From positions 1-64,000 of the forward strand of contig JAHHHU010000016.1 in NCBI GenBank assembly GCA_019359175.1: a stretch of 64,000 nt of DNA, written 5' to 3'. The notes under the pieces are model-generated. The model saw only the letters and a list, made by a program, of their open reading frames with translations, was not told the origin of the DNA and searched no databases. Made by a program: the position numbers and the translations under genes. Each line of letters begins with the position of its first letter. Position 1 is the first letter of the stretch. The DNA comes from Phormidium tanganyikae FI6-MK23 (GTDB lineage Bacteria; Cyanobacteriota; Cyanobacteriia; Leptolyngbyales; Leptolyngbyaceae). Positions 1-64,000 of the stretch are shown here, piece by piece.

Positions 1-72
1 GCGTTCACCACGTTTCACCGCAGCAATTGCTTTGGAGCGCATATCTTCGCTGTAGGGGGCAGCCATAGCCAT
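1..72 (-). CDS. IS630-family transposase, N-terminal fragment (runs off window)
   Basis: The reading frame runs leftward from an ATG at 72 and leaves the window after 24 codons. The visible residues (AAPYSEDMRSKAIAAVKRGE) match the typical start of cyanobacterial IS630/Tc1-like transposases, whose N-terminal helix-turn-helix binds the element ends. Only the start is visible, so completeness and the catalytic DDE residues cannot be judged. The 240 bases to its right hold no convincing gene and probably include the insertion-sequence end, but I could not identify the terminal repeat. Confidence 0.6.
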   Translation of the reverse strand, partial: MAMAAPYSEDMRSKAIAAVKRGER

Positions 73-315
73 GCTTCACAACACTACCCCTCTAATATAC
101 GTCCTAATACGCTTTGGTAACGCTATATTGGCAAAAGCGGCAGGGAAACGATCAAAATTGATCGTTCTTTTCCTTTGAAAGCTCAATTTGACCTTACTGT
201 TCAAGATTTCACATCGACTTTTAAGCGAAACCCGCAACCAGTTGTAGAACATTACCGAGTTAAAGCTATAGCTTTTTTGCACGGTACGCAAGCGGTAGTG
301 CTGTAAACAATCGCT

Positions 316-3300
316 TCACTGTGAGATTGCTCCTAATGCTCTTAATGTTGTTTTTTGAGCAGGTGTCAACCCCATTGCGCCTTGCATATTCATGCCTTCA
401 TAGAGGCGATCGCCTCTCACCGTTTTGATACAGCGTCCTGTAGCGACATCCCACAGTTTAATGGTGCGATCGAAGCTCCCACTCAATAAAATTTGACCGT
501 CGGGGCTGAAGACGACTGATGCGATCCAACTGGTGTGTTCACCCATCACCTGAAGGCATTCCCCCGTCTTCAAATTCCAGAGGCGAACGGTTTGGTCATC
601 ACTGCCACTGGCAATAGTTTGACCATCAGGGCTAATAGCAATGGTAAACGCGATGCTGGTATGCCCTTGTAATGTCCTTAGACAGGCTCCGCTTTGCACA
701 TCCCACAATCGAATCGTTTGGTCAAAGCTGCCGCTTGCCAGAATCGATTTGGTTGGATGAAATGCTAGCGTGTAAACCCCGCCCTTGTGCCCTTCTAGCA
801 CCCGAAGGCAATCCCCTGTCTGCGCGTCCCAGAGGCGAATGGTTTGGTCATAACTGCCACTTGCCAGCGTTTGACCTTGGGGATCAAAGGCAATCGCCCG
901 AATGCTGCTCTGATGACCCCGTAGCACTTGCAAGCATTGGTGAGTTTGCACATCCCACAGGCACACGGTTCGATCATAGCTACTGCTTGCTAGGGTTTGC
1001 CCAACGGGGTTAAAACGTACCGCTAATATGGGAGCATCGTGAGCAATCCAGCGATCGCCCTGTCCTGTTTGCACGTCCCATAGAAAAATGGAGCCATCTT
1101 CCCCGTTGGTAGCGATCGTTTGACCATCCGGGCTAAAGCTTAAATTTGAAATCTGGCTGTTTTCTCGATTGATGGTTTTCCAGGGAGACGAATTGAGGAG
1201 ATCGTCACCAACCTGCCACTGCCACAGGTGAATCGTTCCCGTTTGGCTACTACTACTAGCAAGCAGTTGACTCAATGGCTTGGTTCCTACTGTTAATGGG
1301 GTAGGACTAAAACTCAATGAGTGTTCGCCATAGGTATAGCCGCTTAACGTCTTAAGGCTTTGCCCACTCGGCATCTGCCACAGCCGCACCGTTCGATCGT
1401 GGCTGGCGCTGATCAAGGTCTGACCATCAGCACTAATGGCGAGTGCTAGAGTAGCTCCAGTCTGCTCATCCAAAATATTCGTACAGTATCCGTCTTGGAC
1501 ATTCCAAAGCCGAAGGGTGCCATCATCACTGCCGCTTACTAAAGTGTCACCCTCTGGACTAAAGACAATGTTCCGAACCCAATTGGTATGTCCCCCCAGC
1601 GATAATTCAGGATTAAATGAATGAGTTTTAAAATCAAGCGGATGACTCCATAGTTGAATGCAGCCATTGAGGTCGCCACTTGCCAACCGTTGACTATCCC
1701 GGCTGTAGCGCACACAGCGAACACCAGAAGAATGCCCTTGCAACACATTTAAACATTTTCCAGTCTCAACATCCCAAATCCGAATCGAGGTATCCTTACT
1801 GCCGCTGGCTAAAATTGGATGGTTGGGTGAGAAGTGAACGGAATAAACGTTTTTGGTGTGTCCTTTCAAAACGTGCAAGCAATCACCCTGCAAATTCCAC
1901 ACTCTTGCGGTTTGATCATCACTACCACTGGCTAACCATTGACGATTAGCGCTAAAGCTTAAAGACCAAATTCGACTCGTGTGCCCTGTCGAAATCCACA
2001 AACACTGACCACTTTGCACATTCCACAACCGTATCGTTGCATCATTACCACCACTCGCCAGTGTTGTGCCATCGGGACTAAATGCAACCGCCCAGACCCC
2101 ACCGCAATGTCCTTCAAACGTCGCAATGAGTTGATGGGATGCAACATCCCACAAATACACTAAACCGCTGATATCGCCTACGGCAAAAACTTGGCCATCT
2201 GGGCTAATATCGACCGATATTGCCACCCCCAATGCCTCCGAAAAAAGGGATGTCGCTAAATCAGAATTTTGAAAATTGACCCCTACCAAATTAACTTGCC
2301 GCAGGTCGGCTTGCCGCACTACGAGTTCAGAAAAATCGGAACCCTGCAAATCTACTTTGAGCTGCACCAGCAGATTGATCAAATTCCCTGCCGCATATCC
2401 TGCTCCATATTCTGGCTGTTGTCGCTGTTGTGCCAGGAGCAGCCTTGCTCTATCTTCAACTTCTGACACATTTCGATAAGACGATAAAAGCCATTCCATT
2501 ACCGGCTGCATAATGAATCGTGATTGCATCTCCCGGATGTAGTCTTTCGCCTGCACCTGCATGAATGAGTGGGTTTGCCACACGTCAAGCTGTCGCGTTG
2601 TAAATTCTGTACAGACTTGTTGAACCAATCGTTCCGTGACATATTCCATGACCACGGGTTGCAAGAAAAATAAGCTGTCTGTTTTTTCGATAAGCGATCG
2701 CCGCCGCAGCGAATTAACCTGTTGAGGAACGGTTTGCTGTAAGACTGAACCAACCATGTCTTGACGAATTTCTGAGATCGCAACCGGCTCTCGGTGAATA
2801 GCAAACCAGTAGAGAATTTTCTGTTCCTCGATCGACAGGCGATTGAATTGGTGATCGAGGACATTGCGAATATCTTCAAAAACAAACGTTCCCTGATTGA
2901 GATAGCTGACTACCTCAGCAATACTTCCGTTAAACAAATCCTGCGTGGCAGATGCCACTAATTTCAACGCTAAAGGGTTGCCACCATAGTGGTTAATTAA
3001 GGTTTGCCACTCGGCTTCTGACCCTGTAAATGCTCCCTTTTGCCGAAAAATAGCGCGTCCCTCATCAGGGGTCAGTCCACTCAGGGAGAGCGATCGCACA
3101 ACGCTCTGGTCGCCTTCCAACAGAGCGATTTCACGGGGCTTCTCACGACTGGTTAGCAAGCAGCAACTTTGGTGAGGCGTTTCTCCTAGCGTTCTTAAGA
3201 ACTGTCCGTAGGCTTCATAACCAGACTGCCACTGCCCGACCTGTTCACTGTGCAAAATCGTTTCAGCGTTATCTAAAATCAACAGGCACCGCTGCGATCG

Positions 3301-3966
3301 CAAATACTGCATCACCTTAGAAAGCTTTTCATCAATTGTTGCAGGGATGATGGGATCGTCACCTTGAAGCGGCATCAGAAATTTCAGCAGGCTGGTGAGG
3401 AGGTCATCGAATGAGGGTGCGTTAGCAAGCGATCGCCACACCACAACCTTAAACTCAATCTGCATTTGCAGAGCTGCTTTGACAGCGATCGTGCTTTTGC
3501 CAATCCCCCCAATTCCGAGGAGTCCAACCACACGACAGCGTTCCGCCACCATCCACTGCCACAGTTGCGCCAGTTCTGTATCACGACCATAAAATACGGC
3601 AGCATCAACTGCGTTATCCCAATCCTGCTGTGGGCTTGCCCGTTGACTGGACAACGATTCCCCTGAAGCGATTGGAGAAACATAATCAGTCTTCGTTAAT
3701 TTTAGTTCAAAGGATTGGAAGAGAATCTCTAACGACTGGCGATCGACCCCCAGTTCGCGCTTCAGAATTCGGATCAGGGTGTTGAGTGAAAGTCCAGTGC
3801 GTTCATTCAAATCTTCCTGAGTGAGTCGCTTACCCCAGTTCTCCGCCGACTCGACCTGCTGCTTTACTGCCTGAAATCGTTGCCATCCATGCGGTGACAG
3901 AATGACTCCTCTCACCCGCGCAGAGGACGCTCCATTACGACTGGATTTTTTGCGATCGGCATCCAT
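316..3966 (-). CDS. HTH - NB-ARC ATPase - double WD40 propeller protein
   Basis: A STAND-type signalling ATPase of 1216 residues. Residues 45-75 look like a helix-turn-helix ([20 protein letters not shown]). The NB-ARC module has Walker A GIGGIGKS at about 151-158 and Walker [11 protein letters not shown]. After a helical region comes a short pentapeptide-like stretch ([19 protein letters not shown]). The C-terminal half holds 14 WD40 repeats, enough for two seven-bladed propellers, and ends in a [13 protein letters not shown] tail seen in cyanobacterial relatives. In this class the propeller is a sensor, nucleotide exchange drives oligomerisation, and the N-terminal domain is the output. Here the output would be DNA binding or protein contact; no nuclease or protease domain is visible. 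It is a single gene on the minus strand. The ligand is unknown; roles in phage sensing or development are both possible. Confidence 0.85.
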
Positions 3967-4238
3967 GCTTTAGCCAGCAAAGGGTAGAAGGAATCAACTT
4001 TCTGAGAGAAGTGTGAGCGTACCGAGGGTATCAGGTTTCAAGGATCTGGCGTGTGTTCCAGGACAATTCTGCTGAAAGATCCATCTTTAGACATAGAAGC
4101 ATGACCTCGGCTTATCTCAGTGCTTAACACAGAGAACTTGAGTGTTCTGAATTGGGTTCAGGTTGAACAATGAGAACAACGGAGGGGCACTAAGCCCTCT
4201 TCACATACCCTTCCACAAACGAGAGTGAGAAAACAGTT

Positions 4239-4880
4239 ATGACATCAACCCATGCAGAACGGCTCATCCTGGTTACTGGAGCTACAGGCAATCAGGGCAA
4301 TGCGATCGCCCATCATCTTTTGCAACGCGGCAATTTCAAGGTTCGCGCCTTGGTGCGTGACCCAAACAAGCCTGCGGCTCAAGCACTCCAACGAGCGGGC
4401 GCAGAACTCGCAGTCGGAGATCTCAACGATCGCGCTTCCCTCGATCGTGCTTTGCAAGGTGCCTACGGTGTTTTTTCGCTACAGCTCTTTCAGGATGGAG
4501 TAGACACCGAAATTCGTCAGGGCAAGGCGGTTGCAGACGCAGCGAAAGCGGCGGGCATCCAGCACTTTGTCTACAGTTCGGTGGGGAGCGCCGAGCGCAA
4601 CACGGGTGTTCCGCATTTCGGCAGCAAGTTTCAAGTCGAAGAATACATCCGAGCAAGCGAGTTGCCCTACACAATCCTGCGACCCGTTTTCTTTTTCTAC
4701 AACTACAACATGATGCGCTCGATGGTTGAGACCGGAACGCTCTTTCAGCCATTGAGTCCTGAAACGAAGTTGCAGCAGCTTTCTGAAGAAGATTATGGGG
4801 AGATGGTCGCTGATGTATTCGATCGCCCTGCAGACTTCATGAACAACGAAATTGAACTTGCCAGCGTGGACATGAGGTGA
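4239..4880 (+). CDS. NmrA-like NAD(P)-binding protein, 3'-truncated
   Basis: Atypical short-chain dehydrogenase fold of the NmrA/HSCARG type. The N-terminal Rossmann motif GATGNQG (residues 14-20) binds NAD(P), and the conserved YSSVGSAERN and ILRPVFFFYN segments follow. Relatives act as redox sensors or quinone reductases and are normally about 280-300 residues. This one stops at 213, just after the EIELAS strand, so it lacks the C-terminal subdomain. A purine-rich site (GAGAGTGAG) precedes the ATG. The stop lies where a convergent truncated glycosyltransferase gene begins to read out, so the truncation is probably a deletion junction. The product may be inactive. Confidence 0.75.
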   Translation: MTSTHAERLILVTGATGNQGNAIAHHLLQRGNFKVRALVRDPNKPAAQALQRAGAELAVGDLNDRASLDRALQGAYGVFSLQLFQDGVDTEIRQGKAVADAAKAAGIQHFVYSSVGSAERNTGVPHFGSKFQVEEYIRASELPYTILRPVFFFYNYNMMRSMVETGTLFQPLSPETKLQQLSEEDYGEMVADVFDRPADFMNNEIELASVDMR

Positions 4881-5490
4881 ATTGATCAGCGTTCAACCAC
4901 GGATACCGCTGTTTCAAGGTTTCAGGATAAGCAGGCGAAACACTGATCACTTGACTCACATCGCGCATCGCCTTTGGCTCTAGTGTTTTTGCGATCGTTT
5001 GAGCAAATCTATACTTAAGCTGCCCTCCCGGACGTTGAGCAGTTTTGGCTTGTTGATAGTAGTCGCTAAACCAGGGATCTTGAAAGTCCAGCACATAAGG
5101 AACCCCAAAACGTCTTCTCCATCTAGCAGCTAAGCCCATTGTGAGAAACACGGTGGTTGAGAAGTAAACCAAATCGAATGATTGTTCAGCCACTAAGCGA
5201 TCGCCCTCCTGAACAAAATACGGTAAGCATCGCCATCCAATATTTCCCAGTCCCACTCGCCGCGTAAGCTCGATTGGAAGTGCTTTTGTTCGCGTGATCG
5301 GAATCGTATCTGGAACGGTTTTCAGCAAAAATGGATCTTTCGCACCTGCGATCGCGTCTGGCTCGACGGTCAAGATCCACGGTTCCCAACCAAAGGTTTG
5401 AAAATAAGGCAAAGACATCCTGACCCGCTGATGATCCGGCGCGTTGAAAGGAGGAAAATGGGGGCTGACAATTAGAACTCGACGACCCAA
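4837..5490 (-). pseudogene. Glycosyltransferase family 4-like, N-terminal remnant
   Basis: The frame begins VLIVSPHFPPFNAPDHQRV and has the FDLVYFSTTVFLTMGLAARW and VLDFQDPWF signatures of the acceptor-binding half of GT-B glycosyltransferases. The C-terminal GT1 domain with the E-x7-E donor site is absent. Homology fades near LNADQF (about position 4884) and the remaining codons are antisense to the NmrA-like gene. The best start is a TTG at 5490 with GGAG seven bases upstream; no ATG fits. Both this gene and its convergent neighbour lost their 3' ends at the same point. I infer a deletion or recombination that fused two gene interiors. Confidence 0.7.
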
Positions 5491-5580
5491 GACGCATCTC
5501 CATTGCTGCAAGCACTATCCGTAAATACAGAGCATCGACAGCTTAATCAGGAAGAAATTTATACTCAAAGCTACTGTAGA

Positions 5581-6412
5581 GGCATTGTCAACTTAACCGG
5601 GTATGTTCAAAATAAGCACAATAATCCTTGAACATTCAGCCTCGCTCAAGGTTACGCAGCAATTTTCAAGCAAGCAATTTCTCGCCACTCCTCAAATCGT
5701 TGGCGCAACTGTTCTCGATATCGCTTTGCACTCAGTTCATGTTGCTTAGGGTGGAAGTGTCCTCGGATTGGTTCAAAGGCTGAGAGGAATCGTTGCGCTT
5801 GTCCAGGGGATTTGAATCGTCGCCTTCGGCGTTCTCGCACTCGGGTCGGTTGATGTGAGTTCTCCGCTCGATTGTTCAACCTCTTATGCTGTCGGTGCTC
5901 CACATTCGGCATCACCTGCTTCTTCGCCGCTTCGTAACTCTTCAGCTTGTCGGTCACCATCACCCGTGGCACAAAGCCCTGTTGCTTCAGCAGTTTACGG
6001 AAAAATCGCTTTGCTGCCTCTGTGTCTCGATGGCGTTGCAGCAAGACATCCAGCACGTTTCCCTCACTGTCCACGGCTCGCCACAGATAATATTGTTGCT
6101 TCTTAATCGTCACCACCATTTCGTCGAGATGCCATTTGTCGGTGATGTAGGGACGCTTGCGCTGCACTTGATTCGCGTATTGCTGCCCAAATTTCTGGCA
6201 CCATTCCCGAATCGTTTCGTACGTCACCTCAATGCCGCGATACAGCATCATCTTCTCGATATCCCGCTAACTCAGAGGAAAAGTGTAGTAAAGCCACACA
6301 CAATAACTAATCATTTCGCCGGGAAATCGATGACGGGAGTACATGGGCAAGCGGATGCGATCAACGTTGAATCAGTACGATTATTCTACAGCCCGGTTAA
6401 CTTGACAATGCC
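5581..6412. mobile_element. IS6-family insertion sequence, 832 bp
   Basis: The ends are near-perfect 21-bp inverted repeats: the left starts GGCATTGTCAACTTAACC at 5581, and the right is its complement ending at 6412 with a single C/G mismatch. One transposase frame fills the interior, as expected for the compact IS6/IS26 group (about 800 bp). The flanking eight bases (ACTGTAGA left, ACATTTAA right) are not a direct repeat, so no target duplication remains. Loss of the duplication suggests a later rearrangement or a cointegrate-type event. The element sits in the same scrambled stretch as the NmrA/glycosyltransferase junction. Confidence 0.85.
5652..6344 (-). pseudogene. IS6-family transposase with in-frame stop
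   Basis: DDE transposase of the IS6 type: it shows WHLDEMVV, YLWRAVDSEGNVLDVLLQ, VTDKLKSYEAAKKQVMP and the NNRAENSHQPTRVRERRRR tail that carries the catalytic residues and the basic C-terminus. Reading from the ATG at 6344 gives MYSRHRFPGEMISYCVWLYY and then TFPLS, followed by a TAG at 6269-6267, after which RDIEK and the conserved MMLYRGIEVTYETIREWC continue in the same frame. Relatives have tyrosine at the stop position, so a single substitution explains it. The N-terminal helix-turn-helix is therefore split and the IS is probably inactive on its own. Translation restart at 6251 could give a shortened protein. Confidence 0.8.
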
Positions 6413-7261
6413 ACATTTAAGCATTCTTCAAGCCAAGACGGGGTTTCATACAGCAAAGCACGATCAACGCATTTCTTTTTGGAGCGAAATCTCTCACGAA
6501 TTGCTTGAGCGATCGCGATTCTTTTTTGGACAGTTTCTTCTGTACCGATATAGATAGCGTAAACAATGAATAAGCACCATTGATTTCAGATCGTGTCCTG
6601 ACCTTGATAGCGCTTCACCCTTAAAGAATCGTAATCCAACGGATGCAAGCCTCGATCTGCATCAAAAGCCGAGATCGCTTGCTCTGCCTCTCTACACCCT
6701 TGCTCAAAATCTTCCTGCCAACTTTTAACGAAGCGCCTGTAAGAGCCAGGTTCCACAGCATTATATTTTGCACTAAGCTTGCCTAGGGGACTCCTAGCAC
6801 CAGTGCTTTTCCTCCAAGGCTAGTGTTCCTTTACCCATTTACTCGCTGCTTGCTTCTGTACTGCACTTGATGGGGCTTTGCCCCCTTTGCTTTGAGCCAA
6901 CTTCGGAAATGGCATACTTACTACTTCGTTTTGTGGGAAACACAAGCAGTTTTGCTTCTCTTTGTGGCTTTCAGCACCTTTTGTGCCCTTTCCACTCCAA
7001 AGCAGAGGTTCTTTGTTGTCCCGTGTTCTAAAGCCTTGCGCATCTAGCAGTGCGATTTTATTAGTTTGAAAAAGTCGAAGCGGAAGTCGATCGCCTTCAC
7101 GAGGTTGCCAACGCCGAGAACAACAATTCGATTGCAGTTGCAACAGAGGTTTTGAAATTTCTTGCTCTCAAAGTGTTCAAAATTCAGGAAGAATTCAGAC
7201 TGAGGCACACTCCAGCAATTTAATTTTTGCAGCATCGTCTAGCCGCATTCAACTTATCGTT
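6413..7261. other. 849-bp stretch without a convincing gene
   Basis: This segment between the IS and the small gene at 7262 holds no complete gene I can support. One minus-strand frame at 6586-6819 reads like a protein tail (AVEPGSYRRFVKSWQEDFEQ and onward to a TGA) but has no start codon and a stop just upstream. It may be a remnant of a gene broken by the nearby rearrangements. A longer minus-strand open frame at 6820-7143 has low-complexity, shadow-like composition and is not accepted. Confidence 0.4.
6586..6819 (-). pseudogene. Possible C-terminal remnant of an unknown protein
   Basis: An open frame of 78 codons runs between an in-frame TAG at 6822 and a TGA at 6588. Its last 60 residues have ordinary protein composition (SWQEDFEQGCREAEQAISAF, then DADRGLHPLDYDSLRVKRY). 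No start codon is in a plausible place and I do not recognise the family. It is reported only as a possible gene fragment. Confidence 0.25.
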
Positions 7262-7543
7262 TTAGCCCAGACTCAACTCAAGTCGCCATTTTTTCTGCTG
7301 CATTTCTTCCTTGCAATAAGTCATCCCTTTGCGATTTCCGATCTCAATCGTGTAGAAGTCTGAGGATGGAATGTTTTCAACTGCAACAGAAAATACACAG
7401 GCTGGATCTGAACCAAGCTCAGCCAAGCTTCCCTTACCCAAACTGCCACTTGCGATCAATTTTCTATTCCCATCTTTGATTAGCACTTGGCTACCACTGT
7501 CAATGTCACTGTAGCCCCTCGAAACATCGTCCAGAGCACGCAT
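7262..7543 (-). CDS. Small conserved protein, N-terminus probably missing
   Basis: A 93-residue protein. Its middle and end (DIDSGSQVLIKDGNRKLIAS, then FYTIEIGNRKGMTYCKEEMQ and a final WRLELSLG) resemble the C-terminal beta-rich module of small secreted proteins found in several phyla. Those relatives carry a signal peptide, usually with a lipobox, ahead of this module; here the frame opens directly with MRALDDVSRG. No good ribosome site precedes the ATG, and an in-frame stop lies a few codons upstream. The gene may be a truncated copy or use a non-obvious start. Its function is unknown. Confidence 0.45.
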   Translation of the reverse strand: MRALDDVSRGYSDIDSGSQVLIKDGNRKLIASGSLGKGSLAELGSDPACVFSVAVENIPSSDFYTIEIGNRKGMTYCKEEMQQKKWRLELSLG

Positions 7544-7998
7544 ATCCCTGATTTGCCGCCTTGTTAGCTACTATAGCGGCGGGTCTGCTGTCTACTCAAA
7601 CCCACTACTGGGATTGCGCCTGTCAGCCTATTTGATTGTGAGGAAGTTCAGCCGGACATCAGTAATGTCGTAGCAGCGAAAGTGAACGACAGAATCTTTT
7701 TCATAGTCGATCGAGAAAGAAGTTTTCGGTCTGAAAACTTCCATAAGAGAAACATATTAGTACTAATGTCAGAGATTTGGAAACCTTATAGAATTTGTGG
7801 TGGAGAAGCAATTATTCTGAACGAAGATCTGAAATATTTTTATTCGGCAGAATATAGTACATGAGTATTCACAGCTTTTAATAGGAACTAATACCCCTTA
7901 AAAGCTGTGAATACCCTAAAAAATATCGCACGTCTCGCCTATTCAGTTGCAGCAGATTTTAGCTCAGGTTTAGCTCACCGCTTTTTCCTGTAATCTGA
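7544..7998. other. Intergenic stretch left of the integrated element
   Basis: About 455 bases with no supported gene. It contains a perfect 16-bp inverted repeat at 7865-7914, listed separately. A 60-codon plus-strand frame at 7682 lacks a ribosome site and recognisable similarity. The right boundary is the left attachment repeat of the element. Confidence 0.5.
7865..7914. repeat. Perfect 16-bp inverted repeat, 18-nt loop
   Basis: GTATTCACAGCTTTTA at 7865-7880 is exactly complementary to 7899-7914. There is no T-tract on either side, so it is not a standard terminator. It could be a leftover of a miniature inverted-repeat element or a protein-binding site. It lies outside the attachment repeat, in chromosomal DNA. 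Confidence 0.6.
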
Positions 7999-8050
7999 AA
8001 CGGATGGATGACCTGGGGCTCGAACCCAGAACCAGCGGATTAAGAGTCCG
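7999..8050. other. attL: 52-bp repeat of the tRNA-Lys 3' end
   Basis: Identical over 52 bases to 31544-31595. It contains 46 bases of the tRNA 3' half (T-arm, variable loop and anticodon arm) plus six bases beyond the discriminator. The rest of the tRNA is absent here: the sequence diverges right after AAGAGTCCG. This is the expected product of integration into a tRNA 3' end. Confidence 0.92.
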
Positions 8051-8061
8051 CCTAATAAAAA

Positions 8062-8085
8062 CGCCTGTACCAAAACGATACAGGC
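8062..8085. repeat. Hairpin beside attL
   Basis: GCCTGTA and its complement TACAGGC are separated by about ten bases, nested inside AACGCC...GGCGTT. It lies between attL and the integrase stop. It may end integrase transcription (there is no strong T-tract) or be a factor-binding site for recombination. Confidence 0.35.
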
Positions 8086-8162
8086 TGAAAAGCAGTTATA
8101 GAAGGCGTTTATAGTTCTTCTCAACGCACCAAAAGACGGTGATATATTCCAAGACACTGCCG

Positions 8163-8184
8163 TAATTTAGGGAAGATTTAGGGA
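8163..8184. promoter_or_regulatory. Candidate integrase arm sites (left)
   Basis: TTTAGGGA occurs twice in tandem (8166-8173 and 8177-8184), the second within AGATTTAGGGA. The same 11-mer recurs in the same orientation at 31511-31521, just inside the right attachment repeat. Short direct repeats near both ends are typical of arm-type sites bound by the N-terminal domain of tyrosine integrases. This is inference from position and repetition only; the left pair overlaps the integrase stop codon. Confidence 0.4.
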
Positions 8185-9281
8185 GGTGGCATAGGTCGAT
8201 CGGGTCTATTCATCGCAGCATCATAAGCCCGTTGGTGAACCTCATCAGAAATCCAATGGTGATATGTGTCGCAGTGAATCTGATAGCTATGCCCCATCTG
8301 TACGGCTGCAAGTTCCACAGATAGAAAGTCGATCGAGCGCACCGCCCAACAATGCCGCAAATTATAAGGATTACGAAATCCGTAGCGCTTGAACGCTTGC
8401 GTTACCCGATGTCCTAGCTCTCGATTGTTCCGTCCTGTCACCTGTGGCAGCAGTGAGACATCCCACAAGTGCCATCGATCGTACCATTCCGGGTAGAGTG
8501 CCCAAACCCGCCTAGCGCCTGTCTTTCCGCCTCCGTGAGCATCCTCGATCAAATGCAACACAGGCGATTCTTTCAGGCGTTCTAAGTCGATGTGGAATAG
8601 CTCATGATTTCGCAGCCCATAGCAAGCCATCAGTCCAAATGCGTACTGCCACTGCTCATTAGAAATACGATCGCGCCACTCGCTAATCTCTTTGTCAGTG
8701 GGTAAATCGCGAGGCGTTAACTTTTTGGCTGATTTGGCGGAATACTTACCCTTCAATGATTTCGCGTCTAGTGGCAGTGCTGCAAACTTAGCCAAAGCCT
8801 CCGAAACCATGCAGTAGCGCTGTCGATTGCGGGTATCTGGATCTGTTTTTAGAATATGAGATCTCAGCAATTCCGCCGTTAATGGTTCATCCGGTGGCAA
8901 CTGCCGGAACACTTGATCATATTCAGTTTCCCAGGTGGTTTCAGATTTAGGATTGCGCCTTTTACGGTTGAAATAATCAACCTCAAAGCGCTCTATCCAC
9001 CCGCTAACCGTGTCTGATTTTGGCTTGGGGCTATCTATCCAATCAGTCCAAGTGAACACTTTATCTGCCAGTTGTGCCCCTGCTTTCTTGGCTTCAATCT
9101 CTGCCCGTTTATAGCCTACTGGGCTGGCGTAGATACCTAGCGAGATGTCGCGCTGTTTCCATTCCGTCTCACCTGGTTTCGGTGGGAATGTGCCACGGAG
9201 ATAGAGCCGATCGCCCTTCTGACGAATGGTTACGCCTACCTTGCCCGCCTTTAATCGGACATTTATTTGGGTAAGTGACAT
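8178..9281 (-). CDS. Tyrosine recombinase / site-specific integrase
   Basis: A 367-residue phage-type integrase that would insert and excise the element at the tRNA-Lys. The catalytic set is visible: R224 in YGLRNHELFHID, a probable lysine in the beta-hairpin HGGGKTGARR, the box-II motif YNLRHCW with R309 (tyrosine replaces the usual first histidine, a known variation), the MGHS histidine near 331, and the nucleophile in TYHHW at about 340. The N-terminal part would hold the arm-binding and core-binding domains. It is the last gene of the long minus-strand operon. Its start overlaps the end of the excisionase candidate by 19 bases, suggesting coupled expression. The gene sits directly next to attL. 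Confidence 0.93.
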   Translation of the reverse strand: MSLTQINVRLKAGKVGVTIRQKGDRLYLRGTFPPKPGETEWKQRDISLGIYASPVGYKRAEIEAKKAGAQLADKVFTWTDWIDSPKPKSDTVSGWIERFEVDYFNRKRRNPKSETTWETEYDQVFRQLPPDEPLTAELLRSHILKTDPDTRNRQRYCMVSEALAKFAALPLDAKSLKGKYSAKSAKKLTPRDLPTDKEISEWRDRISNEQWQYAFGLMACYGLRNHELFHIDLERLKESPVLHLIEDAHGGGKTGARRVWALYPEWYDRWHLWDVSLLPQVTGRNNRELGHRVTQAFKRYGFRNPYNLRHCWAVRSIDFLSVELAAVQMGHSYQIHCDTYHHWISDEVHQRAYDAAMNRPDRPMPPP

Positions 9282-9484
9282 TTTCTCTTTTCTGGAGGGA
9301 TGGCGAGTAGTTCCTCGCAGCGTTCTACATGAAATTGCAGAGTCGGACGCTTTGATCCGATTGGGGAGATGTCGCGGTAGTGATGCCCATGCTTGAACAT
9401 CCCAGATCGATACAATTCTCTCAGTTTTTCCGCAGGCAAATCAAGGGAGATCGCAGCGTCGATCGTCAAATACCAAGTCTTCAT
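9263..9484 (-). CDS. Putative excisionase (recombination directionality factor)
   Basis: A 73-residue basic protein opening MKTWYLTIDAAISLDLPAEK, with a MerR/Xis-like winged-helix pattern (LTIDAAISLDLPAEKLRELY) followed by a strand-rich part. Excisionases of tyrosine integrases are small DNA-bending proteins encoded directly upstream of, and overlapping, int; both features are seen here (19-base overlap). Identification rests on size, position and helix pattern rather than a strong signature. A role as a small operon regulator is the main alternative. Confidence 0.55.
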   Translation of the reverse strand: MKTWYLTIDAAISLDLPAEKLRELYRSGMFKHGHHYRDISPIGSKRPTLQFHVERCEELLAIPPEKRKCHLPK

Positions 9485-9551
9485 GTTGCTTTGTAAAAAT
9501 GTTAAGGAATGCAGTTGGGCGAACTATTACCGCCCCGTGGAACGGAAGGAA

Positions 9552-12551
9552 CTATCGAAGACTTGTGGGGATAATCTCAGGACGGCACTCAGAAAGTTTG
9601 TACTTGTCGCCGTCACGGTCGATCAGTAGTACCCCGTCGGATGTTCGTTGAATAGCCTCAATCCTGATCAGATTGCCTGAGACATCTAAGAAATAGCCGC
9701 CGACCTTAGCCCATGTCGGAAGTGCTTCAGTTGTTTCGCTGGTTTGATCTGGTTGTGGCTGTGCGTCAGGTTCTTCAACTTTTGTAGGTTCGGTTCCGAT
9801 CGTCTCTATGGATGGAGGAGCGAAAGTTAGTCCTTTGATTCCCATTTGGCGATGTCCGATTTCTACTTTTTCGCACTGAGGGTAAAGTTTCTGAATATGC
9901 CTCGGTAGCTGATTTGCGGCTTTGATATAGGGATCTCCCGGTCGGACATCATCAGCCCAGACCCTACGACCGTCCGTATTGATGGTTAGTACGTCGGTAT
10001 CGATATAGTACTGCTCAAGTTCCCGCCACAGGTCTTTCACTGGGATCACTGATCCACGATCGAACGTTAAGCCTGAATCTTTGGCAAACTCAAATAAGTG
10101 GGAGTTTTGCACCTGAATTTTTTCTAGTGCCTCGTCGCAGCAAGAATAATCAATCCCGTTTTGCATCAGATCCGTGAATGCTGCAATCACGCGATTTAAG
10201 AAGGCAGACAAAACATGATTTCTCATGAAGTCGCGATCGTACTTATATCGTGGATCTGCTTGCATCTCGCCCTTAGCGGGGTTTGGTTTCGTTGCATAGA
10301 CTTTGTTGTAAGAAATCACAGCAAAGCGGTCTTGAATCGCTTGTAACCCTGCTTTGATGTTGGGTACGTCATTCAGGTTAAAAATGAACACCGCTTTGGG
10401 CTTGAATGGCTTTTCGTTCTGTCCCTTAAGTTCGTGGTCTAGTTCCTCCCCGGTGATTGCTTGCTTTAGGCTTTGCAAATCATCGATACTAATGCCCTTC
10501 TTATTTTCGGATGCCCAATTGATCCGAGATGTCACAAGCTTTGCTAGAGGAAACTTTCGACCCTCATCGTATTGTTGAAAATCCTGAAGAGTGACAGACG
10601 TTAAGCCAGATCGACCAAACAACAGGCTAAAGGCTTCTTTGTGGGCATCCTTGCCGTTAGATCCAACCCCTTTAATGAGTAAGCCTTTGATATTCCGTCC
10701 GTGATGTTTACGAACGGTTTCAAGATCAAAAGATGCCGATCCAACCTCTAACAATACCTCCTGTTGTGGCTTGTCTAGGGCATCCATCAAGCGATCGCAG
10801 TCTTCCGATGGTGCTTGTGGGTCGTAAGTCACCATCGGTTCGTAGAGGTAGTAAAAATCGGGGTTGTGAGGGACTAAGGTGAACTCTGGAATATTCCCAC
10901 GCTTGCCCGTGTAGCTAATTTGCAGCACTCCGTTCGTGCAATTTAAACCACTTGGGTTGCATCGATCGTAGGAAACAGCAAACTGCATTTTGACCCATTC
11001 AAGAGCGTTCTTTACCGCGACTGGGTTTGCAAATGGATAGCTGGTTCTCTCGTCTCGATCTACCTCAAACTCATTGGCAAACGCCTGAATCCTCGAAAGT
11101 TCAACTTCGTCATTCGAGTATCTATAGTAGGTTCCTGTCCACTGGTAAAGCTTTCGGGCAACGCAGATCCAAGGATCTTGAAAAAGAGACGCGCTAACCA
11201 TTTGCGGAAAGGTCATTCCGTCTTTAATGGGCGATACAGACCTCTTGCTGTCTCCATCGCCTTCGATCGCGTGTAAACCCAAAAGATCCTGAGTCTTAAG
11301 CCACACATCAAGCGAGATTCTTTGCCGATTTGCCTTGACAGTTTCCAAGTCTTTCTTTAGGGATTTCTTGCCTAGCTTGGTTGATTTAGTGATGAATGTC
11401 AGCAGTAAATCAGTTTTATTCGAGTCCAGATGTTCTGCTGCCAGAATCAGAATTCCTTGAATGCAATCCGACTGATCAGACGGTGAGACGTGCTTCAACT
11501 CAGTCGCAATCAAAAATAGGTACTCGCTGGGTTCGGCTCCCTCGATATGAGGTAAGAACTTATCTTTGAGGCACTGAGGCACTTCAACAGCGGGGACTCT
11601 GGGAAGCGCGATCGCGTTTTCAATAGCAAACTCAACCGCATCCGCACCCGATTGAATACAGAGGTCGTCGAGTCCTTTACCCTCGGAATTTTGCCAAAGT
11701 GCGACCTTAGCGGTTACTCCGGAAAATTGCTCTAGCAGTTCGCAAGCCCGTTTGATTGCGTAGCCAACACTGCGAACGGTTTCAGGCTTCTCGTCACGAT
11801 CGAGCGCAATGACAAATGTTCTCCCCGGTTGGCAAAATCGAGCGAGTTCAGGATTGACGATATAACTGCCGTCCTGTTGTTTGAGCGTCAAGCAGTCCTT
11901 GCCATAAAGGGCGATTGCTGCATACCCCTGAGAAATCGCGCAGAGAGACTTTTTCCCGCCCTCAGTAAGCGGAATCGGGATCTCTGGGTGCTGCTCTACA
12001 AAATCCCAGAACGAGCCGTCAGAGGGGAATTCAACGCCGTTTCGCTTACTGATGGCTTGACGGACAGCAGCGGGAATCGGAGGCAGGAATGCTCTCGATC
12101 CGGCTTCCTTGGGCGCTAAGTAGGGTTTGTTGTAGCGATTCTTGCCCTCGTTCCACTTTTGGAAGGACAACTTCGCTTGCCACGGTGATCCATCCTCGTT
12201 GAACATCAGCGCGGCGAAAAAGCTTTCTCTCAAGGCAAATCCCGCTTGAGATTCGCTCTGGCTCCACCTCAAGAACTCAGCGATCGGGTTTTCTGAAGGT
12301 TCACCGTTTTCGATGCGGGTGTCGCTGACAATCTCGATTGCGCCGTTCTCAAAAAAGGATGGGTGAACGCCGCTCCCTTCAATAAATTCCCTGAGAGTCC
12401 CTTCAGAAAAATCCTCAAACGTGGAATATAGTTTCTTGCGCTTGGGTTGCGACTGATGCTCTGAAAGCCCTTTGGACACGGTAGAAGTAGAATTGTTTGA
12501 GTCGAAACTATTGACAGTTTCCTTAGTCGTGTCTACACTTGAATTACGCAT
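9552..12551 (-). CDS. DUF3854-type Toprim/SF3 primase-helicase of plasmid/phage type
   Basis: A 999-residue replication protein. Residues about 60-310 form a DUF3854-like Toprim domain with LTEGGKKSLCAISQGYAAIA at 195-214 and the acidic ALDRDEK at 249-255. A middle linker leads to a D5/P4-type SF3 helicase: Walker A GVGSNGKD (628-635), the acidic INWASENKKG strand, the sensor FIFNLNDVPN and the arginine finger QDRFA near 742. A C-terminal low-complexity tail and small beta domain end the protein. Such proteins unwind an origin and prime DNA synthesis in satellites and plasmids. The Walker lysine is followed by D rather than S/T, which also occurs in SF3 relatives. An AGAGGG site precedes the ATG. 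It is the element's main candidate to recognise the iteron blocks. Confidence 0.88.
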   Translation of the reverse strand: MRNSSVDTTKETVNSFDSNNSTSTVSKGLSEHQSQPKRKKLYSTFEDFSEGTLREFIEGSGVHPSFFENGAIEIVSDTRIENGEPSENPIAEFLRWSQSESQAGFALRESFFAALMFNEDGSPWQAKLSFQKWNEGKNRYNKPYLAPKEAGSRAFLPPIPAAVRQAISKRNGVEFPSDGSFWDFVEQHPEIPIPLTEGGKKSLCAISQGYAAIALYGKDCLTLKQQDGSYIVNPELARFCQPGRTFVIALDRDEKPETVRSVGYAIKRACELLEQFSGVTAKVALWQNSEGKGLDDLCIQSGADAVEFAIENAIALPRVPAVEVPQCLKDKFLPHIEGAEPSEYLFLIATELKHVSPSDQSDCIQGILILAAEHLDSNKTDLLLTFITKSTKLGKKSLKKDLETVKANRQRISLDVWLKTQDLLGLHAIEGDGDSKRSVSPIKDGMTFPQMVSASLFQDPWICVARKLYQWTGTYYRYSNDEVELSRIQAFANEFEVDRDERTSYPFANPVAVKNALEWVKMQFAVSYDRCNPSGLNCTNGVLQISYTGKRGNIPEFTLVPHNPDFYYLYEPMVTYDPQAPSEDCDRLMDALDKPQQEVLLEVGSASFDLETVRKHHGRNIKGLLIKGVGSNGKDAHKEAFSLLFGRSGLTSVTLQDFQQYDEGRKFPLAKLVTSRINWASENKKGISIDDLQSLKQAITGEELDHELKGQNEKPFKPKAVFIFNLNDVPNIKAGLQAIQDRFAVISYNKVYATKPNPAKGEMQADPRYKYDRDFMRNHVLSAFLNRVIAAFTDLMQNGIDYSCCDEALEKIQVQNSHLFEFAKDSGLTFDRGSVIPVKDLWRELEQYYIDTDVLTINTDGRRVWADDVRPGDPYIKAANQLPRHIQKLYPQCEKVEIGHRQMGIKGLTFAPPSIETIGTEPTKVEEPDAQPQPDQTSETTEALPTWAKVGGYFLDVSGNLIRIEAIQRTSDGVLLIDRDGDKYKLSECRPEIIPTSLR

Positions 12552-12617
12552 TCGTTTTCCCTCTTGCCAGGGTTAATGGATTTAAGAAGCCGCGTCAACG
12601 GCGTTCTAAAGAAATTT

Positions 12618-12651
12618 AAGACCTCCTTGGCTTTATAACCTTGGAGGTCTT
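12618..12651 (-). terminator. Rho-independent terminator-like hairpin
   Basis: AAGACCTCC (minus strand) pairs perfectly with GGAGGTCTT across a 16-base loop, followed by AAATTTC and a short T run. It lies between the upstream two-gene unit (12661-13181) and the primase gene, so it may limit read-through. Flanking A/T runs on both sides make it potentially bidirectional. Confidence 0.65.
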
Positions 12652-12660
12652 TCGCTGTGT

Positions 12661-13026
12661 TTAGGATGGCTTGAACTGAGGAACAATCTCGATCGACGAT
12701 TGAAGCGAAACCCAGATGTCTTTCGATCCTTTCTGATTGTCTGGGTTCATTTCAACCCCTACGAACGGTAATTCGCAGTGCATGAAATGCTGGCAGAATT
12801 CCCACACGCCCATTTCGGTGTTTTTCAGGCGTTCCTCTAGCTCTGCGTGATTCATGTGGAACGAGTGTTTCTCGTAGGGATCTATCAAATCCCAGAAAGA
12901 CAACTTTTCTGAAACTAAAGCTGCTTCCCAGTCGCTTAGCTGTCTTTGTCCTTTTGGTAGGTTTTTGTTTTTTGGTAGGCTGATTTGTGCGTTTTGTCGT
13001 CTTTTTCGTTCACTGCGACGATTCAT
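12661..13026 (-). CDS. Unknown 121-residue element protein
   Basis: I do not recognise the family. The N-terminus is very basic (NRRSERKRRQ), the middle is helical and acidic (HAELEERLKN), and the end is hydrophobic/beta (EMGVWEFCQHFMHCELPFVG). It overlaps the preceding ribbon-helix-helix gene by four bases (ATGA), so the two are translationally coupled. The basic head suggests nucleic-acid contact. It may partner the small DNA-binding protein or assist the downstream primase. Confidence 0.6.
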   Translation of the reverse strand: MNRRSERKRRQNAQISLPKNKNLPKGQRQLSDWEAALVSEKLSFWDLIDPYEKHSFHMNHAELEERLKNTEMGVWEFCQHFMHCELPFVGVEMNPDNQKGSKDIWVSLQSSIEIVPQFKPS

Positions 13027-13181
13027 TTTCCTTCTCCTAAAAACTTGACGGTTGCCTTACCTTCGACAATGGCGCGAAACATCTCCGGTGCTGTCTTGAA
13101 TCCAAGCTCTTTCGCTCGATCGTGCATAGCGTCCTTATGCCATTGATTGACCCGCATCTCTAACCGTTCGTTCAGTCTCAT
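13023..13181 (-). CDS. Small DNA-binding protein, ribbon-helix-helix-like
   Basis: The 52-residue product starts MRLNERLEMRVNQWHKDAMH and continues RAKELGFKTAPEMFRAIVEG, the strand-helix-helix pattern of Arc/CopG-type regulators. The ATG at 13181 is chosen because AGGAGG lies nine bases upstream; a longer frame to 13256 has no such site. A perfect 14-bp palindrome (TCAGTCCGGACTGA) stands 29 bases upstream and is a likely operator, suggesting autoregulation. It is coupled to the next gene by an ATGA overlap. Confidence 0.65.
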   Translation of the reverse strand: MRLNERLEMRVNQWHKDAMHDRAKELGFKTAPEMFRAIVEGKATVKFLGEGK

Positions 13182-13209
13182 GTTGCTTGCCCTCCTATAT
13201 TTAGGTTGT

Positions 13210-13223
13210 TCAGTCCGGACTGA
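13210..13223. promoter_or_regulatory. 14-bp palindromic operator candidate
   Basis: TCAGTCCGGACTGA is a perfect palindrome placed between the par-operon terminator and the ribbon-helix-helix gene at 13181. Dimeric regulators of that class bind such sites. No other copy was seen in the window. Confidence 0.55.
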
Positions 13224-13276
13224 CAGGGAGATGTTAACCTCAGTCTTCAAAATCATCTAGACCTTTTCTCAAAACA

Positions 13277-13308
13277 ATTCCCCTAGCCGATCGTGGGTCT
13301 AGGGGAAT
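13277..13308 (-). terminator. Terminator of the par operon
   Basis: ATTCCCCTAG and CTAGGGGAAT form a perfect 10-bp stem with a 12-base loop. On the minus strand it is followed by TGTTTTGAGAAAA. It lies just after the ParR-like stop at 13319, so it is a Rho-independent terminator for parM-parR. Confidence 0.75.
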
Positions 13309-13318
13309 GCCGTTGTCG

Positions 13319-13582
13319 TCAAGTGTCGAGGTCGTCAAGGTCATCAAGAGAATCGATCAATTGAGCGGGTTCTGTCTCTACTGACTTCGGTGAACTTTCG
13401 ATCGACTGAGTTTGATTCGATGTATCGCTCCGGTGGGCGCAAGCTGACAGCGCAAACACAACAGTCTCAGCTTTGTTGCCTCTCAGCTTTGGGTGTTGGT
13501 TCCAGATAATGTCTAGGAACTCAGAAACAACAGGGGTTTCGCTGATGGAAAAGCGCGGTGTCCTCGTCTTACTTTGCGGCAT
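13319..13582 (-). CDS. ParR-like partition adaptor candidate
   Basis: An 87-residue protein from the ATG at 13582 (MPQSKTRTPRFSISETPVVS). It begins inside the last codons of the ParM-like gene (14-base overlap), the usual arrangement of parM-parR. The N-terminal half (basic, then SEFLDIIWNQHPKLRG and AETVVFALSACA) fits a ribbon-helix-helix fold. The acidic C-terminal tail (SLDDLDDLDT) could contact the filament. No direct ParR signature is seen, so the call rests on context, size and acid/base layout. A longer frame to 13618 lacks a ribosome site. Confidence 0.55.
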   Translation of the reverse strand: MPQSKTRTPRFSISETPVVSEFLDIIWNQHPKLRGNKAETVVFALSACAHRSDTSNQTQSIESSPKSVETEPAQLIDSLDDLDDLDT

Positions 13583-14603
13583 CTTTTTGCTCCAAAGCTT
13601 GTGCAAGGGTAAACACACCTTGGACGTTAGCGCTCAAAGGTTCAGTTACCGGAGTGTAACCACGATCGAGTAGCCACTGACGAACTGACGGAATCAGAAC
13701 CGCGCCGCCCGTTGCGTAGCGATTGGGGCATTCTGCTAAATGATGCTTAGCAAGTCCCTCAATGCTGCCTACAACCTTCTCTAGCCACTTGTGAACCTCC
13801 TTGCCGACCGCTCCAGAGAAGTCATGTCCTTGGAAAGTGTGAGCAGGATTGTCAATCACAGATCGCGCTTCCCGATAGGTCATCACTCGCTTCAGTGCCT
13901 CATTAACTGCGCGACATTTGGCGAATTCAGCAATCAGTCTAGCTGTCCCCTGATCGAGCAGTTGGTAGGGCTGATCGCATCCAGACATCAGCTTTAAGCC
14001 AGAGTACGGAGCAATCATCACCGTTTGTCCGCCAAGGTCTAACAGTAGATTCGCTGCCGTTGGTGGGTTCTGTGCTTTGATGGCTCCCACACCTTCAACT
14101 AGAACGCGATCACACTTCACCGTAATGTTCTTTTGCTCGTCGTCTTTAACAAAGGTGAAGCGTCCGTTCAATGCTGCTTTCATTTCAGCGCGGTAGGCTT
14201 CGGGGTTGTGTACCGATGTGTAGACGGTGATCGAATCGACATCAGCGAGATCGTCCCACATACAATGAATCAGCGCGGGTAGAACCCATTGGGCTTTACC
14301 GTCTGGACTGTCCTTGATCCACTGAGCGCCGGGATACTCTCCGATTCCGAATTGTCGCGTCGTCACCTCTCCAGATCCGTCAATCAGTCCAGCTTGAGTA
14401 AATGTGTACTGCTCCACATCTTCGCTAACCAGGGATTTAACAGTTTTGTGTACCTGATCGTCGTAGCTAACGATCGAGCCAGTGACGCTCATTTTGGCGT
14501 ACACAACATCGATGTTTTGGTTTCCGGGGTCAATGCTTGCGAGGAAAGTTTGGGAAGTTGTGACCTTACTCGCTTTCGTTTTGCGTTCCTTTGTCTGCAC
14601 CAT
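13569..14603 (-). CDS. Actin-like ParM/StbA-type ATPase
   Basis: A 344-residue actin-fold protein. It shows phosphate-1 (SIDPGNQNIDVVYAK), phosphate-2 (LLLDLGGQTVMIAPYSG) and adenosine (ATGGAVLIPSVRQ) motifs, as in plasmid segregation actins and Alp proteins. Such proteins form filaments that push plasmid copies apart. The ATG at 14603 is preferred because AAGGTG lies seven bases upstream; the longer frame from 14675 begins inside a perfect inverted repeat. It heads a unit with the overlapping ParR-like gene, a downstream terminator and an upstream GAAACG repeat array. Its presence in a chromosomal island argues that the element also exists as a free replicon. Confidence 0.85.
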   Translation of the reverse strand: MVQTKERKTKASKVTTSQTFLASIDPGNQNIDVVYAKMSVTGSIVSYDDQVHKTVKSLVSEDVEQYTFTQAGLIDGSGEVTTRQFGIGEYPGAQWIKDSPDGKAQWVLPALIHCMWDDLADVDSITVYTSVHNPEAYRAEMKAALNGRFTFVKDDEQKNITVKCDRVLVEGVGAIKAQNPPTAANLLLDLGGQTVMIAPYSGLKLMSGCDQPYQLLDQGTARLIAEFAKCRAVNEALKRVMTYREARSVIDNPAHTFQGHDFSGAVGKEVHKWLEKVVGSIEGLAKHHLAECPNRYATGGAVLIPSVRQWLLDRGYTPVTEPLSANVQGVFTLAQALEQKDAAK

Positions 14604-14659
14604 TTTTTCACCTTTTTTGATTGTTTTTACCCTTGCTACCGATGTGATGCGATTATTGC

Positions 14660-14712
14660 GCCATCTGGTAGCCATCTACTTACCCCTCTAACATCAGTGG
14701 CTACCAGATGGC
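14660..14712. promoter_or_regulatory. Perfect 15-bp inverted repeat upstream of parM
   Basis: GCCATCTGGTAGCCA at 14660-14674 is exactly complementary to 14698-14712, with a 23-base spacer. It sits between the small acidic gene and parM. It could end transcription of the former or be the operator at which ParR represses the operon. There is no T-tract, which favours an operator or attenuator. Confidence 0.6.
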
Positions 14713-14778
14713 AGCCATTTTGTAACCCCTTTCTGTTCGTAGTTACCCGATTTTGACCCAATTCGAGAGCAATTACTG

Positions 14779-14946
14779 TTAGGAACTAGGGGGAGTATCG
14801 AGAGAGTCGTCAACAGCATCAGAGTCTTCATCTGGTGCTGAATCTTGCGAGTCTTTCTCAGATTTGGTAGAGTTCAATTGTTCTGCTTCTTTGAAAGCTT
14901 GATACTCTCTTAGCATTGCTTTAAGAATGTCAGATGCAGTTTCCAT
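14779..14946 (-). CDS. Small acidic protein upstream of parM
   Basis: A 55-residue product, METASDILKAMLREYQAFKE followed by a strongly acidic, serine-rich tail (DSDAVDDSLDTPPSS). AGGAGAAAC precedes the ATG with good spacing, and the stop TAA is at 14779. A short helix plus acidic tail is compatible with a regulator of a DNA-binding or filament protein. It lies between the GAAACG array and parM and is probably co-transcribed with parM. I do not recognise a family. Confidence 0.6.
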   Translation of the reverse strand: METASDILKAMLREYQAFKEAEQLNSTKSEKDSQDSAPDEDSDAVDDSLDTPPSS

Positions 14947-15007
14947 TGCTGTTTCTCCTAATAGTTTGATGAGTGACTTGTGAGTATTGAGTTTTAGACG
15001 TATCAGC

Positions 15008-15119
15008 GAAACGGTTAGTGAAACGAAACGGGAAACAGCGAAACGAAACGCTAGAAACGCCTAGAAACGTTGTTTCGCTCCGTTTCGCCCCCTGTTTCCC
15101 GTTTCGTTTCGCGTTTCGC
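15008..15119. repeat. GAAACG iteron array, candidate centromere (parC)
   Basis: Seven exact GAAACG hexamers run in direct orientation from 15008 to 15069. They include two abutting pairs and a tandem 10-mer (CTAGAAACGC/CTAGAAACGT). From 15071 to 15117 the motif is inverted, with four exact CGTTTC plus near-copies. The array fills the gap between the ATPase gene and the parM operon. In ParMRC systems the centromere is a set of direct repeats just upstream of parM that bind ParR, which fits this place. A second reading is an additional iteron-type origin, since the direct-then-inverted layout resembles the other blocks of the element. Confidence 0.6.
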
Positions 15120-15134
15120 TCCAATGAGTTCATG

Positions 15135-16808
15135 TTACGAAATCAGGGTTTCTAGTTCATCCCAAATCGCGTCACGGTTCTCGCGCAAGTAGTCACAATT
15201 GCGATCGTTTCGCGCCCTTGCCATGAACGAAGCCTTATCGACTTCTCTATCGTCTTTAATGCGGGTTTGTGCCCATTGGTAAGCAATCAGCATTGCTTCT
15301 CTTTTAGAGAGATTCTCGATTGAGTGAATGAGTTCTAGTGCTGAGTCTTTCTCAGATTGGGCGGATAACTCTAAGCTCCGCTCCAAATGTTGAACTGGAT
15401 CGACGATATCGGGCTTAGGAGTCGCCATCTTTTTTAGATCAGGTAGTTCCCCAATAGGCAACCAGTGCGAACCAACGAAACAAACGCGATCGCTGCTTGG
15501 GAGTGAGTTCGGTTCTAAAATTTCAAAGTTTGCTTTGATTTGCCGAAACAGTTCCCAATCAAAACTGATGGATTGTCCGTTCCAATCGAGAGCGCGATCT
15601 GGATGTGATGCAACATAGCAGAGTTTGAGTTTCTTTACCGCCTTGGCATCTTGAGTGAGTGACCCCGCGACAAACTCAGGTGCAATTGTCCAGATCGCCT
15701 GCTGTCGTTTTTTGCCTGACGATGAGAGCGTTGTGATTTTGTCAGCAATCAGCGTGAGTAATGGCTCTAAAAGTTTCGAGTGTTGGTTGGATGCGCTGCC
15801 AAGGTAGGCAATTTCATCAACGATCAGAAGCGCGTTCTGTTGTGAGTAGAACCGCTTCACGATGTCGATCGCTTGGTTGATGATTTGCTTGCTCTCGTAG
15901 CCATCCATTGAAGATAAATCGCACTGCAACGATTCAACGGCATGACTCCAATAGTAGGAGTCTTCATCGCCAAAACTGGCTAGGTTCATGTGAAAGATTT
16001 TGCAGGACAGGCTATCGGAAATCTCTTTCGATGCCACCGCCGCAAGGTAGCTTTTCCCGGTTCGCTGTGCCCCAAAGAATGCCCGTGATTGATAAGGATC
16101 AGCCACGATCGACGATAGACCAGTCGGAATACTGTCGGGTTGCCGTGTCGGTTGTGATGCCACTGGTAAAGCATTCGGTCGGGTATTCGTTCCGATTGTA
16201 GGTGTGGTGGGTTGGCTCGGTTCCTTGGGCATTTCTACACCCATCCGCTCATACATCCGCTCCAGTCCTGTCTTCTTGCCTGCTACTTTCAGTACGGGGT
16301 CTTCAGTTGAGATTGCGCTGCCGACAATCGAACGAAAAAACTGTGTCGGTTCAAATCCCATGTGCTGATACTGCCCTGTCCCTTCAATCTGGGAAGACGT
16401 AACGCAAATCCCTTCATCTTCATCAAAGATACTTAGGCAATGCTCGTAGGCAGCAATCAGCGTCGATTCTGTCGCGATGTTTGCTGCCGAGTATTGCAGC
16501 ATGGCATCTAGAACCATCGGGGCGTGATGAACTAACCCTTGTTCGTCGCGAATGGCTGCATAGTCTTTGCGGTGCGCCGATTGACAAGACCAATTAACCG
16601 CGATCGCAATTCCCGCCACAGTCAAGCCGATCGGGTTGGTCATGCTTGCGAGTCCGCCCAATGCAGATAGCCCCATCAAGACAAGGTTCACCGCTTTGGT
16701 TTGTCCTGCTTCGGACTCCTCAGCGTCTAACGTCTTGCGTAGAATCTGCACAGCTTCGGGAATAGAGAGATCATGCTGTTCTACCAACGTTCTTAAAATA
16801 GATGCCAT
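15135..16808 (-). CDS. Element-encoded AAA-type ATPase with membrane segment
   Basis: A 557-residue P-loop ATPase with Walker A GAQRTGKS at 246-253 and Walker B ALLIVDEIAYLG at about 326-337. Residues 41-75 are long and hydrophobic with glycines (LVLMGLSALGGLASM, LTVAGIAIAV), probably two membrane passes. A proline/threonine-rich linker precedes the P-loop. An AAAGGTGA site lies eight bases before the ATG. The next upstream genes encode membrane proteins, so the cluster may build a membrane complex for DNA or protein movement; partition or virion extrusion are alternatives. I cannot assign it to VirB4, FtsK or Zot families from sequence alone. Confidence 0.7.
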   Translation of the reverse strand: MASILRTLVEQHDLSIPEAVQILRKTLDAEESEAGQTKAVNLVLMGLSALGGLASMTNPIGLTVAGIAIAVNWSCQSAHRKDYAAIRDEQGLVHHAPMVLDAMLQYSAANIATESTLIAAYEHCLSIFDEDEGICVTSSQIEGTGQYQHMGFEPTQFFRSIVGSAISTEDPVLKVAGKKTGLERMYERMGVEMPKEPSQPTTPTIGTNTRPNALPVASQPTRQPDSIPTGLSSIVADPYQSRAFFGAQRTGKSYLAAVASKEISDSLSCKIFHMNLASFGDEDSYYWSHAVESLQCDLSSMDGYESKQIINQAIDIVKRFYSQQNALLIVDEIAYLGSASNQHSKLLEPLLTLIADKITTLSSSGKKRQQAIWTIAPEFVAGSLTQDAKAVKKLKLCYVASHPDRALDWNGQSISFDWELFRQIKANFEILEPNSLPSSDRVCFVGSHWLPIGELPDLKKMATPKPDIVDPVQHLERSLELSAQSEKDSALELIHSIENLSKREAMLIAYQWAQTRIKDDREVDKASFMARARNDRNCDYLRENRDAIWDELETLIS

Positions 16809-16888
16809 GATTAAGTCACCTTTTGAGGCGGGTACATCGTTGAGAAGGTTTGCGATCGGTGAGTTCTGAGCTTAGTGATCGCTTTGAA

Positions 16889-17650
16889 CTATTTACGAGA
16901 GTCGGGGCGTTGCCAGTCACCTACTTGCGTGGGCATCTTGATCACCTCACCACGCGATAACGCTCCGAGAAAGTCACGCGCTGCACGTCCGGGAATGTGT
17001 TCCCGGAGAATCACAATCAGAATGCAGATGGCATCAAACAGCATCGTGATCCATGCCACACGACCAAGCAGCAAGAAGTTAGGAGTGCCAACAGCGTCGA
17101 ACAATTGCCCCATTGAGTGAGAGACGGTTGCAATATCAAAGATATAGGCAGCGAAGCTAATCGCCCACAACACATACATTTGAGTGTCGCGCTCTGCCTC
17201 TAACCGCTTGCGGCGTTTGAGTGCCAACTTTGAGGCATTGGGGTTGGTCGATGCTTCTGGGTATGCTCTGCCGCGCTCTGCCAAGAAGCCAGCCGCTTGC
17301 AAAGTCTTAGAAGCGAACGAAATACCGCCCACCAATTGAAAGCACTGGATTAATGCCCAATAGAGAGCGCAATCGGCAAATGTGGGATCTTGTGACCAAC
17401 CGAGCATCCGAACGACCGCTGGGTACTGTTCGATGTTCTTGAATGCCACAACGATCAGCAACCCGAACAGCACACATACCAAACCGGACGGGGAGCGTAG
17501 AAACAAAACGAACTTACCGATCGCCTCTGGAATCGCGCCCCAATCGGCGATCGGTTCTCTCGATTTTGTTGACTTGCCGCCAATCGGCTTACCATTCTGA
17601 TCTATGATTTGCGGCTCTGCTGATTTTTGGGAAGGTGGTTTAAGACTCAT
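16889..17650 (-). CDS. Polytopic membrane protein of the element
   Basis: A 253-residue protein with about four hydrophobic segments: LVCVLFGLLIVVAF, CALYWALIQCFQLVGGISFA, YVLWAISFAAYIFDIATV and a segment ending FDAICILIVIL. A charged cytosolic loop (LALKRRKRLEAER) separates them. The N-terminus is hydrophilic and contains QIIDQNGKPIGGKS, a phrase similar to one in the element's lipoprotein at 28761 (AIIDGNGKPIAGS). It overlaps the upstream gene by four bases, so it is coupled to it, and it precedes the ATPase gene. The family is unknown; it is a probable membrane partner of that ATPase. Confidence 0.65.
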   Translation of the reverse strand: MSLKPPSQKSAEPQIIDQNGKPIGGKSTKSREPIADWGAIPEAIGKFVLFLRSPSGLVCVLFGLLIVVAFKNIEQYPAVVRMLGWSQDPTFADCALYWALIQCFQLVGGISFASKTLQAAGFLAERGRAYPEASTNPNASKLALKRRKRLEAERDTQMYVLWAISFAAYIFDIATVSHSMGQLFDAVGTPNFLLLGRVAWITMLFDAICILIVILREHIPGRAARDFLGALSRGEVIKMPTQVGDWQRPDSRK

Positions 17651-18099
17651 GGTTTAGACCTCAATAATTTTGCTCTGCCCTTGTCCATTACGATCGCGCG
17701 GTTGCCTTCGATATCCTCGATCACCGTTCCTTTAGGCATTGGGTTCGCGCTGCCATTTTGCAATATCGTCATGCCGTCTTTGATTGGTGCTGGATCTACA
17801 AAAGTGATTCCAACCTTTCGTAATGCCTCTGAGCGGTTGCGCTTCTGCTCTAGTTCAATCTGAAAGGTGCGATCCGCTGATTGTTTGTCAACTTCAATCT
17901 GATCGATGGCTTGCTTCTGTGCGAGTTGTGCAGTCTGTCGCGTGGTCACTTCGTCGCGCTTTGTCGTGAAATCTTGGATGTATGGCGATGCGGTAAGGAC
18001 GATCGCCGCAATCCCTGACAGATAAGACATCACCCGCAAAGTTCCTCGCTTCTTGATGGGTGAGTCTGTGTTTTGAGTGAGGGACGTAAAGAAGGTCAT
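17647..18099 (-). CDS. Membrane-anchored coiled-coil protein
   Basis: 150 residues: a short basic head, one membrane segment (YLSGIAAIVLTASPYI), then a glutamine-rich helix (TRQTAQLAQKQAIDQIEVDK) likely to form a coiled coil, and a small beta-like tail (PKGTVIEDIEGNRAIVMDKG). It overlaps both neighbours by ATGA junctions (17647-17650 and 18096-18099), so three genes are translated as one unit. The family is not recognised. Its place suggests a structural part of the ATPase-linked membrane complex. Confidence 0.6.
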   Translation of the reverse strand: MTFFTSLTQNTDSPIKKRGTLRVMSYLSGIAAIVLTASPYIQDFTTKRDEVTTRQTAQLAQKQAIDQIEVDKQSADRTFQIELEQKRNRSEALRKVGITFVDPAPIKDGMTILQNGSANPMPKGTVIEDIEGNRAIVMDKGRAKLLRSKP

Positions 18100-18431
18100 T
18101 GCAAATACGCTCCCTCTTTCAATTGATGCGCGATCGCAACAATCAAACTCAGCACGTCATCACAAGAGCAATCCTTCAGGTGTCCCAAGCATTCAAGAAC
18201 ATCACCGGTAAACTCGATCGATGAATCATCAACAAACTCAGAGATCGTTCTTGGATCTCCGCCCGCTTCTGCCGCTTCGCTGTCTTCTGCTTGCCAACCT
18301 GAGATCGCTGCGATGAGTTGCAGCTTTTCAATCCCTGATAGTTCAAGCAGTCGATCTCCGCGAGATTCGATCAAGCTGTCTAGCCCGTGAGATGAGGCGT
18401 GATACGCGATCGAGCTTTGTTTAGTGGTCAT
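18096..18431 (-). CDS. Unknown acidic element protein
   Basis: 111 residues from the ATG at 18431, which has GGAG eleven bases upstream; a longer frame to 18503 lacks a ribosome site. The protein is acidic and helical (LSGIEKLQLIAAISGW, DVLSLIVAIAHQLK) with no membrane segment. It overlaps the coiled-coil gene by ATGA. I do not recognise it. Confidence 0.55.
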   Translation of the reverse strand: MTTKQSSIAYHASSHGLDSLIESRGDRLLELSGIEKLQLIAAISGWQAEDSEAAEAGGDPRTISEFVDDSSIEFTGDVLECLGHLKDCSCDDVLSLIVAIAHQLKEGAYLQ

Positions 18432-18508
18432 AATGTTTAAATCTCCAAATGGTGAATTTGTGGGATAGCCGATCGCGTTGTTTCTCAGGCAGGCGATCGG
18501 CATTTCGG

Positions 18509-18673
18509 TTAGCGATGCGCGTCGTAATTCTCGATACGTGGGCGATCGTTCGGGGGTGCCTCTTGAATCGACTTTGCTAGGCTGATCGTCCGGGGAACGC
18601 CATAAGCCAGCCCCATTAGGCAGAATGCGAATAGTCCCGTGTAGAATTTCCGAGTCAAATCGTGAGCGTTCAT
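18509..18673 (-). CDS. Small single-pass membrane protein
   Basis: 54 residues, MNAHDLTRKFYTGLFAFCLM followed by GLAYGVPRTISLAK and a hydrophilic tail. One hydrophobic segment near the N-terminus suggests a single-pass protein with the tail outside or a cleaved signal. The start ATG directly follows the stop of the upstream gene (TAGATG), typical of coupled translation. It is shorter than usual gene-calling limits. The family is unknown. Confidence 0.5.
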   Translation of the reverse strand: MNAHDLTRKFYTGLFAFCLMGLAYGVPRTISLAKSIQEAPPNDRPRIENYDAHR

Positions 18674-18886
18674 CTAAAATTCCTCAATGATTGGTTTGCC
18701 GTAGCCGTTGCAGCGATGACGCTCGATCGCGGTTGGTTCAACGAATTCGAGTTCTGAGATTTGCACCCAAGTTTCAAACCAAGCCAGTCGAGCGAGATCG
18801 CCTTGAACTTCTTGAATCTGCCCTCGCTCAAACTTGCTCAAGTGCGGTGGGCATTGCATCCAGCGGACAAAGTTACCTGCTTTCAT
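18674..18886 (-). CDS. Small unknown protein
   Basis: 70 residues starting MKAGNFVRWMQCPPHLSKFE. The alternation of strands (FVRWM, ARLAWFETWVQISELEFVEP) resembles a small SH3-like barrel of the kind found in nucleic-acid or chaperone-like proteins. It overlaps the upstream gene by ATGA (18883-18886) and abuts the downstream one (TAGATG). No assigned function. Confidence 0.55.
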   Translation of the reverse strand: MKAGNFVRWMQCPPHLSKFERGQIQEVQGDLARLAWFETWVQISELEFVEPTAIERHRCNGYGKPIIEEF

Positions 18887-19116
18887 GCGGCATTCCTCGG
18901 GTTGTTTCGGGCAGTCAACAGCGCGATCTTTGTTGCCTGCTGCAATATCAGCATCGAAGCAGCATCAGCCAGCGTCAGAGCATTTTTCAATAGGTTGGTT
19001 TCGCTGTCGCTGCGCGGGAATTCGTTGATCACCGATTGCAGGAAGTTGAGCGAGATCGGGTTGCCGTTGATGGCAGATTGAACGGTTGCTTGGGAGATGA
19101 TATCGAAATCGGTCAT
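18883..19116 (-). CDS. Small helical unknown protein
   Basis: 77 residues, predicted almost wholly helical (ISLNFLQSVINEFPR, LLKNALTLADAASMLILQQA). AAGGAC lies eight bases before the ATG. It is the first member of an overlapping chain of small genes that continues to 18509. The family is unknown. Confidence 0.5.
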   Translation of the reverse strand: MTDFDIISQATVQSAINGNPISLNFLQSVINEFPRSDSETNLLKNALTLADAASMLILQQATKIALLTARNNPRNAA

Positions 19117-19178
19117 TGCTCAAAGTCCTTAGATTGATGTGTGAGCCGAAGTCATCGTCTGAGTATTTGGGGGAATGT

Positions 19179-19388
19179 CTAGAACGGAAGTAAATCGGCA
19201 AAGTAGCAGGCTTTCCGATTGGGTGAGGTTTTTGCAGCGTCGTCAAAATCTGCGATCGCTTTTAGTCTGCAAATACCTCGATCAAAGTAGCGACACTGGG
19301 CGCAAGTTGAAGCGGGTTGCTCTATCATTGATTGAATCCTCATGTAGTGGGGTGTGGCGCGATTTTGCTGTGAGAGGCATCGCGCCAT
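19179..19388 (-). CDS. Small cysteine-rich protein
   Basis: 69 residues from the ATG at 19388. The core CAQCRYFDRGICRLKAIADF followed by a later RKACYF gives four cysteines (C-x2-C ... C ... C), a likely zinc or iron-sulphur knuckle. Its start lies just past the stop of the preceding gene (TAA then ATGG), so it is probably coupled; the ribosome site is weak and a start at MRIQSM is also possible. A nucleic-acid role is plausible but unproven. Confidence 0.45.
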   Translation of the reverse strand: MARCLSQQNRATPHYMRIQSMIEQPASTCAQCRYFDRGICRLKAIADFDDAAKTSPNRKACYFADLLPF

Positions 19389-19390
19389 TT

Positions 19391-19558
19391 TTAGCGTCTC
19401 GGTTCGTCGGTTCTTAGAGTCGTCCAACCCTTGTGAGCTTTGATGATTTGCCGCGCTGCTTCAGTAGGATTCTTGAAACCTTGGGACTGAGCAACATCAA
19501 TGCAGTACTGCCAAATTTCGATCGGCATCCGCATCTGCTGAGAACTGGGAATTTCCAT
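19391..19558 (-). CDS. Small helical DNA-binding candidate, first gene of the long operon
   Basis: 55 residues: MEIPSSQQMRMPIEIWQYCI, then DVAQSQGFKNPTEAARQIIK and a short basic tail. The strand-helix-helix layout (MRMPIEIWQYCIDVAQSQGF, then PTEAARQIIKAHK) is typical of ribbon-helix-helix regulators. It is the most upstream gene of the minus-strand operon, next to the inverted-repeat regulatory region. It may control that operon. It is too short for ordinary gene callers. Confidence 0.5.
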   Translation of the reverse strand: MEIPSSQQMRMPIEIWQYCIDVAQSQGFKNPTEAARQIIKAHKGWTTLRTDEPRR

Positions 19559-19879
19559 CGCTTGTGCCTAAGTAGATGTGTGCTGAAGAATCCAGCAATC
19601 GATAATCCGTATCGATGATCGGGTGTGGAATCTTGCGATAGTGAATCGGTTGAAACTACAGCTATGTATGCTCTGCACTCGTTTAACGTCGGAATCCTGA
19701 CGACTGGTTTTTGTCGATTCACTATCGATAACTATATGATACTACTAAATTACAAATAATGTTAGAAACATAACAGCATAGGCGGAAGATCAGCATAAAG
19801 GCGTAGATCACTAATACAAACATAGTAGTAATAGGTATGTACACTTACCAGTGACTTATTATTGCCAGATACTTAGGAG
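19559..19879. promoter_or_regulatory. Divergent control region between repressor and long operon
   Basis: About 320 bases without a gene separate the minus-strand operon from the plus-strand repressor. They contain a perfect 13-bp inverted repeat (CGATAGTGAATCG at 19636-19648 and its complement at 19715-19727) and a shorter CGATA/TATCG pair at 19600-19614. AT-rich stretches with TATAT and TACTA follow. This layout matches a lambda-like switch in which the Cro/CI-type protein at 19886 binds repeated operators. The precise promoters are not identified. Confidence 0.6.
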
Positions 19880-19885
19880 ATGCCA

Positions 19886-20098
19886 GTGAGAAACCGAATT
19901 AAGGAGTTTTGCGACAAACGGGGGATAACTCCCTATCGATTCCGCGCGGAGGTAGACATTGCACCTAGAACGGCTTACGACCTCTACAACAATCCTGATC
20001 AGTTGCCGGGGTCTAACGTCTTGCATAAGATTTGCGACACCTACCGAGTACAACCTAACGAAGTCTTAATCTGGGAGCCGTCCACCGATGAAAACTAA
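19886..20098 (+). CDS. Cro/CI-type helix-turn-helix repressor
   Basis: A 70-residue XRE-family regulator: RIKEFCDKRGITPYRFRAEV and DIAPRTAYDLYNNPDQ give the helix-turn-helix, and KICDTYRVQPNEVLIWEP is the usual C-terminal end of short Cro-like proteins. The GTG at 19886 is the better start because AGGAG lies six bases before it; the ATG at 19880 abuts the same AGGAG with no spacer. The gene is divergent from the long operon and next to inverted repeats, as expected for the element's lysogeny/maintenance repressor. It overlaps the next small gene. Confidence 0.8.
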   Translation: MRNRIKEFCDKRGITPYRFRAEVDIAPRTAYDLYNNPDQLPGSNVLHKICDTYRVQPNEVLIWEPSTDEN

Positions 20099-20249
20099 TC
20101 TCAGCACTGCCCAAAGTTTCATCGTAGATTTAGCAATCGCTTCCCAAACTTTTCTCAAGGAATGTGCAGCCGCGAACAGATGCAGCATCGACGATTTGAC
20201 CGAAGAACTGATCCGCGATTATGCGATGAGTCAGAGCAAAAAGAAGTAG
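20088..20249 (+). CDS. Small unknown protein coupled to the repressor
   Basis: 53 residues, MKTNLSTAQSFIVDLAIASQ and onward to a basic end (SQSKKK). The ATG lies inside the last codons of the repressor (GATGAAAACTAA), an 11-base overlap, so it is translationally coupled. The product is helical without a membrane segment. It may modulate the repressor. Confidence 0.5.
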   Translation: MKTNLSTAQSFIVDLAIASQTFLKECAAANRCSIDDLTEELIRDYAMSQSKKK

Positions 20250-20337
20250 TTAAAGCTCTGTGTCGCTTGTATAAAGAAGTCTCGATCTTCTGGATAGTCT
20301 CGATATTGGGCTGTAATGTTCAACGTCGATCGACGTT

Positions 20338-20499
20338 ATGGAGCAGGTCAGATTGAAAGGGAAAGTGATATTTATTGCAGCCGTACTGATTGGATCGACG
20401 TGGTTGGGAAGCTTAGTCGGTCGCCAAATAGGGAGCAAGCTTTTAGGAGCAGCGGTAGGTTTCTCTCTCGGTTGCTACATCGTCGGAAAGAACAAATGA
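20338..20499 (+). CDS. Small membrane protein with glycine zipper
   Basis: 53 residues: MEQVRLKGKVIFIAAVLIGS then TWLGSLVGRQIGSKLLGAAV and a second hydrophobic stretch ending in a basic tail. Two hydrophobic helices with regular glycines suggest an oligomerising membrane peptide. Directly ahead of a muralytic protein, a holin-like role is attractive but unproven. The ribosome site is weak. A strong terminator follows. Confidence 0.5.
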   Translation: MEQVRLKGKVIFIAAVLIGSTWLGSLVGRQIGSKLLGAAVGFSLGCYIVGKNK

Positions 20500-20510
20500 A
20501 TTAACAAAAG

Positions 20511-20550
20511 AAAACCCGGTAAGCAATTACACTTACCGGGTTTTCTTTTC
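20511..20550 (+). terminator. Rho-independent terminator after the repressor unit
   Basis: AAAACCCGGTAAG pairs perfectly with CTTACCGGGTTTT across an eight-base loop and runs into TTTTCTTTT. It closes the repressor/small-protein unit and separates it from the muralytic gene. Confidence 0.85.
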
Positions 20551-20561
20551 ATATTTACGAA

Positions 20562-20600
20562 CATCGTCAGCTAATGTCAGACGTGGTAGAGAAGTACCCC
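20562..20600 (+). promoter_or_regulatory. Conserved upstream motif, copy 1
   Basis: CATCGTCAGCTAATGTC followed by AGACGTGGTAGAGAAGTACC stands just upstream of the muralytic gene (ATG at 20617). A near-identical block lies at 29342-29372 and, reversed, at 30195-30232 upstream of another element gene. Recurrence at the same distance from two start codons suggests a shared promoter or operator for one regulon of the element. Confidence 0.6.
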
Positions 20601-20616
20601 TCAACTCTTACCGATC

Positions 20617-22743
20617 ATGCCTATCGACTTTGCAGCACTGCCGATCATCGTCAAGTTAGAGGGATTCCAAGAACGTTGGACAAAGCAAAACTCGATCGTT
20701 GATCTCCAAGTCGTCTTAAGCCAGGGAAAAGGATCATCGACTTGCACCGTGAAATTAGCCGATCCGGATGGCGCGATCGCGAACAAGCTAATCACTCACT
20801 CATTAATTAATGGGGGTATTCCACAGATCGACACTGGAGAAACATTAACCGAAACGACACAGGCATCGCCTAACAGGGCAGGGACGGGGGCACAAGACAG
20901 ATCACTTACTCCGCAGCGTCGCGCGTTCCTCGATCTGATTGCATGGGCAGAGGGGACGTACAACCAACCTGATAACGGATACGGAACTTACTTCGGCTTC
21001 AGGCAGTTCAAGAACTACAAGGATCACCCCGACATAACCGGAGAAGTTCCATACACGGGCGTGAGCAACGCATCAGGACGATATCAGTTTATGGCGATTA
21101 ATCCCCCAACTTGGGAGGGAATTAAAAAGAAGCTAAATTTACCGGACTTCTCTCCAGCATCGCAAGATAAAGGCGCGATCGAACTGATCAATGAGAAAGG
21201 CGCACTACCCGATATCGATGCGGGACGGATTCAAGCAGCGATCGAGAAAACCTCGTATGTCTGGGCATCATTTCCGCCGTTCCGTTATCCCAGTCAGGGA
21301 ACGAAATCAATGGCTGAATGCGTTGCCTACTACAATCAGCGACTCGCAACCTACACGAACAGCGGCGGAAATGTTCCCCAATCAAGCAAGGCATCCGCGC
21401 CAGTGACAAAATCGATCAACTCAGCAGACGAAACGGTGAAAGGCAACCTGCTCACAATTCAGTGGGGGGATGTGCTGTTTGAGTTCTTCCATCAGAAAAC
21501 TAACTTCGACTGGACGAATAAACTGACAACGATCGGCGGGGTAGGCATTCGCTGGGTGCTGAATCGCCGCCCTCGCAACAAGACTTTCACGGGCAAAACT
21601 TTTAGAGAGATTGCTGCTTCAGTGGCAAAGGCTCACGGGCTAACGCTGGACTATCAGGCGACTTACGATGTCGTTTATGAGTTCGTTTCGCAGGATGGCA
21701 TGAGTGATTACAAGTTATTGCATCGTGAAGCTGAGAGAGCGGGGCTGATCTTGTCAGAGAAGGGCAGAAAGTTAGTCGTCAAATCTTTGCAGAATATCAA
21801 GGACACTACGATCGTGCTTCAGTTTCAGCAGAATGTAATTTCGCTCGTCACGGAAGATGCTGCGATCGACAGTAAGACCGCTGATTTCGGAACCTACACC
21901 GGACAATCGACCGGATCAAAGGTTGACATTGATCCGATTAGTGGAAAATTCGTTCAGACTCAGCAAGACATTGATCCAACAAAATCGAAGGATGTTACCG
22001 GACAAAGCGCTAAGGCTCCGGTCGGAAAGTTGCAGCCGGGAACTGAATCGAAAGTGCAAGCATCAGCGCAGGCTTACAAGAGAGTGCGCGGACTTCCGAC
22101 AACGGTCGTAATCCCGCTCAATGACGATTCACTTAGAATTGAGCCGATGCAGGCAGTCAGAACAAAAGGATTCACTGAGTTCCTAGATCGGGTTTGGGTT
22201 GTCGATACGATCACTCACAATTACGCTTCGGCAACTTCAACATTGCAGATGTACGCCCCCGTAAGCGTCAAGGCTGATTTGTCTAGTCGATTGCCATCAA
22301 CTTCAGCGGGGAACCTCCCACCAGGGAGCTATATGTACCCCGTTCATGGTTTTCCTGTGACCAGCCCAGTCGGATTTAGAACGCTGAATGGTGGCAAGTT
22401 CCATGCGGGAACCGATATCGGATGCCCTACCGGAACCCCGGTTCAGGCATCGGGGGACGGGAAAATCTCAACGTGCGAGGTTCAATACGGATACGGGCTG
22501 ATTATTCGCATCGCTCACCCCGACGGATTCGCGACGGGATACGCCCACCTCGACACAGCCGCCGTTCGGCTAGGGCAATCGGTCAAGAAAGGTCAAGTCA
22601 TAGCAACTTCGGGGAATAGTCAGGGCGGCGGCAGCGGATCGACTGGACCACATCTTCACTGGGAAGTTTTCAAAGGATCATCTTGCCTTACACCCAAAGC
22701 GCTCGGATTAGCAGAGCCAACAGTAGGGATGAACACGCCCTAA
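20617..22743 (+). CDS. Tail-hub-like protein with lysozyme and M23 peptidase domains
   Basis: A 708-residue protein with two cell-wall-cutting domains. Residues 1-70 and about 270-550 resemble the framework of phage late-control D / baseplate hub proteins. A lambda-R-like lysozyme/transglycosylase is inserted at about 100-250, with the catalytic glutamate in AWAEGT (E112), NASGRYQFMAINPPTWEGI and FSPASQDKGAIELI. The C-terminal 575-690 is an M23 metallopeptidase with zinc ligands in KFHAGTDIG (H596, D600), YAHLD (H644) and GPHLHWEV (H679, H681). Such proteins pierce peptidoglycan during phage entry or act in exit. No other tail genes lie nearby except a tape-measure-like remnant. A shared upstream motif and its own terminator mark it as a separate unit; the ribosome site is poor. 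Confidence 0.8.
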   Translation: MPIDFAALPIIVKLEGFQERWTKQNSIVDLQVVLSQGKGSSTCTVKLADPDGAIANKLITHSLINGGIPQIDTGETLTETTQASPNRAGTGAQDRSLTPQRRAFLDLIAWAEGTYNQPDNGYGTYFGFRQFKNYKDHPDITGEVPYTGVSNASGRYQFMAINPPTWEGIKKKLNLPDFSPASQDKGAIELINEKGALPDIDAGRIQAAIEKTSYVWASFPPFRYPSQGTKSMAECVAYYNQRLATYTNSGGNVPQSSKASAPVTKSINSADETVKGNLLTIQWGDVLFEFFHQKTNFDWTNKLTTIGGVGIRWVLNRRPRNKTFTGKTFREIAASVAKAHGLTLDYQATYDVVYEFVSQDGMSDYKLLHREAERAGLILSEKGRKLVVKSLQNIKDTTIVLQFQQNVISLVTEDAAIDSKTADFGTYTGQSTGSKVDIDPISGKFVQTQQDIDPTKSKDVTGQSAKAPVGKLQPGTESKVQASAQAYKRVRGLPTTVVIPLNDDSLRIEPMQAVRTKGFTEFLDRVWVVDTITHNYASATSTLQMYAPVSVKADLSSRLPSTSAGNLPPGSYMYPVHGFPVTSPVGFRTLNGGKFHAGTDIGCPTGTPVQASGDGKISTCEVQYGYGLIIRIAHPDGFATGYAHLDTAAVRLGQSVKKGQVIATSGNSQGGGSGSTGPHLHWEVFKGSSCLTPKALGLAEPTVGMNTP

Positions 22744-22749
22744 CCAGAG

Positions 22750-22789
22750 AAAAGACCCCGATAGGCAATTAAGCTTGCCGGGGTCTTTT
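22750..22789 (+). terminator. Terminator of the muralytic gene
   Basis: AAAAGACCCCG pairs perfectly with CGGGGTCTTTT, seven bases after the TAA. The loop resembles that of the terminator at 20511. Confidence 0.85.
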
Positions 22790-22886
22790 GATTGATAAGT
22801 TGAATCGTTGGACTACACGATCAAGCGATGGACTAAACCAGACAGACCTCAATCGAACAAATGGATAAAGCCCTTATGCAGCAAGA

Positions 22887-22931
22887 AAAATGCTCTGAGA
22901 GGCATTTAGACCCCTCTCAGAGCATTTTTTT
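22887..22931 (+). terminator. Strong second terminator
   Basis: AAATGCTCTGAGAGG pairs with CCTCTCAGAGCATTT over about 15 bp and runs into a seven-T tract. It closes the plus-strand block of the element before the minus-strand HNH gene. Two TGGACTA copies (22809 and 22829) lie just upstream and match the iterons at 24068-24312. Confidence 0.85.
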
Positions 22932-23138
22932 GCGAACGAAGCGTAACACCTTTAGTTTTACCCACCTCCACGGATATTCTCAGGGAGCTGGAGGGACGCT
23001 CATCGCACCCTAGAGGCTGAGCTTGCCCAAAAATACAGAAAACCGAGCATTTTTGCATTTTGGCAGACATACCGGGGGCGGTGTTACCTCGAAAACGGAT
23101 GTTTAAGATAGGCGTAACGACAAAGTTGAACGGCGCAT

Positions 23139-23903
23139 CTATGGTTTTGCAAGAAGCAAAGACCCAAGCAGAATAGGGTGCATATACGTTGTTTTCTCGA
23201 CAGGAATAACAACTTTGTCATAAGCAGGTTGGATGGCAACTCCAGGTTGAATTTCCCATTTCTTAAACTCTTCAACGAACCTGCTCTTTTCCTCTTTGGT
23301 ATGCCTATTTATAGGAATAATCAAATAAAACCAAAATGACTTTATGGCAATAAGACGGATTTGAAATTTATTAGTTTGAGTTCCAGTGAATGCAATTTTG
23401 GCACATCGCATTGCACCATGACTGAACTCATCGATACCAATTTTTTCCCCGTTGATTACTTTTGCGGGAGTTACAATTTGAAGCCGAATCGAAAATCCTT
23501 TTGGTTTTTTACCTTCGCCCAGTATATAATCTCTTACCTTCTGATGAGCAGCAATCGCTCTCCTGTCATCTCCAGTAGCACGACATGAATTGAATGATAT
23601 TTTTAGCAATGAGCGGAGAAGTAAGTCATATGAATATGTGAATACAACACCGTCGCCTCGTTGTACTTGATTCTTCAATTGAGCATCATAAATCTCAGAC
23701 CAGTATTGGTCTAGTTGGCTCAAGCGTACATTATTGCAGTTTGCACATACATCTTTGATTACAGGTTCACCTGTGTAGAACTTTTCTGTTTTTGGATTGT
23801 ACGTCTTTAATTTGGACTCCCACCTTTTAATCAGTGCTTTAGACCAAATGTGTTCCTTTGTCATAGCCCCTTCAACATTGCAATACGCGCAGGCTTTAGA
23901 CAT
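23139..23903 (-). CDS. HNH-type zinc-ribbon nuclease-like protein
   Basis: A 254-residue protein whose N-terminus carries CAYCNVEGAMTKEHIWSKAL and a second pair DVCANCNNVRLSQLDQYWSE. The two CxxC knuckles with an E-H segment between them are the hallmark of HNH/treble-clef nucleases of the HNH_5 type. The C-terminal 150 residues are a strand-rich region of unknown fold. Similar stand-alone HNH proteins occur in islands as homing-type or defence nucleases. It is transcribed alone, in the accessory right third of the element. A pure zinc-binding role cannot be excluded. Confidence 0.65.
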   Translation of the reverse strand: MSKACAYCNVEGAMTKEHIWSKALIKRWESKLKTYNPKTEKFYTGEPVIKDVCANCNNVRLSQLDQYWSEIYDAQLKNQVQRGDGVVFTYSYDLLLRSLLKISFNSCRATGDDRRAIAAHQKVRDYILGEGKKPKGFSIRLQIVTPAKVINGEKIGIDEFSHGAMRCAKIAFTGTQTNKFQIRLIAIKSFWFYLIIPINRHTKEEKSRFVEEFKKWEIQPGVAIQPAYDKVVIPVEKTTYMHPILLGSLLLAKP

Positions 23904-24067
23904 AAAGTAAAACCTTCAAAGTTGAACTCGATTATAGCTAACGTTGCTGTTCAGCCTATGTATCAAGGTTTATTTTCTACGAGGAAACCTTTGATCACAA
24001 CAGTCCCGAACGAGGCTCAAAATAAGACAATTAATAATTTGCTCTGATGTGAGCCGTACTCAAAAAA

Positions 24068-24312
24068 TGGACTAATTCAATTCAAATTTAGTCCAACGAT
24101 TTTTTGTAGTCCAAATCGCTAAAACTTATACACAGTAATTATTTCAGCTTTCAATTAGTCCTGAAAGGTTGGGCTGCAAATCTCGAACTTCTGCTGTCCG
24201 AGCAGAAGTTCAACCGAATTCTCGCGATTAAGATTGTCGCTGTGAATGGGTTGCAGAGATTGATAAGTTTATTCGTAAAATCACTGGACTAAAAACGGAC
24301 TGATTGGACTAA
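24068..24312. repeat. Iteron block E: TGGACTAA iterons around a core
   Basis: TGGACTAA occurs at 24068, inverted at 24088 and 24107, then a core-like stretch (ACACAGTAATTATTTCAGC at 24130-24148), an inverted TTAGTCC at 24155, and direct copies at 24285, 24296 (variant CGGACTGA) and 24305. Two further copies lie at 22809 and 22829. The core resembles the cores of blocks A, B and C more weakly than those resemble one another. A perfect 11-bp hairpin sits inside the block. The composition fits a replication origin or a multi-operator site. Confidence 0.55.
24185..24211. repeat. Perfect 11-bp hairpin with 5-nt loop
   Basis: GAACTTCTGCT, loop GTCCG, AGCAGAAGTTC. It lies inside iteron block E and has no T-tract, so it is not a standard terminator. 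A single-strand origin or protein-binding cruciform is possible. Confidence 0.6.
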
Positions 24313-24827
24313 CTGTGATTAAATCCTCACCAATGGATTAACGCACTAACCAAAGTTCTCAGATCGGCGGATTATAAGCTAGGCTAATCAATTGTGTGCA
24401 ACTACGAACACGAGGCTGGAGGTTTACTATTTTGCAGCAACCCGATCGCGCAGGTGGGATCTCAGAATTGCATCACCTCCGATAATCTGGTTGGAACCCA
24501 AGTTACCGCAGCGTAAGCGATGTAGGTTTTTTTGTTGTCGCCCAAACGTGAAAGGTGCAAAATCTCACCTTTTAACTAATGGGATTCCCCGCAGTTACGC
24601 AATATCTGGGATTCAGTTACAGCGAGGGCTTAAGCCGTTTTGATGTCTCTCCATGCAACACCTGAGATGCTGTCACCCAAACGACCCTTAAAACGCCGCT
24701 AATCGGTACAGCGAGGCACTTTGCACCTGTCCTCTCACTGTCTACTTCAGCGGCAAAAAAGCACCCGCTAATCGGCTGAGAGTCGCCTCTGCGTTGATGT
24801 CCTGACTGTTCACCAGGGGTAACCGGA

Positions 24828-25208
24828 TTGTGGTTGTCCTTCACTGCTCGCGTTTCAATCGCGGGCTGCCGCCCCACAAGTATCGGATTTCCACAAAGCG
24901 GTGAAGAAGGTCCCGAACTGATTACCCCGACTCGTAGCGGCTGGGTACACACCGCGCCCGAAACCGCAAATCTACTATCGGGCTTTGTACCTCGCGATAT
25001 TGCCGCAGCTCATCACTTGCCAGTTAGCGCTATGAGCGATAAATCACTTTTGAAAGAAGTTCGGGATCTTAATCAACGCATTGATGAACTGGTGAGCAAG
25101 GCAGTATATCCAAGAACTCTGATTCTTCAAGGAGAAACCAATCCGGTGAGTGCCGCGCAAACTTGGGCAGAGTTATCGAAACGGAAGGTTCAAAAAAGTA
25201 AGTTTTAG
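24828..25208 (+). pseudogene. Tape-measure/minor-tail-like C-terminal remnant
   Basis: The frame contains GFPQSGEEGPELITPTRSGW and VHTAPETANLLSG, the glycine-rich GEEGPELITP signature common near the end of phage tail tape-measure and minor tail proteins, followed by a helical tail (SLLKEVRDLNQRIDELVSKA). It opens with a TTG that has no ribosome site and a stop lies 11 codons upstream, so the large N-terminal part of such a protein is missing. A 58-residue product could start at the ATG at 25032. I read it as a decayed tail gene, consistent with the hub-like protein at 20617. Confidence 0.5.
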
Positions 25209-25209
25209 A

Positions 25210-25230
25210 AATCGGTCACGCTGACCGATT
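25210..25230. repeat. TCGGTCA/TGACCGA hairpin, copy 1
   Basis: AATCGGTCA, loop CGC, TGACCGATT: a perfect 9-bp stem right after the tape-measure-like stop codon. The same stem core recurs at 27277-27321 and 28737-28762, always between genes of the right third of the element. A terminator or a small palindromic repeat family is likely. Confidence 0.6.
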
Positions 25231-25280
25231 GTGAGCGAGATCGCTATATTGCCCACAAGCTATGGTGCAAAGGTTGTTAA

Positions 25281-26060
25281 TCATCTTGATGCAGTCAACT
25301 GCTCTCTTAAGAGATCTGGCTGTGACCAATAAACTACATCAGAAAATTCCTCTAGCAGGCTCAAACTATCCGACGACCAAATATCAGTTGCATCATCGAT
25401 TAATGATATGAAATTCACAAAGGGAATAGTTGTCTTCAAGCCCCTCAAGTCATACCAAGCGGTAAAAGTCCTCTCGGTCAAGCTTTTTGCACTGGCGCGA
25501 CTACCTGTACTTAAGACATAAATAAGTGACGTTTTTTCCAGTTGTCTAGCGTAGAAGTCTATAGTCCGAAAACGCCCAGATGCCCCCGGTACTTTATAGT
25601 TCCGCTCGTAAGGGATTTCTAGCTCTACCAAGAAATCCTCAACATCCTCCTTAATAGATGTGAATTCACTTGTCTTGAACGTAAACCATAAATCTGCAAC
25701 TTGTAAAACTGCTTGGGCTAGACGTGTCAGAGCATAAGCTAACGGTTCTGACTTACTAAGTCGAGTTATCAGCATACTTCGATAAAACTCAATTCTATGA
25801 GTCATGCAGATATCTTGAATTAGTAAGTCTTGCTTTTTTGATCTTTGCTTTGCGAAAGACTGCATACTGAGCCAGCGAACCGTCTCTCCTAAGTCAGTGA
25901 GTGTAATAGTCTCTCCGTTTGTCTTCAAAAACAGATCAACAACATCACCATCAGGATATAAGTATGGGGTTCTAATTCGTGTGTAGTCACCTACAGTGGA
26001 ACACGAAAATAGCTCACCAATTGTGCTTGCAATTTCTTCGCAGACTGTTGCGTTAGTCAT
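25281..26060 (-). CDS. DUF1828/DUF1829-type protein
   Basis: A 259-residue protein from the ATG at 26060. The N-terminal half (IRTPYLYPDGDVVDLFLKTN, then GETITLTDLGETVRWLSMQ) matches the DUF1828 pattern of a strand-rich module with a D-LG-T motif. The C-terminal half (RFRTIDFYARQLEKTSLIYV) resembles DUF1829. It follows the DUF6978-like gene with a TGATG junction: the stop and the start share one base, so translation is coupled. Families with these domains are found in mobile islands and have been suspected of phage-defence or toxin roles, but no mechanism is established to my knowledge. No catalytic motif is evident. Confidence 0.6.
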   Translation of the reverse strand: MTNATVCEEIASTIGELFSCSTVGDYTRIRTPYLYPDGDVVDLFLKTNGETITLTDLGETVRWLSMQSFAKQRSKKQDLLIQDICMTHRIEFYRSMLITRLSKSEPLAYALTRLAQAVLQVADLWFTFKTSEFTSIKEDVEDFLVELEIPYERNYKVPGASGRFRTIDFYARQLEKTSLIYVLSTGSRASAKSLTERTFTAWYDLRGLKTTIPFVNFISLIDDATDIWSSDSLSLLEEFSDVVYWSQPDLLREQLTASR

Positions 26061-26509
26061 CAAAAGATCTCCAATTGCAAATTCGATGGCTCATCCATCT
26101 TGCCGTTGTGAATAATATTGGCTTCTTCACAGAACTGTTTCCATACCCCAACCGGATTAGCTGAATCTTCAGTAATATCATCAGGTCGATAAGCCTGTTT
26201 ATCACGAAAAACTTCATCCCAACGATGCTTATGCTTCTCTCCGACCAAATTTCCATCAGGATTGCGGTGATCCTTGCCAAGATCTAGACCATAAATTCTA
26301 CCGAAGCTACGATGAATTAATGTGTATGTAAGAGAACTGATAACCCTGTTGAAAGAGCCTTTAATAAATAGAGGATACCCCTCATCAGAATCGATCTGTA
26401 CCCGGAACTCGACGGTTGGTGAATGCTCTAAGTTTTCTACCCATACAACATCCCCATTAATATGTTTACTTGTATCGTTAATCAGGCTTTCAAACTCGTC
26501 GTTAGTCAT
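26060..26509 (-). CDS. DUF6978-like partner of the DUF1828 protein
   Basis: 149 residues. The pattern PTVEFRVQIDSDEGYPLFIK, IYGLDLGKDHRNPDGNLVGE and KHKHRWDEVFRDKQAY is what I recall of the DUF6978 family; this is memory of a family pattern, not a search. Its stop codon overlaps the start of the next gene by one base. A histidine/aspartate-rich core (GKDHRNP, KHKHRW) might be catalytic or metal-binding. The tight two-gene unit in mobile-element cargo suggests a toxin-antitoxin or defence module. Confidence 0.55.
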   Translation of the reverse strand: MTNDEFESLINDTSKHINGDVVWVENLEHSPTVEFRVQIDSDEGYPLFIKGSFNRVISSLTYTLIHRSFGRIYGLDLGKDHRNPDGNLVGEKHKHRWDEVFRDKQAYRPDDITEDSANPVGVWKQFCEEANIIHNGKMDEPSNLQLEIF

Positions 26510-26653
26510 TCATCCGCAATAGGTTACTTAGTACAAAGGATCTCTACATTGTCTCATGTGTAGTTGGAAATGAAAATCCCGCACATTTAGAGTGTATGGC
26601 TGCCCCAAACGCTATATGTCGGCTTCTTGTGGATGGCTTCGATTTACCAGCCG

Positions 26654-27250
26654 CTAGATGATTAGGTCTGCCCTCAAAATCTGTTCAGCCGTCAATTGCA
26701 AGTTTGGGAACATGGGAGAGACAATCACCTCATCACCTCGAAATTCTCTCGATCGATAAGCCTCATCTTTGAGACTCAGCACCGTTACAACGGCGCGACC
26801 TGGATCGACTTGCCAAAACTCACGAATCCCCCGCGCTGCGTATTCTTCTGGCTTCTCAACATAATCACGATCGTAATTCTCAGTTCCCGGTTCACCCGGC
26901 GAAATCACTTCGACGACTAACGAAGGCGATGGCATTGCAGCGGTGATGATTGCGGCTGGTACTCCTTCCAATGCGATCGCGCATTCTTGAGACAACACAA
27001 CAAAGTCAGGTTGTCTCGCTGTTACCTTTCGGCTTGTGATAGCGATTTGAATACCAATGACAAGCAAATCTGTTGAAATTCCGAGTCTGACGAATGCGCC
27101 AAATAGAAATGAGGCAATTCTTTGATTTAATCGGCTCTCAGGAGGCATTTCGACTAACACCCCATTAACCAATTCGTAGCGGGTGTCGGCTCCATTGTCA
27201 TAGTCAAGATATTCTTCAATTGTTCTGAATCGCGGCTTGACTTGGGTCAT
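26654..27250 (-). CDS. Uma2-family (DUF820) putative endonuclease
   Basis: A 198-residue member of a family greatly expanded in cyanobacteria, with a PD-(D/E)XK nuclease-like fold. Visible marks are RYELVNGVLVEMPPESRLNQ, ARQPDFVVLS and LVVEVISPGEPGTENYDRDY, the last holding the E-V-x-S core that replaces the usual E-x-K. The biological role of the family is not established; many copies lie in islands. It stands downstream of a 79-residue gene, separated by a long hairpin. Confidence 0.85.
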   Translation of the reverse strand: MTQVKPRFRTIEEYLDYDNGADTRYELVNGVLVEMPPESRLNQRIASFLFGAFVRLGISTDLLVIGIQIAITSRKVTARQPDFVVLSQECAIALEGVPAAIITAAMPSPSLVVEVISPGEPGTENYDRDYVEKPEEYAARGIREFWQVDPGRAVVTVLSLKDEAYRSREFRGDEVIVSPMFPNLQLTAEQILRADLII

Positions 27251-27276
27251 GAGTTTTATTTCTAGATTAGCGCGAT

Positions 27277-27321
27277 CAACCTAATCACAATCGGTCACGC
27301 TGACCGATTGTGATTAGGTTG
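27277..27321. repeat. TCGGTCA/TGACCGA hairpin, copy 2 (21-bp stem)
   Basis: The longest copy: a perfect 21-bp stem with loop CGC, whose inner part is CAATCGGTCA/TGACCGATTG. It separates the Uma2 gene from the 79-residue gene. The outer stem (CAACCTAATCA) is not shared with copies 1 and 3. Confidence 0.7.
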
Positions 27322-27334
27322 ACGTTTTAAGCGG

Positions 27335-27574
27335 CTACTGGCCATCTTGCGGATCAGGTACACAAAATAGTTGAACCGTTTGTGTTTGAAGCTCCATAGA
27401 GAAAAAGATGTGGTGAACATCTTCTACAATCCACCAAATGCTCTCTTCATAGTAGTTTTTATTCTGAAACTCAACTCGAATACGCTCCCCTTTTCGAGGT
27501 GCAATGATTGGTGACGCATACTCTCTGTGTTCTATGCAGTCACCCCTATAGTAAACCTCAAGAATGTATTTCAT
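27335..27574 (-). CDS. Small beta-rich unknown protein
   Basis: 79 residues: MKYILEVYYRGDCIEHREYA, then a basic PRKGERIRVEF and the aromatic EESIWWIVEDVHHIFFS. The pattern suggests a small beta barrel. Its ATG overlaps the stop of a short remnant frame upstream (TCATGA). No family recognised. Confidence 0.5.
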   Translation of the reverse strand: MKYILEVYYRGDCIEHREYASPIIAPRKGERIRVEFQNKNYYEESIWWIVEDVHHIFFSMELQTQTVQLFCVPDPQDGQ

Positions 27575-27690
27575 GAAACTCCTCTAACCTCCAAAGTTTC
27601 TGGTAACTGCAATCTCTGATCCAGAGGCACGAACGGCAGAGAAAGCGGGTCGATATGTTGACGAACGATTTCAGGGGTGGGGACGCTTTG
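27571..27690 (-). pseudogene. Short C-terminal remnant ending at the 79-residue gene
   Basis: A frame of about 39 codons (QSVPTPEIVRQHIDPLSLPF and VPLDQRLQLPETLEVRG) reads like the natural end of a protein and stops exactly at the next gene's ATG. Its upstream end meets a run of ten A (T on the coding strand), where a frameshift or deletion may have removed the rest. The parent family is not identified. Confidence 0.3.
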
Positions 27691-27711
27691 CAAAAAAAAA
27701 AGTTTCTGATT

Positions 27712-28092
27712 CTAAGGAGTTGGAGCGGGTTTCGGATGTTTCCCTGCGTAGTACACTCGGACTTTTTTCTCTGATTCTAAAAGCAAATAAAATACTCTGT
27801 CTCCACCTGTTAATTCGTACTCCCAAACGCCTTTGTACTTCTTACCTTTGAGTGGAAATACTCTTCCCGGTTGCCTGGCATTTGGGTGTGTACAGAGATG
27901 TTCATAACAGCGATTTGCGTTCTCTGGACTCTTCAGCATCATTGCTTCCCAGTCACGGTTCACCTTTCGATTCTTCGCAACAACAAACCAAGTCGCTTCA
28001 CTCTCAGATAAATCAGGAGCCGTCAGCTTTACTTCTGGCGGCTCTGCAGGCTCTGCAATTGCGGTTGAACCCTCTGGTGAGTCTTGTATCAT
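27712..28092 (-). CDS. RelE/ParE-family toxin with N-terminal extension
   Basis: 126 residues. After a 35-residue acidic/proline-rich head, the body TWFVVAKNRKVNRDWEAMML and RQPGRVFPLKGKKYKGVWEY, then RVFYLLLESEKKVRVYYAGK, matches the RelE/ParE fold (beta hairpin, two helices, three strands). Toxins of this class cleave mRNA on the ribosome or block gyrase. It lies eight bases downstream of the Phd/YefM-like antitoxin gene, the usual order. The head is longer than in typical relatives. Confidence 0.75.
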   Translation of the reverse strand: MIQDSPEGSTAIAEPAEPPEVKLTAPDLSESEATWFVVAKNRKVNRDWEAMMLKSPENANRCYEHLCTHPNARQPGRVFPLKGKKYKGVWEYELTGGDRVFYLLLESEKKVRVYYAGKHPKPAPTP

Positions 28093-28100
28093 GTGAGACG

Positions 28101-28601
28101 CTATTCAGGACGTTCGCTAACAGGTTTAGTTAATGGTATCTCATCAATTTCATCCTTGTCGCTAAACGCACTCTCTAAATCAGCACTTGCAACGGCAATG
28201 GCACTCTCATGCCATTCATGGATAACGGCATCGATCTGATCCAAAGTTCCTTCTGAGGAGTCTGTTAATCGATACACACCTAGAACTTCGTTAACAAACT
28301 CTACTAGCTCCTCTTGGTCAAAAACACTTAACCAAGCGTAGGGATGCTCAGTACCAATCTTCTGCCCAGTAAGGAGAGTGAGTGCGGCAAACAGTACTTC
28401 TAAAATCTCTTTTGAGATTTTGATCGTTATGCAGAACTCAGCAACAACTTCACGACGAAGCAGGGCAAAGGATTGGTCATTCCGCGTGATAGTGATAGGG
28501 CGGTCGAAGGCTCTATCTAGGACTTGCCCAGGTTGGCGATTCAACTCAGTAGCCGAAACTAGCTCATCTGAGTAAACACTATTCAAAGTTGCAGATGACA
28601 T
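28101..28601 (-). CDS. Phd/YefM-type antitoxin, long form
   Basis: 166 residues. The N-terminus LVSATELNRQPGQVLDRAFD and ITITRNDQSFALLRREVVAE is the DNA-binding Phd/YefM fold. The remaining 110 residues (helical, acidic at the end) are a longer toxin-neutralising part than in classical 80-residue antitoxins, as seen in other cyanobacteria. A palindrome with embedded TATAAT-like sequence lies 55-74 bases upstream. It is the first gene of the pair, so autoregulation is likely. Confidence 0.75.
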   Translation of the reverse strand: MSSATLNSVYSDELVSATELNRQPGQVLDRAFDRPITITRNDQSFALLRREVVAEFCITIKISKEILEVLFAALTLLTGQKIGTEHPYAWLSVFDQEELVEFVNEVLGVYRLTDSSEGTLDQIDAVIHEWHESAIAVASADLESAFSDKDEIDEIPLTKPVSERPE

Positions 28602-28655
28602 AGGAATTGCATTTCCCAGAAACGCGATACAGGGAATATAAATGATAGCCTTTAT

Positions 28656-28675
28656 ATACGTATAATATTACGTAT
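28656..28675. promoter_or_regulatory. Palindromic operator/promoter of the toxin-antitoxin pair
   Basis: ATACGTA and TACGTAT flank TAATAT in a perfect inverted repeat with an overlapping TATAAT-like box. Antitoxin dimers of the Phd class bind such sites over their promoter. Located upstream of the antitoxin start at 28601. Confidence 0.6.
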
Positions 28676-28736
28676 CCACAATCCATGTGTCAACGAAGTC
28701 GCTGAAACTCCTACTATGTATAGAGCGCAGAATTCT

Positions 28737-28762
28737 GAAATCGGTCACATCTGACCGATTTC
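28737..28762. repeat. TCGGTCA/TGACCGA hairpin, copy 3
   Basis: GAAATCGGTCA, loop CATC, TGACCGATTTC: a perfect 11-bp stem beginning at the stop codon of the lipoprotein gene. Same inner stem as the copies at 25210 and 27277. Confidence 0.65.
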
Positions 28763-29183
28763 ATTTGGAGATTGAAGTCGCGATCGCAACAAATATCCCA
28801 AAACACTCTTGTGGCTTCTCGTACAAGTCCAGTATTTTCAATGCCCCCGTCAACATATCGAAATTATTGGTTCTTGCTCCATTGCTTTTCGCGACTTCAA
28901 CGGCTTTCACGCTCAAGTCAGCAACACCTCGCCGCCCTTCGGTGCATTTCGGTTCGGCTCTGTCTAGTAGCGAAGCAAAGACTTTTTCAGATCCGGCGAT
29001 CGGCTTTCCGTTGCCATCGATGATCGCGAGATCTTGCTCCGGCGATCGGGTTGTAGCTGTAGCAGGCTTTTGAGCGATTGTCGATACTACAGGCTGCGCC
29101 GCCTGTGTGGAAGACGCAGAATCGCCAGAAGAACATCCCGTGAAGGTTGAGGACACAAGCGCGATCGTGTACAAACTAGACAA
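28761..29183 (-). CDS. Putative small lipoprotein of the element
   Basis: 140 residues. The head LYTIALVSSTFTGCSSGDSA is a short lipoprotein signal with cysteine after FTG. The mature part includes AIIDGNGKPIAGSEKVFASL, similar to a phrase in the membrane protein at 16889. It would be anchored in a membrane and project into the periplasm. The frame starts at a TTG with only a weak ribosome site, so the true start is uncertain. Function unknown. Confidence 0.5.
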   Translation of the reverse strand: MSSLYTIALVSSTFTGCSSGDSASSTQAAQPVVSTIAQKPATATTRSPEQDLAIIDGNGKPIAGSEKVFASLLDRAEPKCTEGRRGVADLSVKAVEVAKSNGARTNNFDMLTGALKILDLYEKPQECFGIFVAIATSISK

Positions 29184-29224
29184 TCAGATCCCAACAGAGA
29201 AAAGAAGCGCCCTATGGAAAGGAT

Positions 29225-29327
29225 GGGTCGGTAGGTTGGTAAGGTGTCTCACTCGGGCGGATCAAGTGTAAACCCCTGTATATCAACGCTTCCAGCCCCT
29301 TACCAACCTCAAGAGTGCTTACCGACT
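29225..29327. repeat. Iteron block A (GGTTGGTAAGG type)
   Basis: Left arm: GTCGGTAGGTTGGTAAGG. Core: GTATATCAACGCTTCCAGCC at 29278-29297. Right arm: CCTTACCAACC, then CAAGAGTGCTTACCGAC. The arms are inverted relative to each other. The right arm's TTACCAACCTCAAGAGTGCT-type sequence recurs unchanged in block B 270 bases away. Tandem iterons flanking an AT-rich core, in an element with its own primase-helicase, suggest an origin of replication. Confidence 0.65.
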
Positions 29328-29341
29328 TCAATTAGATCCGC

Positions 29342-29372
29342 GCGTCAGCTAATGTCGGACACGGTAGAAGGG
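29342..29372 (+). promoter_or_regulatory. Conserved upstream motif, copy 2
   Basis: GCGTCAGCTAATGTCGGAC followed by ACGGTAGAAGG, identical over about 30 bases to the reversed copy at 30195-30232 and close to copy 1 at 20562. It lies between iteron blocks A and B. The only plus-strand frame nearby is a doubtful 21-codon one at 29411. Confidence 0.6.
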
Positions 29373-29505
29373 GGTAGGGAACGCTGTATTTGTAGCAATT
29401 TACCAACGCCATGAAACAGATTTTGTTGATTTCTGCGATCGCGATCGTCCCTGACACAGCCAATCATCCTTACTGATAAGATACAAAAAATACTTTGAAT
29501 AAAAT

Positions 29506-29598
29506 AGGTTGGTAAGGTTGGTAAGTAAGTATAAAATCCTTACACATCAGTACTTTCAGCCCTACCAACCTTACCAACCTCAAGAGTGCTTACCGACC
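29506..29598. repeat. Iteron block B (GGTTGGTAAGG type)
   Basis: Left arm: AGGTTGGTAAGGTTGGTAAG (two tandem iterons). Core: ACACATCAGTACTTTCAGCC at 29542-29561. Right arm: CTACCAACCTTACCAACC, then CAAGAGTGCTTACCGAC. The last 27 bases of the right arm are identical to those of block A, so A and B derive from a duplication, while their cores have drifted. Confidence 0.65.
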
Positions 29599-29641
29599 AC
29601 ATACCCTTGGAGAAAAAATCATAAGTGGAGATTTCTCCACT

Positions 29642-29860
29642 TTACCAATAACCGCCCAACGCCTGAATAATTTCGGCATCACTCTCCGGTGTCGGTTTCG
29701 GTGCTGTCGATTGCTCCGGTTCCGTGAAGGTGATCCGACCGCCGGGAATCTTGACCAGTTGACCGTGATACTGAATGAAGACATCGTGCTTCGATAGATC
29801 AGTCTCGAAGCCGTAGGGCATTGGGAATTTCTTAGGGTTGATCGCTTTCTTTGTGGTCAT
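29642..29860 (-). CDS. Small unknown protein
   Basis: 72 residues starting MTTKKAINPKKFPMPYGFET. GGAG stands ten bases before the ATG at 29860; a longer frame to 29950 lacks such a site. The basic head is followed by a small strand-rich core (VFIQYHGQLVKIPGGRITF) and a proline-rich tail. It is next to the iteron blocks, so an origin-related role is possible but unsupported by motifs. Confidence 0.55.
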   Translation of the reverse strand: MTTKKAINPKKFPMPYGFETDLSKHDVFIQYHGQLVKIPGGRITFTEPEQSTAPKPTPESDAEIIQALGGYW

Positions 29861-29969
29861 TTTGTCGTTTCTCCAATGATTATGTGAAATTGCCCCTCTG
29901 AGGATGCCCGTAGAGGCACGTTTAAGATAGACGCTTAGGTATTTGCGCATTTAGGTAGGCTAACGCGCG

Positions 29970-30176
29970 TTACGGTTCTGGCGGGTATGCTTTGCCGTGT
30001 TTGTGCAGTTCTTGAATGAGTTTGTTTTGCATCTGCAATTCCAAGACGACCAACCGGAAGCCATGCCGCAATAGCGAGGATTCATCGGTGAGCCGTTGCT
30101 GTGCGATCGATTTCAGTAACGCGCGATCCTTTGGCGAAAATCGTACCGTGATCTTCTCTGATCTAGGCGACAGCAT
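29970..30176 (-). CDS. Ribbon-helix-helix-like regulator / mobilisation accessory
   Basis: 68 residues: KITVRFSPKDRALLKSIAQQ, RLTDESSLLRHGFRLVVLEL and a coiled end. The leading strand EKITVRFSP followed by two helices is the classical pattern of CopG/MobC-type DNA-binding proteins of plasmids. The conserved element motif (copy 3) lies 20-55 bases upstream of its ATG. It may bind that motif and regulate itself, or act with the iteron blocks. Confidence 0.6.
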   Translation of the reverse strand: MLSPRSEKITVRFSPKDRALLKSIAQQRLTDESSLLRHGFRLVVLELQMQNKLIQELHKHGKAYPPEP

Positions 30177-30194
30177 AGGCGGGAATTTGCGAGG

Positions 30195-30232
30195 GGGTAC
30201 CCTTCTACCGTGTCCGACATTAGCTGACGATG
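30195..30232 (-). promoter_or_regulatory. Conserved upstream motif, copy 3
   Basis: Read on the minus strand: CATCGTCAGCTAATGTCGG, then ACACGGTAGAAGGGTACC. It precedes the ribbon-helix-helix gene at about the same spacing at which copy 1 precedes the muralytic gene, including a GTACCCC segment after it. This points to a shared promoter or operator. Confidence 0.65.
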
Positions 30233-30253
30233 ATTAGGGACATTTCTAGGGTG

Positions 30254-30826
30254 TTAGTTCGCAGCATCTTTTGCTGCCTGGATTTCTGCCGCAGACTCTC
30301 TCGGATCAAACACGATTCCAATCCCGTTAAATGCCGTCCCTTGAGGAGTAACAACGGAAAGCGTTGCTAAATCTGATCCGGGTTGATTACGGTCAAGTTT
30401 GCAGCCTACCGGATAAGTCTTGTTGCCCACATACAAAGATCCCTCCTGTTTGGCAGTATTGCAGTCAATGGAGAGTAGATACGTCCCGTTTGGTTTTTTA
30501 ACCGTTGTGTGACGAAGCTGGCTAGTCCCCCTGTCCTGCACAACTGACCAGACAATCACTTCTCCTGAATACCCTTCAAGAGTACCAGTATCAGTAGTAG
30601 CAAGAAACAGTTGCCCTTTGTCCGAAACAGCGCTAGAGGCTTGTACGGTAGGTTGAGCATCAGCAGGCTTAGAAGCAGGACTAAAGATCGACTTAGTAAT
30701 TGACACGGGGGAATAATACAGGCTCAACACAAGCCACCAACGAAGCAATCTCCCTTTACCCGTCTTTGCCCGGTTAGCCCATTTCACCGGAGCGATCGCA
30801 ATTCTTTTAGCTTGCCTAAAGTTCAC
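30254..30826 (-). CDS. Membrane-anchored exported protein of unknown function
   Basis: 190 residues with a very basic N-terminus (RQAKRIAIAPVKWANRAKTG), one hydrophobic segment (LLRWWLVLSLYYSPVSI) and an exported beta-rich domain (TGTLEGYSGEVIVWSVVQDR, two cysteines likely bonded). It is the last gene before the right iteron region. Family not recognised. Confidence 0.55.
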   Translation of the reverse strand: MNFRQAKRIAIAPVKWANRAKTGKGRLLRWWLVLSLYYSPVSITKSIFSPASKPADAQPTVQASSAVSDKGQLFLATTDTGTLEGYSGEVIVWSVVQDRGTSQLRHTTVKKPNGTYLLSIDCNTAKQEGSLYVGNKTYPVGCKLDRNQPGSDLATLSVVTPQGTAFNGIGIVFDPRESAAEIQAAKDAAN

Positions 30827-31072
30827 TCTATTTTCTCCGACTGTGTTCTTTTGCCTGCACTTCAGATCTTCAGATCTTCAAAGGTGGAGGCGTAGGCATT
30901 ATTCCAAACACGCGGAAAACAACCGGATTTAGGGTAGTGTCTTTGTTCTTTCTTTTTATTGAGGCGGCAGCCGGACACTGGAGCTTCATTGGTCACACTG
31001 CCATTACATCAACCTCCGACAGCTAACGATCATCGCAACAATGGGAGTGATTGGTTGTTCGTAATTAAAAGC

Positions 31073-31447
31073 CGGAGTCAGTTGTAAAACTGGGTCAAAG
31101 CTATGTATATCAATGTTTTCAGCCATTGCTTACGGAGTCACCGGAGTCAGTTCGGAGTCAGTTTTTAGGTAAAACAAAACTGGGTCAAAGCTATGTATAT
31201 CAATGTTTTCAGCCATTGCTTACGGAGTCACCGGAGTCAGTTTTTCATATTGTAGGAAGATCGAACAAGAAAAAAAAAACACACAAAACAGTAGAAAGTT
31301 AAAAAAAATAGAAATATTAAGAAGGGTAGCCCTGAAAACTGACTCCGGTGACTCCGTAGCAATGGCTGAAAACCGCTTGGAGACTGATGCTCAGTCATCT
31401 ACAACTAACTCCGAACTGACTCCGAACTGGGTCAAAACTGGCTCCGA
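31073..31447. repeat. Iteron block C (CGGAGTCA type)
   Basis: CGGAGTCA occurs six times directly (31073, 31133, 31142, 31153, 31223, 31232) and three times inverted (31340, 31349, 31417), with further near-copies to 31447. A 67-bp direct duplication (31086-31152 and 31176-31242) carries two identical cores, GTATATCAATGTTTTCAGCC at 31105 and 31195. The copy at 31338-31373 is an almost exact inverse of the core's right side. Between the direct and inverted parts lies about 95 bases of very A-rich DNA. This looks like an iteron-type replication origin with a DNA-unwinding segment. Confidence 0.7.
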
Positions 31448-31510
31448 AGCAAAACCAGGGTTGTTATTGCCCCTTCTGCAAAATATTCAGTTGTAAGCGG
31501 GTTCTAGGGC

Positions 31511-31521
31511 AGATTTAGGGA
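31511..31521. promoter_or_regulatory. Candidate integrase arm site (right)
   Basis: AGATTTAGGGA is identical to 8174-8184 at the other end, in the same orientation, 23 bases inside the right attachment repeat. Arm-site identity is inferred. Confidence 0.4.
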
Positions 31522-31543
31522 AGTCCCCAGACTGTTAGGCTAG

Positions 31544-31595
31544 AACGGATGGATGACCTGGGGCTCGAACCCAGAACCAGCGGATTAAGAGTCCG
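31544..31595. other. attR: 52-bp attachment repeat inside tRNA-Lys
   Basis: Identical to 7999-8050. Here the repeat is continuous with the 5' half of the tRNA, so this end restores a functional tRNA gene. Confidence 0.92.
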
Positions 31596-31621
31596 ATGCT
31601 CTACCATTGAGCTAGTCATCC
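31550..31621 (-). tRNA. tRNA-Lys (CTT)
   Basis: 72 nt on the minus strand. Acceptor GGATGAC/GTCATCC, D-arm GCTC...GAGC, anticodon loop CTCTTAA (anticodon CTT, lysine), T-arm CTGGG TTCGAGC CCCAG, discriminator A; CCA is not encoded. It is the integration target: its 3' part is the 52-bp attachment repeat. Confidence 0.95.
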
Positions 31622-31659
31622 AAAGTTCTTTTTTCAGTATATCAGGATTGCTCCAGTCC

Positions 31660-32862
31660 ATGAACAAATGGTTATCGATCGTAGGAATCGGCGATGATGG
31701 GCTTGAAAATGTTGCGCCAATTGGTCGATCGCTGATTAATCAAGCCGAAATTCTCGTTGGGGGCGATCGACATCTCGCAATGTTGCCGGACGATTCCCGT
31801 CTTAAAATTCGCTGGACTTCCCCGATCGAAGACGCAATCCAAAAGCTTCTAACTTATCGTGGACAGTCAGTGTGTGTATTAGCCAGCGGTGATCCGATGT
31901 GTTACGGCATCGGGTCAACGTTGATCCGTCGAATTGCGATCGACGAAATTACAATCATTCCTGCACCCTCCGCGTTTAGTCTTGCCTGTTCTCGATTAGG
32001 TTGGTCGCTGTCTGAAGTTGAAACTCTTAGCCTTTGTGGACGTGATTCAGCATTACTCAATGCGGTGCTTTATTCAAATGCGCGAATTTTAGTGTTAAGT
32101 GCCGATCGACAAACACCCGCAATCGTGGCTCAGATATTGCGCGATCGTGGTTTAGCTGAAAGTTCGATGATTGTTTTAGAACATTTGGGCGGAACAAAAG
32201 AACGCATTCTTTCAGGAACAGCAGGCGACTGGAATTACACAGATATTGCAGATTTGAATACGATCGCCATTACTTGCTCTCCTGCTCCTCTACTTTCTCG
32301 CACCCCAGGACTTCCTGACTCTGCCTATCAACACGATGGACAATTAACTAAGCGTGAAGTCCGAGCCGTCACACTGTCTACGCTTGCTTCACACCCTGGA
32401 CAGTTACTTTGGGATGTCGGGGCAGGATGTGGCTCGATCTCCATTGAATGGATGCGATCGGATCGAAGATGTCAGGCAATTGCGATTGAATCGAATGTCG
32501 CTCGACTAAAATTAATTGCTCAGAACGCGAATACGCTTGGTGTTCCGAATCTTAAGATCGTTTCGGGTAAAGCCCCGATCTCACTTCAAAATCTGCCTCA
32601 GCCAGATACGATTTTTATTGGCGGGGGATTGACTGTACCGGACGTGATTGAAACTTGTTGGCGATCGCTGCGTCCCGGTGGGCGATTGGTTGCAAATGCT
32701 GTGACCGTCGAAACCGAAGCACAACTATTCCACTGGCAGAACAGACTTGGAGGAGAACTAATGCGAATCGCAATTCAACGTGCGGAACCTGTGGGAAAGT
32801 TTCTAGGCTGGAAAGCGATGTCACCAATCACTCAATGGTGTGTAATCAAAGCTGTTGATTGA
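31660..32862 (+). CDS. cobL: Precorrin-6Y C5,15-methyltransferase (decarboxylating), CbiE-CbiT fusion
   Basis: A 400-residue fused enzyme of cobalamin (B12) synthesis. The N-terminal CbiE domain (IVGIGDDGLENVAPIGRSLI, CVLASGDPMCYGIGSTL) methylates C5. The C-terminal CbiT domain (QLLWDVGAGCGSISIEWMRS, IFIGGG) binds S-adenosylmethionine, methylates C15 and decarboxylates. The ATG at 31660 fits the family start; an upstream frame would run into the tRNA. Its end overlaps convergently the precorrin-6 reductase gene by 17 bases. It lies just outside the integrated element. Confidence 0.93.
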   Translation: MNKWLSIVGIGDDGLENVAPIGRSLINQAEILVGGDRHLAMLPDDSRLKIRWTSPIEDAIQKLLTYRGQSVCVLASGDPMCYGIGSTLIRRIAIDEITIIPAPSAFSLACSRLGWSLSEVETLSLCGRDSALLNAVLYSNARILVLSADRQTPAIVAQILRDRGLAESSMIVLEHLGGTKERILSGTAGDWNYTDIADLNTIAITCSPAPLLSRTPGLPDSAYQHDGQLTKREVRAVTLSTLASHPGQLLWDVGAGCGSISIEWMRSDRRCQAIAIESNVARLKLIAQNANTLGVPNLKIVSGKAPISLQNLPQPDTIFIGGGLTVPDVIETCWRSLRPGGRLVANAVTVETEAQLFHWQNRLGGELMRIAIQRAEPVGKFLGWKAMSPITQWCVIKAVD

Positions 32863-33583
32863 TCCATACCAATGCAGCTTTCACTTCAGAGGCACAGAGA
32901 CCAGGAGGCATTGACGGACGTTGTACCATCACGACAGGTAACTTTAGCTCACGAGCAGCCATTAACTTAGAAACAGTTGCATCTCCGCCGCTATTTTTGC
33001 TGACGATCGCTTGAATTTCATAGTCCTGCATCCACGATCGCTCTTGTTCAACCGAAAACGGCGCACGCGCTAACAGTACCTCTCCCCGTGGAATCGGTGT
33101 TCCAGCCACAGGCGGATCAATCATTCGCATTAAAAACCATAGTTCTGTTAGATAAGCAAATGTAGAAAGCTCTTGGCGTCCGATCGTCAAAAAGATTCGC
33201 TGTGCCAAGTCGGGTAGAATCGCCGCCGCTGCTTCGTTGCTTTCAACTTCGATCCAATTCGGCTCCGACTCCCAAGCAGGACGAACGATCGACAATCGCG
33301 GAATCGAAACGCGATCGACTGCGGTTGCGGCGTTCCATGAAATCTGAGCTGCGAAAGGATGAGTCGCATCAATCAGTAAATCAATTCGCTGATCCTGAAG
33401 ATAGTTAATCAGTCCTGCTATTCCGCCAAATCCGCCGCTGCGGACGGTTCCAGCAGGATTGCTCGGCTGTTGAGTGCGTCCAGCAAGTGAAGAAATAACT
33501 TCTAAGTTCGGAATCCCTGCGGCTTTTGCAGCTAATTCCGTTGCTTCTGTTGTTCCACCGAGAATAAGCAATCGTTTTTTCAC
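32846..33583 (-). CDS. cobK: Precorrin-6A reductase
   Basis: 245 residues. LLILGGTTEATELAAKAAG is the nucleotide-binding start of the CobK/CbiJ family, followed by DLLIDATHPFAAQISWNA and AIVSKNSGGDATVSKLMAAR, both hallmarks. It reduces the precorrin-6A ring with NADPH, the step directly before CobL. It is convergent with cobL (17-base overlap) and divergent from bioA. Confidence 0.92.
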   Translation of the reverse strand: MKKRLLILGGTTEATELAAKAAGIPNLEVISSLAGRTQQPSNPAGTVRSGGFGGIAGLINYLQDQRIDLLIDATHPFAAQISWNAATAVDRVSIPRLSIVRPAWESEPNWIEVESNEAAAAILPDLAQRIFLTIGRQELSTFAYLTELWFLMRMIDPPVAGTPIPRGEVLLARAPFSVEQERSWMQDYEIQAIVSKNSGGDATVSKLMAARELKLPVVMVQRPSMPPGLCASEVKAALVWINQQL

Positions 33584-33651
33584 GATCGAGAATCCAAACC
33601 ACCGTTGCTATTATCTGAGACAATCAACAATGCTGCAACTTACATAAAACT

Positions 33652-34926
33652 ATGGACTCTCCGATCTGGCGACCGTTTACCCAAATGAAAACGACTCCTG
33701 AACCGTTGAAGGTAAAGCGCGGGCAGGGCGTTTGGCTAGAACTGGAAGACGATCGACGAATTCTGGATTGTATTTCAAGCTGGTGGGTGACAATTCACGG
33801 TCATGCTCATCCTGCCTTGGCTGAAGCACTGTATCAACAAGCACAACAGTTAGAGCATATAATTTTTGCTGGATTCACTCACGATCCGGCTGAACAACTA
33901 GCGCAAAAATTACTGACTCACTTACCCTCTGAGCTAAAACGAGTATTCTTTTCAGACAATGGCTCAACTGCGATCGAAGTTGCACTAAAAATGGCGTATC
34001 AGTACTGGCGCAATCTGGGAGAGCAACGCACCACATTTATTACTTTTGAAGGGGGCTATCACGGAGATACGATCGGGGCAATGTCGATCGGGGCAGGTTC
34101 AACCTGGTGGCAGTCGTATCGCGATTTAATGTTCCAGACTGCTTTAGTTCCATTTCCTGAAACCTATCAAGGGGATTTAGATATCGATCGTAAAGAAGCA
34201 GAAGCCTTAAACGCGATCGAACAATTGCTTAAACAACAAAATATAATCGGAATTTTTATCGAACCTTTGATTCAAGGTGCGGGCGGAATGCGAATGTGCC
34301 GTCCTCGATTTTTGCAAGCCTTGAGAACATTAGCAACTCAGTTCAATGTGTTGTTAATTTACGACGAAGTGATGACCGGATTCGGGCGTACTGGGGAATT
34401 GTTCGCCTGTGTGAAGTCTGCCGCCACACCAGACATTATTTGCTTATCCAAAGGGCTATCTGGTGGATGTTTACCCTTAGCAGTGACGATCGCAACCGAA
34501 GCGATCTATCAAGCCTTTTATCAAGACGATCCAACTCAAGCGTTCTATCACGGACATTCCTACACCGGAAATCCGTTGGCTTGTGCAACCGGAGTCGTTT
34601 CGCTCGAATTGCTTGAGCAGAATCCCGAAGCTTATCAACGATTAGAAGCCTTGCACTGGAAATTTATCGATCGCTATCTGCTCGACCATTCTCGACTGAA
34701 ACAATTTCGAGTTTGCGGCACGATCGCGGCAATGGAAATCAAAACAACCGAAGAATCCGGTTACTTTAACGCGATCGCTCCGTTGCTGAAATCGAAATTT
34801 CTCGATGCCGGATTTCTCTTACGTCCGTTGGGCGATACGCTTTACATCATGCCGCCATACTGCATTTCAGTAGACGAATTGGAATCGATCTACTCGGTTA
34901 TCGATCGAACTTTGGCGAATCTCTAG
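33652..34926 (+). CDS. bioA: Adenosylmethionine-8-amino-7-oxononanoate aminotransferase
   Basis: 424 residues, the normal length. A PLP-dependent class III aminotransferase of biotin synthesis that converts KAPA to DAPA using S-adenosylmethionine as amino donor. Visible features are IWRPFTQM near the start (substrate pocket), DCISSWWVTIHGHAHPALAE, FFSDNGSTAIEVALKMAYQY, YDEVMTGFGRTGELFA and the PLP lysine in ICLSKGLSGGCLPL. It is divergent from cobK with about 68 bases between. Confidence 0.94.
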   Translation: MDSPIWRPFTQMKTTPEPLKVKRGQGVWLELEDDRRILDCISSWWVTIHGHAHPALAEALYQQAQQLEHIIFAGFTHDPAEQLAQKLLTHLPSELKRVFFSDNGSTAIEVALKMAYQYWRNLGEQRTTFITFEGGYHGDTIGAMSIGAGSTWWQSYRDLMFQTALVPFPETYQGDLDIDRKEAEALNAIEQLLKQQNIIGIFIEPLIQGAGGMRMCRPRFLQALRTLATQFNVLLIYDEVMTGFGRTGELFACVKSAATPDIICLSKGLSGGCLPLAVTIATEAIYQAFYQDDPTQAFYHGHSYTGNPLACATGVVSLELLEQNPEAYQRLEALHWKFIDRYLLDHSRLKQFRVCGTIAAMEIKTTEESGYFNAIAPLLKSKFLDAGFLLRPLGDTLYIMPPYCISVDELESIYSVIDRTLANL

Positions 34927-35028
34927 AATTTATCCAAGTTCCTGGTGATGAAAAAATGCTTTGTATCACCGATCGAATTATCTGGCTCAGTCCCGCAGAA
35001 ATGGCACTCCCAGTTTTGGAACATTCCG

Positions 35029-35892
35029 CTACAAATCGTCAGGATTAAGCCCTAGCGCCCGGAGTCGTTCTGCCAATTGCTGCGATCTCGATCGTTCCTG
35101 CTGTAATTCGCGTTCTGCCTGTTCCGCCCGTTCTCGTTCTTGTTCCGCCCGTTCCCGTTCTTGTTCTGCCTGAAGACGTTGCCACTCCGCCCGTTGTCGC
35201 TCCTGTTCCGCTCGTTGGCGTTCTAATTGTGCTCGTTCTTGAGCCGTAGGAAGCCAGTTCTGTTCTGAATCATACCAACGTAACCATTTTCCTTCAGTCG
35301 CTTCATACTGCCCTTGCCAAACTCCTAACCCCACTTGAATATCCTCAAGCCATAGCTTCGAATCTGGCAGAGATAGCTCTTGATACCGGAGTCCTTCCAA
35401 TTTGAACGCGCGGAATTCGCTCACATAGCGATCGAACACCACATAGTAAGGAACGCGCAAAATCCGCTCATAGACTTCCCATTTCGTCGGGGGCTTCCCG
35501 ACCTCGCGCAACGTCTGTCCCAAATCTTCTCCCTCAGTTCCAGGAGAAAGTAACTCTACGACCAAAAAAGGAGCAATGCTTTCTTGCCAAATCACGTAGC
35601 TCAGTCGCAAATCTTCCTGAGAGCTAGACCGTTGTACCCCTAGCACAACAAACCAATCCGGGCGCTTGTACCACAGGGGATGGCGAGACTCATAGTAAAG
35701 ATTGATGTCTGTCCCGACGAAAAGATGATCGGCTAACCACACAGGCGAGTGAAATGTTTCGCGCAAGAGATGGGGCTGAAACTCGTGAAACTCGTCTGGC
35801 AAACCTGGCTCCTCTGGGTCTTCGCTCTTGAGATCATACATGGTCGGAAGCGGCTCTCGCGCGGGTTTGGGGGGATCAGTTTGATACATCAC
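35029..35892 (-). CDS. Uma2-family putative endonuclease with coiled-coil tail
   Basis: 287 residues. The DUF820/Uma2 core includes YYESRHPLWYKRPDWFVVLG and APFLVVELLSPGTEGEDLGQ. The C-terminus is a highly charged helix of repeated QERERAEQERERAEQ units ending LAERLRALGLNPDDL, a common cyanobacterial form of this family. The repeat coding stretch (35070-35230) is low complexity and prone to slippage. Physiological role unknown; solitary minus-strand gene. Confidence 0.9.
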   Translation of the reverse strand: MMYQTDPPKPAREPLPTMYDLKSEDPEEPGLPDEFHEFQPHLLRETFHSPVWLADHLFVGTDINLYYESRHPLWYKRPDWFVVLGVQRSSSQEDLRLSYVIWQESIAPFLVVELLSPGTEGEDLGQTLREVGKPPTKWEVYERILRVPYYVVFDRYVSEFRAFKLEGLRYQELSLPDSKLWLEDIQVGLGVWQGQYEATEGKWLRWYDSEQNWLPTAQERAQLERQRAEQERQRAEWQRLQAEQERERAEQERERAEQAERELQQERSRSQQLAERLRALGLNPDDL

Positions 35893-36106
35893 GAGTAGCT
35901 TCCTTGATTCAGCAACTTTCTACATTGTATCGGCTCAATCAAATTGTATGAGCGAGAGGACGATTGGAATAGAGCGATCTCGCTCACTGATAGTAATACT
36001 TTGCAATTTTCTCAGCGCTCAACATCTTGTTACAAAACTCATGAACGATTTTCGCGATCGTGCGGTCTAACCAGAATTACATTCACTACACTAATTGAGA
36101 GACAAG

Positions 36107-37690
36107 ATGTTTCGACATTGGCTTCGACCTGAGACAGGGGGAATTGCATCCGTGAAACAGTGGATGAAAGCGAGACCGAAGCTTCCAAAATGGGCACTGT
36201 GGCTGCTGGTTGCAGGAGTACTGGGCGCAGGAGGCTATTTTGGATACAACCAGTACAGGGCATCACAACGACAAGAATCGAGGCGGCGTATTCAAACTGT
36301 GACCGCAGATCGAGTAGACACAGCGATCTCCATTGCTGCTAATGGAACAGTTCAGCCTGCTCAGTCGGTGAACGTGAGTCCGAAAAGTTCTGGTGTGCTG
36401 AAACAGTTGTTAGTCAAAGAAGGCGATCGAGTCGAAGCAGGTCAGATTTTGGCGTACATGGATGATTCGAACTTTCAGGGACAGTTAATTCAGGCACAGG
36501 CGCAGGTCGCGAATACACAGGCGAATTTAGCAAAGCTTGAATCGGGCAATCGTCCGCAAGAAATTGCACAAGCACGGGCTCAACTCACAGCAGCGCAGGC
36601 AAATCTAGATAAGCTGATTGCGGGAAATCGTCCACAGGAAATTGCACAAGCTCGATCGCAGTTAACCGCTGCCGAAGCGAACCTCCAGCAAGCCGAATTG
36701 AACTATAACCAAAACCAGCGATTGTTCTCTTCGGGTGCGTTATCTCAGCGCGAATTTGATACGTCTCGGACGACATTAGCAACCGCCCGCGCTCAAGTCG
36801 AGCAAGCAAGACAATCAACGAATCTTCAGCAAACGGGAACTCGTCCGGAGGATATTGAAGCGGCTCGCGCTCAGGTTGAACAGTCAAAACAAGCATTGAG
36901 CTTACAGCAGGCAGGAAGTCGATCGGAAGATATCGAAGCTGCCCGCGCTCAAATGATGAATGCTCAAGGACAGCTCAAAACTGTTCAGACTCAGATTAAT
37001 GACAACATCATTCGCGCTCCCTTTAGCGGTGTGATCACCCGCAAGTTTGCTGATCCGGGTTCGTTTGTCACCCCAACTACGTCGAGTAGTGCGGTTTCTT
37101 CTGCGACTTCTTCTTCGATTCTGGCATTAGCAGCGACGAATCAAGTGGTGGCAAAAGTACCAGAAACGAGCATCTCACGAATCAAAGTGGGTCAGCGTGT
37201 GACGATCGAGGCGGATGCTTTTCCGGGTCAGTCTTTTACCGGAACAGTTGTGCAAGTTGCAAATCAATCGACTGTTGATCAGAATGTGACGAACTTTGAG
37301 GTTAAGGCATCGATCGACGATCGACAAAACAACTTACAGGCTGGCATGAATGTGAATGTGAAGTTCAATGTTGGTAAGATTGATAATGCTTTAGTGATTC
37401 CAACTGTTGCAATTGTGCGCCAGGCAGAAGGAACGGGGGTATTGCTTGCTAGTCAAGAGCAGGGAAGACCTCGATTTCAGCGCATTACTACGGGCGCAAC
37501 CGTAGACGATAAGACTGTCGTGGAATCGGGACTCAAAGAAGGCGATCGAGTGTTGATTAGTTTTCCGCAGGGAGAGCGACCGCAATCGAGAACGCCTTCG
37601 ATCTTTCCAGGTGCACCAGGGGGAGGCGCTCCAGGTGGCGCACCTTCAAGCGGCGGATCTCCGGGTGGCAGTAGACGCGGAGGAGGCTAA
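36107..37690 (+). CDS. Efflux periplasmic adaptor (membrane-fusion protein)
   Basis: 527 residues from the ATG at 36107 (an upstream TTG is possible but weaker). A membrane segment (LPKWALWLLVAGVLGAGGYF) is followed by the barrel-sandwich/lipoyl halves (VNVSPKSSGVLKQLLVKEGD and IRAPFSGVITRKFADPG), a long alpha-hairpin with repeated RPQEIAQARAQLTAAQ units, and a beta-barrel domain. The C-terminus is glycine/proline rich. It would link the MacB-type transporter encoded next to an outer-membrane channel such as TolC. Three genes follow one another with 2-4 bases between, so they form an operon. Confidence 0.9.
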   Translation: MFRHWLRPETGGIASVKQWMKARPKLPKWALWLLVAGVLGAGGYFGYNQYRASQRQESRRRIQTVTADRVDTAISIAANGTVQPAQSVNVSPKSSGVLKQLLVKEGDRVEAGQILAYMDDSNFQGQLIQAQAQVANTQANLAKLESGNRPQEIAQARAQLTAAQANLDKLIAGNRPQEIAQARSQLTAAEANLQQAELNYNQNQRLFSSGALSQREFDTSRTTLATARAQVEQARQSTNLQQTGTRPEDIEAARAQVEQSKQALSLQQAGSRSEDIEAARAQMMNAQGQLKTVQTQINDNIIRAPFSGVITRKFADPGSFVTPTTSSSAVSSATSSSILALAATNQVVAKVPETSISRIKVGQRVTIEADAFPGQSFTGTVVQVANQSTVDQNVTNFEVKASIDDRQNNLQAGMNVNVKFNVGKIDNALVIPTVAIVRQAEGTGVLLASQEQGRPRFQRITTGATVDDKTVVESGLKEGDRVLISFPQGERPQSRTPSIFPGAPGGGAPGGAPSSGGSPGGSRRGGG

Positions 37691-37694
37691 GAAC

Positions 37695-38960
37695 ATGGGA
37701 AAGTTTGCAGAAATTCGACCGAATCCGATATCCCTGCTTGAAATTTTTACAATGGCAGTGGAAGCACTATGGAGTAATCGTTTACGTACTAGCTTGACGA
37801 TGTTGGGTGTTGTGATTGGTATCGCTTCAGTGATTACCGTGACATCCGTTGGGCAAGGGGTTCAGAAAGCAACTGAGCAACAGATTCAAGCATTGGGAAC
37901 GAATGTGATGCTGGTGCTGTCGGGTGTTGCTCGATCGGGTGGAATTAGTCAAGGAGCTGGATCAGCCAGTACGCTCACTTTAGAAGATGCTCAAGCGGTT
38001 GGACGGCAAGTTCCGGCGGCTGAAGGAGTAACTGCGTTTCTACAACGTGGTGGACAAGTCGTTTATAACGATCAGAATGATTCAACTTCGATTCTAGGAA
38101 TTGATTTGAATTACTCAGATGTGAAGGAAATTAAGCCACAGGAAGGGCGATTTTTTACTCAGGATGATATGCAGGATGCGAATTCTGTAGTTGTGTTAGG
38201 AAGTGCGGTTCGGGATAGTTTATTTTCACCTGGAGAAGCCGCGCTCGGAGCAAATATCCGCATTCAAAACAACCGTTACACGGTGTTAGGAGTTGCAGAA
38301 TCGAAAGGCTCAGTGGGTGGGCAAGATCAAGACGATCGCGTTTACATTCCACTGACCAATATGTCCTCGCGAATTGTAGGAAATAATTCGCTGAATGGTC
38401 GCGCGATTAGTGGATTTTGGGTGAAATCGAAAGATCAAGAACAGCTTGAAGCCGCACAGTTTCAAGTGACTAATCTCTTGAGAATTCGACATAATATTTA
38501 TCCTCCCAGACCTGATGATTTTCGGATTAGCAATCAGGTTGATATTATCAATACCTTTAGTAGCGTTGTGGGATTGTTTACGGTAATGGTGAGTGCAATC
38601 GCTGGAATTTCGCTGATTGTAGGTGGAATTGGAATCGCAAACATTATGCTGGTATCGGTGGTTGAGCGAACGCGCGAAATTGGTGTTAGAAAAGCGATCG
38701 GTGCAACGAATAGTGCTGTTTTAAGTCAGTTTCTCACCGAGGCGATTTTGGTGTCGCTGCTTGGCGGTGCGATCGGGGTTGGGGCTGGATTAGGATTAGC
38801 GTTTGCGGCATCGAGCGTGTTTAGCTTTCCATTTGTTGTTTCGGGATTTGCGATCGCGTCTGGATTAACTCTCGCTCTAGTAGTGGGACTGATTGCAGGT
38901 GTGATTCCGGCTCGAAATGCAGCGCGACTCGATCCGATTGCGGCACTACGGAGCGATTAA
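37695..38960 (+). CDS. MacB-type ABC transporter permease
   Basis: 421 residues from the ATG at 37695, which has AGGAGG ten bases upstream. One N-terminal membrane helix (LTMLGVVIGIASVITVTSVG), a large periplasmic MacB_PCD domain, and three C-terminal helices (LIVGGIGIANIMLVSVVERT is the FtsX-like signature, with REIGVRKAIGATNSAVLSQF). MacB proteins move substrates by mechanotransmission rather than a channel. In this case the ATPase is a separate gene directly downstream. Confidence 0.92.
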   Translation: MGKFAEIRPNPISLLEIFTMAVEALWSNRLRTSLTMLGVVIGIASVITVTSVGQGVQKATEQQIQALGTNVMLVLSGVARSGGISQGAGSASTLTLEDAQAVGRQVPAAEGVTAFLQRGGQVVYNDQNDSTSILGIDLNYSDVKEIKPQEGRFFTQDDMQDANSVVVLGSAVRDSLFSPGEAALGANIRIQNNRYTVLGVAESKGSVGGQDQDDRVYIPLTNMSSRIVGNNSLNGRAISGFWVKSKDQEQLEAAQFQVTNLLRIRHNIYPPRPDDFRISNQVDIINTFSSVVGLFTVMVSAIAGISLIVGGIGIANIMLVSVVERTREIGVRKAIGATNSAVLSQFLTEAILVSLLGGAIGVGAGLGLAFAASSVFSFPFVVSGFAIASGLTLALVVGLIAGVIPARNAARLDPIAALRSD

Positions 38961-38962
38961 AT

Positions 38963-39637
38963 ATGGCAACCATGATTTGGATGGAGAACATTATCAAAAC
39001 CTATCGTTTAGGTGATATTGATGTTCCGGTTCTCAAAGGTATTGATTTGTCGATCGAAGAAGGTGAATATGTTGCCATCATGGGAATGTCGGGATCGGGT
39101 AAATCAACTTTGATGAATATCATTGGTTGCCTTGATCGCCCTTCTGATGGTCACTATGTTCTCGAAGGTAGAAACTTAACGACATTAGGCAATGACGAAC
39201 TTGCTTTCATTCGGAATCAACGCATTGGATTTGTGTTTCAGCAATTCAATCTATTAAATCGATCGACAGCGTTAGAAAATGTGATGTTGCCGATGGTATA
39301 TGCAGGAATTCCGCGATCGCAAAGAAAGCTTCGTGCAGAAGAAGCACTCACCCGTGTAGGACTAGCAGAACGCTTATTAAATCGTCCGAATCAGCTTTCG
39401 GGCGGACAACAGCAGCGAGTCGCGATCGCGCGTGCTTTGGTGAATCGTCCAGCGCTTGTACTAGCAGATGAGCCAACAGGTGCATTAGATACGCAGACTT
39501 CAACCGAAGTAATGAGTTTATTAACCGAATTAAATCAGCAGGGAATTACGATCGTGATTGTGACGCACGAACCAGATGTCGCAGCACAAACTCGGCGCGT
39601 GATTCATGTCAAAGATGGATTAGTTGTTGATCGTTGA
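38963..39637 (+). CDS. MacB/LolD-type ABC transporter ATP-binding protein
   Basis: 224 residues. Walker [10 protein letters not shown], signature [15 protein letters not shown], Walker [13 protein letters not shown] and H-switch VTHEPD are all intact. Membership in the MacB/LolD group follows from the paired FtsX-type permease. Start two bases after the permease stop. Together with the two upstream genes it forms a tripartite efflux system of macrolide/lipopeptide/peptide type; the substrate cannot be told. Confidence 0.94.
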
Positions 39638-39659
39638 GCAAAGCGATTGGCTGAGGCGA

Positions 39660-39953
39660 CTAAGAACTAAACAGAACTTCTAAATCTCGATAGCCGCTGA
39701 CAACGCGAGCAACATCAATCCCATCAGTTCTGGGATAGTACAGAATAATATATTCCTCAACAATTGCGCCGCGTAGGTCAGGAGAAAGCTGGCTGTATGA
39801 TTTGCCTGAGTTTGGAAAGTCAGCCAGAAGCTTACATCTTTTGCGGATGTTGTCAAAAAGTTTGCTAGCTGCTGCGGGATCGCGTTGGGCAACGTAGTCG
39901 CAGATTTCATCCAAGTCTTGAACTGCTACATCGGAGAATGAGTAGCTGTTCAT
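39660..39953 (-). CDS. parE: ParE-family toxin
   Basis: 97 residues with the ParE/RelE fold: SFSDVAVQDLDEICDYVAQR, SKLFDNIRKRCKLLADFPNS, and IVEEYIILYYPRTDGIDVAR followed by VVSGYRDLEVLF. ParE toxins inhibit DNA gyrase. It overlaps the antitoxin gene by four bases (39950-39953), so it is translated coupled to it. It is a chromosomal copy, unrelated to the element. Confidence 0.88.
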   Translation of the reverse strand: MNSYSFSDVAVQDLDEICDYVAQRDPAAASKLFDNIRKRCKLLADFPNSGKSYSQLSPDLRGAIVEEYIILYYPRTDGIDVARVVSGYRDLEVLFSS

Positions 39954-40204
39954 GTGTCGGATTGGGAAAAGCGGTTAATTTTTGCTTGAAAATTCGCAAA
40001 AACGGTCTCTCCATCTGTGACTTGCCCGTTTTGAATTTGCTCAGTTCCGATCGCAATTTTTTGCCGCAGTTCTTCCAATCGCTGTTCCTGCTGCTCAAGT
40101 AGTGTAAGTGCTTTATCAATTACGTCATCTGGATCTCGATATCGACCGCTTGTAAGTCGTGCGCGTACAAATTCCGCTTGTTCTGGCTTTAAAGTGATGT
40201 TCAT
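39950..40204 (-). CDS. parD: ParD/CopG-family antitoxin
   Basis: 84 residues, MNITLKPEQAEFVRARLTSG then RYRDPDDVIDKALTLLEQQE, the ribbon-helix-helix of ParD-like antitoxins with a toxin-binding tail. The ATG at 40204 is preferred to the adjacent TTG. It precedes and overlaps the toxin gene, and lies divergent from fumC. Confidence 0.85.
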   Translation of the reverse strand: MNITLKPEQAEFVRARLTSGRYRDPDDVIDKALTLLEQQEQRLEELRQKIAIGTEQIQNGQVTDGETVFANFQAKINRFSQSDT

Positions 40205-40308
40205 CAAGGTTAAACAATGAATTTATCTTAGTTTAACGCGATCGAGCTTTTCCCTCTTCCACAAATCCCGTAGTCTAGAAATTGCTCGATCGCAAAGGAA
40301 CCATTCAA

Positions 40309-41700
40309 ATGACATCAACTCGGACAGAAACAGATAGCATGGGTGCGATCGCGGTCGAGAACGATCGCTATTGGGGCGCACAAACGCAGCGGTCTTTAAT
40401 GTATTTCGCGATCGGACAGGACAAGATGCCGATCGAGTTAATTCGGGCATTTGGGATTCTGAAAAAGGCAGCCGCGATCGTCAATCGAGATCTAGGAAAG
40501 TTGCCGCCTGAAAAAGCAGTATTGATCGTTCAAGCCGCAGATGAAGTGATTGAAGGTCAATTGAACGAGCATTTCCCTTTATCTGTGTGGCAGACGGGCA
40601 GCGGAACACAGACAAACATGAACGCGAATGAAGTGATTTCAAATCGTGCGATCGACATTGCAAATGGTGTTCTAGGCAGCAAATATCCGATTCATCCAAA
40701 TGACCACGTTAATCTGTCACAATCGTCGAATGATACGTTCCCCACAGCAATGCACATTGCAGCAGCGGAAGCGATCGATCAGCAATTGTTACCCATGATC
40801 AAAAAGCTGCGCGATGCGTTGCAGAAAAAATCCAACGAGTTTGAAACTATTATTAAAATTGGTCGGACACACTTGATGGATGCAGTTCCATTAACATTGG
40901 GGCAAGAATTCTCTGGCTATGTTGCACAGTTAGATCAAGCGATCGCGCGAATTGAAGCGACCTTACCTGGATTGTATGAATTAGCGATCGGAGGAACCGC
41001 AGTCGGAACCGGAATCAACACACATCCTGAATTTGCAGAACGATCAGCGGTTGAAATTGCAAAGTTAACTGGATTGCCGTTTGTCAGTGCGCCAAATAAG
41101 TTTGCGGCATTAGCGGCACATGATGCGATCGCCTTTACAAGTGGAGCAATCAAAACGTTAGCTTGTGCGTTGATGAAGATTGCAAATGATTTGCGCTGGA
41201 TGGGTTCAGGGCCTCGTTGCGGACTCGGAGAATTGGTGTTACCCGCAAATGAGCCGGGATCATCGATCATGCCGGGAAAGGTGAACCCAACTCAGTGTGA
41301 AGCGATGACAATGGTATGTGTGCAAGTAATGGGAAATGATAGTGCGATCGCGATTGCTGCAAGTCAAGGCAACTTTGAGCTGAATGTTTTCAAACCTGTG
41401 TTAATTCACAATCTAATCCATTCGATTCGCATTCTGTCAGATGCTTGTGCTTCATTCACAGATCACATGGTCGTTGGGATTGAACCGAATCGCGATCGTA
41501 TTACCCAATTCCTCAAAAACTCACTGATGCTAGTAACTGCACTAAATCCGAAGATTGGATACGATCGTGCTGCAAAAGTAGCATACAAAGCCTATCAAGA
41601 ACAATCAACATTGCGACAGGCTTGTATTGACTTAGGGTTTTTAACTGGGGAAGAATTCGATCAGATTGTGCGACCGGAGCAAATGATTTATCCAAGCTAA
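40309..41700 (+). CDS. fumC: Fumarate hydratase, class II
   Basis: 463 residues, the normal length. Interconverts fumarate and malate. The fumarase/aspartase signature [17 protein letters not shown] is intact, with [20 protein letters not shown] and [16 protein letters not shown], the last two being substrate-binding segments. AAAGGAA stands eight bases before the ATG at 40309; earlier starts lack it. Expressed alone, with a hairpin after the stop. Confidence 0.95.
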
Positions 41701-41706
41701 AAATCC

Positions 41707-41736
41707 TGTAGGGACGTGATGAATTGCGTCTCTACA
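41707..41736. terminator. Hairpin between convergent fumC and HAD gene
   Basis: TGTAGGGACG pairs with CGTCTCTACA (one G-T pair) across ten bases. It lies seven bases after the fumC stop and before the convergent HAD gene's stop. GTAGGGACG hairpins are frequent intergenic repeats in cyanobacteria, so it may be a repeat used as a bidirectional terminator. Confidence 0.45.
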
Positions 41737-41759
41737 ACATTGGCACGATCACATTTTCA

Positions 41760-42425
41760 TCAAGCTAGCGGCGATTGATCAAAATGAGCTAACAGATCAG
41801 CGGGACTATCATAAATCTCGATCGCGTTTGCTAATTGCTCATCGGAGAAGCCTCCACTACGAAAAGCAATTACCCTAACTCCAGCAGCATTCGCCGCCTG
41901 GATATCGTAAGGCGTGTCGCCCAACATAATCGCCTCATCCGCTTTCAAATGCCCCTTCTCTAAGGTTGCTTCAATCAAATCCGGCTCAGGCTTAGAAGCA
42001 TTTGCATCACTCGAAGTTGTTGCTAAATCTTGATCCAAAAGATCATCGACTTGAGCTGCCTTTAGTAAGACCGATAGTTCTTCAGTTGTTGCCGAACTAG
42101 AAATCACAAGCTCATACCCTTTTTGTCTAAGCTTTTCGATCAATTGGCGTGAACCTTGGGTCGGAGCTAAATCCGCGCCAAACTTTTTCATGATCAATTC
42201 TTTTCGTCGATCGGCGATTTCTTTTCCTTCTCCTTCTTTGCCAGAAAGTGATGGAACAATCCGAGGAATCAATTGATCTCCTCCCATGCCAATCATCGAT
42301 CGAACTTGATTAAAATCCACATCATATCCATGCTCTGCAAATGCTTCTATATATGCGTGAGCGTGAGCATCATTGCTATCTACCAACGTGCCATCAATAT
42401 CTAAGAGTACGCCTTTTACCGACAT
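41760..42425 (-). CDS. HAD-family phosphatase (phosphoglycolate phosphatase-like)
   Basis: 221 residues. Motif I LLDIDGTLVDSNDAHA holds the nucleophilic aspartate, motif II VISSSATTEE, motif III lysine in ANASKPEPD, and motif IV GDTPYDIQAA. A helical cap domain lies between motifs I and II. The substrate is probably a small phosphorylated metabolite, and phosphoglycolate is possible. Solitary gene. Confidence 0.85.
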   Translation of the reverse strand: MSVKGVLLDIDGTLVDSNDAHAHAYIEAFAEHGYDVDFNQVRSMIGMGGDQLIPRIVPSLSGKEGEGKEIADRRKELIMKKFGADLAPTQGSRQLIEKLRQKGYELVISSSATTEELSVLLKAAQVDDLLDQDLATTSSDANASKPEPDLIEATLEKGHLKADEAIMLGDTPYDIQAANAAGVRVIAFRSGGFSDEQLANAIEIYDSPADLLAHFDQSPLA

Positions 42426-42596
42426 CGTGAAATTCTCCCTGTAGTTAGAAGTCCTTCATTTTAAGCACTGACTAATGATGCCAAGTCTGCTTTAAGACAC
42501 ATCTTGATCAGGGATTATTGTCTTTGCTCAACTTCACCCATTAGAATTTTGCCTGATTCCTACTGTCGTTTGCGGTGCGCTCAGACTGCCGAACTC

Positions 42597-43799
42597 TTAG
42601 AGTAAACCTAGCCTGCTTAACGCATTCTCAGCCGCACGCTTTTCAGCTTCTTTTTTACTACGATCCTGCCCTTTGCCATATTCACCGTCAGCAACATAAA
42701 CCACAGAAATAAATTCTGGAGCATTATCAGTCCCGTCACAACGAATCGTTATGTACTTAGGAGGACAGTGGTTAGGATTTTTAGAAAAAGATTGGGCTAA
42801 AACAACTTGTTGTAACCGGGTTTTTGCATCAGCTTGAATCGATGGAACAGCAGTTTCAGTGGAAGGCAAAGCATAAATAACCTTCTCAAACAGAGGATAA
42901 ATGAGATCGCGCACTGCTTCAACGCCAGAATCGAGATAATAAGCGCCAATAACCGCCTCAAATACATTACTGAGCAGCGACGGCTTATTGCGACCTCCGT
43001 TGCTATCCTCGCCTCTTCCAAGCCGCATCCATTTTTCAAGCGATAACTCAACAGCAAACTTTGCTAACTGTGGAGAATCAACCAGATTTGAGCGTAAGAC
43101 TGTCATTCGACCTTCTTTCCAATCTGAATTTTGCTTGTACAAAAAATCGCCGCTCAGAAATGTCAGTAAAGCATCGCCAAGAAACTCTAGCTGCTCATTA
43201 TCTTCACCTGTGTTGGGATTCTCATATTTGTACGAAGTATGCGTTAGTGCCTGGTTTAGCAGAGAGACATTTTGAAAGGGAAGACGCTTCAGCAATAGAT
43301 CGAGTCTTTGCCGAATTTGTGCTTCCTCAGCGGATGGGACAGATATAGGCTCATGTCTAACTTGATCTTGAGAAAGGAGCCGAAGAACTTCTTGCCGCTG
43401 CTTTTCTATCTCTTTTAGGTGAGGAGACGAGATAGACTTAAGCAATCGAGAGACAGTATCTACAGCTCGATAAGCGTCATCCGTTGAAAAGGTAGTCTGG
43501 TGCGCCCATAGATTTCGGACACCGATTAATTCCTGAGCAAGAGCGAGATCAGACGGCATGAGACTGCCTTTAAAGGTTTTGTTCTCCCTGTTGATAATGA
43601 TTAGAAGTGCAGATACATCTTCGCGGATTCTCTCTTCCACTGACTGTTTTACTTTCTGATAATTTTGCAAATGCAGAGCAGCTTTCGTCATCCAATCGCT
43701 ACCATAGGCAGCTTGCATTTTTTGCTCAACATAAGGATGTAAGCTCTGCCGTAAGCACTCTAAAGCTTTTCCAATCCTCTCCTTATTGCTAATTCCCAT
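42597..43799 (-). CDS. Swt1-like HEPN domain fused to RNase III and dsRBD
   Basis: 400 residues with three parts. Residues 1-140 are helical and carry RNLWAH (R95-x4-H100), the catalytic pattern of HEPN ribonucleases, in a Swt1-like HEPN context. Residues about 170-305 are an RNase III domain with NEQLEFLGDALL (metal ligands E205 and D209) and SNVFEAVIGAYYLDSG (E281). The usual aspartate three residues before E281 is asparagine (N278). Residues 322-398 are a double-stranded RNA-binding domain (DAKTRLQQVVLAQSF, KKEAEKRAAENALSRLGL). RNase III makes staggered cuts in double-stranded RNA, whereas HEPN enzymes cut single-stranded RNA or tRNA loops. Joining both in one chain is unusual. It stands alone near DUF790 and other nuclease genes. 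The asparagine may be tolerated or may reduce metal binding. Confidence 0.85.
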   Translation of the reverse strand: MGISNKERIGKALECLRQSLHPYVEQKMQAAYGSDWMTKAALHLQNYQKVKQSVEERIREDVSALLIIINRENKTFKGSLMPSDLALAQELIGVRNLWAHQTTFSTDDAYRAVDTVSRLLKSISSPHLKEIEKQRQEVLRLLSQDQVRHEPISVPSAEEAQIRQRLDLLLKRLPFQNVSLLNQALTHTSYKYENPNTGEDNEQLEFLGDALLTFLSGDFLYKQNSDWKEGRMTVLRSNLVDSPQLAKFAVELSLEKWMRLGRGEDSNGGRNKPSLLSNVFEAVIGAYYLDSGVEAVRDLIYPLFEKVIYALPSTETAVPSIQADAKTRLQQVVLAQSFSKNPNHCPPKYITIRCDGTDNAPEFISVVYVADGEYGKGQDRSKKEAEKRAAENALSRLGLL

Positions 43800-43891
43800 A
43801 AAATTCCCTAATAGCTTAAATTGAGTTAGAACGGTCGAGTGCTATTAGAATTCCCGACCTAGAACGAGATTGAACGCGCATTATCCGAACA

Positions 43892-45109
43892 CTACCGATC
43901 CAACACTTCTAACACCGCTTTAGGCAACAACTGATCCTTGAACCAAACAATCCGAGCAGGCGTGTCCGAAATCTTCACCCCGGCTTTTTCCAAATTTAAC
44001 CGCTCCGATACCGCCAAAATCAAATCATCTCGCCCCGACTGCCGCACCTGCGAAAACTTCTTCCGCAAATACTCCGGTCGCCAATACCCTACAATCTCAA
44101 CTAAAAACGTTCTGCCGTCTGGATGCACCACCCGAAAATCAGGAATCATCACACTCCCCGGAATCGGAATCAAATCGACCTCGCGTTCTAATCGCCACTC
44201 TGTTTTGGCTTTATTCCATCGATCGACAAATCCTTCCTCAAGCAAACTATCATAGGTCTTCCCTGGCGGATAATGGCTAATCAATCCACACTCTGAATCC
44301 AGTGCAAATCGACCTTGCCGCGTTTTACCTGCATAACTATCATTAATCTGTAATTCTGCTGCTAAACTCCAGCGGGTGACGTGCAGTAAAGCTGGAAGTA
44401 ACTTCGCGATCGCTAATCCATATCGCGTCGAAGGCTTAAATAGACTGGTCGGGCCATCGATCGTTAAAGTAAATCCATGATCCGCATCCCCTTCGATGTA
44501 AGTCATCAACTGGAATAGCTTCATGTATCGGAACAATAGCTTATACTGTCCCGGATCGTTGCGGTGAGCGTTGATTACCATGTGGCTAGCTCGGTAAAAA
44601 ACCCCTTGCACTTGCGATAGATTGTAGCGATGCACAAGTGCTTCCGGTGTCGGTGCTTCAAAGCTAATTAAAATCTGATTCTCTGGTAAATCCGCATACA
44701 GTCCCGCTTTCACTTGCTCTGGTAAAACTTCTCGATCGAGTTCTTGGGCAAGAGTTTCTGCAACTTTCTCGATCGTATTCTGAGCCTCCAGCACACTCGG
44801 AATTGCCTGCGCCGACAGCGCGAACACTCGATCTCTGAGCATCGGCGGATCAAGCGGACTCACCGTTTCAAACGTACTAAACGCACCATTGAGCAAATGC
44901 GCCAAACCTCGTTTTATCCGGTAGTCTGTTTCCTCACCTTCGAGCGCTTGCAACTGTCGATTGAGTTCGCCTCTTGTGCCATTCTTGGCTTCTTGAAACA
45001 GTGCGATCAACTCTTGCGCGATCGACAACAGTTTTTCATCCAACTGCAACCGCTTTGGGACAATCTCTTCGCCATTAAAACGTTGAATTAGTAAATCAGT
45101 CGGTAACAT
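43892..45109 (-). CDS. DUF790 (Bax1-like) nuclease
   Basis: 405 residues. The family includes archaeal Bax1, a nuclease partner of XPB helicase. The restriction-like core is visible near the C-terminus: IPDFRVVHPDGRTFLVEIVG followed by a basic YLRKKFSQVRQ, a PD-(D/E)XK-type arrangement (PDF, then VEI). The N-terminal half is helical. In many genomes the gene sits beside an XPB-like helicase gene; none is present on either side here. It is followed downstream by the HEPN-RNase III gene. Confidence 0.8.
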   Translation of the reverse strand: MLPTDLLIQRFNGEEIVPKRLQLDEKLLSIAQELIALFQEAKNGTRGELNRQLQALEGEETDYRIKRGLAHLLNGAFSTFETVSPLDPPMLRDRVFALSAQAIPSVLEAQNTIEKVAETLAQELDREVLPEQVKAGLYADLPENQILISFEAPTPEALVHRYNLSQVQGVFYRASHMVINAHRNDPGQYKLLFRYMKLFQLMTYIEGDADHGFTLTIDGPTSLFKPSTRYGLAIAKLLPALLHVTRWSLAAELQINDSYAGKTRQGRFALDSECGLISHYPPGKTYDSLLEEGFVDRWNKAKTEWRLEREVDLIPIPGSVMIPDFRVVHPDGRTFLVEIVGYWRPEYLRKKFSQVRQSGRDDLILAVSERLNLEKAGVKISDTPARIVWFKDQLLPKAVLEVLDR

Positions 45110-45197
45110 AGATTTGCATCACATTAAGGAATCTATCCTAGCGCGTCACAGAAAGCTAAATCCGCTGCATAATGACCCTTAAAACATAAATGACGAT

Positions 45198-46055
45198 ATG
45201 CTGAAATCTCGCTGGCAAATTTTCGCGATCGCGGCGCTCCTGGTTGCTGTGGTTCTAGGCTCTCTGTTTCTACTCAATCGACCAAAAGAGCCGATCGGCA
45301 CTCAACCCTTTTTGCCGCCGATTGTTAGCAATGTTCACCTCACAATGGGCATTCCTAGCAAAGCCACAAAAGAGGTCTCAAATGCAAACGATTTTCTGAT
45401 TGATGACAATCGCCCGTATGCCCTGTCGTACAACAACAGTAAGCATATTCCAAATTGGTCAAGCTGGCAGTTAAATAAAAGCTGGCTCGGAACTACACCC
45501 CGCGCCAATGATTTTCGCTCTGATACGACTTTGCCGAAGGGCTGGTATCAAGTAAAGTCAAGCGACTACAACGGGAGCGGCTACGATCGCGGTCATCTTA
45601 CCCCATCTGCCGATCGCGCCAAAGCTCCACAGATCAACTCTGCAACGTTTCTCATGACTAACATTCTGCCGCAGACTCCAGACAACAATCGGGATGTGTG
45701 GGAAGGCTTAGAAAGCGAATCGCGCAAATTGGTAAATGCAGGCAAAGAGCTTTACATTATCGCAGGGGGACTAGGAGAGAAAGGTACGATCGGCGCTCAA
45801 AAAATTTCCATCCCCGATTCTACTTGGAAGGTGATCGTCGTCATGGATCAGCCAAACTTGAGAGCTTCTGATGTCACCGATAAAACTCGTGTGATTGCAG
45901 TCAATGTTCCCAACATCCAAGGCATCAAAGATAAGACTTGGCGTGACTATCGTGTGAGTATTGATCAGCTTGAAGAAAAGACGGGATACAACTTTCTCAG
46001 CCCTGTTCCAGAAGCGGTGCAGCAAGAGATCGAGAGCAAAGTAGACAAAGGCTAA
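45198..46055 (+). CDS. DNA/RNA non-specific endonuclease (NucA type)
   Basis: 285 residues. An N-terminal membrane anchor or signal (IFAIAALLVAVVLGSLFLL) precedes the nuclease domain with the catalytic GYDRGHLTPSADR motif (DRGH) and the metal-binding asparagine in TNILPQTPDNNRDVWEGLES. Such enzymes cut single- and double-stranded DNA and RNA outside the cytoplasm and help in nutrient recovery or defence against foreign DNA. It is divergent from the DUF790 gene. Confidence 0.9.
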   Translation: MLKSRWQIFAIAALLVAVVLGSLFLLNRPKEPIGTQPFLPPIVSNVHLTMGIPSKATKEVSNANDFLIDDNRPYALSYNNSKHIPNWSSWQLNKSWLGTTPRANDFRSDTTLPKGWYQVKSSDYNGSGYDRGHLTPSADRAKAPQINSATFLMTNILPQTPDNNRDVWEGLESESRKLVNAGKELYIIAGGLGEKGTIGAQKISIPDSTWKVIVVMDQPNLRASDVTDKTRVIAVNVPNIQGIKDKTWRDYRVSIDQLEEKTGYNFLSPVPEAVQQEIESKVDKG

Positions 46056-46059
46056 TTTC

Positions 46060-46752
46060 TTACCAACCTAAGCGGGTGGGTTGTTCATACACCCGTTTTA
46101 AGGTATTGACATCTCTTGCGGAAATCGGCGGCGGCGTGCGGACTTGGGAAAAATACATCACGTCGGTTTCAAGCGGGCTATGTCCCCAGATGCCTAAAGC
46201 GTGACCAAGCTCATGGCGGGCAGCGGCAAGCAGCGAGAGATCCGGGCGATTGGGCTGAATCCGAATCGTGACAAGATGCCGCAAAACGGATTCTTGTTGG
46301 TAAAGCTCAAAGCGAGTGTCAGCAAATCGAACGCGCTCAGTCGGCGGAAATCGAATCGGAATCGAAGCACGATCGATAAAAATATCTGCGCTGTCTCTAC
46401 GATCGACCAATTCCAACGGAAAGTAAGCTTTCCACTCATTTACCGCTTGCGTCATCAGATTCACCCAAGTCTGACTACGCAGATCAGCAGGTTGAACGTA
46501 AACTTTCACTGGAAAACGCGACCAAATCAGATATTCGGGTTCCGTTTTTCGCACTTGATCGAAGTAATCGCCGGATGAATGATTCCATTGTGCTAAAAGC
46601 GCGGGCAGTGGATGAATTCGAGGAGCAGGCAAAGCGCGGGTAGAAATTGCCCAAAACAAAACGCATACGATCGCGAAAAGCACGATAGCTCCGCTACGCA
46701 GGTATGCGCTCGTATGCGTTCTAACCCGTCGAAATCCTAGCGGCCGAGCCAT
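46060..46752 (-). CDS. Matrixin-like zinc metalloprotease
   Basis: 230 residues from the ATG at 46752. A signal/anchor segment (GAIVLFAIVCVLFWAIST) leads to a secreted domain ending with the metzincin motif HELGHALGIWGHS (HExxHxxGxxH) and the following METHIONINE turn (DVMYF). It would be an exported peptidase. Its start overlaps the end of secG by 16 bases. A longer frame (to 47076) has no family resemblance in its first 108 codons and covers secG, so it is not used. Confidence 0.85.
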   Translation of the reverse strand: MARPLGFRRVRTHTSAYLRSGAIVLFAIVCVLFWAISTRALPAPRIHPLPALLAQWNHSSGDYFDQVRKTEPEYLIWSRFPVKVYVQPADLRSQTWVNLMTQAVNEWKAYFPLELVDRRDSADIFIDRASIPIRFPPTERVRFADTRFELYQQESVLRHLVTIRIQPNRPDLSLLAAARHELGHALGIWGHSPLETDVMYFSQVRTPPPISARDVNTLKRVYEQPTRLGW

Positions 46753-46970
46753 CCAGCACTGAAAATCACCGTGATTCCCATGAATAGAATCGTGAAAAGC
46801 CAAGTCGCGCGATTTAGCGTTGTTTCTGCGCTCTTGGTGCTGGTGAACAGTTGAGCTTGACCGCCCAAACCACTTAAACCATCGCCTTTCGGACTGTGCA
46901 GCAGGACGAGAACGACGATTCCGACCGCCGAAAACATCCAAATGGCTCTTAAAACTGTGAGTAGCGTCAT
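46737..46970 (-). CDS. secG: Preprotein translocase subunit SecG
   Basis: 77 residues, typical. Two membrane segments, LRAIWMFSAVGIVVLVLLHS and ATWLFTILFMGITVIFSAGW, are joined by the conserved cytosolic loop PKGDGLSGLGGQAQLFTSTK. SecG assists SecYE in protein export. The 3' end overlaps the metalloprotease start, so the two genes are probably co-transcribed. Confidence 0.93.
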   Translation of the reverse strand: MTLLTVLRAIWMFSAVGIVVLVLLHSPKGDGLSGLGGQAQLFTSTKSAETTLNRATWLFTILFMGITVIFSAGWLGR

Positions 46971-47023
46971 ATATCCAATACGATCGGCAAATTATTTGCC
47001 CATTATATCGAGGATTGCTCGAT

Positions 47024-48019
47024 TCAACGCGAATCAAGCTTTTTCTGCACTTTCGCGACGATGCGTTTGATCGCAAGCTGGGCTAAACGCGATCGTGTCA
47101 ATGGCGCGATCGTAGCGGGATACGTTTGTTTGTGATCAAAAAACTCATTCACTTCTTGTAAAATCACATTCAATCGATGCAGGATATTCAGCGATCGATA
47201 TTCATCAAAAAAACTCGCGGGTAAGGGCGGAACTGGATTTGCGATCGCTTTCAAAATCCGCTGCACATCATATTCGGTCGAATAACCCGCGATTTTGTGA
47301 CAATTAAACCCCGGATCTAAATAGTCAGACAGTCCCCCATTCACGCTCGAAAAAACTTGACAACCACACGCCATTGCTTCCATTGGTTGCAGTCCAAAAC
47401 CTTCACTCACACGCTGTTGTGCCCAATACTCGGCAGAATCGTATAAATAAACTTTGGTGCGATTGAACAAGATTGAAAGACTGTCAACGTAAGTATTGAT
47501 CACTTCAACTTTGCAACGCTGCTGAAGTGCCGGAATTAATTGATCAAGCAAATACTCTGAGGATTTGCGCGTGTGAATCAAAACATCAATATCGCGATCG
47601 AGATCTAAAACACTAAATTCATCAGAAATTTGATTAGGTAGATAGTAGATCAGCGAACTGGGAGAAAGTTGCCCCCAATATCCTAATGTGTTGCGGCTTA
47701 CAGTAATAATCGGAACGCTAGAAGGAAGCGTAAAACCATAGCCTGAACTGTGAGCATGATAGATCGCATTGTGGCTTTTTAATCGCTTCGCTAACTTCGC
47801 AACATCAAACCCCCAACTCATCACAAAGATAATATTGCTCAAGTCTGTTTGCTGAAGCACATCATCGAGAAACAAAGTATCTTTCTCACGCTGTCGATAA
47901 GTGACGACTTCCGCTGAACAAATCTGTTTTGCCAGTTCAAAGGCTTTTAATTCCGCCCACAAGCCCCCGCAAGCGAAACGTTTTCCAGTTCCAGGAAGCA
48001 AAAAATAAAGCGATCGCAT
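47024..48019 (-). CDS. Glycosyltransferase, GT4-like
   Basis: 331 residues. The C-terminal half shows the GT-B donor-site pattern EGFGLQPMEAMACGCQVFSS, with GGLSDYLDPGFNC. The N-terminal half begins YFLLPGTGKRFACGGLWAEL. It probably transfers a sugar to a surface glycan or lipid; the specificity is not deducible. Downstream of the GH76 gene on the same strand. Confidence 0.8.
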   Translation of the reverse strand: MRSLYFLLPGTGKRFACGGLWAELKAFELAKQICSAEVVTYRQREKDTLFLDDVLQQTDLSNIIFVMSWGFDVAKLAKRLKSHNAIYHAHSSGYGFTLPSSVPIITVSRNTLGYWGQLSPSSLIYYLPNQISDEFSVLDLDRDIDVLIHTRKSSEYLLDQLIPALQQRCKVEVINTYVDSLSILFNRTKVYLYDSAEYWAQQRVSEGFGLQPMEAMACGCQVFSSVNGGLSDYLDPGFNCHKIAGYSTEYDVQRILKAIANPVPPLPASFFDEYRSLNILHRLNVILQEVNEFFDHKQTYPATIAPLTRSRLAQLAIKRIVAKVQKKLDSR

Positions 48020-48048
48020 TTCAAATCACAACCTCATGTGTCGGTATT

Positions 48049-49212
48049 CTATTTCAGCGATCTCTCAACCGCAAGAAAAGACATCAACCCTTGCACTTCG
48101 TCTTGATGCTCTTCAGGGCGGAATGACAGATTAAAAAGCTTGATTTGGGTATTTTGACTGGGCAACGACGAGAACAATGGATGCGTGATCGTCGTACTGT
48201 CGCTGACTTTCTTAGAACAAGCAGAACCGAACGGAATCGAAGCATTTAGCGCATCGATCGCGGCACTCTGACGAGCAGCATCTGCACTATCAAACTGATT
48301 CGCCCAACTCAACCCAAACTGATGTCGATCGTTGCGGCTATTTGCCCAAACCGAAGTCGCATTCTTCACGATAAACGCTTTATAGCGCGGATTGGGTGCA
48401 GTTTGGTGCAGGTAAGCCAGATTGCGAATAAAAATTCCTTTGAACTGTGGTCCATCACTGCCGCAGTTAGGTTCACAAACTTCGCGCAAAACCCCATCTT
48501 TGGAAAGGTGCTGGATTGTTGCATTCGCGATCGCATTCGCTTGTTTCAGATACGAACTATCTTTCGTACTGTTGTACAGATCCACCAATCCACCAATGAC
48601 TACACCTTGATTGTAAGTCCAGGTCGGCTGTCCATTGTTGCGACAGCGATCGTTGAGCCCATCATTGACTAAGTTTTTGCTGTTGATCATGCCCGATCGT
48701 TTGATCCAGTTCCAGCCGCGCTTCGACCAGTCGAGGTAACTTCCTTTACCGTAATCATTCACGGTGCGCTGATGCAACCGGATCGCAACTGTAAAAAATA
48801 GCTCATTTGTGATTGCGTTTTTATACTGACGATCTTTTTGCCACCACATCCCGCCACCGCATTTTGAATCCCAGCCTTTGGTCATGTCCTTGAAGATGCT
48901 TTTCGCGGTTTTGAGATAGCGAGTGTCACCCGTCAAATCGTATGCCTTAATCCAACTTAGCGCCCACCAGCCTTGGTCATCGTACACATCCGCTTCGGTA
49001 AATCGCGTCGATTTCTGCTTCTCGTAAGTGTTTGCGATGACGTGATGGTAGGTGGGCTGATTGGTCATGCGCGAATAATCGATCGTGGTTTCGAGGGCAT
49101 TCGCAGCATTCCACCAGCCTGTAGACTTCCACAATCCGGTTGAAGTGCTGTAAAACAGTTGCAGTGCTGCCATTCCTGCGGCGGCAGCTTGGCAAACTCC
49201 AGGTAAAACCAT
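48049..49212 (-). CDS. Glycoside hydrolase family 76 (alpha-1,6-mannanase-like)
   Basis: 387 residues from the ATG at 49212, which has AGGGAG ten bases upstream. The tandem-aspartate region DVYDDQGWWALSWIKAYDLT is the GH76 catalytic signature, supported by CGGGMWWQKDRQYKNAITNE and TWTYNQGVVIGGLVDLYN. The (alpha/alpha)6 barrel cuts alpha-1,6-mannan backbones. The last 50 residues are outside the family core. Paired with a glycosyltransferase gene just downstream. Confidence 0.88.
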   Translation of the reverse strand: MVLPGVCQAAAAGMAALQLFYSTSTGLWKSTGWWNAANALETTIDYSRMTNQPTYHHVIANTYEKQKSTRFTEADVYDDQGWWALSWIKAYDLTGDTRYLKTAKSIFKDMTKGWDSKCGGGMWWQKDRQYKNAITNELFFTVAIRLHQRTVNDYGKGSYLDWSKRGWNWIKRSGMINSKNLVNDGLNDRCRNNGQPTWTYNQGVVIGGLVDLYNSTKDSSYLKQANAIANATIQHLSKDGVLREVCEPNCGSDGPQFKGIFIRNLAYLHQTAPNPRYKAFIVKNATSVWANSRNDRHQFGLSWANQFDSADAARQSAAIDALNASIPFGSACSKKVSDSTTITHPLFSSLPSQNTQIKLFNLSFRPEEHQDEVQGLMSFLAVERSLK

Positions 49213-49312
49213 AACCGAACATCTCCCTAAGACTAGATGACACATGAGGTCACAAAGTACTTAAGGATACTGCGTTAGACTATTTTTTCAACATGACTTA
49301 AAAAGACAAATG

Positions 49313-49684
49313 CTACTCGTTTACTGCGTGTTGCTTTAAGTCACTCAGTGAGACATATTCGAGCGTTGCGGCATGAGTAGAGGTGAGAACGACCGGAGGC
49401 GCGACCCCCGCATCTAACGCTTCTTTCCAGCGAGCAGCACAAAGACACCAGCGATCGCCGGGTTTGAGTCCTGGAAAATCATACAGCGGCATCGGCGTGC
49501 TGAGATCATTTCCATGTAATTTGGTGAATTGCAAAAATTCCTCGGTGAGTTGGGCGCAGACGACATGAACTCCCACATCTCCGGCTCCAGTGCTACAAAA
49601 TCCGTCGCGGTAATATCCGGTCATCGGTGAAGTGCAGCAGTTTTGTAGTTCGCCTCCCAAAACGTTTCTAGCGCGTGTAATCAT
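49313..49684 (-). CDS. DUF2237 family protein
   Basis: 123 residues. NVLGGELQNCCTSPMTGYYR and DGFCSTGAGDVGVHVVCAQL, then GLKPGDRWCLCAARWKEALD are highly characteristic of DUF2237, a small conserved bacterial family with several invariant cysteines and a histidine, of unknown function. Located 15 bases downstream of the ArsC/Spx-like gene, so probably in one unit. Confidence 0.88.
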   Translation of the reverse strand: MITRARNVLGGELQNCCTSPMTGYYRDGFCSTGAGDVGVHVVCAQLTEEFLQFTKLHGNDLSTPMPLYDFPGLKPGDRWCLCAARWKEALDAGVAPPVVLTSTHAATLEYVSLSDLKQHAVNE

Positions 49685-49699
49685 AGTGAACTCTCCGTT

Positions 49700-50047
49700 T
49701 TATTTCAAGACTTGCTGGAGTACATCTTCTCTAAATCCAACAAACACAGCCGTTCCATCTTTTACAAACAAGGGACGCTTGAGCAACATCGCATCGTCTG
49801 CAAACGCATCGATCCATTGGGCATCTGTCCAAGTTTGCTTTTCTTCGCCTAAAGCGCGATAAGACTGCCCCGACGTATTTCGCATCGGTTTTGCTCCCAA
49901 GATTGAAACCCAATTTTTGATTTCAGTTTTGGCAGGCGGATGGTCTTTGGTGTTAATGAATTCGTAAGCGATCGAGTGATTATTCAACCACTGAAACGCT
50001 TTTTTACAAGTTCCACAGGTGGGAATTCCAAAAACTTGAAGAGACAT
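49700..50047 (-). CDS. ArsC/Spx-family thioredoxin-fold protein
   Basis: 115 residues. QVFGIPTCGTCKKAFQWLNN gives the CxxC redox pair (C10, C13) of the ArsC/Spx/MgsR family, and LLKRPLFVKDGTAVFVGFRE is the conserved C-terminal part. Members are glutaredoxin-linked arsenate reductases or transcription modulators; this small form is usually annotated as arsenate-reductase related. No ars genes are nearby. Confidence 0.85.
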   Translation of the reverse strand: MSLQVFGIPTCGTCKKAFQWLNNHSIAYEFINTKDHPPAKTEIKNWVSILGAKPMRNTSGQSYRALGEEKQTWTDAQWIDAFADDAMLLKRPLFVKDGTAVFVGFREDVLQQVLK

Positions 50048-50080
50048 TTGTACTCAGCCTTGATTGCACTGATCGCTATC

Positions 50081-50158
50081 CTAGATCAGAACATTCACCA
50101 AAATCCAATACAGCACTAATGTTCCAATCAAACCAGCCCATAATTTTGCTTGATTCAT
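50081..50158 (-). CDS. Possible 25-residue membrane peptide
   Basis: MNQAKLWAGLIGTLVLYWIL, then VNVLI and a stop. It is one hydrophobic helix with a short polar head, the kind of peptide found as small subunits of photosynthetic or respiratory complexes. No clear ribosome site; not matched to any PSI, PSII or cytochrome b6f subunit that I recall. Confidence 0.3.
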   Translation of the reverse strand: MNQAKLWAGLIGTLVLYWILVNVLI

Positions 50159-50237
50159 AAGAGTAAGGTTGTCGCTTTTACATTTAGTTTCCAATAGTAG
50201 ATGCAGCCGTGGACTCTATCAGAAGGGCGAGACTGAA

Positions 50238-52319
50238 TTAATGTTCGACCAGTTGCCGGAAGCGTCGATCGCTCATAATCTGCTCGAATTCCGGGTCACT
50301 TTTGGCATCATCGCGAAAACGAGGATTCAGCCGAATTGCTTCTTCTAGATTCTCGATCGCGGCTTGGGTATGCCCCTGAAGCGAGTAGCAAATCGCCTTG
50401 TTGTAATAAGCGGGCGCATATTTCGGCTGAATGTCTATCGCGAAATCAAAGCTTTCTAAGGCATCGCGATCGCGTTCTAACTGAACCAACAAATATCCGC
50501 GATAGTTCCAAACTTTGTACGCTTCTGAGTTTAATTTCAGCGCTTCATCAAACGAGGCTAATGCTTCTGAATAACGACCCAACATTTGCAGTGCTAATCC
50601 GCGATTGAGCCAAGCGATCGAGTCGTCGGGGCGAATCTCAACGGCTTGATCAAACGATCGAAACGCTTCTTCGTGTCGCTGCAATTTGCCCAATGCTACA
50701 CCGCGATCGCACCACGCTTCAGAATAATTGGGATCGAGTTGAATCGCTCGATCGTAAGAAGCGATCGCGTCTTTGTATTGTTTCAATCGCCCCAGTGCCA
50801 ATCCGCGTCTAAGCCAAAGTTCAGGATTATGCGATTGGTGTTGAATCGCTCGATCGTAAGAAGCGATCGCGTCTTTGTATTGACCCGATTTAAACAAATC
50901 TTCAGCTTCCTGAAATTCCAAATTTTGCTGAATGACCGGAGTTTCAGCGGGTTCGGGGCGGCGATTTTGTGCCTGTTCACGCAGTCCTGAAAGCTGAGAA
51001 ACAAACTCGATCTCTAAGTGCTGAAGCTTATTGAAAATCGCTTGTTTCTGTTGCACCGCGTCGGATTCTAACAGTCGTAGCTTATCGAGGAAGTTGGTTC
51101 GACCTTGAAGCGTAGTCGATTCCAACACTGAGAACTGAGAAAGCACTTCTGCTTCTTTTCGATCGAGATTTTCCGCCGCCTGTTTTTGACGTTGATCTAG
51201 ACTCGATCGCACTTCTGTTTCTTTGTGAGTAATGCTGTCTTGCGCTTGTTTTTGATGCTGCTCTAATTGCGATCGTACTTCTGCCGCTGTTCCCGAAAGA
51301 TTAATTTCTAATTGCTCGATTCGTTGGCGAACTTGATCGCGTTGCTGTTGTGTATCCAGATGAAATACAGAAAGCTGTGCTGCAAATTCTGTTTTGAGAT
51401 GACGAAGATCTTCAGCAAGTTGATTGCGTCGATCGTCTGTATCGGTTTGCGCTTCGGTGAGTTGATTTACATAGTCCTGCTCGAATTGCGCTAAACGTTG
51501 TAACATCTGATCGCGTTGGTGTTGCGTGTCAGATTGTAGCTCATCCAGATGCGCGGCAAATGAAGTTTGCGATAGCTCCGCTGCACCGCGAGTTCGGGTC
51601 AAATGTTCTTCAGTTAACTGTTGTTGCTGAGTTGCAAATGCTTCGATTCCGTCTAACTGTGCCATCAGTTGGTTATGCAAATCGCTGAATCTATCTCCTG
51701 CGATCGCATTCTGTTGATCCGCATCGGTTTTCAGCATTGAAAGATGCACGACGAAATCCGAGGAAAGCTTTTCTAATTCCCGTTTCGACAAATTAACTTG
51801 TGTTTCGAGTCCGGCTAACAGTTCCGATTGTGATTGCGAGAGCTGAGAGGTTAACCCCGTTAGACTTTCAGCATCTTCTGAAATTCTGCGCTGTAATTCT
51901 TGCACTTCGCGTTCGAGTTGGTCAATCACATCACGAGACTGCTGGATTTTGCGTTCCGCTTCTTGCTGAACATCCTGCAATTGATGTTCCACTTCGGATA
52001 AATGCTGAAGCTGTTCTAACCCTCGATCGACAATTTCTCGAATAATAATCCGGCGAAATTTCCACAGTGCGACCAGCAGCGCGATCGGAAACACGGTTAA
52101 CGTAATCAGCGCAATATTGAGCAGCAGGCTCGAACGAGTCAACGCGCGATCGATTTCGGTTTCGACTTGCGATCGCACTTGTTGTTCTTGCTTCAGTTGG
52201 GTGAGTTCTTGCTGAGGAGAGGACTGCGCCCGGACAACTTCGATCGAACTGAGCGGAGCAGAACAGACGAGAAAGCCGCTCAGAAAAAAAGCAAAAACTG
52301 ATTGATTCTTTTTCAGCAT
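50238..52319 (-). CDS. Coiled-coil TPR protein, membrane anchored
   Basis: 693 residues from the ATG at 52319. A signal peptide (FAFFLSGFLVCSAPLSSIEV) and a membrane segment (LLLNIALITLTVFPIALLVA) lead to about 330 residues of glutamine-rich coiled coil with recurring DTQQQRDQ units. Six to seven TPR repeats follow (YKDAIASYDRAIQLDPNYSE is typical). It is probably a scaffold at the cell envelope. The coiled-coil repeats are internally similar, suggesting expansion by duplication. Confidence 0.85.
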   Translation of the reverse strand: MLKKNQSVFAFFLSGFLVCSAPLSSIEVVRAQSSPQQELTQLKQEQQVRSQVETEIDRALTRSSLLLNIALITLTVFPIALLVALWKFRRIIIREIVDRGLEQLQHLSEVEHQLQDVQQEAERKIQQSRDVIDQLEREVQELQRRISEDAESLTGLTSQLSQSQSELLAGLETQVNLSKRELEKLSSDFVVHLSMLKTDADQQNAIAGDRFSDLHNQLMAQLDGIEAFATQQQQLTEEHLTRTRGAAELSQTSFAAHLDELQSDTQHQRDQMLQRLAQFEQDYVNQLTEAQTDTDDRRNQLAEDLRHLKTEFAAQLSVFHLDTQQQRDQVRQRIEQLEINLSGTAAEVRSQLEQHQKQAQDSITHKETEVRSSLDQRQKQAAENLDRKEAEVLSQFSVLESTTLQGRTNFLDKLRLLESDAVQQKQAIFNKLQHLEIEFVSQLSGLREQAQNRRPEPAETPVIQQNLEFQEAEDLFKSGQYKDAIASYDRAIQHQSHNPELWLRRGLALGRLKQYKDAIASYDRAIQLDPNYSEAWCDRGVALGKLQRHEEAFRSFDQAVEIRPDDSIAWLNRGLALQMLGRYSEALASFDEALKLNSEAYKVWNYRGYLLVQLERDRDALESFDFAIDIQPKYAPAYYNKAICYSLQGHTQAAIENLEEAIRLNPRFRDDAKSDPEFEQIMSDRRFRQLVEH

Positions 52320-52489
52320 AAAGAATTTCCGCTCGATCAATGGGGGAAGTTGTACTATTGTCCAATTTACCAAGCAGATTCCGAAATTAGCAGAAATTAT
52401 TTTAATGTTATCGATCGCCGCAAATACAGTACTACTCTTGAGCGCCTTTAAATCTTAGCGCGATCGACCGAAGCGACTCCACAATCTAA

Positions 52490-53410
52490 TCAAACGCTCT
52501 CCGGTTTACTATCGCGCTGCATCAGTTCCCCGACTGCCGATCGAGGAGTAATCTCTCCGCGCAATAATCGATCGACTTGTGCCGAAATCGGCATCGAAAT
52601 CCCTTGCTCCCGCGCCAATCTCACCAAAACCTGCGTCGTATTAATCCCTTCTGCCGTCCCTTCCAGCGTCGCCAAAATCTCAGACAGCGTTTTCCCTTGC
52701 GCTAATCCATATCCAACTTGATAATTTCGACTCAGCGAACTACTACAAGTCGCCAACAAATCCCCTAATCCCGACAATCCATAAAACGTCTCCGGTTTCG
52801 CGCCCCAATACGTCCCCAGCCGAATCATCTCAGCCAGTCCGCGCGTCACCAATGCCGATTTTGCGTTCGTTCCAAGCTGCAACCCGTCACAGGCCCCAAC
52901 GGAGATCGCAATCACATTTTTTAACGTTCCACCCAATTCGACCCCAAGCGGATCAGCATTGGTATACACCCGAAATCGAGAAGACGAAAAAGCCTGCTGA
53001 ACCCGATCAGCAACCGTTTGATCCTGATGTGCCACAACACTTGCAGCGGGTAAACCTTGTTGAATCTCTTTTGATAAATTTGGGCCTGACAAAACCGCGA
53101 TCGAGCTTTCTGGAAATGCAGCCTGCCAGACCTGCGATGGCAACAACGGTAAAGCCGTTTCACTCCCCGACTCAGAATCTAAGCCTTTCGTTGCGGTGAC
53201 AATTGTTGGAACTGCGATCGTCATTTGTTCAATCACCGATCGAACACCCTTCATCGAAACCGCAGAAATTAGCAAATCAGAATCGGAGATCGTTTCATCT
53301 AGCGATTTCTCACTTCGCCGTGACCACACCGCTATCTGATGCCCATTTTCCCGCACCAATTCCGCCAGCGTTGACCCCCAAGCCCCCGCCCCGATTACTG
53401 AAATCTTCAT
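52490..53410 (-). CDS. gpsA: Glycerol-3-phosphate dehydrogenase [NAD(P)+]
   Basis: 306 residues. [20 protein letters not shown] binds NAD(P), [20 protein letters not shown] holds the catalytic lysine, and [19 protein letters not shown] is the substrate-binding segment. It makes glycerol-3-phosphate for membrane lipids from dihydroxyacetone phosphate. It overlaps the end of lipA by four bases (53407-53410), so the two are an operon. Confidence 0.94.
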
Positions 53411-54276
53411 CTGGGATACTGTTCCATCAATGCCTGAACTTGTTCAGCATGATACGAACTTCGGGTCAGCGGAGTCGAAACCACCTGCAAAAAGCCGATC
53501 GACTCTCCATACTCGCGCCAAGCATCAAACTGTTCCGGCGTAACAAAATCCTTCACGTCTAGATGCTTCTGACTCGGCTGAAGATACTGCCCGATCGTCA
53601 AAATATCGCAGTTCGCCGCCCTCAAATCCTGCATCGTCGATCGCACCTCTGCATCCGTTTCACCCAGCCCCACCATGATTCCAGACTTGGTATAAACGCT
53701 TGGGTTGATTGTCTGAACCTGTTTGAGCAATGAGAGCGATCGAGCATAATCCCCCTGCGGACGAACGCGCCGATATAAGCGTGGAATCGTCTCCGTATTG
53801 TGATTGAGAACTTCAGGCGAGGCACTCAAAATAATTTTTAGCGCGTCCCAATCACCACACAAATCGGGAATCAAAACCTCGATCGTCGTCTTCGGCGAAA
53901 CGGCTCGAATCTCCTCAATACACCGAACAAATTGCGATGCGCCTCCATCCGGCAAGTCATCCCGATTCACCGAAGTCACTACAACATGATTCAATCGCAT
54001 TCGTCGCACCGCTTCCGCCAATCGAGTTGGCTCGGTCGAATCAAGCGGCTGCGGTTTCTTCTCAAAATCGATATCGCAATAAGGACAAGCCCGTGTACAA
54101 GCCGGGCCCATGATCAAAAATGTCGCTGTTCCATTGTTAAAGCACTCTCCAATGTTCGGGCAAGATGCCTCTTCACACACCGTACTGAGCGTTAAATCTC
54201 GCAGAACTTCTTTAACACTTCCAACCCGTTCCCACTGAGGAGCCTTAACCCGTAGCCATTCCGGTTTGACAACCAC
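53407..54276 (-). CDS. lipA: Lipoyl synthase
   Basis: 289 residues. Two iron-sulphur sets are visible: the auxiliary cluster cysteines in [12 protein letters not shown], the radical-SAM triad CTRACPYC, and the C-terminal R-SSY motif (RSSYHAE). It inserts sulphur into octanoyl groups on lipoyl domains of dehydrogenases. First gene of the lipA-gpsA unit. Cyanobacteria often hold two lipA paralogues; which one this is cannot be told. Confidence 0.94.
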
Positions 54277-54421
54277 TTTTTTACCTTTGTGCGATCGCGT
54301 TTTGCGTGTTCTATTTTAAGTTGGACAGCCTATACTTAACAAGTCTAGGATTTTGAGCAAATCTCTCGACTCAAACGCAAACTTGGGTTATGATGAAATA
54401 CGCATTGCAAAAAGAGCTTTG

Positions 54422-54498
<77 letters not shown>

Positions 54499-54793
54499 TG
54501 TTAAAGTAGCTAGGAACTCTATTAGATAAGGGAATTTAGCTACTCTTTCTAGTTTTCCCATTCTCCCTATTAGTACAGATAAATTAATAGAATCTAGGGA
54601 ATTAACACAAATTTCTCTACTCTCTATGATGTCAATCTAGAGAAATTCATCCTAAAGTTTTCCATCTCCCTACGAGGATTGAACTCTTAGATACGCTTTG
54701 CCATTTAGAAAAAGCACTTAGCATCACGCTAGAGACTTGGAAAAGCGCGATCGAATCGAGCAAGCTACTTCAGACTCAATAGCCAAACAGAAA

Positions 54794-55888
54794 TCAACTA
54801 CTGGTCAGCTTTGTCCAATAACGATCGTAGTTCTCCAAAACATCACGCTCCATTGGCAAAATTGGCTCGGATTTATCGATCGTTGCCATCGATGGAAATA
54901 AGCTAGTGTTCGACTGCAAAGCTTGAGGAAGTTTCGCGATCGCAGATTGATTGGTGGTTGCGAAAGACAATCGCTCTGTCACTTTTGCAGCCACTTCAGG
55001 TTGAAGCATGAATTCAAGCCAAGCGTAGGCGGCATCAGGATTCGGAGCCGTTTTTGGAATGACCATCGTGTCACTCCAAACAGAAGTTCCACTGGCAGGA
55101 ATCACATAGTTTAGTTTCGGGTTTTGAGTGATGGCAAGAACTGCATCCGAAGAGTAAACCATTGATATCGACAGATCTCCTGCTAAGAGTTGATCACGCC
55201 AAGCATCAGTTGTAAAAGTCGCGATCGCAGGTTTCAGTTCTTGTAAGCGATCGTAGGCTTTTTTGAGTTCTGCAGGATCTTTGGAATTGTAGGAATAACC
55301 GAGCGATCTTAGCGTTGCGCCTAGCACTTCACGCACATCATTCATCAAAGTAATGCGGCGATTCAGCTTGTCTTTGTTCTCCCAAAGATAGTTCCAATCT
55401 GTCGGAGCATTTGTAATCTTTTCAGAGTTGTAAAGTAGTCCGGTCGTTCCCCAACTCACCGGAACACTGTAGCGATTTCCCGGATCGTGAACAGTCTGCT
55501 GGAATCGGGGTAGTAGATTGCGTAAGCTTTCTAGACGTAAATGATCTAATTCGCTCAGATAGCCAAGCTTGATCATCTGAGTCACTTTATAGTCAGAAGG
55601 ATAGATAATGCTATAGATACCTGCCTTGCCTGCTTGGAAGGTCGCTAACATCGTTTCATTGGAATCAAACACATCGAAAGTAACTTTGATTCCAGTTTTG
55701 GTGTGAAACGCATCAATCAGGTCTTGATCAATATAGTTCGCCCAAGTATAGATATGCAGTTCATCAGATGAAGTTGCGATCGCGCGGTCGGTTTGAACTT
55801 TCGCGAGTGTCCAACCACAGCTAGACAGCGCAAACCCAGACAGCCCCGCAGCAGTAGTTTTTAAGAATCGACGGCGAGAATATGACAT
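54794..55888 (-). CDS. ABC transporter solute-binding protein, PotD-like
   Basis: 364 residues. A twin-arginine signal with lipobox (RRRFLKTTAAGLSGFALSSC) is followed by the polyamine-binding-protein pattern ELHIYTWANYIDQDLIDAFH and SMVYSSDAVLAITQ. It probably binds spermidine, putrescine or a related compound outside the membrane. Its ATG is directly adjacent to the PotA-like stop. No permease genes lie next to the pair. Confidence 0.88.
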   Translation of the reverse strand: MSYSRRRFLKTTAAGLSGFALSSCGWTLAKVQTDRAIATSSDELHIYTWANYIDQDLIDAFHTKTGIKVTFDVFDSNETMLATFQAGKAGIYSIIYPSDYKVTQMIKLGYLSELDHLRLESLRNLLPRFQQTVHDPGNRYSVPVSWGTTGLLYNSEKITNAPTDWNYLWENKDKLNRRITLMNDVREVLGATLRSLGYSYNSKDPAELKKAYDRLQELKPAIATFTTDAWRDQLLAGDLSISMVYSSDAVLAITQNPKLNYVIPASGTSVWSDTMVIPKTAPNPDAAYAWLEFMLQPEVAAKVTERLSFATTNQSAIAKLPQALQSNTSLFPSMATIDKSEPILPMERDVLENYDRYWTKLTSS

Positions 55889-57097
55889 TTACGCCTCCCA
55901 CGATTCGGGTAAAGCTAAACTATCCGCAGCATTCCAATGCACATAGACTGGAGTGTTTGCAGAAGGAATTTCGGATGCTGTAGATTGACGGACTGTAATG
56001 CGATCGCCCGATTTCAACTGCACTAAACAATGCACGTGCGTTCCCAAAAACATCACATCTTGCAATCGACCTTCAAAGCAGTTCATTGAATCAGCGGGTA
56101 GAGCTGAAGAAATCTGAATCTTTTCAGGGCGCACACTCACCATTACCCAACCTGATGTGAGTGGATTCGCTGTATTGCTCTGCTGTACCGTTACTTTGAT
56201 TCCGGTTTCAGTTCTGATCCAAAGCGTTTGGGGATGTGCGCCTTCAATCTTGCCGCGCAGTAGATTCGTTTCTCCGATGAAGTCTGCAACAAAAGGCGTT
56301 TGAGGTCGATCATAGATTTGCTCTGGTGTTCCAGTCTGTTCGACTTTGCCCAAATTCATCACGGCAATGCGATCGGACAATGACAGCGCTTCTTCTTGAT
56401 CGTGTGTCACCAACACAAAGGTAATTCCCAACTCTCGGTGTAAGGTCGAGAGTTCTACCTGCATTTCCTTTCGCAATTTCAGATCCAATGCTCCCAACGG
56501 TTCATCGAGCAGCAATACCGCCGGGCGGTTGACCAATGCGCGTGCAACTGCGACCCGTTGCTGCTGACCGCCCGAAAGCTGAGTCGGAAATCGATTTGCA
56601 AGATGCTCCAGCTTGACTAACTTCAAGGCATCTCGCACCCGATCTTGTGTCTCCGATCGAGAACATTTCTGAATCTTTAACCCGAATGCAATGTTTTCCC
56701 ACACGGTCATATGTCCGAACAGCGCATAGCTTTGAAACACTGTATTCGCGGGACGTTTATAAGGTGGAACATTCAGCATTGAGCGATCGCGAATTAAGAT
56801 ATCGCCTGCTGAGGGCTGCTCAAATCCAGCAATCATTCGCAGCGTCGTTGTTTTACCACAGCCGGAAGGGCCCAAAATACTAAAGAACTCACCGCGTCGA
56901 ATTCCCAAATCAATTCCGCGTACTGCGGGTTCACCGTTGTACACTTTGAAGACTTTTCGCAGTTCGACATCAAGCTTGACATCGACGCTCCGAACGGGGG
57001 GAGTTTGGGTTGCCATTTGAGCCATATTAGGTACACTTCCCTGCGATCGTGGGTCACTCACGGCGCGATTGTCCGTCATTTTCGCAACAATACCCAT
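55889..57097 (-). CDS. ABC transporter ATP-binding protein, PotA-like
   Basis: About 400 residues. Walker A GPSGCGKTTTLR, signature [15 protein letters not shown], Walker B LLLDEPLGALD, H-switch VTHDQEE and a C-terminal TOBE domain (VMVSVRPEKIQI) identify a polyamine/CUT1-type importer ATPase. The frame continues upstream to 57223 and would overlap the next gene; the ATG at 57097 is a reasonable compromise, but the true start is uncertain, with several ATGs in the 60 codons before the core. Immediately upstream of the binding-protein gene. Confidence 0.88.
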   Translation of the reverse strand: MGIVAKMTDNRAVSDPRSQGSVPNMAQMATQTPPVRSVDVKLDVELRKVFKVYNGEPAVRGIDLGIRRGEFFSILGPSGCGKTTTLRMIAGFEQPSAGDILIRDRSMLNVPPYKRPANTVFQSYALFGHMTVWENIAFGLKIQKCSRSETQDRVRDALKLVKLEHLANRFPTQLSGGQQQRVAVARALVNRPAVLLLDEPLGALDLKLRKEMQVELSTLHRELGITFVLVTHDQEEALSLSDRIAVMNLGKVEQTGTPEQIYDRPQTPFVADFIGETNLLRGKIEGAHPQTLWIRTETGIKVTVQQSNTANPLTSGWVMVSVRPEKIQISSALPADSMNCFEGRLQDVMFLGTHVHCLVQLKSGDRITVRQSTASEIPSANTPVYVHWNAADSLALPESWEA

Positions 57098-57212
57098 CGT
57101 ATCCGGGAAACTCGAATTCGGAACATTCCGTAAATTCACGCGCTCAACTGTAAAGCCTTTAATTTTCCGGTGGGTTTGTATTGATAGATTTCCCGCCGAT
57201 TTGGTAAAACAC

Positions 57213-57815
57213 TCAGCCGTCACTGGCCATCCAAACTAAAAGGCTCAAAACTGGCTCGATCGGAGGGAGCGCATAATCGCTTAAGTCGATCGTCACCGTC
57301 TGCCCCTCAAGTTTGAGAAAGCGCCACTGTGAGCCACTGCTTACCGTTCCGTAAATCGTTGGAATCAGCACTTTTTTCTGTTGATTGAATCGTTGAGCCG
57401 CAACCATTTCGGCCAAACACTGTCCAAGTCCGGGTTTGAGATCTTCTTTTTTGGCTTCAACAATGACGATCACGGGCGCTTTAATAAATAACTGCTCTGG
57501 CGATCGACTAATCAGAAAATCCACGTATCCCGCCAATTCTGCCTCTGGCGCAACATTGAATTCCTCGCCCGAAAAAACGCTGATTCTGCCTTGAAGCTGA
57601 CGTTTGACTTCTAATAAAACAGGATTGAGAATGCCTTCGGATCGAGCTTTTTCGCTACTGACTGCGATCGCCCAAGGCAAGGTTTCTTTTAGCGTCTCTT
57701 GCAGCAAAGCGCTCGGTGTAACAGGTGGGACTTCTGGAAAAAATCGCCCCCCTTCTACGATCGATAACTGAAAATCTTCTACGGCTCTACTCAGCGTAAA
57801 TTTACTGTATGGCAT
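57213..57815 (-). CDS. PD-(D/E)XK-like protein, cyanobacterial
   Basis: 200 residues. AGYVDFLISRSPEQLFIKAP then VIVIVEAKKEDLKPGLGQCL gives a D...E-A-K core, as in restriction-like nucleases, followed by AEMVAAQRFNQQKK. Genes of this type are common in cyanobacteria next to unrelated genes. Whether it cuts DNA is unknown. It begins one base before the end of the DUF3318 gene downstream-to-upstream order, so the two are co-transcribed. Confidence 0.7.
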   Translation of the reverse strand: MPYSKFTLSRAVEDFQLSIVEGGRFFPEVPPVTPSALLQETLKETLPWAIAVSSEKARSEGILNPVLLEVKRQLQGRISVFSGEEFNVAPEAELAGYVDFLISRSPEQLFIKAPVIVIVEAKKEDLKPGLGQCLAEMVAAQRFNQQKKVLIPTIYGTVSSGSQWRFLKLEGQTVTIDLSDYALPPIEPVLSLLVWMASDG

Positions 57816-58421
57816 CTATTCGCGCCTCAATTCGTCGGGAATTCCAACCGGAGACAGTCCGCCGATCGCTTTTAGCGCCTGACAGCGCAATAGTTCGACA
57901 AAGCTCAACATTCGCCCTTCATTTTGCGCTACGGACTCGATCGCGCTACTTAATGCTCTCGCTGCATCAGTTTCCGTATATCCGCGTCGTTGAGCAATCT
58001 TCAGCGCTTTCTCATCGGCTTCAAGCTCCACACGAGAGCTTTTATTGCTGCGCCAAATTTGGAAGAGTGCGATCGCGCTTAATCCACTCGCAGCGGCAAT
58101 TCCAACAAAATCTTGCTGTGCTAGTTCCACTCCAAGCCCGATCGCGCCTAATACGGTTAATCCCAACATCGGGGAAGGTTGAAACCACTTGATATTAATG
58201 CTCCAGCTTACGGTTCGTAAGATTAATAAATCTCGTTGCGGTCGAGACAATCGACTCCAGAGATCGAAATTAATATAGATCGGTCGATCGCTCATCCACG
58301 GTAGCGGTGCGGGAGCGTCGATCACTAATCGTTGATCGGGTTTACTGACTAACTTCACAAACATGCGACCTGATGCAGGCATTACATCTAGCAGTCGCCG
58401 AATTTCGGGTTCGGGATTCAT
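57816..58421 (-). CDS. DUF3318 membrane protein
   Basis: 201 residues. EIRRLLDVMPASGRMFVKLV, IYINFDLWSRLSRPQRDLLI and a central membrane region (LGLTVLGAIGLGVELAQQDF) are typical of this cyanobacterial family. The end is helical and charged. Function not known. Downstream of psaJ on the same strand, after a long inverted repeat. Confidence 0.82.
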   Translation of the reverse strand: MNPEPEIRRLLDVMPASGRMFVKLVSKPDQRLVIDAPAPLPWMSDRPIYINFDLWSRLSRPQRDLLILRTVSWSINIKWFQPSPMLGLTVLGAIGLGVELAQQDFVGIAAASGLSAIALFQIWRSNKSSRVELEADEKALKIAQRRGYTETDAARALSSAIESVAQNEGRMLSFVELLRCQALKAIGGLSPVGIPDELRRE

Positions 58422-58429
58422 ATGAGAAT

Positions 58430-58490
58430 GGGCAGTAGGACACCCTTCTAGAGTACAAGCTGAGCGCTCTAGTAAGATGTCCTACTGCCC
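58430..58490 (-). terminator. Terminator after psaJ
   Basis: GGGCAGTAGGACA at 58430-58442 is complementary to 58478-58490, with partial pairing continuing inward around CTAGAG. It stands nine bases after the psaJ stop. Long stem and position suggest a Rho-independent terminator for psaFJ. Confidence 0.65.
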
Positions 58491-58498
58491 ACAAGAAT

Positions 58499-58630
58499 TT
58501 ACTGCGCCAAGAACAGTAAATCTGGCGCAACCCAGTTGATTAGCATAAACGCTGAAAATGCAACGCTGACGCTAACAACGGCTAACACCGCGTTCAAGGA
58601 AAGGTATCTCAAGAAGTAGTTGAGTTGCAT
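58499..58630 (-). CDS. psaJ: Photosystem I subunit IX
   Basis: 43 residues, MQLNYFLRYLSLNAVLAVVS then VSVAFSAFMLINWVAPDLLF. The short head FLRYLS, one membrane helix and the PDLLF end are the PsaJ pattern. It lies downstream of psaF, as in the classical psaF-psaJ pair, and is too short for common gene callers. PsaJ helps hold PsaF and the far side of the reaction centre. Confidence 0.88.
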   Translation of the reverse strand: MQLNYFLRYLSLNAVLAVVSVSVAFSAFMLINWVAPDLLFLAQ

Positions 58631-58757
58631 GAATCATCTCCAGATTTGAGCATCGATGACTTTTTCGATCGAACTCGCAGTTTACAGAGCGAACTTTGTG
58701 AGATCGCAGGTTTAGATCACCGCAAAGCGTCAGGCAAAGAAACCGCGAGTTTGAAGT

Positions 58758-59297
58758 TTAACGGGACTGCGAGGGCACTTTGCTCTTGTCAGTCCGATTC
58801 AGCATGAGTGAGTCGGCACCCACTGGAATGCGATCGTCGCGTTCGATCAGCTTACCCGCAAGGAGTTCCTGAAGCGAAAGCAAGGGCCACAGCAATGCAG
58901 GCAGGATACAACCGATCGCCATCGGCACATCGATGATGATTTCCTTTTGTTCAGGATTTCCTGATTTCTTAGCAGCATTGAGGTAAGACCGACCAGAGTA
59001 GCCGATCCAGCCTGCAATGTACAAAAACAGTAGACCCGGAATCGTGAATTCTCCGGCGTGCTTGAGGTTGCCATCGGTGATCAAGTGCGGTAGTCCATCG
59101 TCTTTACCGCAGAGTAAACCTGCCTGCGAGTAAAGCTCCAAGCGACGACGAGCGGTTGCATTTGCCGAATCTTGGATTCGTTGTGCAAACACTTCGTTTT
59201 CGCTGCAAGGAGTCAGATTATAGGCGTGGGCTGGCTGCGGTGCGAAAAAGCCAAACCCTAGAAAAATGGCAATAACCAGAGCAAACAATCGTTGCAT
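58758..59297 (-). CDS. psaF: Photosystem I subunit III
   Basis: 179 residues from the ATG at 59297. The N-terminal signal (LFALVIAIFLGFGFFAPQPA) ends at AHA before YNLTPCSENEVFAQ, sending the luminal part across the thylakoid membrane. The membrane core is IPGLLFLYIAGWIGYSGRSY. It stabilises plastocyanin/cytochrome c6 docking. The last 17 residues (LMLNRTDKSKVPSQSR) extend beyond the usual end near the stop and may be real or reflect a drifted stop. AAAGGG precedes the ATG by ten bases. Co-transcribed with psaJ. Confidence 0.93.
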   Translation of the reverse strand: MQRLFALVIAIFLGFGFFAPQPAHAYNLTPCSENEVFAQRIQDSANATARRRLELYSQAGLLCGKDDGLPHLITDGNLKHAGEFTIPGLLFLYIAGWIGYSGRSYLNAAKKSGNPEQKEIIIDVPMAIGCILPALLWPLLSLQELLAGKLIERDDRIPVGADSLMLNRTDKSKVPSQSR

Positions 59298-59465
59298 GGA
59301 ATTGTTTCCCTTTAATTTACGGATTACAAGGAAGATTGTGTAAAAAACGTTGATTTTTTGCACAAACGGGTGGGAATCGAGTGGGGCGCTAAACTAGAGA
59401 ACCAGCCTAGCTCACTCTGATTCGAGCGACTGTAATAGTCACCTACTCCCAAAACCTACCAGCAA

Positions 59466-60509
59466 ATGGCAACGGTCTTAGCTATTGAAACAAGTTGTGA
59501 CGAAACTGCGGTGGCGATCGTAAAAAATCGTCACATTCTAAGCAGTGTTGTATCGTCCCAAATCGCGATCCATCAGAAATATGGCGGGGTCGTGCCCGAA
59601 GTGGCGTCGCGTCAGCACGTCGAGATTGTGAATCACGCGATCGCCCAATGCTTTACAGAATCCGGTTTGAGTTGGTCGGAGATTGACGGGATTGCGGGGA
59701 CTTGCACGCCGGGATTAGTCGGGGCGCTCTTGGTGGGATTGACTGCGGCGAAGACTTTAGCGATCGTGCATGAGAAGCCGTTTATCGGGGTTCATCATTT
59801 GGAGGGGCACATTTACGCTTCGTACTTGAGCGATCCGGATTTAGAGCCGCCGTTTCTCTGTTTGCTGGTGTCTGGGGGTCATACGAGTTTGATTTATGTC
59901 AAGGCGTGCGGGCAGTATGAAGTGCTAGGTCAAACGCGCGATGATGCTGCTGGAGAAGCGTTTGATAAAGTGGCTCGGTTGTTAAAGCTGGGCTATCCGG
60001 GCGGGCCGATGATCGATCAACTAGCGGCTCAAGGCAATCCAAAGGCGTTTCCGCTGCCTGAAGGTCAGATTTCGCTGCCTGAAGGCGGATTCCATCCCTA
60101 CGATTCGAGTTTTAGCGGGCTGAAAACGGCAGTGTTGCGCCTAACTCAGAAACTAGAAGCAACTGGGGAGCCTTTACCGATCGCAGATCTTGCCGCAAGT
60201 TTTCAAGCGACCGTTGTTCGAGCATTGACGAAACGGGCGATCGCTTGTGCACGAAATTATGGATTAGATACGATCGCGGTTGGGGGCGGTGTCGCGGCAA
60301 ATCGGGGATTGCGGGAACAGCTAAAAATTGCCGCAGAACCATATCAGATTAAAGTCCTGTTTCCACCGATGAAGTTCTGTACAGATAATGCGGCGATGAT
60401 TGGCTGTGCGGCTTCGGAGCATTTGGATCGGGGTCATGCTTCGGAGTTGTCGATCGTGGCTCAGTCTCGGTTGCCTTTGTCTGAGGTAATGAGTCTATAT
60501 CGGGTCTAA
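59466..60509 (+). CDS. tsaD: tRNA N6-threonylcarbamoyltransferase
   Basis: 347 residues. [20 protein letters not shown], metal-binding [12 protein letters not shown] and [20 protein letters not shown], then [19 protein letters not shown] are diagnostic of the Kae1/TsaD family. It adds threonylcarbamoyl to adenosine 37 of ANN-decoding tRNAs with TsaB/E. The divergent arrangement with psaF is common in cyanobacteria. Confidence 0.95.
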
Positions 60510-61084
60510 TTGTCCAGGATCAGTTCCCATTCTCCCGCTTGAGCATTCCAATCAGGTCGATCCGTTTCTCCCACTACAAACGGGCCCCAATAGCGCTGTG
60601 AGCCATCCTGAGCGAAGGCAACCACGACATCGCCCCGTTTGAGTTGAATTGATCGACTCGGCAACGCGACCAGTAAGCCAGAATCGCTGCCTTCTTGAGG
60701 CGCAAAATCCCAGTGAGCCGGAAGCGCAAAACCTTTCTGGGGTTCACCAGATTTCGCGCTTGTGTCTTTCGGTTGACGAGCAAGAAGTGCTACGCGGACA
60801 GAATGATCCGATCGATTGCGAATTCGCAAATTTCCCTGCTTTAGCGCGATCGCAGTCGCATCGGGTTTTTCAACTTTCGGCGGGGCGACGGATTCAGCGG
60901 GTGGAGAATTTGCGGTTTTGACGATCGGCACTGAACTAGGAGTCCCAGACGAGATCGAAATTTCGATCGGAAAAAGTTTGAGTAAGACTGTTCCTGCAAT
61001 CGCAGTAAGAACTGCCGAAACCAGCGCGATTTTGATTGCTGGATGCCGCCCGATTTTGATTTCTTTCATCTGCCCGCCTAGCAT
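60506..61084 (-). CDS. Membrane-anchored protein of unknown function
   Basis: 192 residues with a single membrane anchor ([20 protein letters not shown]), a proline-rich linker and a beta-rich outside domain ([40 protein letters not shown]). It overlaps the tsaD end by four bases on the opposite strand. The pattern resembles cyanobacterial envelope proteins of unknown role. Two ATGs (61084 and 61069) are possible. Confidence 0.65.
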
Positions 61085-61251
61085 ACGTCAATCTTTCTAC
61101 TTCAGTGATAACAAGGGAATTCAGGATCTGGGCAGAGATTTTTGCGGGGATCAAACTTCTTTTCTGAAAAAATCTTCGTGATTTATTTGACAAATTCCAC
61201 TAAACCCTGCAAGATATAGATCGCGCTGGAAAACAGGGCGAAAACAAATCT

Positions 61252-61325
61252 GGGACTGTAGTTCAATTGGTTAGAGCACCGCCCTGTCACGGCGGAAGTT
61301 GCGGGTTCGAGCCCCGTCAGTCCCG
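61252..61325 (+). tRNA. tRNA-Asp (GTC)
   Basis: 74 nt. Acceptor GGGACTG/CAGTCCC, D-arm GTTC...GAGC, anticodon loop CTGTCAC (GTC, aspartate), T-arm GCGGG TTCGAGC CCCGT, discriminator G. No duplicated 3' half is visible on either side. Confidence 0.95.
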
Positions 61326-61368
61326 TAGATTACAGATAGTTTCACAAACTGCGATTTAGAGATTGGCA

Positions 61369-62067
61369 ATGCTGAGTTTTACGATCGGTAAGCTGACTTA
61401 TGAGGATCTTGCCTCAGTCGTAGACTTGACCGAGGAAGCATCTTCAATTTGGCAAACGCTGTTAGACCAAGCCCCGTCTTTGACTGAATTAGAACTTAAT
61501 CAGCTTCACTTCACTACCGAGAAGCTAAGAAATATTCCAACTCAGACGATTAATGAAGCAACGATTTGGGCAAGAGCAATCTACCCGATGATGGTTCTTG
61601 CTGAAACAGATTCGATTCGCGCTGCTTCTGAGGTTCCTTTAACCGCTAAGTTTCCTGAGTTTGAAATTGCTGGAATCGCTGATGGTGTTTTAGGAACATT
61701 GACGGGTTCTCGAATCACAGCGCCTTTCTTTGTAGTGTTTGAAGCGAAAAGAGCGATCGAAGGAACTGACCCCATTCCACAGCTTTACGGTGAGTTGATT
61801 TGTGCAGCTTATTTGAATCATCGACATTTCCCACAAGAGCCGCAGACAATCTTCGGGGCTTACACCGTTGCGGACACTTGGACATTTAGCAGAGGTCAGA
61901 TTCGTCGATCGGGAGATCGAGTTCAAGTTCGGTTTGATGTGTCGCGCGAATTTCGGCAGGTGTTTGAAGCTGAGGAGATCCTGAAATTGCTGAAAGCGAT
62001 CCTCAAGGCAAATTCGTTTGATCAAAGGGCAACTTCGCAAGATGATAGAACTAATGCGATCGAGTAG
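61369..62067 (+). CDS. PD-(D/E)XK-like protein
   Basis: 232 residues from the ATG at 61369; a TTG two codons upstream is possible. The core IAGIADGVLGTLTGSRITAP then FFVVFEAKRAIEGTDPIPQL gives D...E-A-K, as in the protein at 57213, with LYGELICAAYLNHRHF next. Function not known. It is seven bases upstream of the CpeT-like gene and may be co-transcribed with it. Confidence 0.7.
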   Translation: MLSFTIGKLTYEDLASVVDLTEEASSIWQTLLDQAPSLTELELNQLHFTTEKLRNIPTQTINEATIWARAIYPMMVLAETDSIRAASEVPLTAKFPEFEIAGIADGVLGTLTGSRITAPFFVVFEAKRAIEGTDPIPQLYGELICAAYLNHRHFPQEPQTIFGAYTVADTWTFSRGQIRRSGDRVQVRFDVSREFRQVFEAEEILKLLKAILKANSFDQRATSQDDRTNAIE

Positions 62068-62073
62068 TCTAAA

Positions 62074-62643
62074 GTGCTTCAAACCTTAGTGGAATACATG
62101 GCGGGAGAATTTGATAACCAAGAACAGGCGAGAGAAAGCCCGGCGTGGTTTGTTCATCTCCGTCTGTGGCAGCGACCCGTTAAGCGGTTCTTTGAGGATA
62201 GCCTGACAATTTTTGCTGAACAATCGAATGTGTTGAAGTTGGATCAGCCGTATCGACAGCGATTGTTGCGGTTGCAAGAAATGAACGGTGGGCTGAATGT
62301 TCAGTACTATCAGTTCAAAGATCCGAGCAGCGTCAAAGGAGCCGGACAGCAGCCGGAATTGCTCGATCGGTTAACCGATGACGCGATCGAACTGCTTCCA
62401 GGCTGTACGCTGCAAATCGCGACAAAACCACTGGCTCAAGGATTCCACTTCGTTGCAACACCGCCACTAGATACACGATGTGTGTTCTCGCTTCAAGGCA
62501 GCATGATTCAGGTTTCGCTCGGCTTTGAAGCAATGCCAGATCTCTTTTTGAGCTATGACAAAGGGATTGATCCTGAAACTCAACAACCGATTTGGGGCGC
62601 ATTGTTGGGCGCTTATGAGTTTCAAAAAGTGCGATCGTATTAA
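62074..62643 (+). CDS. CpcT/CpeT-family phycobiliprotein lyase
   Basis: 189 residues with a GTG start. LVEYMAGEFDNQEQARESPA and WFVHLRLWQRPVK, then FAEQSNVLKLDQPYRQRLL and GCTLQI match CpcT/CpeT lyases, a lipocalin-like barrel that attaches phycocyanobilin to cysteine of the beta subunit of phycobiliproteins. No phycobilisome structural genes are next to it. Whether it is CpcT or a paralogue cannot be decided. Confidence 0.85.
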   Translation: MLQTLVEYMAGEFDNQEQARESPAWFVHLRLWQRPVKRFFEDSLTIFAEQSNVLKLDQPYRQRLLRLQEMNGGLNVQYYQFKDPSSVKGAGQQPELLDRLTDDAIELLPGCTLQIATKPLAQGFHFVATPPLDTRCVFSLQGSMIQVSLGFEAMPDLFLSYDKGIDPETQQPIWGALLGAYEFQKVRSY

Positions 62644-63113
62644 TCAACAAAAATTGATTTCAAGCGCTGTAATGCGGATTTGATTTCGTCTAATTCAGTT
62701 GGAGTTAAGCGATCGAATTTCTGTTTGAGATACTCAACGTGAGTGGGAAAGATTTTGTCAAATAGTTCCTCACCTTCGGGCGTAAGAACGATCAGAAAAC
62801 AGCGACGATTCTCCGGCGGAACTTCTCGACGCACTAGATTCTTCTGTTCTAAGCGATCGATGATTCCGGTCAAGGTTCCTTTCGTGACCAGTGTTTTCTC
62901 AGCAAGTTGGTTCATGAACATCCCAGAGGTGTTGCCGAGCGTGCAAATCACATCGAATTGTGGCGCAGTTAAACCTGTTTCGCGGATGTGCCCCTCGTCA
63001 TAAGCGCAGAAGGCTTGATAGGTCGTGGCAAGTTCGCGCATTGTGGCTAGAAAGGGTTGTTTTGCAGCAGTTTTTGTATCAAATGAAGTAGTGTTTTCGA
63101 GTTTCACGGGCAA
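62640..63113 (-). CDS. MarR-family transcriptional regulator
   Basis: 157 residues. Winged helix: LTAPQFDVICTLGNTSGMFM, NQLAEKTLVTKGTLTGIIDR and LEQKNLVRREVPPENRRCFL. MarR dimers repress genes until a small ligand or oxidant binds. The start is uncertain (TTG at 63113 or nearby GTG). A palindromic site lies upstream in the short gap to the transporter gene, indicating autoregulation. It is convergent with the CpeT-like gene. Confidence 0.88.
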   Translation of the reverse strand: MPVKLENTTSFDTKTAAKQPFLATMRELATTYQAFCAYDEGHIRETGLTAPQFDVICTLGNTSGMFMNQLAEKTLVTKGTLTGIIDRLEQKNLVRREVPPENRRCFLIVLTPEGEELFDKIFPTHVEYLKQKFDRLTPTELDEIKSALQRLKSIFVD

Positions 63114-63140
63114 ATCACAACTTAAGTACTACTATTGTAT

Positions 63141-63156
63141 ATCAAACTGTTTTGAT
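63141..63156. promoter_or_regulatory. Operator candidate for the MarR protein
   Basis: ATCAAAC and TTTTGAT form an inverted repeat with one mismatch, upstream of the MarR start and downstream of the transporter stop. An AT-rich palindrome of this kind is typical of MarR operators. Confidence 0.5.
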
Positions 63157-63164
63157 CAAAACTA

Positions 63165-63992
63165 TCAGCCCTTCACTCCGCTTCCTGCTTCTGTTGGAAC
63201 GATGTAGCGCTGCATCACCAGGAAAAATAGCAAAATTGGCACGATCGAGATCACTGATCCGGCTGCAATCAATCGCCAATCGAGTGTAAAGGTTCCAGCT
63301 AAGTTGGCAACACCGAGCGGCAGAGTGAATAATTCCGGTCGATCGAGAACCAAAAGCGGCCACAGAAAATCGCTCCAAGAGCCGATAAAGACGAAAATTG
63401 CCAGAGTCACTAAAGCAGGGCGAATCGACGGAATCATCACGTACCACCAGATTCCCAGTTCTGAGCAACCATCCATTCTTGCCGCTTCTTCGAGTTCTTT
63501 CGGCACACCTTGAAAGGCTTGTCTGAGGAGAAAAATCCCAAATGCAGATGCGATCGCAGGAAAAATAATCCCAAGATAGCTATTTCGCAATCCAAACTGC
63601 ACTGCTAAGACATACAGCGGAATCATCACGATCTGGAATGGAATTAGAATCGTGGATACGATCGCACTAAAAATAATTTCTCGACCTGCAAAGTTCAATC
63701 TCGCTAACGGATAAGCCGCCAGAGAGCAGAATACTAAATTCAACACAACCGTTAATACTGAGACTAACGTACTGTTAAATAGATATCGCCCAAACGGATT
63801 ACTCTGCCAAACGGTGACAAAATTTTCTAGTGTTGGCTGTTGTGGAATGAGTTGAGGCGGAAATTGAAACAGATCCTCGGTCGGTGACTTAAACGCAGTA
63901 CTGACAAGCCAGACAAGCGGAATCAGCATCAAAATTGCGATCGCGCTCAACAAGATGTAGGTCAATATCGATCGACGAATTCGATCACGCAT
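63165..63992 (-). CDS. Sugar ABC transporter permease (MalG/UgpE type)
   Basis: 275 residues, complete. Six membrane segments, with the EAA loop EAARMDGCSELGIWWYVMIP that contacts the ATPase. Sequence in the CUT1 family (MalG/UgpE) that imports sugars or glycerol phosphate. The partner permease and binding protein would be encoded beyond the right edge of the window. The substrate is not deducible. It is separate from the polyamine-type pair at 54794-57097. Confidence 0.88.
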   Translation of the reverse strand: MRDRIRRSILTYILLSAIAILMLIPLVWLVSTAFKSPTEDLFQFPPQLIPQQPTLENFVTVWQSNPFGRYLFNSTLVSVLTVVLNLVFCSLAAYPLARLNFAGREIIFSAIVSTILIPFQIVMIPLYVLAVQFGLRNSYLGIIFPAIASAFGIFLLRQAFQGVPKELEEAARMDGCSELGIWWYVMIPSIRPALVTLAIFVFIGSWSDFLWPLLVLDRPELFTLPLGVANLAGTFTLDWRLIAAGSVISIVPILLFFLVMQRYIVPTEAGSGVKG

Positions 63993-64000
63993 GAGCTTCT

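Follow-up and report, generated by a model that had tools for sequence, protein, structure and literature searches.

A HEPN domain fused to an accessory RNase III in cyanobacteria

The gene considered here raises the question of what a cyanobacterium has in a protein that carries a HEPN ribonuclease domain, an RNase III domain and a dsRNA-binding domain (dsRBD) on one chain, and whether this is the housekeeping RNase III of the cell or an enzyme of another kind. It lies in the window, by which we mean the whole stretch of DNA analysed (64,000 nucleotides, positions 1 to 64,000 of contig JAHHHU010000016.1 of Phormidium tanganyikae FI6-MK23). The reading we favor from the sequences, at a little better than an even chance, is that the protein is an accessory cyanobacterial RNase III of the A type to which an N-terminal HEPN RNase domain of the HmaC/DUF499 kind would add a second, metal-independent head, the whole being directed at dsRNA. 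The features concerned are as follows.

42597..43799, minus strand: HEPN_Swt1 - RNase III - dsRBD fusion protein, 400 aa (ORF, Pfam and NCBIfam)
43428..43769, minus strand: Swt1-like HEPN domain, residues 11-124, with R95 and H100 of the R-x4-H motif (Pfam PF18731)
42900..43265, minus strand: RNase III domain, residues 179-300, with E205, D209, E281 and N278 (the position of E. coli D114) (Pfam)
42609..42824, minus strand: dsRNA-binding domain, residues 326-397 (Pfam PF00035, E 2.7e-13)
43892..45109, minus strand: DUF790 / Bax1-like endonuclease, same-strand upstream neighbor, 92 bp away (PF05626, E 9e-156)
45198-46055, plus strand: Endonuclease_NS gene, the NucA-type neighbor (Pfam)

Domains, catalytic residues and selection

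The minus strand of the window holds at 42597-43799 one open reading frame of 400 amino acids with an ATG start; the original prediction had these coordinates right and left out the strand. Its domain assignment (HEPN, RNase III and dsRBD on one polypeptide) was borne out by Pfam and NCBIfam, and the residues R95-NLWA-H100, E205, D209, N278 and E281 stand where it had placed them. HEPN_Swt1 (PF18731) matched with E 2.2e-30 (105.8 bits vs a cut-off of 27.5) and Ribonucleas_3_3 with E 2.9e-33 over residues 179-300; PF14622, PF00636 and PF00035 were all above their cut-offs, as was the NCBIfam RNaseIII equivalog TIGR02191 (200 bits vs 166). The signature motif of the RNase III domain reads NEQLEFLGD, and this domain with the C-terminal dsRBD gives the layout of a class I RNase III. 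The window gene is a real, intact member of a published HEPN-RNase III-dsRBD architecture, and since eight other genomes of the class carry complete fusions homologous to it (36-60% identical), the fusion is more than chance.

The HEPN_Swt1 profile, run over the window's genome, matched the window gene alone (E 6.4e-31). In a model of residues 1-150 (pLDDT 88), the motif RNLWAH (95-100) closes helix 82-99 and opens the loop before helix 106-122, and R95 is followed by a polar residue, N96; HEPN domains have been described as having R-x4-6-H at the end of helix 3 with a polar residue after the R (PMC3710099). Structure comparison by VIA-align ranked the C-terminal domain of yeast Swt1 (4pqz) first, with 124 aligned residues, rmsd 3.4 and a Z of 8.4, for which the tool's guide for helical bundles is about 13. 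In the next ranks were the HEPN entry 2hsb (Z 7.3) and MntA-HepT entries (Z <=6.2), with an unrelated dehydrogenase between them at Z 7.1, and several HEPN entries and some unrelated helical proteins are mixed below rank 1. A Foldseek search of the PDB with the same model gave no solved structure at E <= 0.001, and a profile of the HEPN alignment gave a single match among PDB sequences (E 0.5), which we took as chance. The placement of the HEPN domain against the RNase III domain is unsure in the whole-protein model (pLDDT 85.5), given its pTM of 0.45.

Both R95 and H100 are kept in all nine complete fusions of the unbiased set and also in L180, and they are kept in 21 of 21 complete fusions of a larger set, 16 of which were found via a search requiring the motif. 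Every complete fusion seen, even in a divergent group with 36-37% identity to the window protein, has N or H after the R, along with the R and H of the motif themselves. The dN/dS ratio was 0.06-0.29 for the HEPN part (15 of the 16 chosen pairs, one being saturated with dS not computable) and 0.03-0.15 for the RNase III part (all 16 pairs), the latter being lower in 13 of the 15 pairs computable for both; for the dsRBD it reached 0.62 in one pair, where synonymous change was slight. These ratios indicate that the HEPN extension is under purifying selection. Thus, the R/H motif, whose conservation in orthologues had been put forward as a check on the HEPN assignment, is conserved in all complete fusions aligned, and the predicted double-ribonuclease architecture gains from both RNase motifs being conserved and under purifying selection. 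Still, the HEPN could serve in binding or regulation and have no RNase activity. We consider it improbable that it is idle, an extension used only for dimerization, RNA binding or regulation on an RNase III that is ordinary in all else: eukaryotic Swt1 has a HEPN regarded as inactive (PMC3710099), and the lower dN/dS of the RNase III part in 13 of 15 pairs points the same way, but the motif R and H occur in all complete fusions including the 36-37% identical group, and some loss would be expected of an idle domain.

The RNase III domain has three of the four acidic catalytic residues of the E. coli enzyme (E41, D45, D114 and E117), with N278 in the place of D114. Once duplicate loci, the fragment L012 and two short rows had been set aside, all 22 fusion rows and all 27 rows of stand-alone A-type enzymes (the type is defined below) showed E205, D209 and E281. 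The fourth acidic position is N in 14, S in six, D in one and A in one of the 22 fusion rows, and S in 25, D in one and C in one of the 27 stand-alone A-type rows; it is D in 8 of 11 B-type enzymes. The B-type sequences L125, L136 and L137 have Ala, Gln and Ala there, respectively. The original prediction took the asparagine at the fourth metal site as a mark of specialization, a claim that had to be dropped, as the stand-alone A-type relatives also are without the Asp and usually have Ser. With Asp in only one fusion of 22 and one stand-alone A-type enzyme of 27, N278 was ruled out both as a loss of activity and as a special feature. In one structure of the E. coli enzyme, D114 is the only one of the four acidic residues that makes no direct contact with Mg2+ (PMC9291653), and some class III enzymes have a D-to-N change in their first RNase III domain (PMC5357909), so N278 excludes neither activity nor RNase III homology.

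The A and B types of RNase III and the distribution of the fusion

Cyanobacterial RNase III falls in our tree into two clades, A and B, split at 100/100 support. All fusions in this tree are of type A, and so are the fusions among the further loci, which scored as such far above the B model. The B-type query (L002, from the window's genome) matched 268 of the 291 genomes of the class at E <= 1e-25, and the A-type query (the RNase III-dsRBD part of the window protein) matched 167 at the same threshold, which leaves 124 without an A-type gene, fusions included; these genome counts are proxies, and a few weak matches, e.g. G093 at 6e-28 with the B query, may be of the other type. A B-type gene was found in all 24 fusion genomes searched (L046 is outside this set), in G265 as no more than a 196-aa open frame, and in G291 and G293 on the basis of score and length only. 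A stand-alone A-type gene was found in 14 of the 24 and was absent in ten (G000, G005, G003, G294, G296, G297, G299, G300, G301, G302); in G294 the fusion itself stops short, close to the end of a contig.

The window gene is the only A-type RNase III found in its genome, and it is not the only RNase III there. It could have been the sole RNase III acting as ordinary rnc, an outcome that the original prediction named as fatal to itself, but a separate rnc of the near-universal B type (L002) is present in the genome. An ordinary cellular RNase III with a neutral N-terminal extension would agree with the TIGR02191 score above the equivalog cut-off, with the ten fusion genomes in which no stand-alone A-type gene was found and with the six Nostocales fusions at the usual A-type locus of their group (see below); however, the B-type rnc in all 24 fusion genomes searched and the purifying selection on the extension speak against it, and we hold this explanation to be very improbable. 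The fusion need not be a replacement for the stand-alone A-type enzyme: the latter is missing in ten of the 24 fusion genomes, but 124 of the 291 genomes at large have no A type at E <= 1e-25 either. A stand-alone A-type gene (9251-9961) with Asp at the fourth acidic site comes directly after the fusion (L043:8001-9203), on the same strand, in Microcoleus sp. FACHB-61.

Whole-protein searches found the fusion or its remains in 12 of the 291 genomes of the class. It is complete in nine (G000, G265, G005, G116, G097, G289, G019, G064, G036) and split over two contigs in G003. G193 has a broken copy (L010) with a stop inside the HEPN part and a frame ending early in the RNase III part, and G190 has a remnant of residues 226-400 only (L012); both these genomes also have stand-alone A- and B-type RNase III. 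Within the window's genus, two of eight genomes carry the fusion. As its distribution is patchy (12 of 291 genomes, with one broken copy and one remnant), the fusion gene is dispensable.

The HEPN profile alone had a match in 48 of the 291 genomes, including 11 of the 12 fusion genomes (none in G190), and 30 of the 47 matches outside fusions are in frames 1,026-1,295 aa long. Of 103 related loci from a pattern scan limited to one genome per species, 80 were kept. RNase III fusions make up 18 of these, all in records named cyanobacteria, and 17 show at least part of the RNase III domain (L038, one of the 18, is cut by a contig end); of the other 62 loci, 50 have frames >700 aa. Five of the 18 overlap the 12-genome set, giving 25 distinct genomes with the fusion or its remains. 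G301 has two different fusions (L180:2015-3196 and L050:8001-9164), and no stand-alone A-type gene was found there.

One locus with and without the HEPN domain

A midpoint-rooted HEPN tree was made from 84 rows (23 fusions, 49 ATPase-length frames and 12 others, identical rows dropped). The 23 fusion HEPNs group together in 95% of the 200 bootstrap trees (support 93/100), their nearest neighbors being three ATPases from cyanobacteria and a fragment (86/95, not starred). Two long HEPN proteins that were checked, of about 1,120 aa, both have HEPN_Swt1 and DUF499 and matched the HmaC model of PADLOC at 1062 and 1213 bits. The midpoint root of the tree makes the direction of HEPN acquisition an inference. 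For the RNase III parts, a single clade of all 22 fusions was rejected at a cost of 67 log units (AU p 0.005), a clade of the 16 fusions outside the six Nostocales ones was not rejected (AU p 0.46), and a clade of the six Nostocales fusions was rejected (p 0.018); the AU tests were chosen after the tree was seen, so the p values are optimistic. The rejected RNase III clade would fit losses of the HEPN as well as its transfer.

The six Nostocales fusions (L042, L044, L046, L047, L050 and L051) nest in the tree among stand-alone A-type enzymes. They are found near 8001-9164 of their loci, at the usual Nostocales A-type rnc locus. Five of them have a run of flanking genes in common with the stand-alone A-type loci of G116, G097, G289 and G303, and L051 has the other flank in common with that locus. 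Since these flanks are common to the six fusions and to stand-alone A-type loci, the Nostocales rnc-A locus occurs both with and without the HEPN. Four Nostocales genomes have the fusion at the group's usual A-type rnc locus and yielded no second A-type gene; this suggests that an accessory RNase III already there took a variant form, and not that a separate weapon was added. Twelve stand-alone A-type loci of other genomes lack this run of genes: comparison with eight flank queries gave no close match, apart from weak ABC-protein and c11 ones. A Phormidium fusion (L039) has one flank in common with the Nostocales locus (three gene families, 66-81% identical), which favors an old fused state at this locus and subsequent loss of the HEPN in several Nostocales; by a count made by eye on the RNase III tree, about six such events would be needed if it was never regained. 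Transfer of the HEPN onto the Nostocales locus by recombination is possible.

The stand-alone A-type loci of the Nostocales type differ from the fusions also in what precedes the RNase III. A gene with an NYN domain (assigned by Pfam for one of these genes, that of L174 being a 115-aa frame) stands 24-117 bp upstream on the same strand in five of seven such loci with wide flanks (L174, L175, L177, L179, L181), directly before the RNase III, where the fusion has the HEPN instead. It is lacking in the stand-alone loci L176 and L178, and none was found in the six fused Nostocales loci. With 1.5-kb flanks, an NYN-domain gene was present in four of the 18 A-type loci L015-L032 (L023, L024, L027 and L029, the first two being the same loci as L175 and L174).

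These comparisons show the HEPN to be an optional part of an accessory, not housekeeping, RNase III, one that comes and goes. A fuller scenario is offered only tentatively: the HEPN RNase may be a plug-in of rnc-A, acquired once from an HmaC-like ATPase and then lost often or recombined between copies, with an NYN RNase often in its place, and the product may be an RNase that is guided by dsRNA, works in two steps and acts against viruses or in plasmid control.

Neighborhood, proposed mechanism and known systems

The DUF790 and NucA-type neighbors that had made the locus look nuclease-rich are indeed present, but they are not conserved: no homologue of DUF790/Bax1 or Endonuclease_NS was found at 18 other fusion loci (up to about 8 kb on each side), which rules out a conserved operon with either gene. 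The DUF790/Bax1 gene, although not a conserved partner, is possibly co-transcribed with the fusion; a simple scan of the 92-bp gap gave no terminator-like site and no minus-strand promoter-like site, which says little. XPB is the archaeal partner of Bax1, and the sole XPB-like helicase match in the window's genome is on another contig (C76), away from the Bax1/DUF790 homologue. The window also has at 39660-40207, on the minus strand, a ParE-like toxin gene (PF05016) with a small overlapping upstream frame, toxin-antitoxin-like by appearance. Gene clusters common to fusion loci beyond the Nostocales locus and its close relatives are few and mostly of broad families.

RNase III cleaves dsRNA in a Mg2+-dependent manner. 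In the mechanism that we infer, which covers both RNase activities, the dimer geometry, the substrates and the role of the fusion, the RNase III domains would pair as the usual dimer and thereby bring two HEPN domains together. The dsRBD and the RNase III valley would grip duplex RNA, both strands of which would be cut by RNase III with Mg2+, and the HEPN pair would cut flanking or released ssRNA without metal, leaving 2',3'-cyclic phosphate ends. As a result, duplex-forming RNAs (antisense pairs, plasmid or phage duplexes) would be destroyed more completely than by an ordinary A-type enzyme. Metal-independent cleavage with such ends is the described chemistry of HEPN domains (PMC3710099). If both heads are active, this would be a natural bacterial protein with a metal-independent HEPN RNase and a metal-dependent dsRNase on one target, and one in which an anti-phage module is tied to ordinary RNA turnover. 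As the locus occurs with and without the HEPN in related Nostocales, the effect of this domain is testable by a clean domain deletion.

Alternatively, the fusion could be a dsRNA-triggered anti-phage effector, in which the RNase III and dsRBD sense phage duplexes and license the HEPN to cut cellular RNA (abortive infection). This we consider unlikely, though less so than an idle HEPN. The HEPN is the same module as that of HmaC/DUF499, a possible suicide effector (PMC12839542), and the patchy spread (2/8 genomes even within the window's genus) and the broken copy and remnant in two genomes would suit such a role. However, neighborhoods differ from group to group and no defense gene recurs: at E <= 1e-10, the 97 neighbors of 13 loci gave matches to 39 PADLOC families, and of the 25 families listed none matched more than one protein. 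Likewise, a pattern scan of viral contigs and a tblastn search of phage records, both with the HEPN part, turned up no relative, and none of 113 whole-protein matches in plasmid records covers 80% of the query; the best 20 of these all start at residue 147 or later and therefore lack the HEPN. Of the specialized RNA-processing or antiviral role originally suggested, the part that stands is that the enzyme is not the sole RNase III, whereas the antiviral part has no positive sign beyond the kinship of the HEPN.

The favored reading, a dsRNA-directed accessory RNase III with a HEPN head, can be compared with four known relatives. The stand-alone A-type enzymes are 43-56% identical to the RNase III-dsRBD part of the window protein (rows listed) and share its E/D/E residues but have no HEPN. 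The B-type L002 has the RNase III domain and dsRBD in common with the fusion but belongs to the separate clade (100/100). One studied cyanobacterial RNase III paralogue has no rRNA role and affects plasmid copy number (PMC10989914). HmaC/DUF499 proteins have the same N-terminal HEPN_Swt1 module of about 150 aa as the fusion, but with a DUF499 AAA+ ATPase where the fusion has RNase III-dsRBD. Hma was named as a candidate helicase-methylase-ATPase defense system (PMC8565338) and has been re-described as type-1 BREX-related, with a HEPN on the ATPase in 1370 taxa and the HEPN-bearing HmaC read as a possible last-resort suicide effector (PMC12839542). HmaC is described alongside a methylase and a helicase (PMC8565338, PMC12839542), whereas for the two proteins compared here only the protein itself was considered. 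The window gene is not a DUF499/HmaC ATPase beside a methylase and a helicase, its protein (P0001) had no PADLOC match, and since it is the only HEPN_Swt1 match of its genome, there is no HEPN-bearing HmaC there.

The closest precedent is that of Anantharaman et al. 2013, who listed a HEPN of the Swt1 family joined to 'RNASEIII and DSRBD (Cyanobacteria), active', placed this HEPN in the Abi2/Swt1 family and proposed that two-headed RNases of this sort use both of their domains to cut dsRNA targets (PMC3710099). Likened by description, their example (gi 119489560, Lyngbya) and the window protein agree in the three domains, in their order (HEPN, then RNase III, then dsRBD, in one protein) and in the cyanobacterial host. 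Our literature search on HEPN with RNase III, in which subscription journals were mostly outside coverage, found nothing beyond that paper, and its available excerpts are silent on A and B types, a separate rnc, HEPN gain and loss and the altered acidic site. Hence the architecture was already known as a prediction from 2013, and what is new here is its placement among the A and B types, the explanation of N278 and the coming and going of the HEPN on an accessory RNase III.
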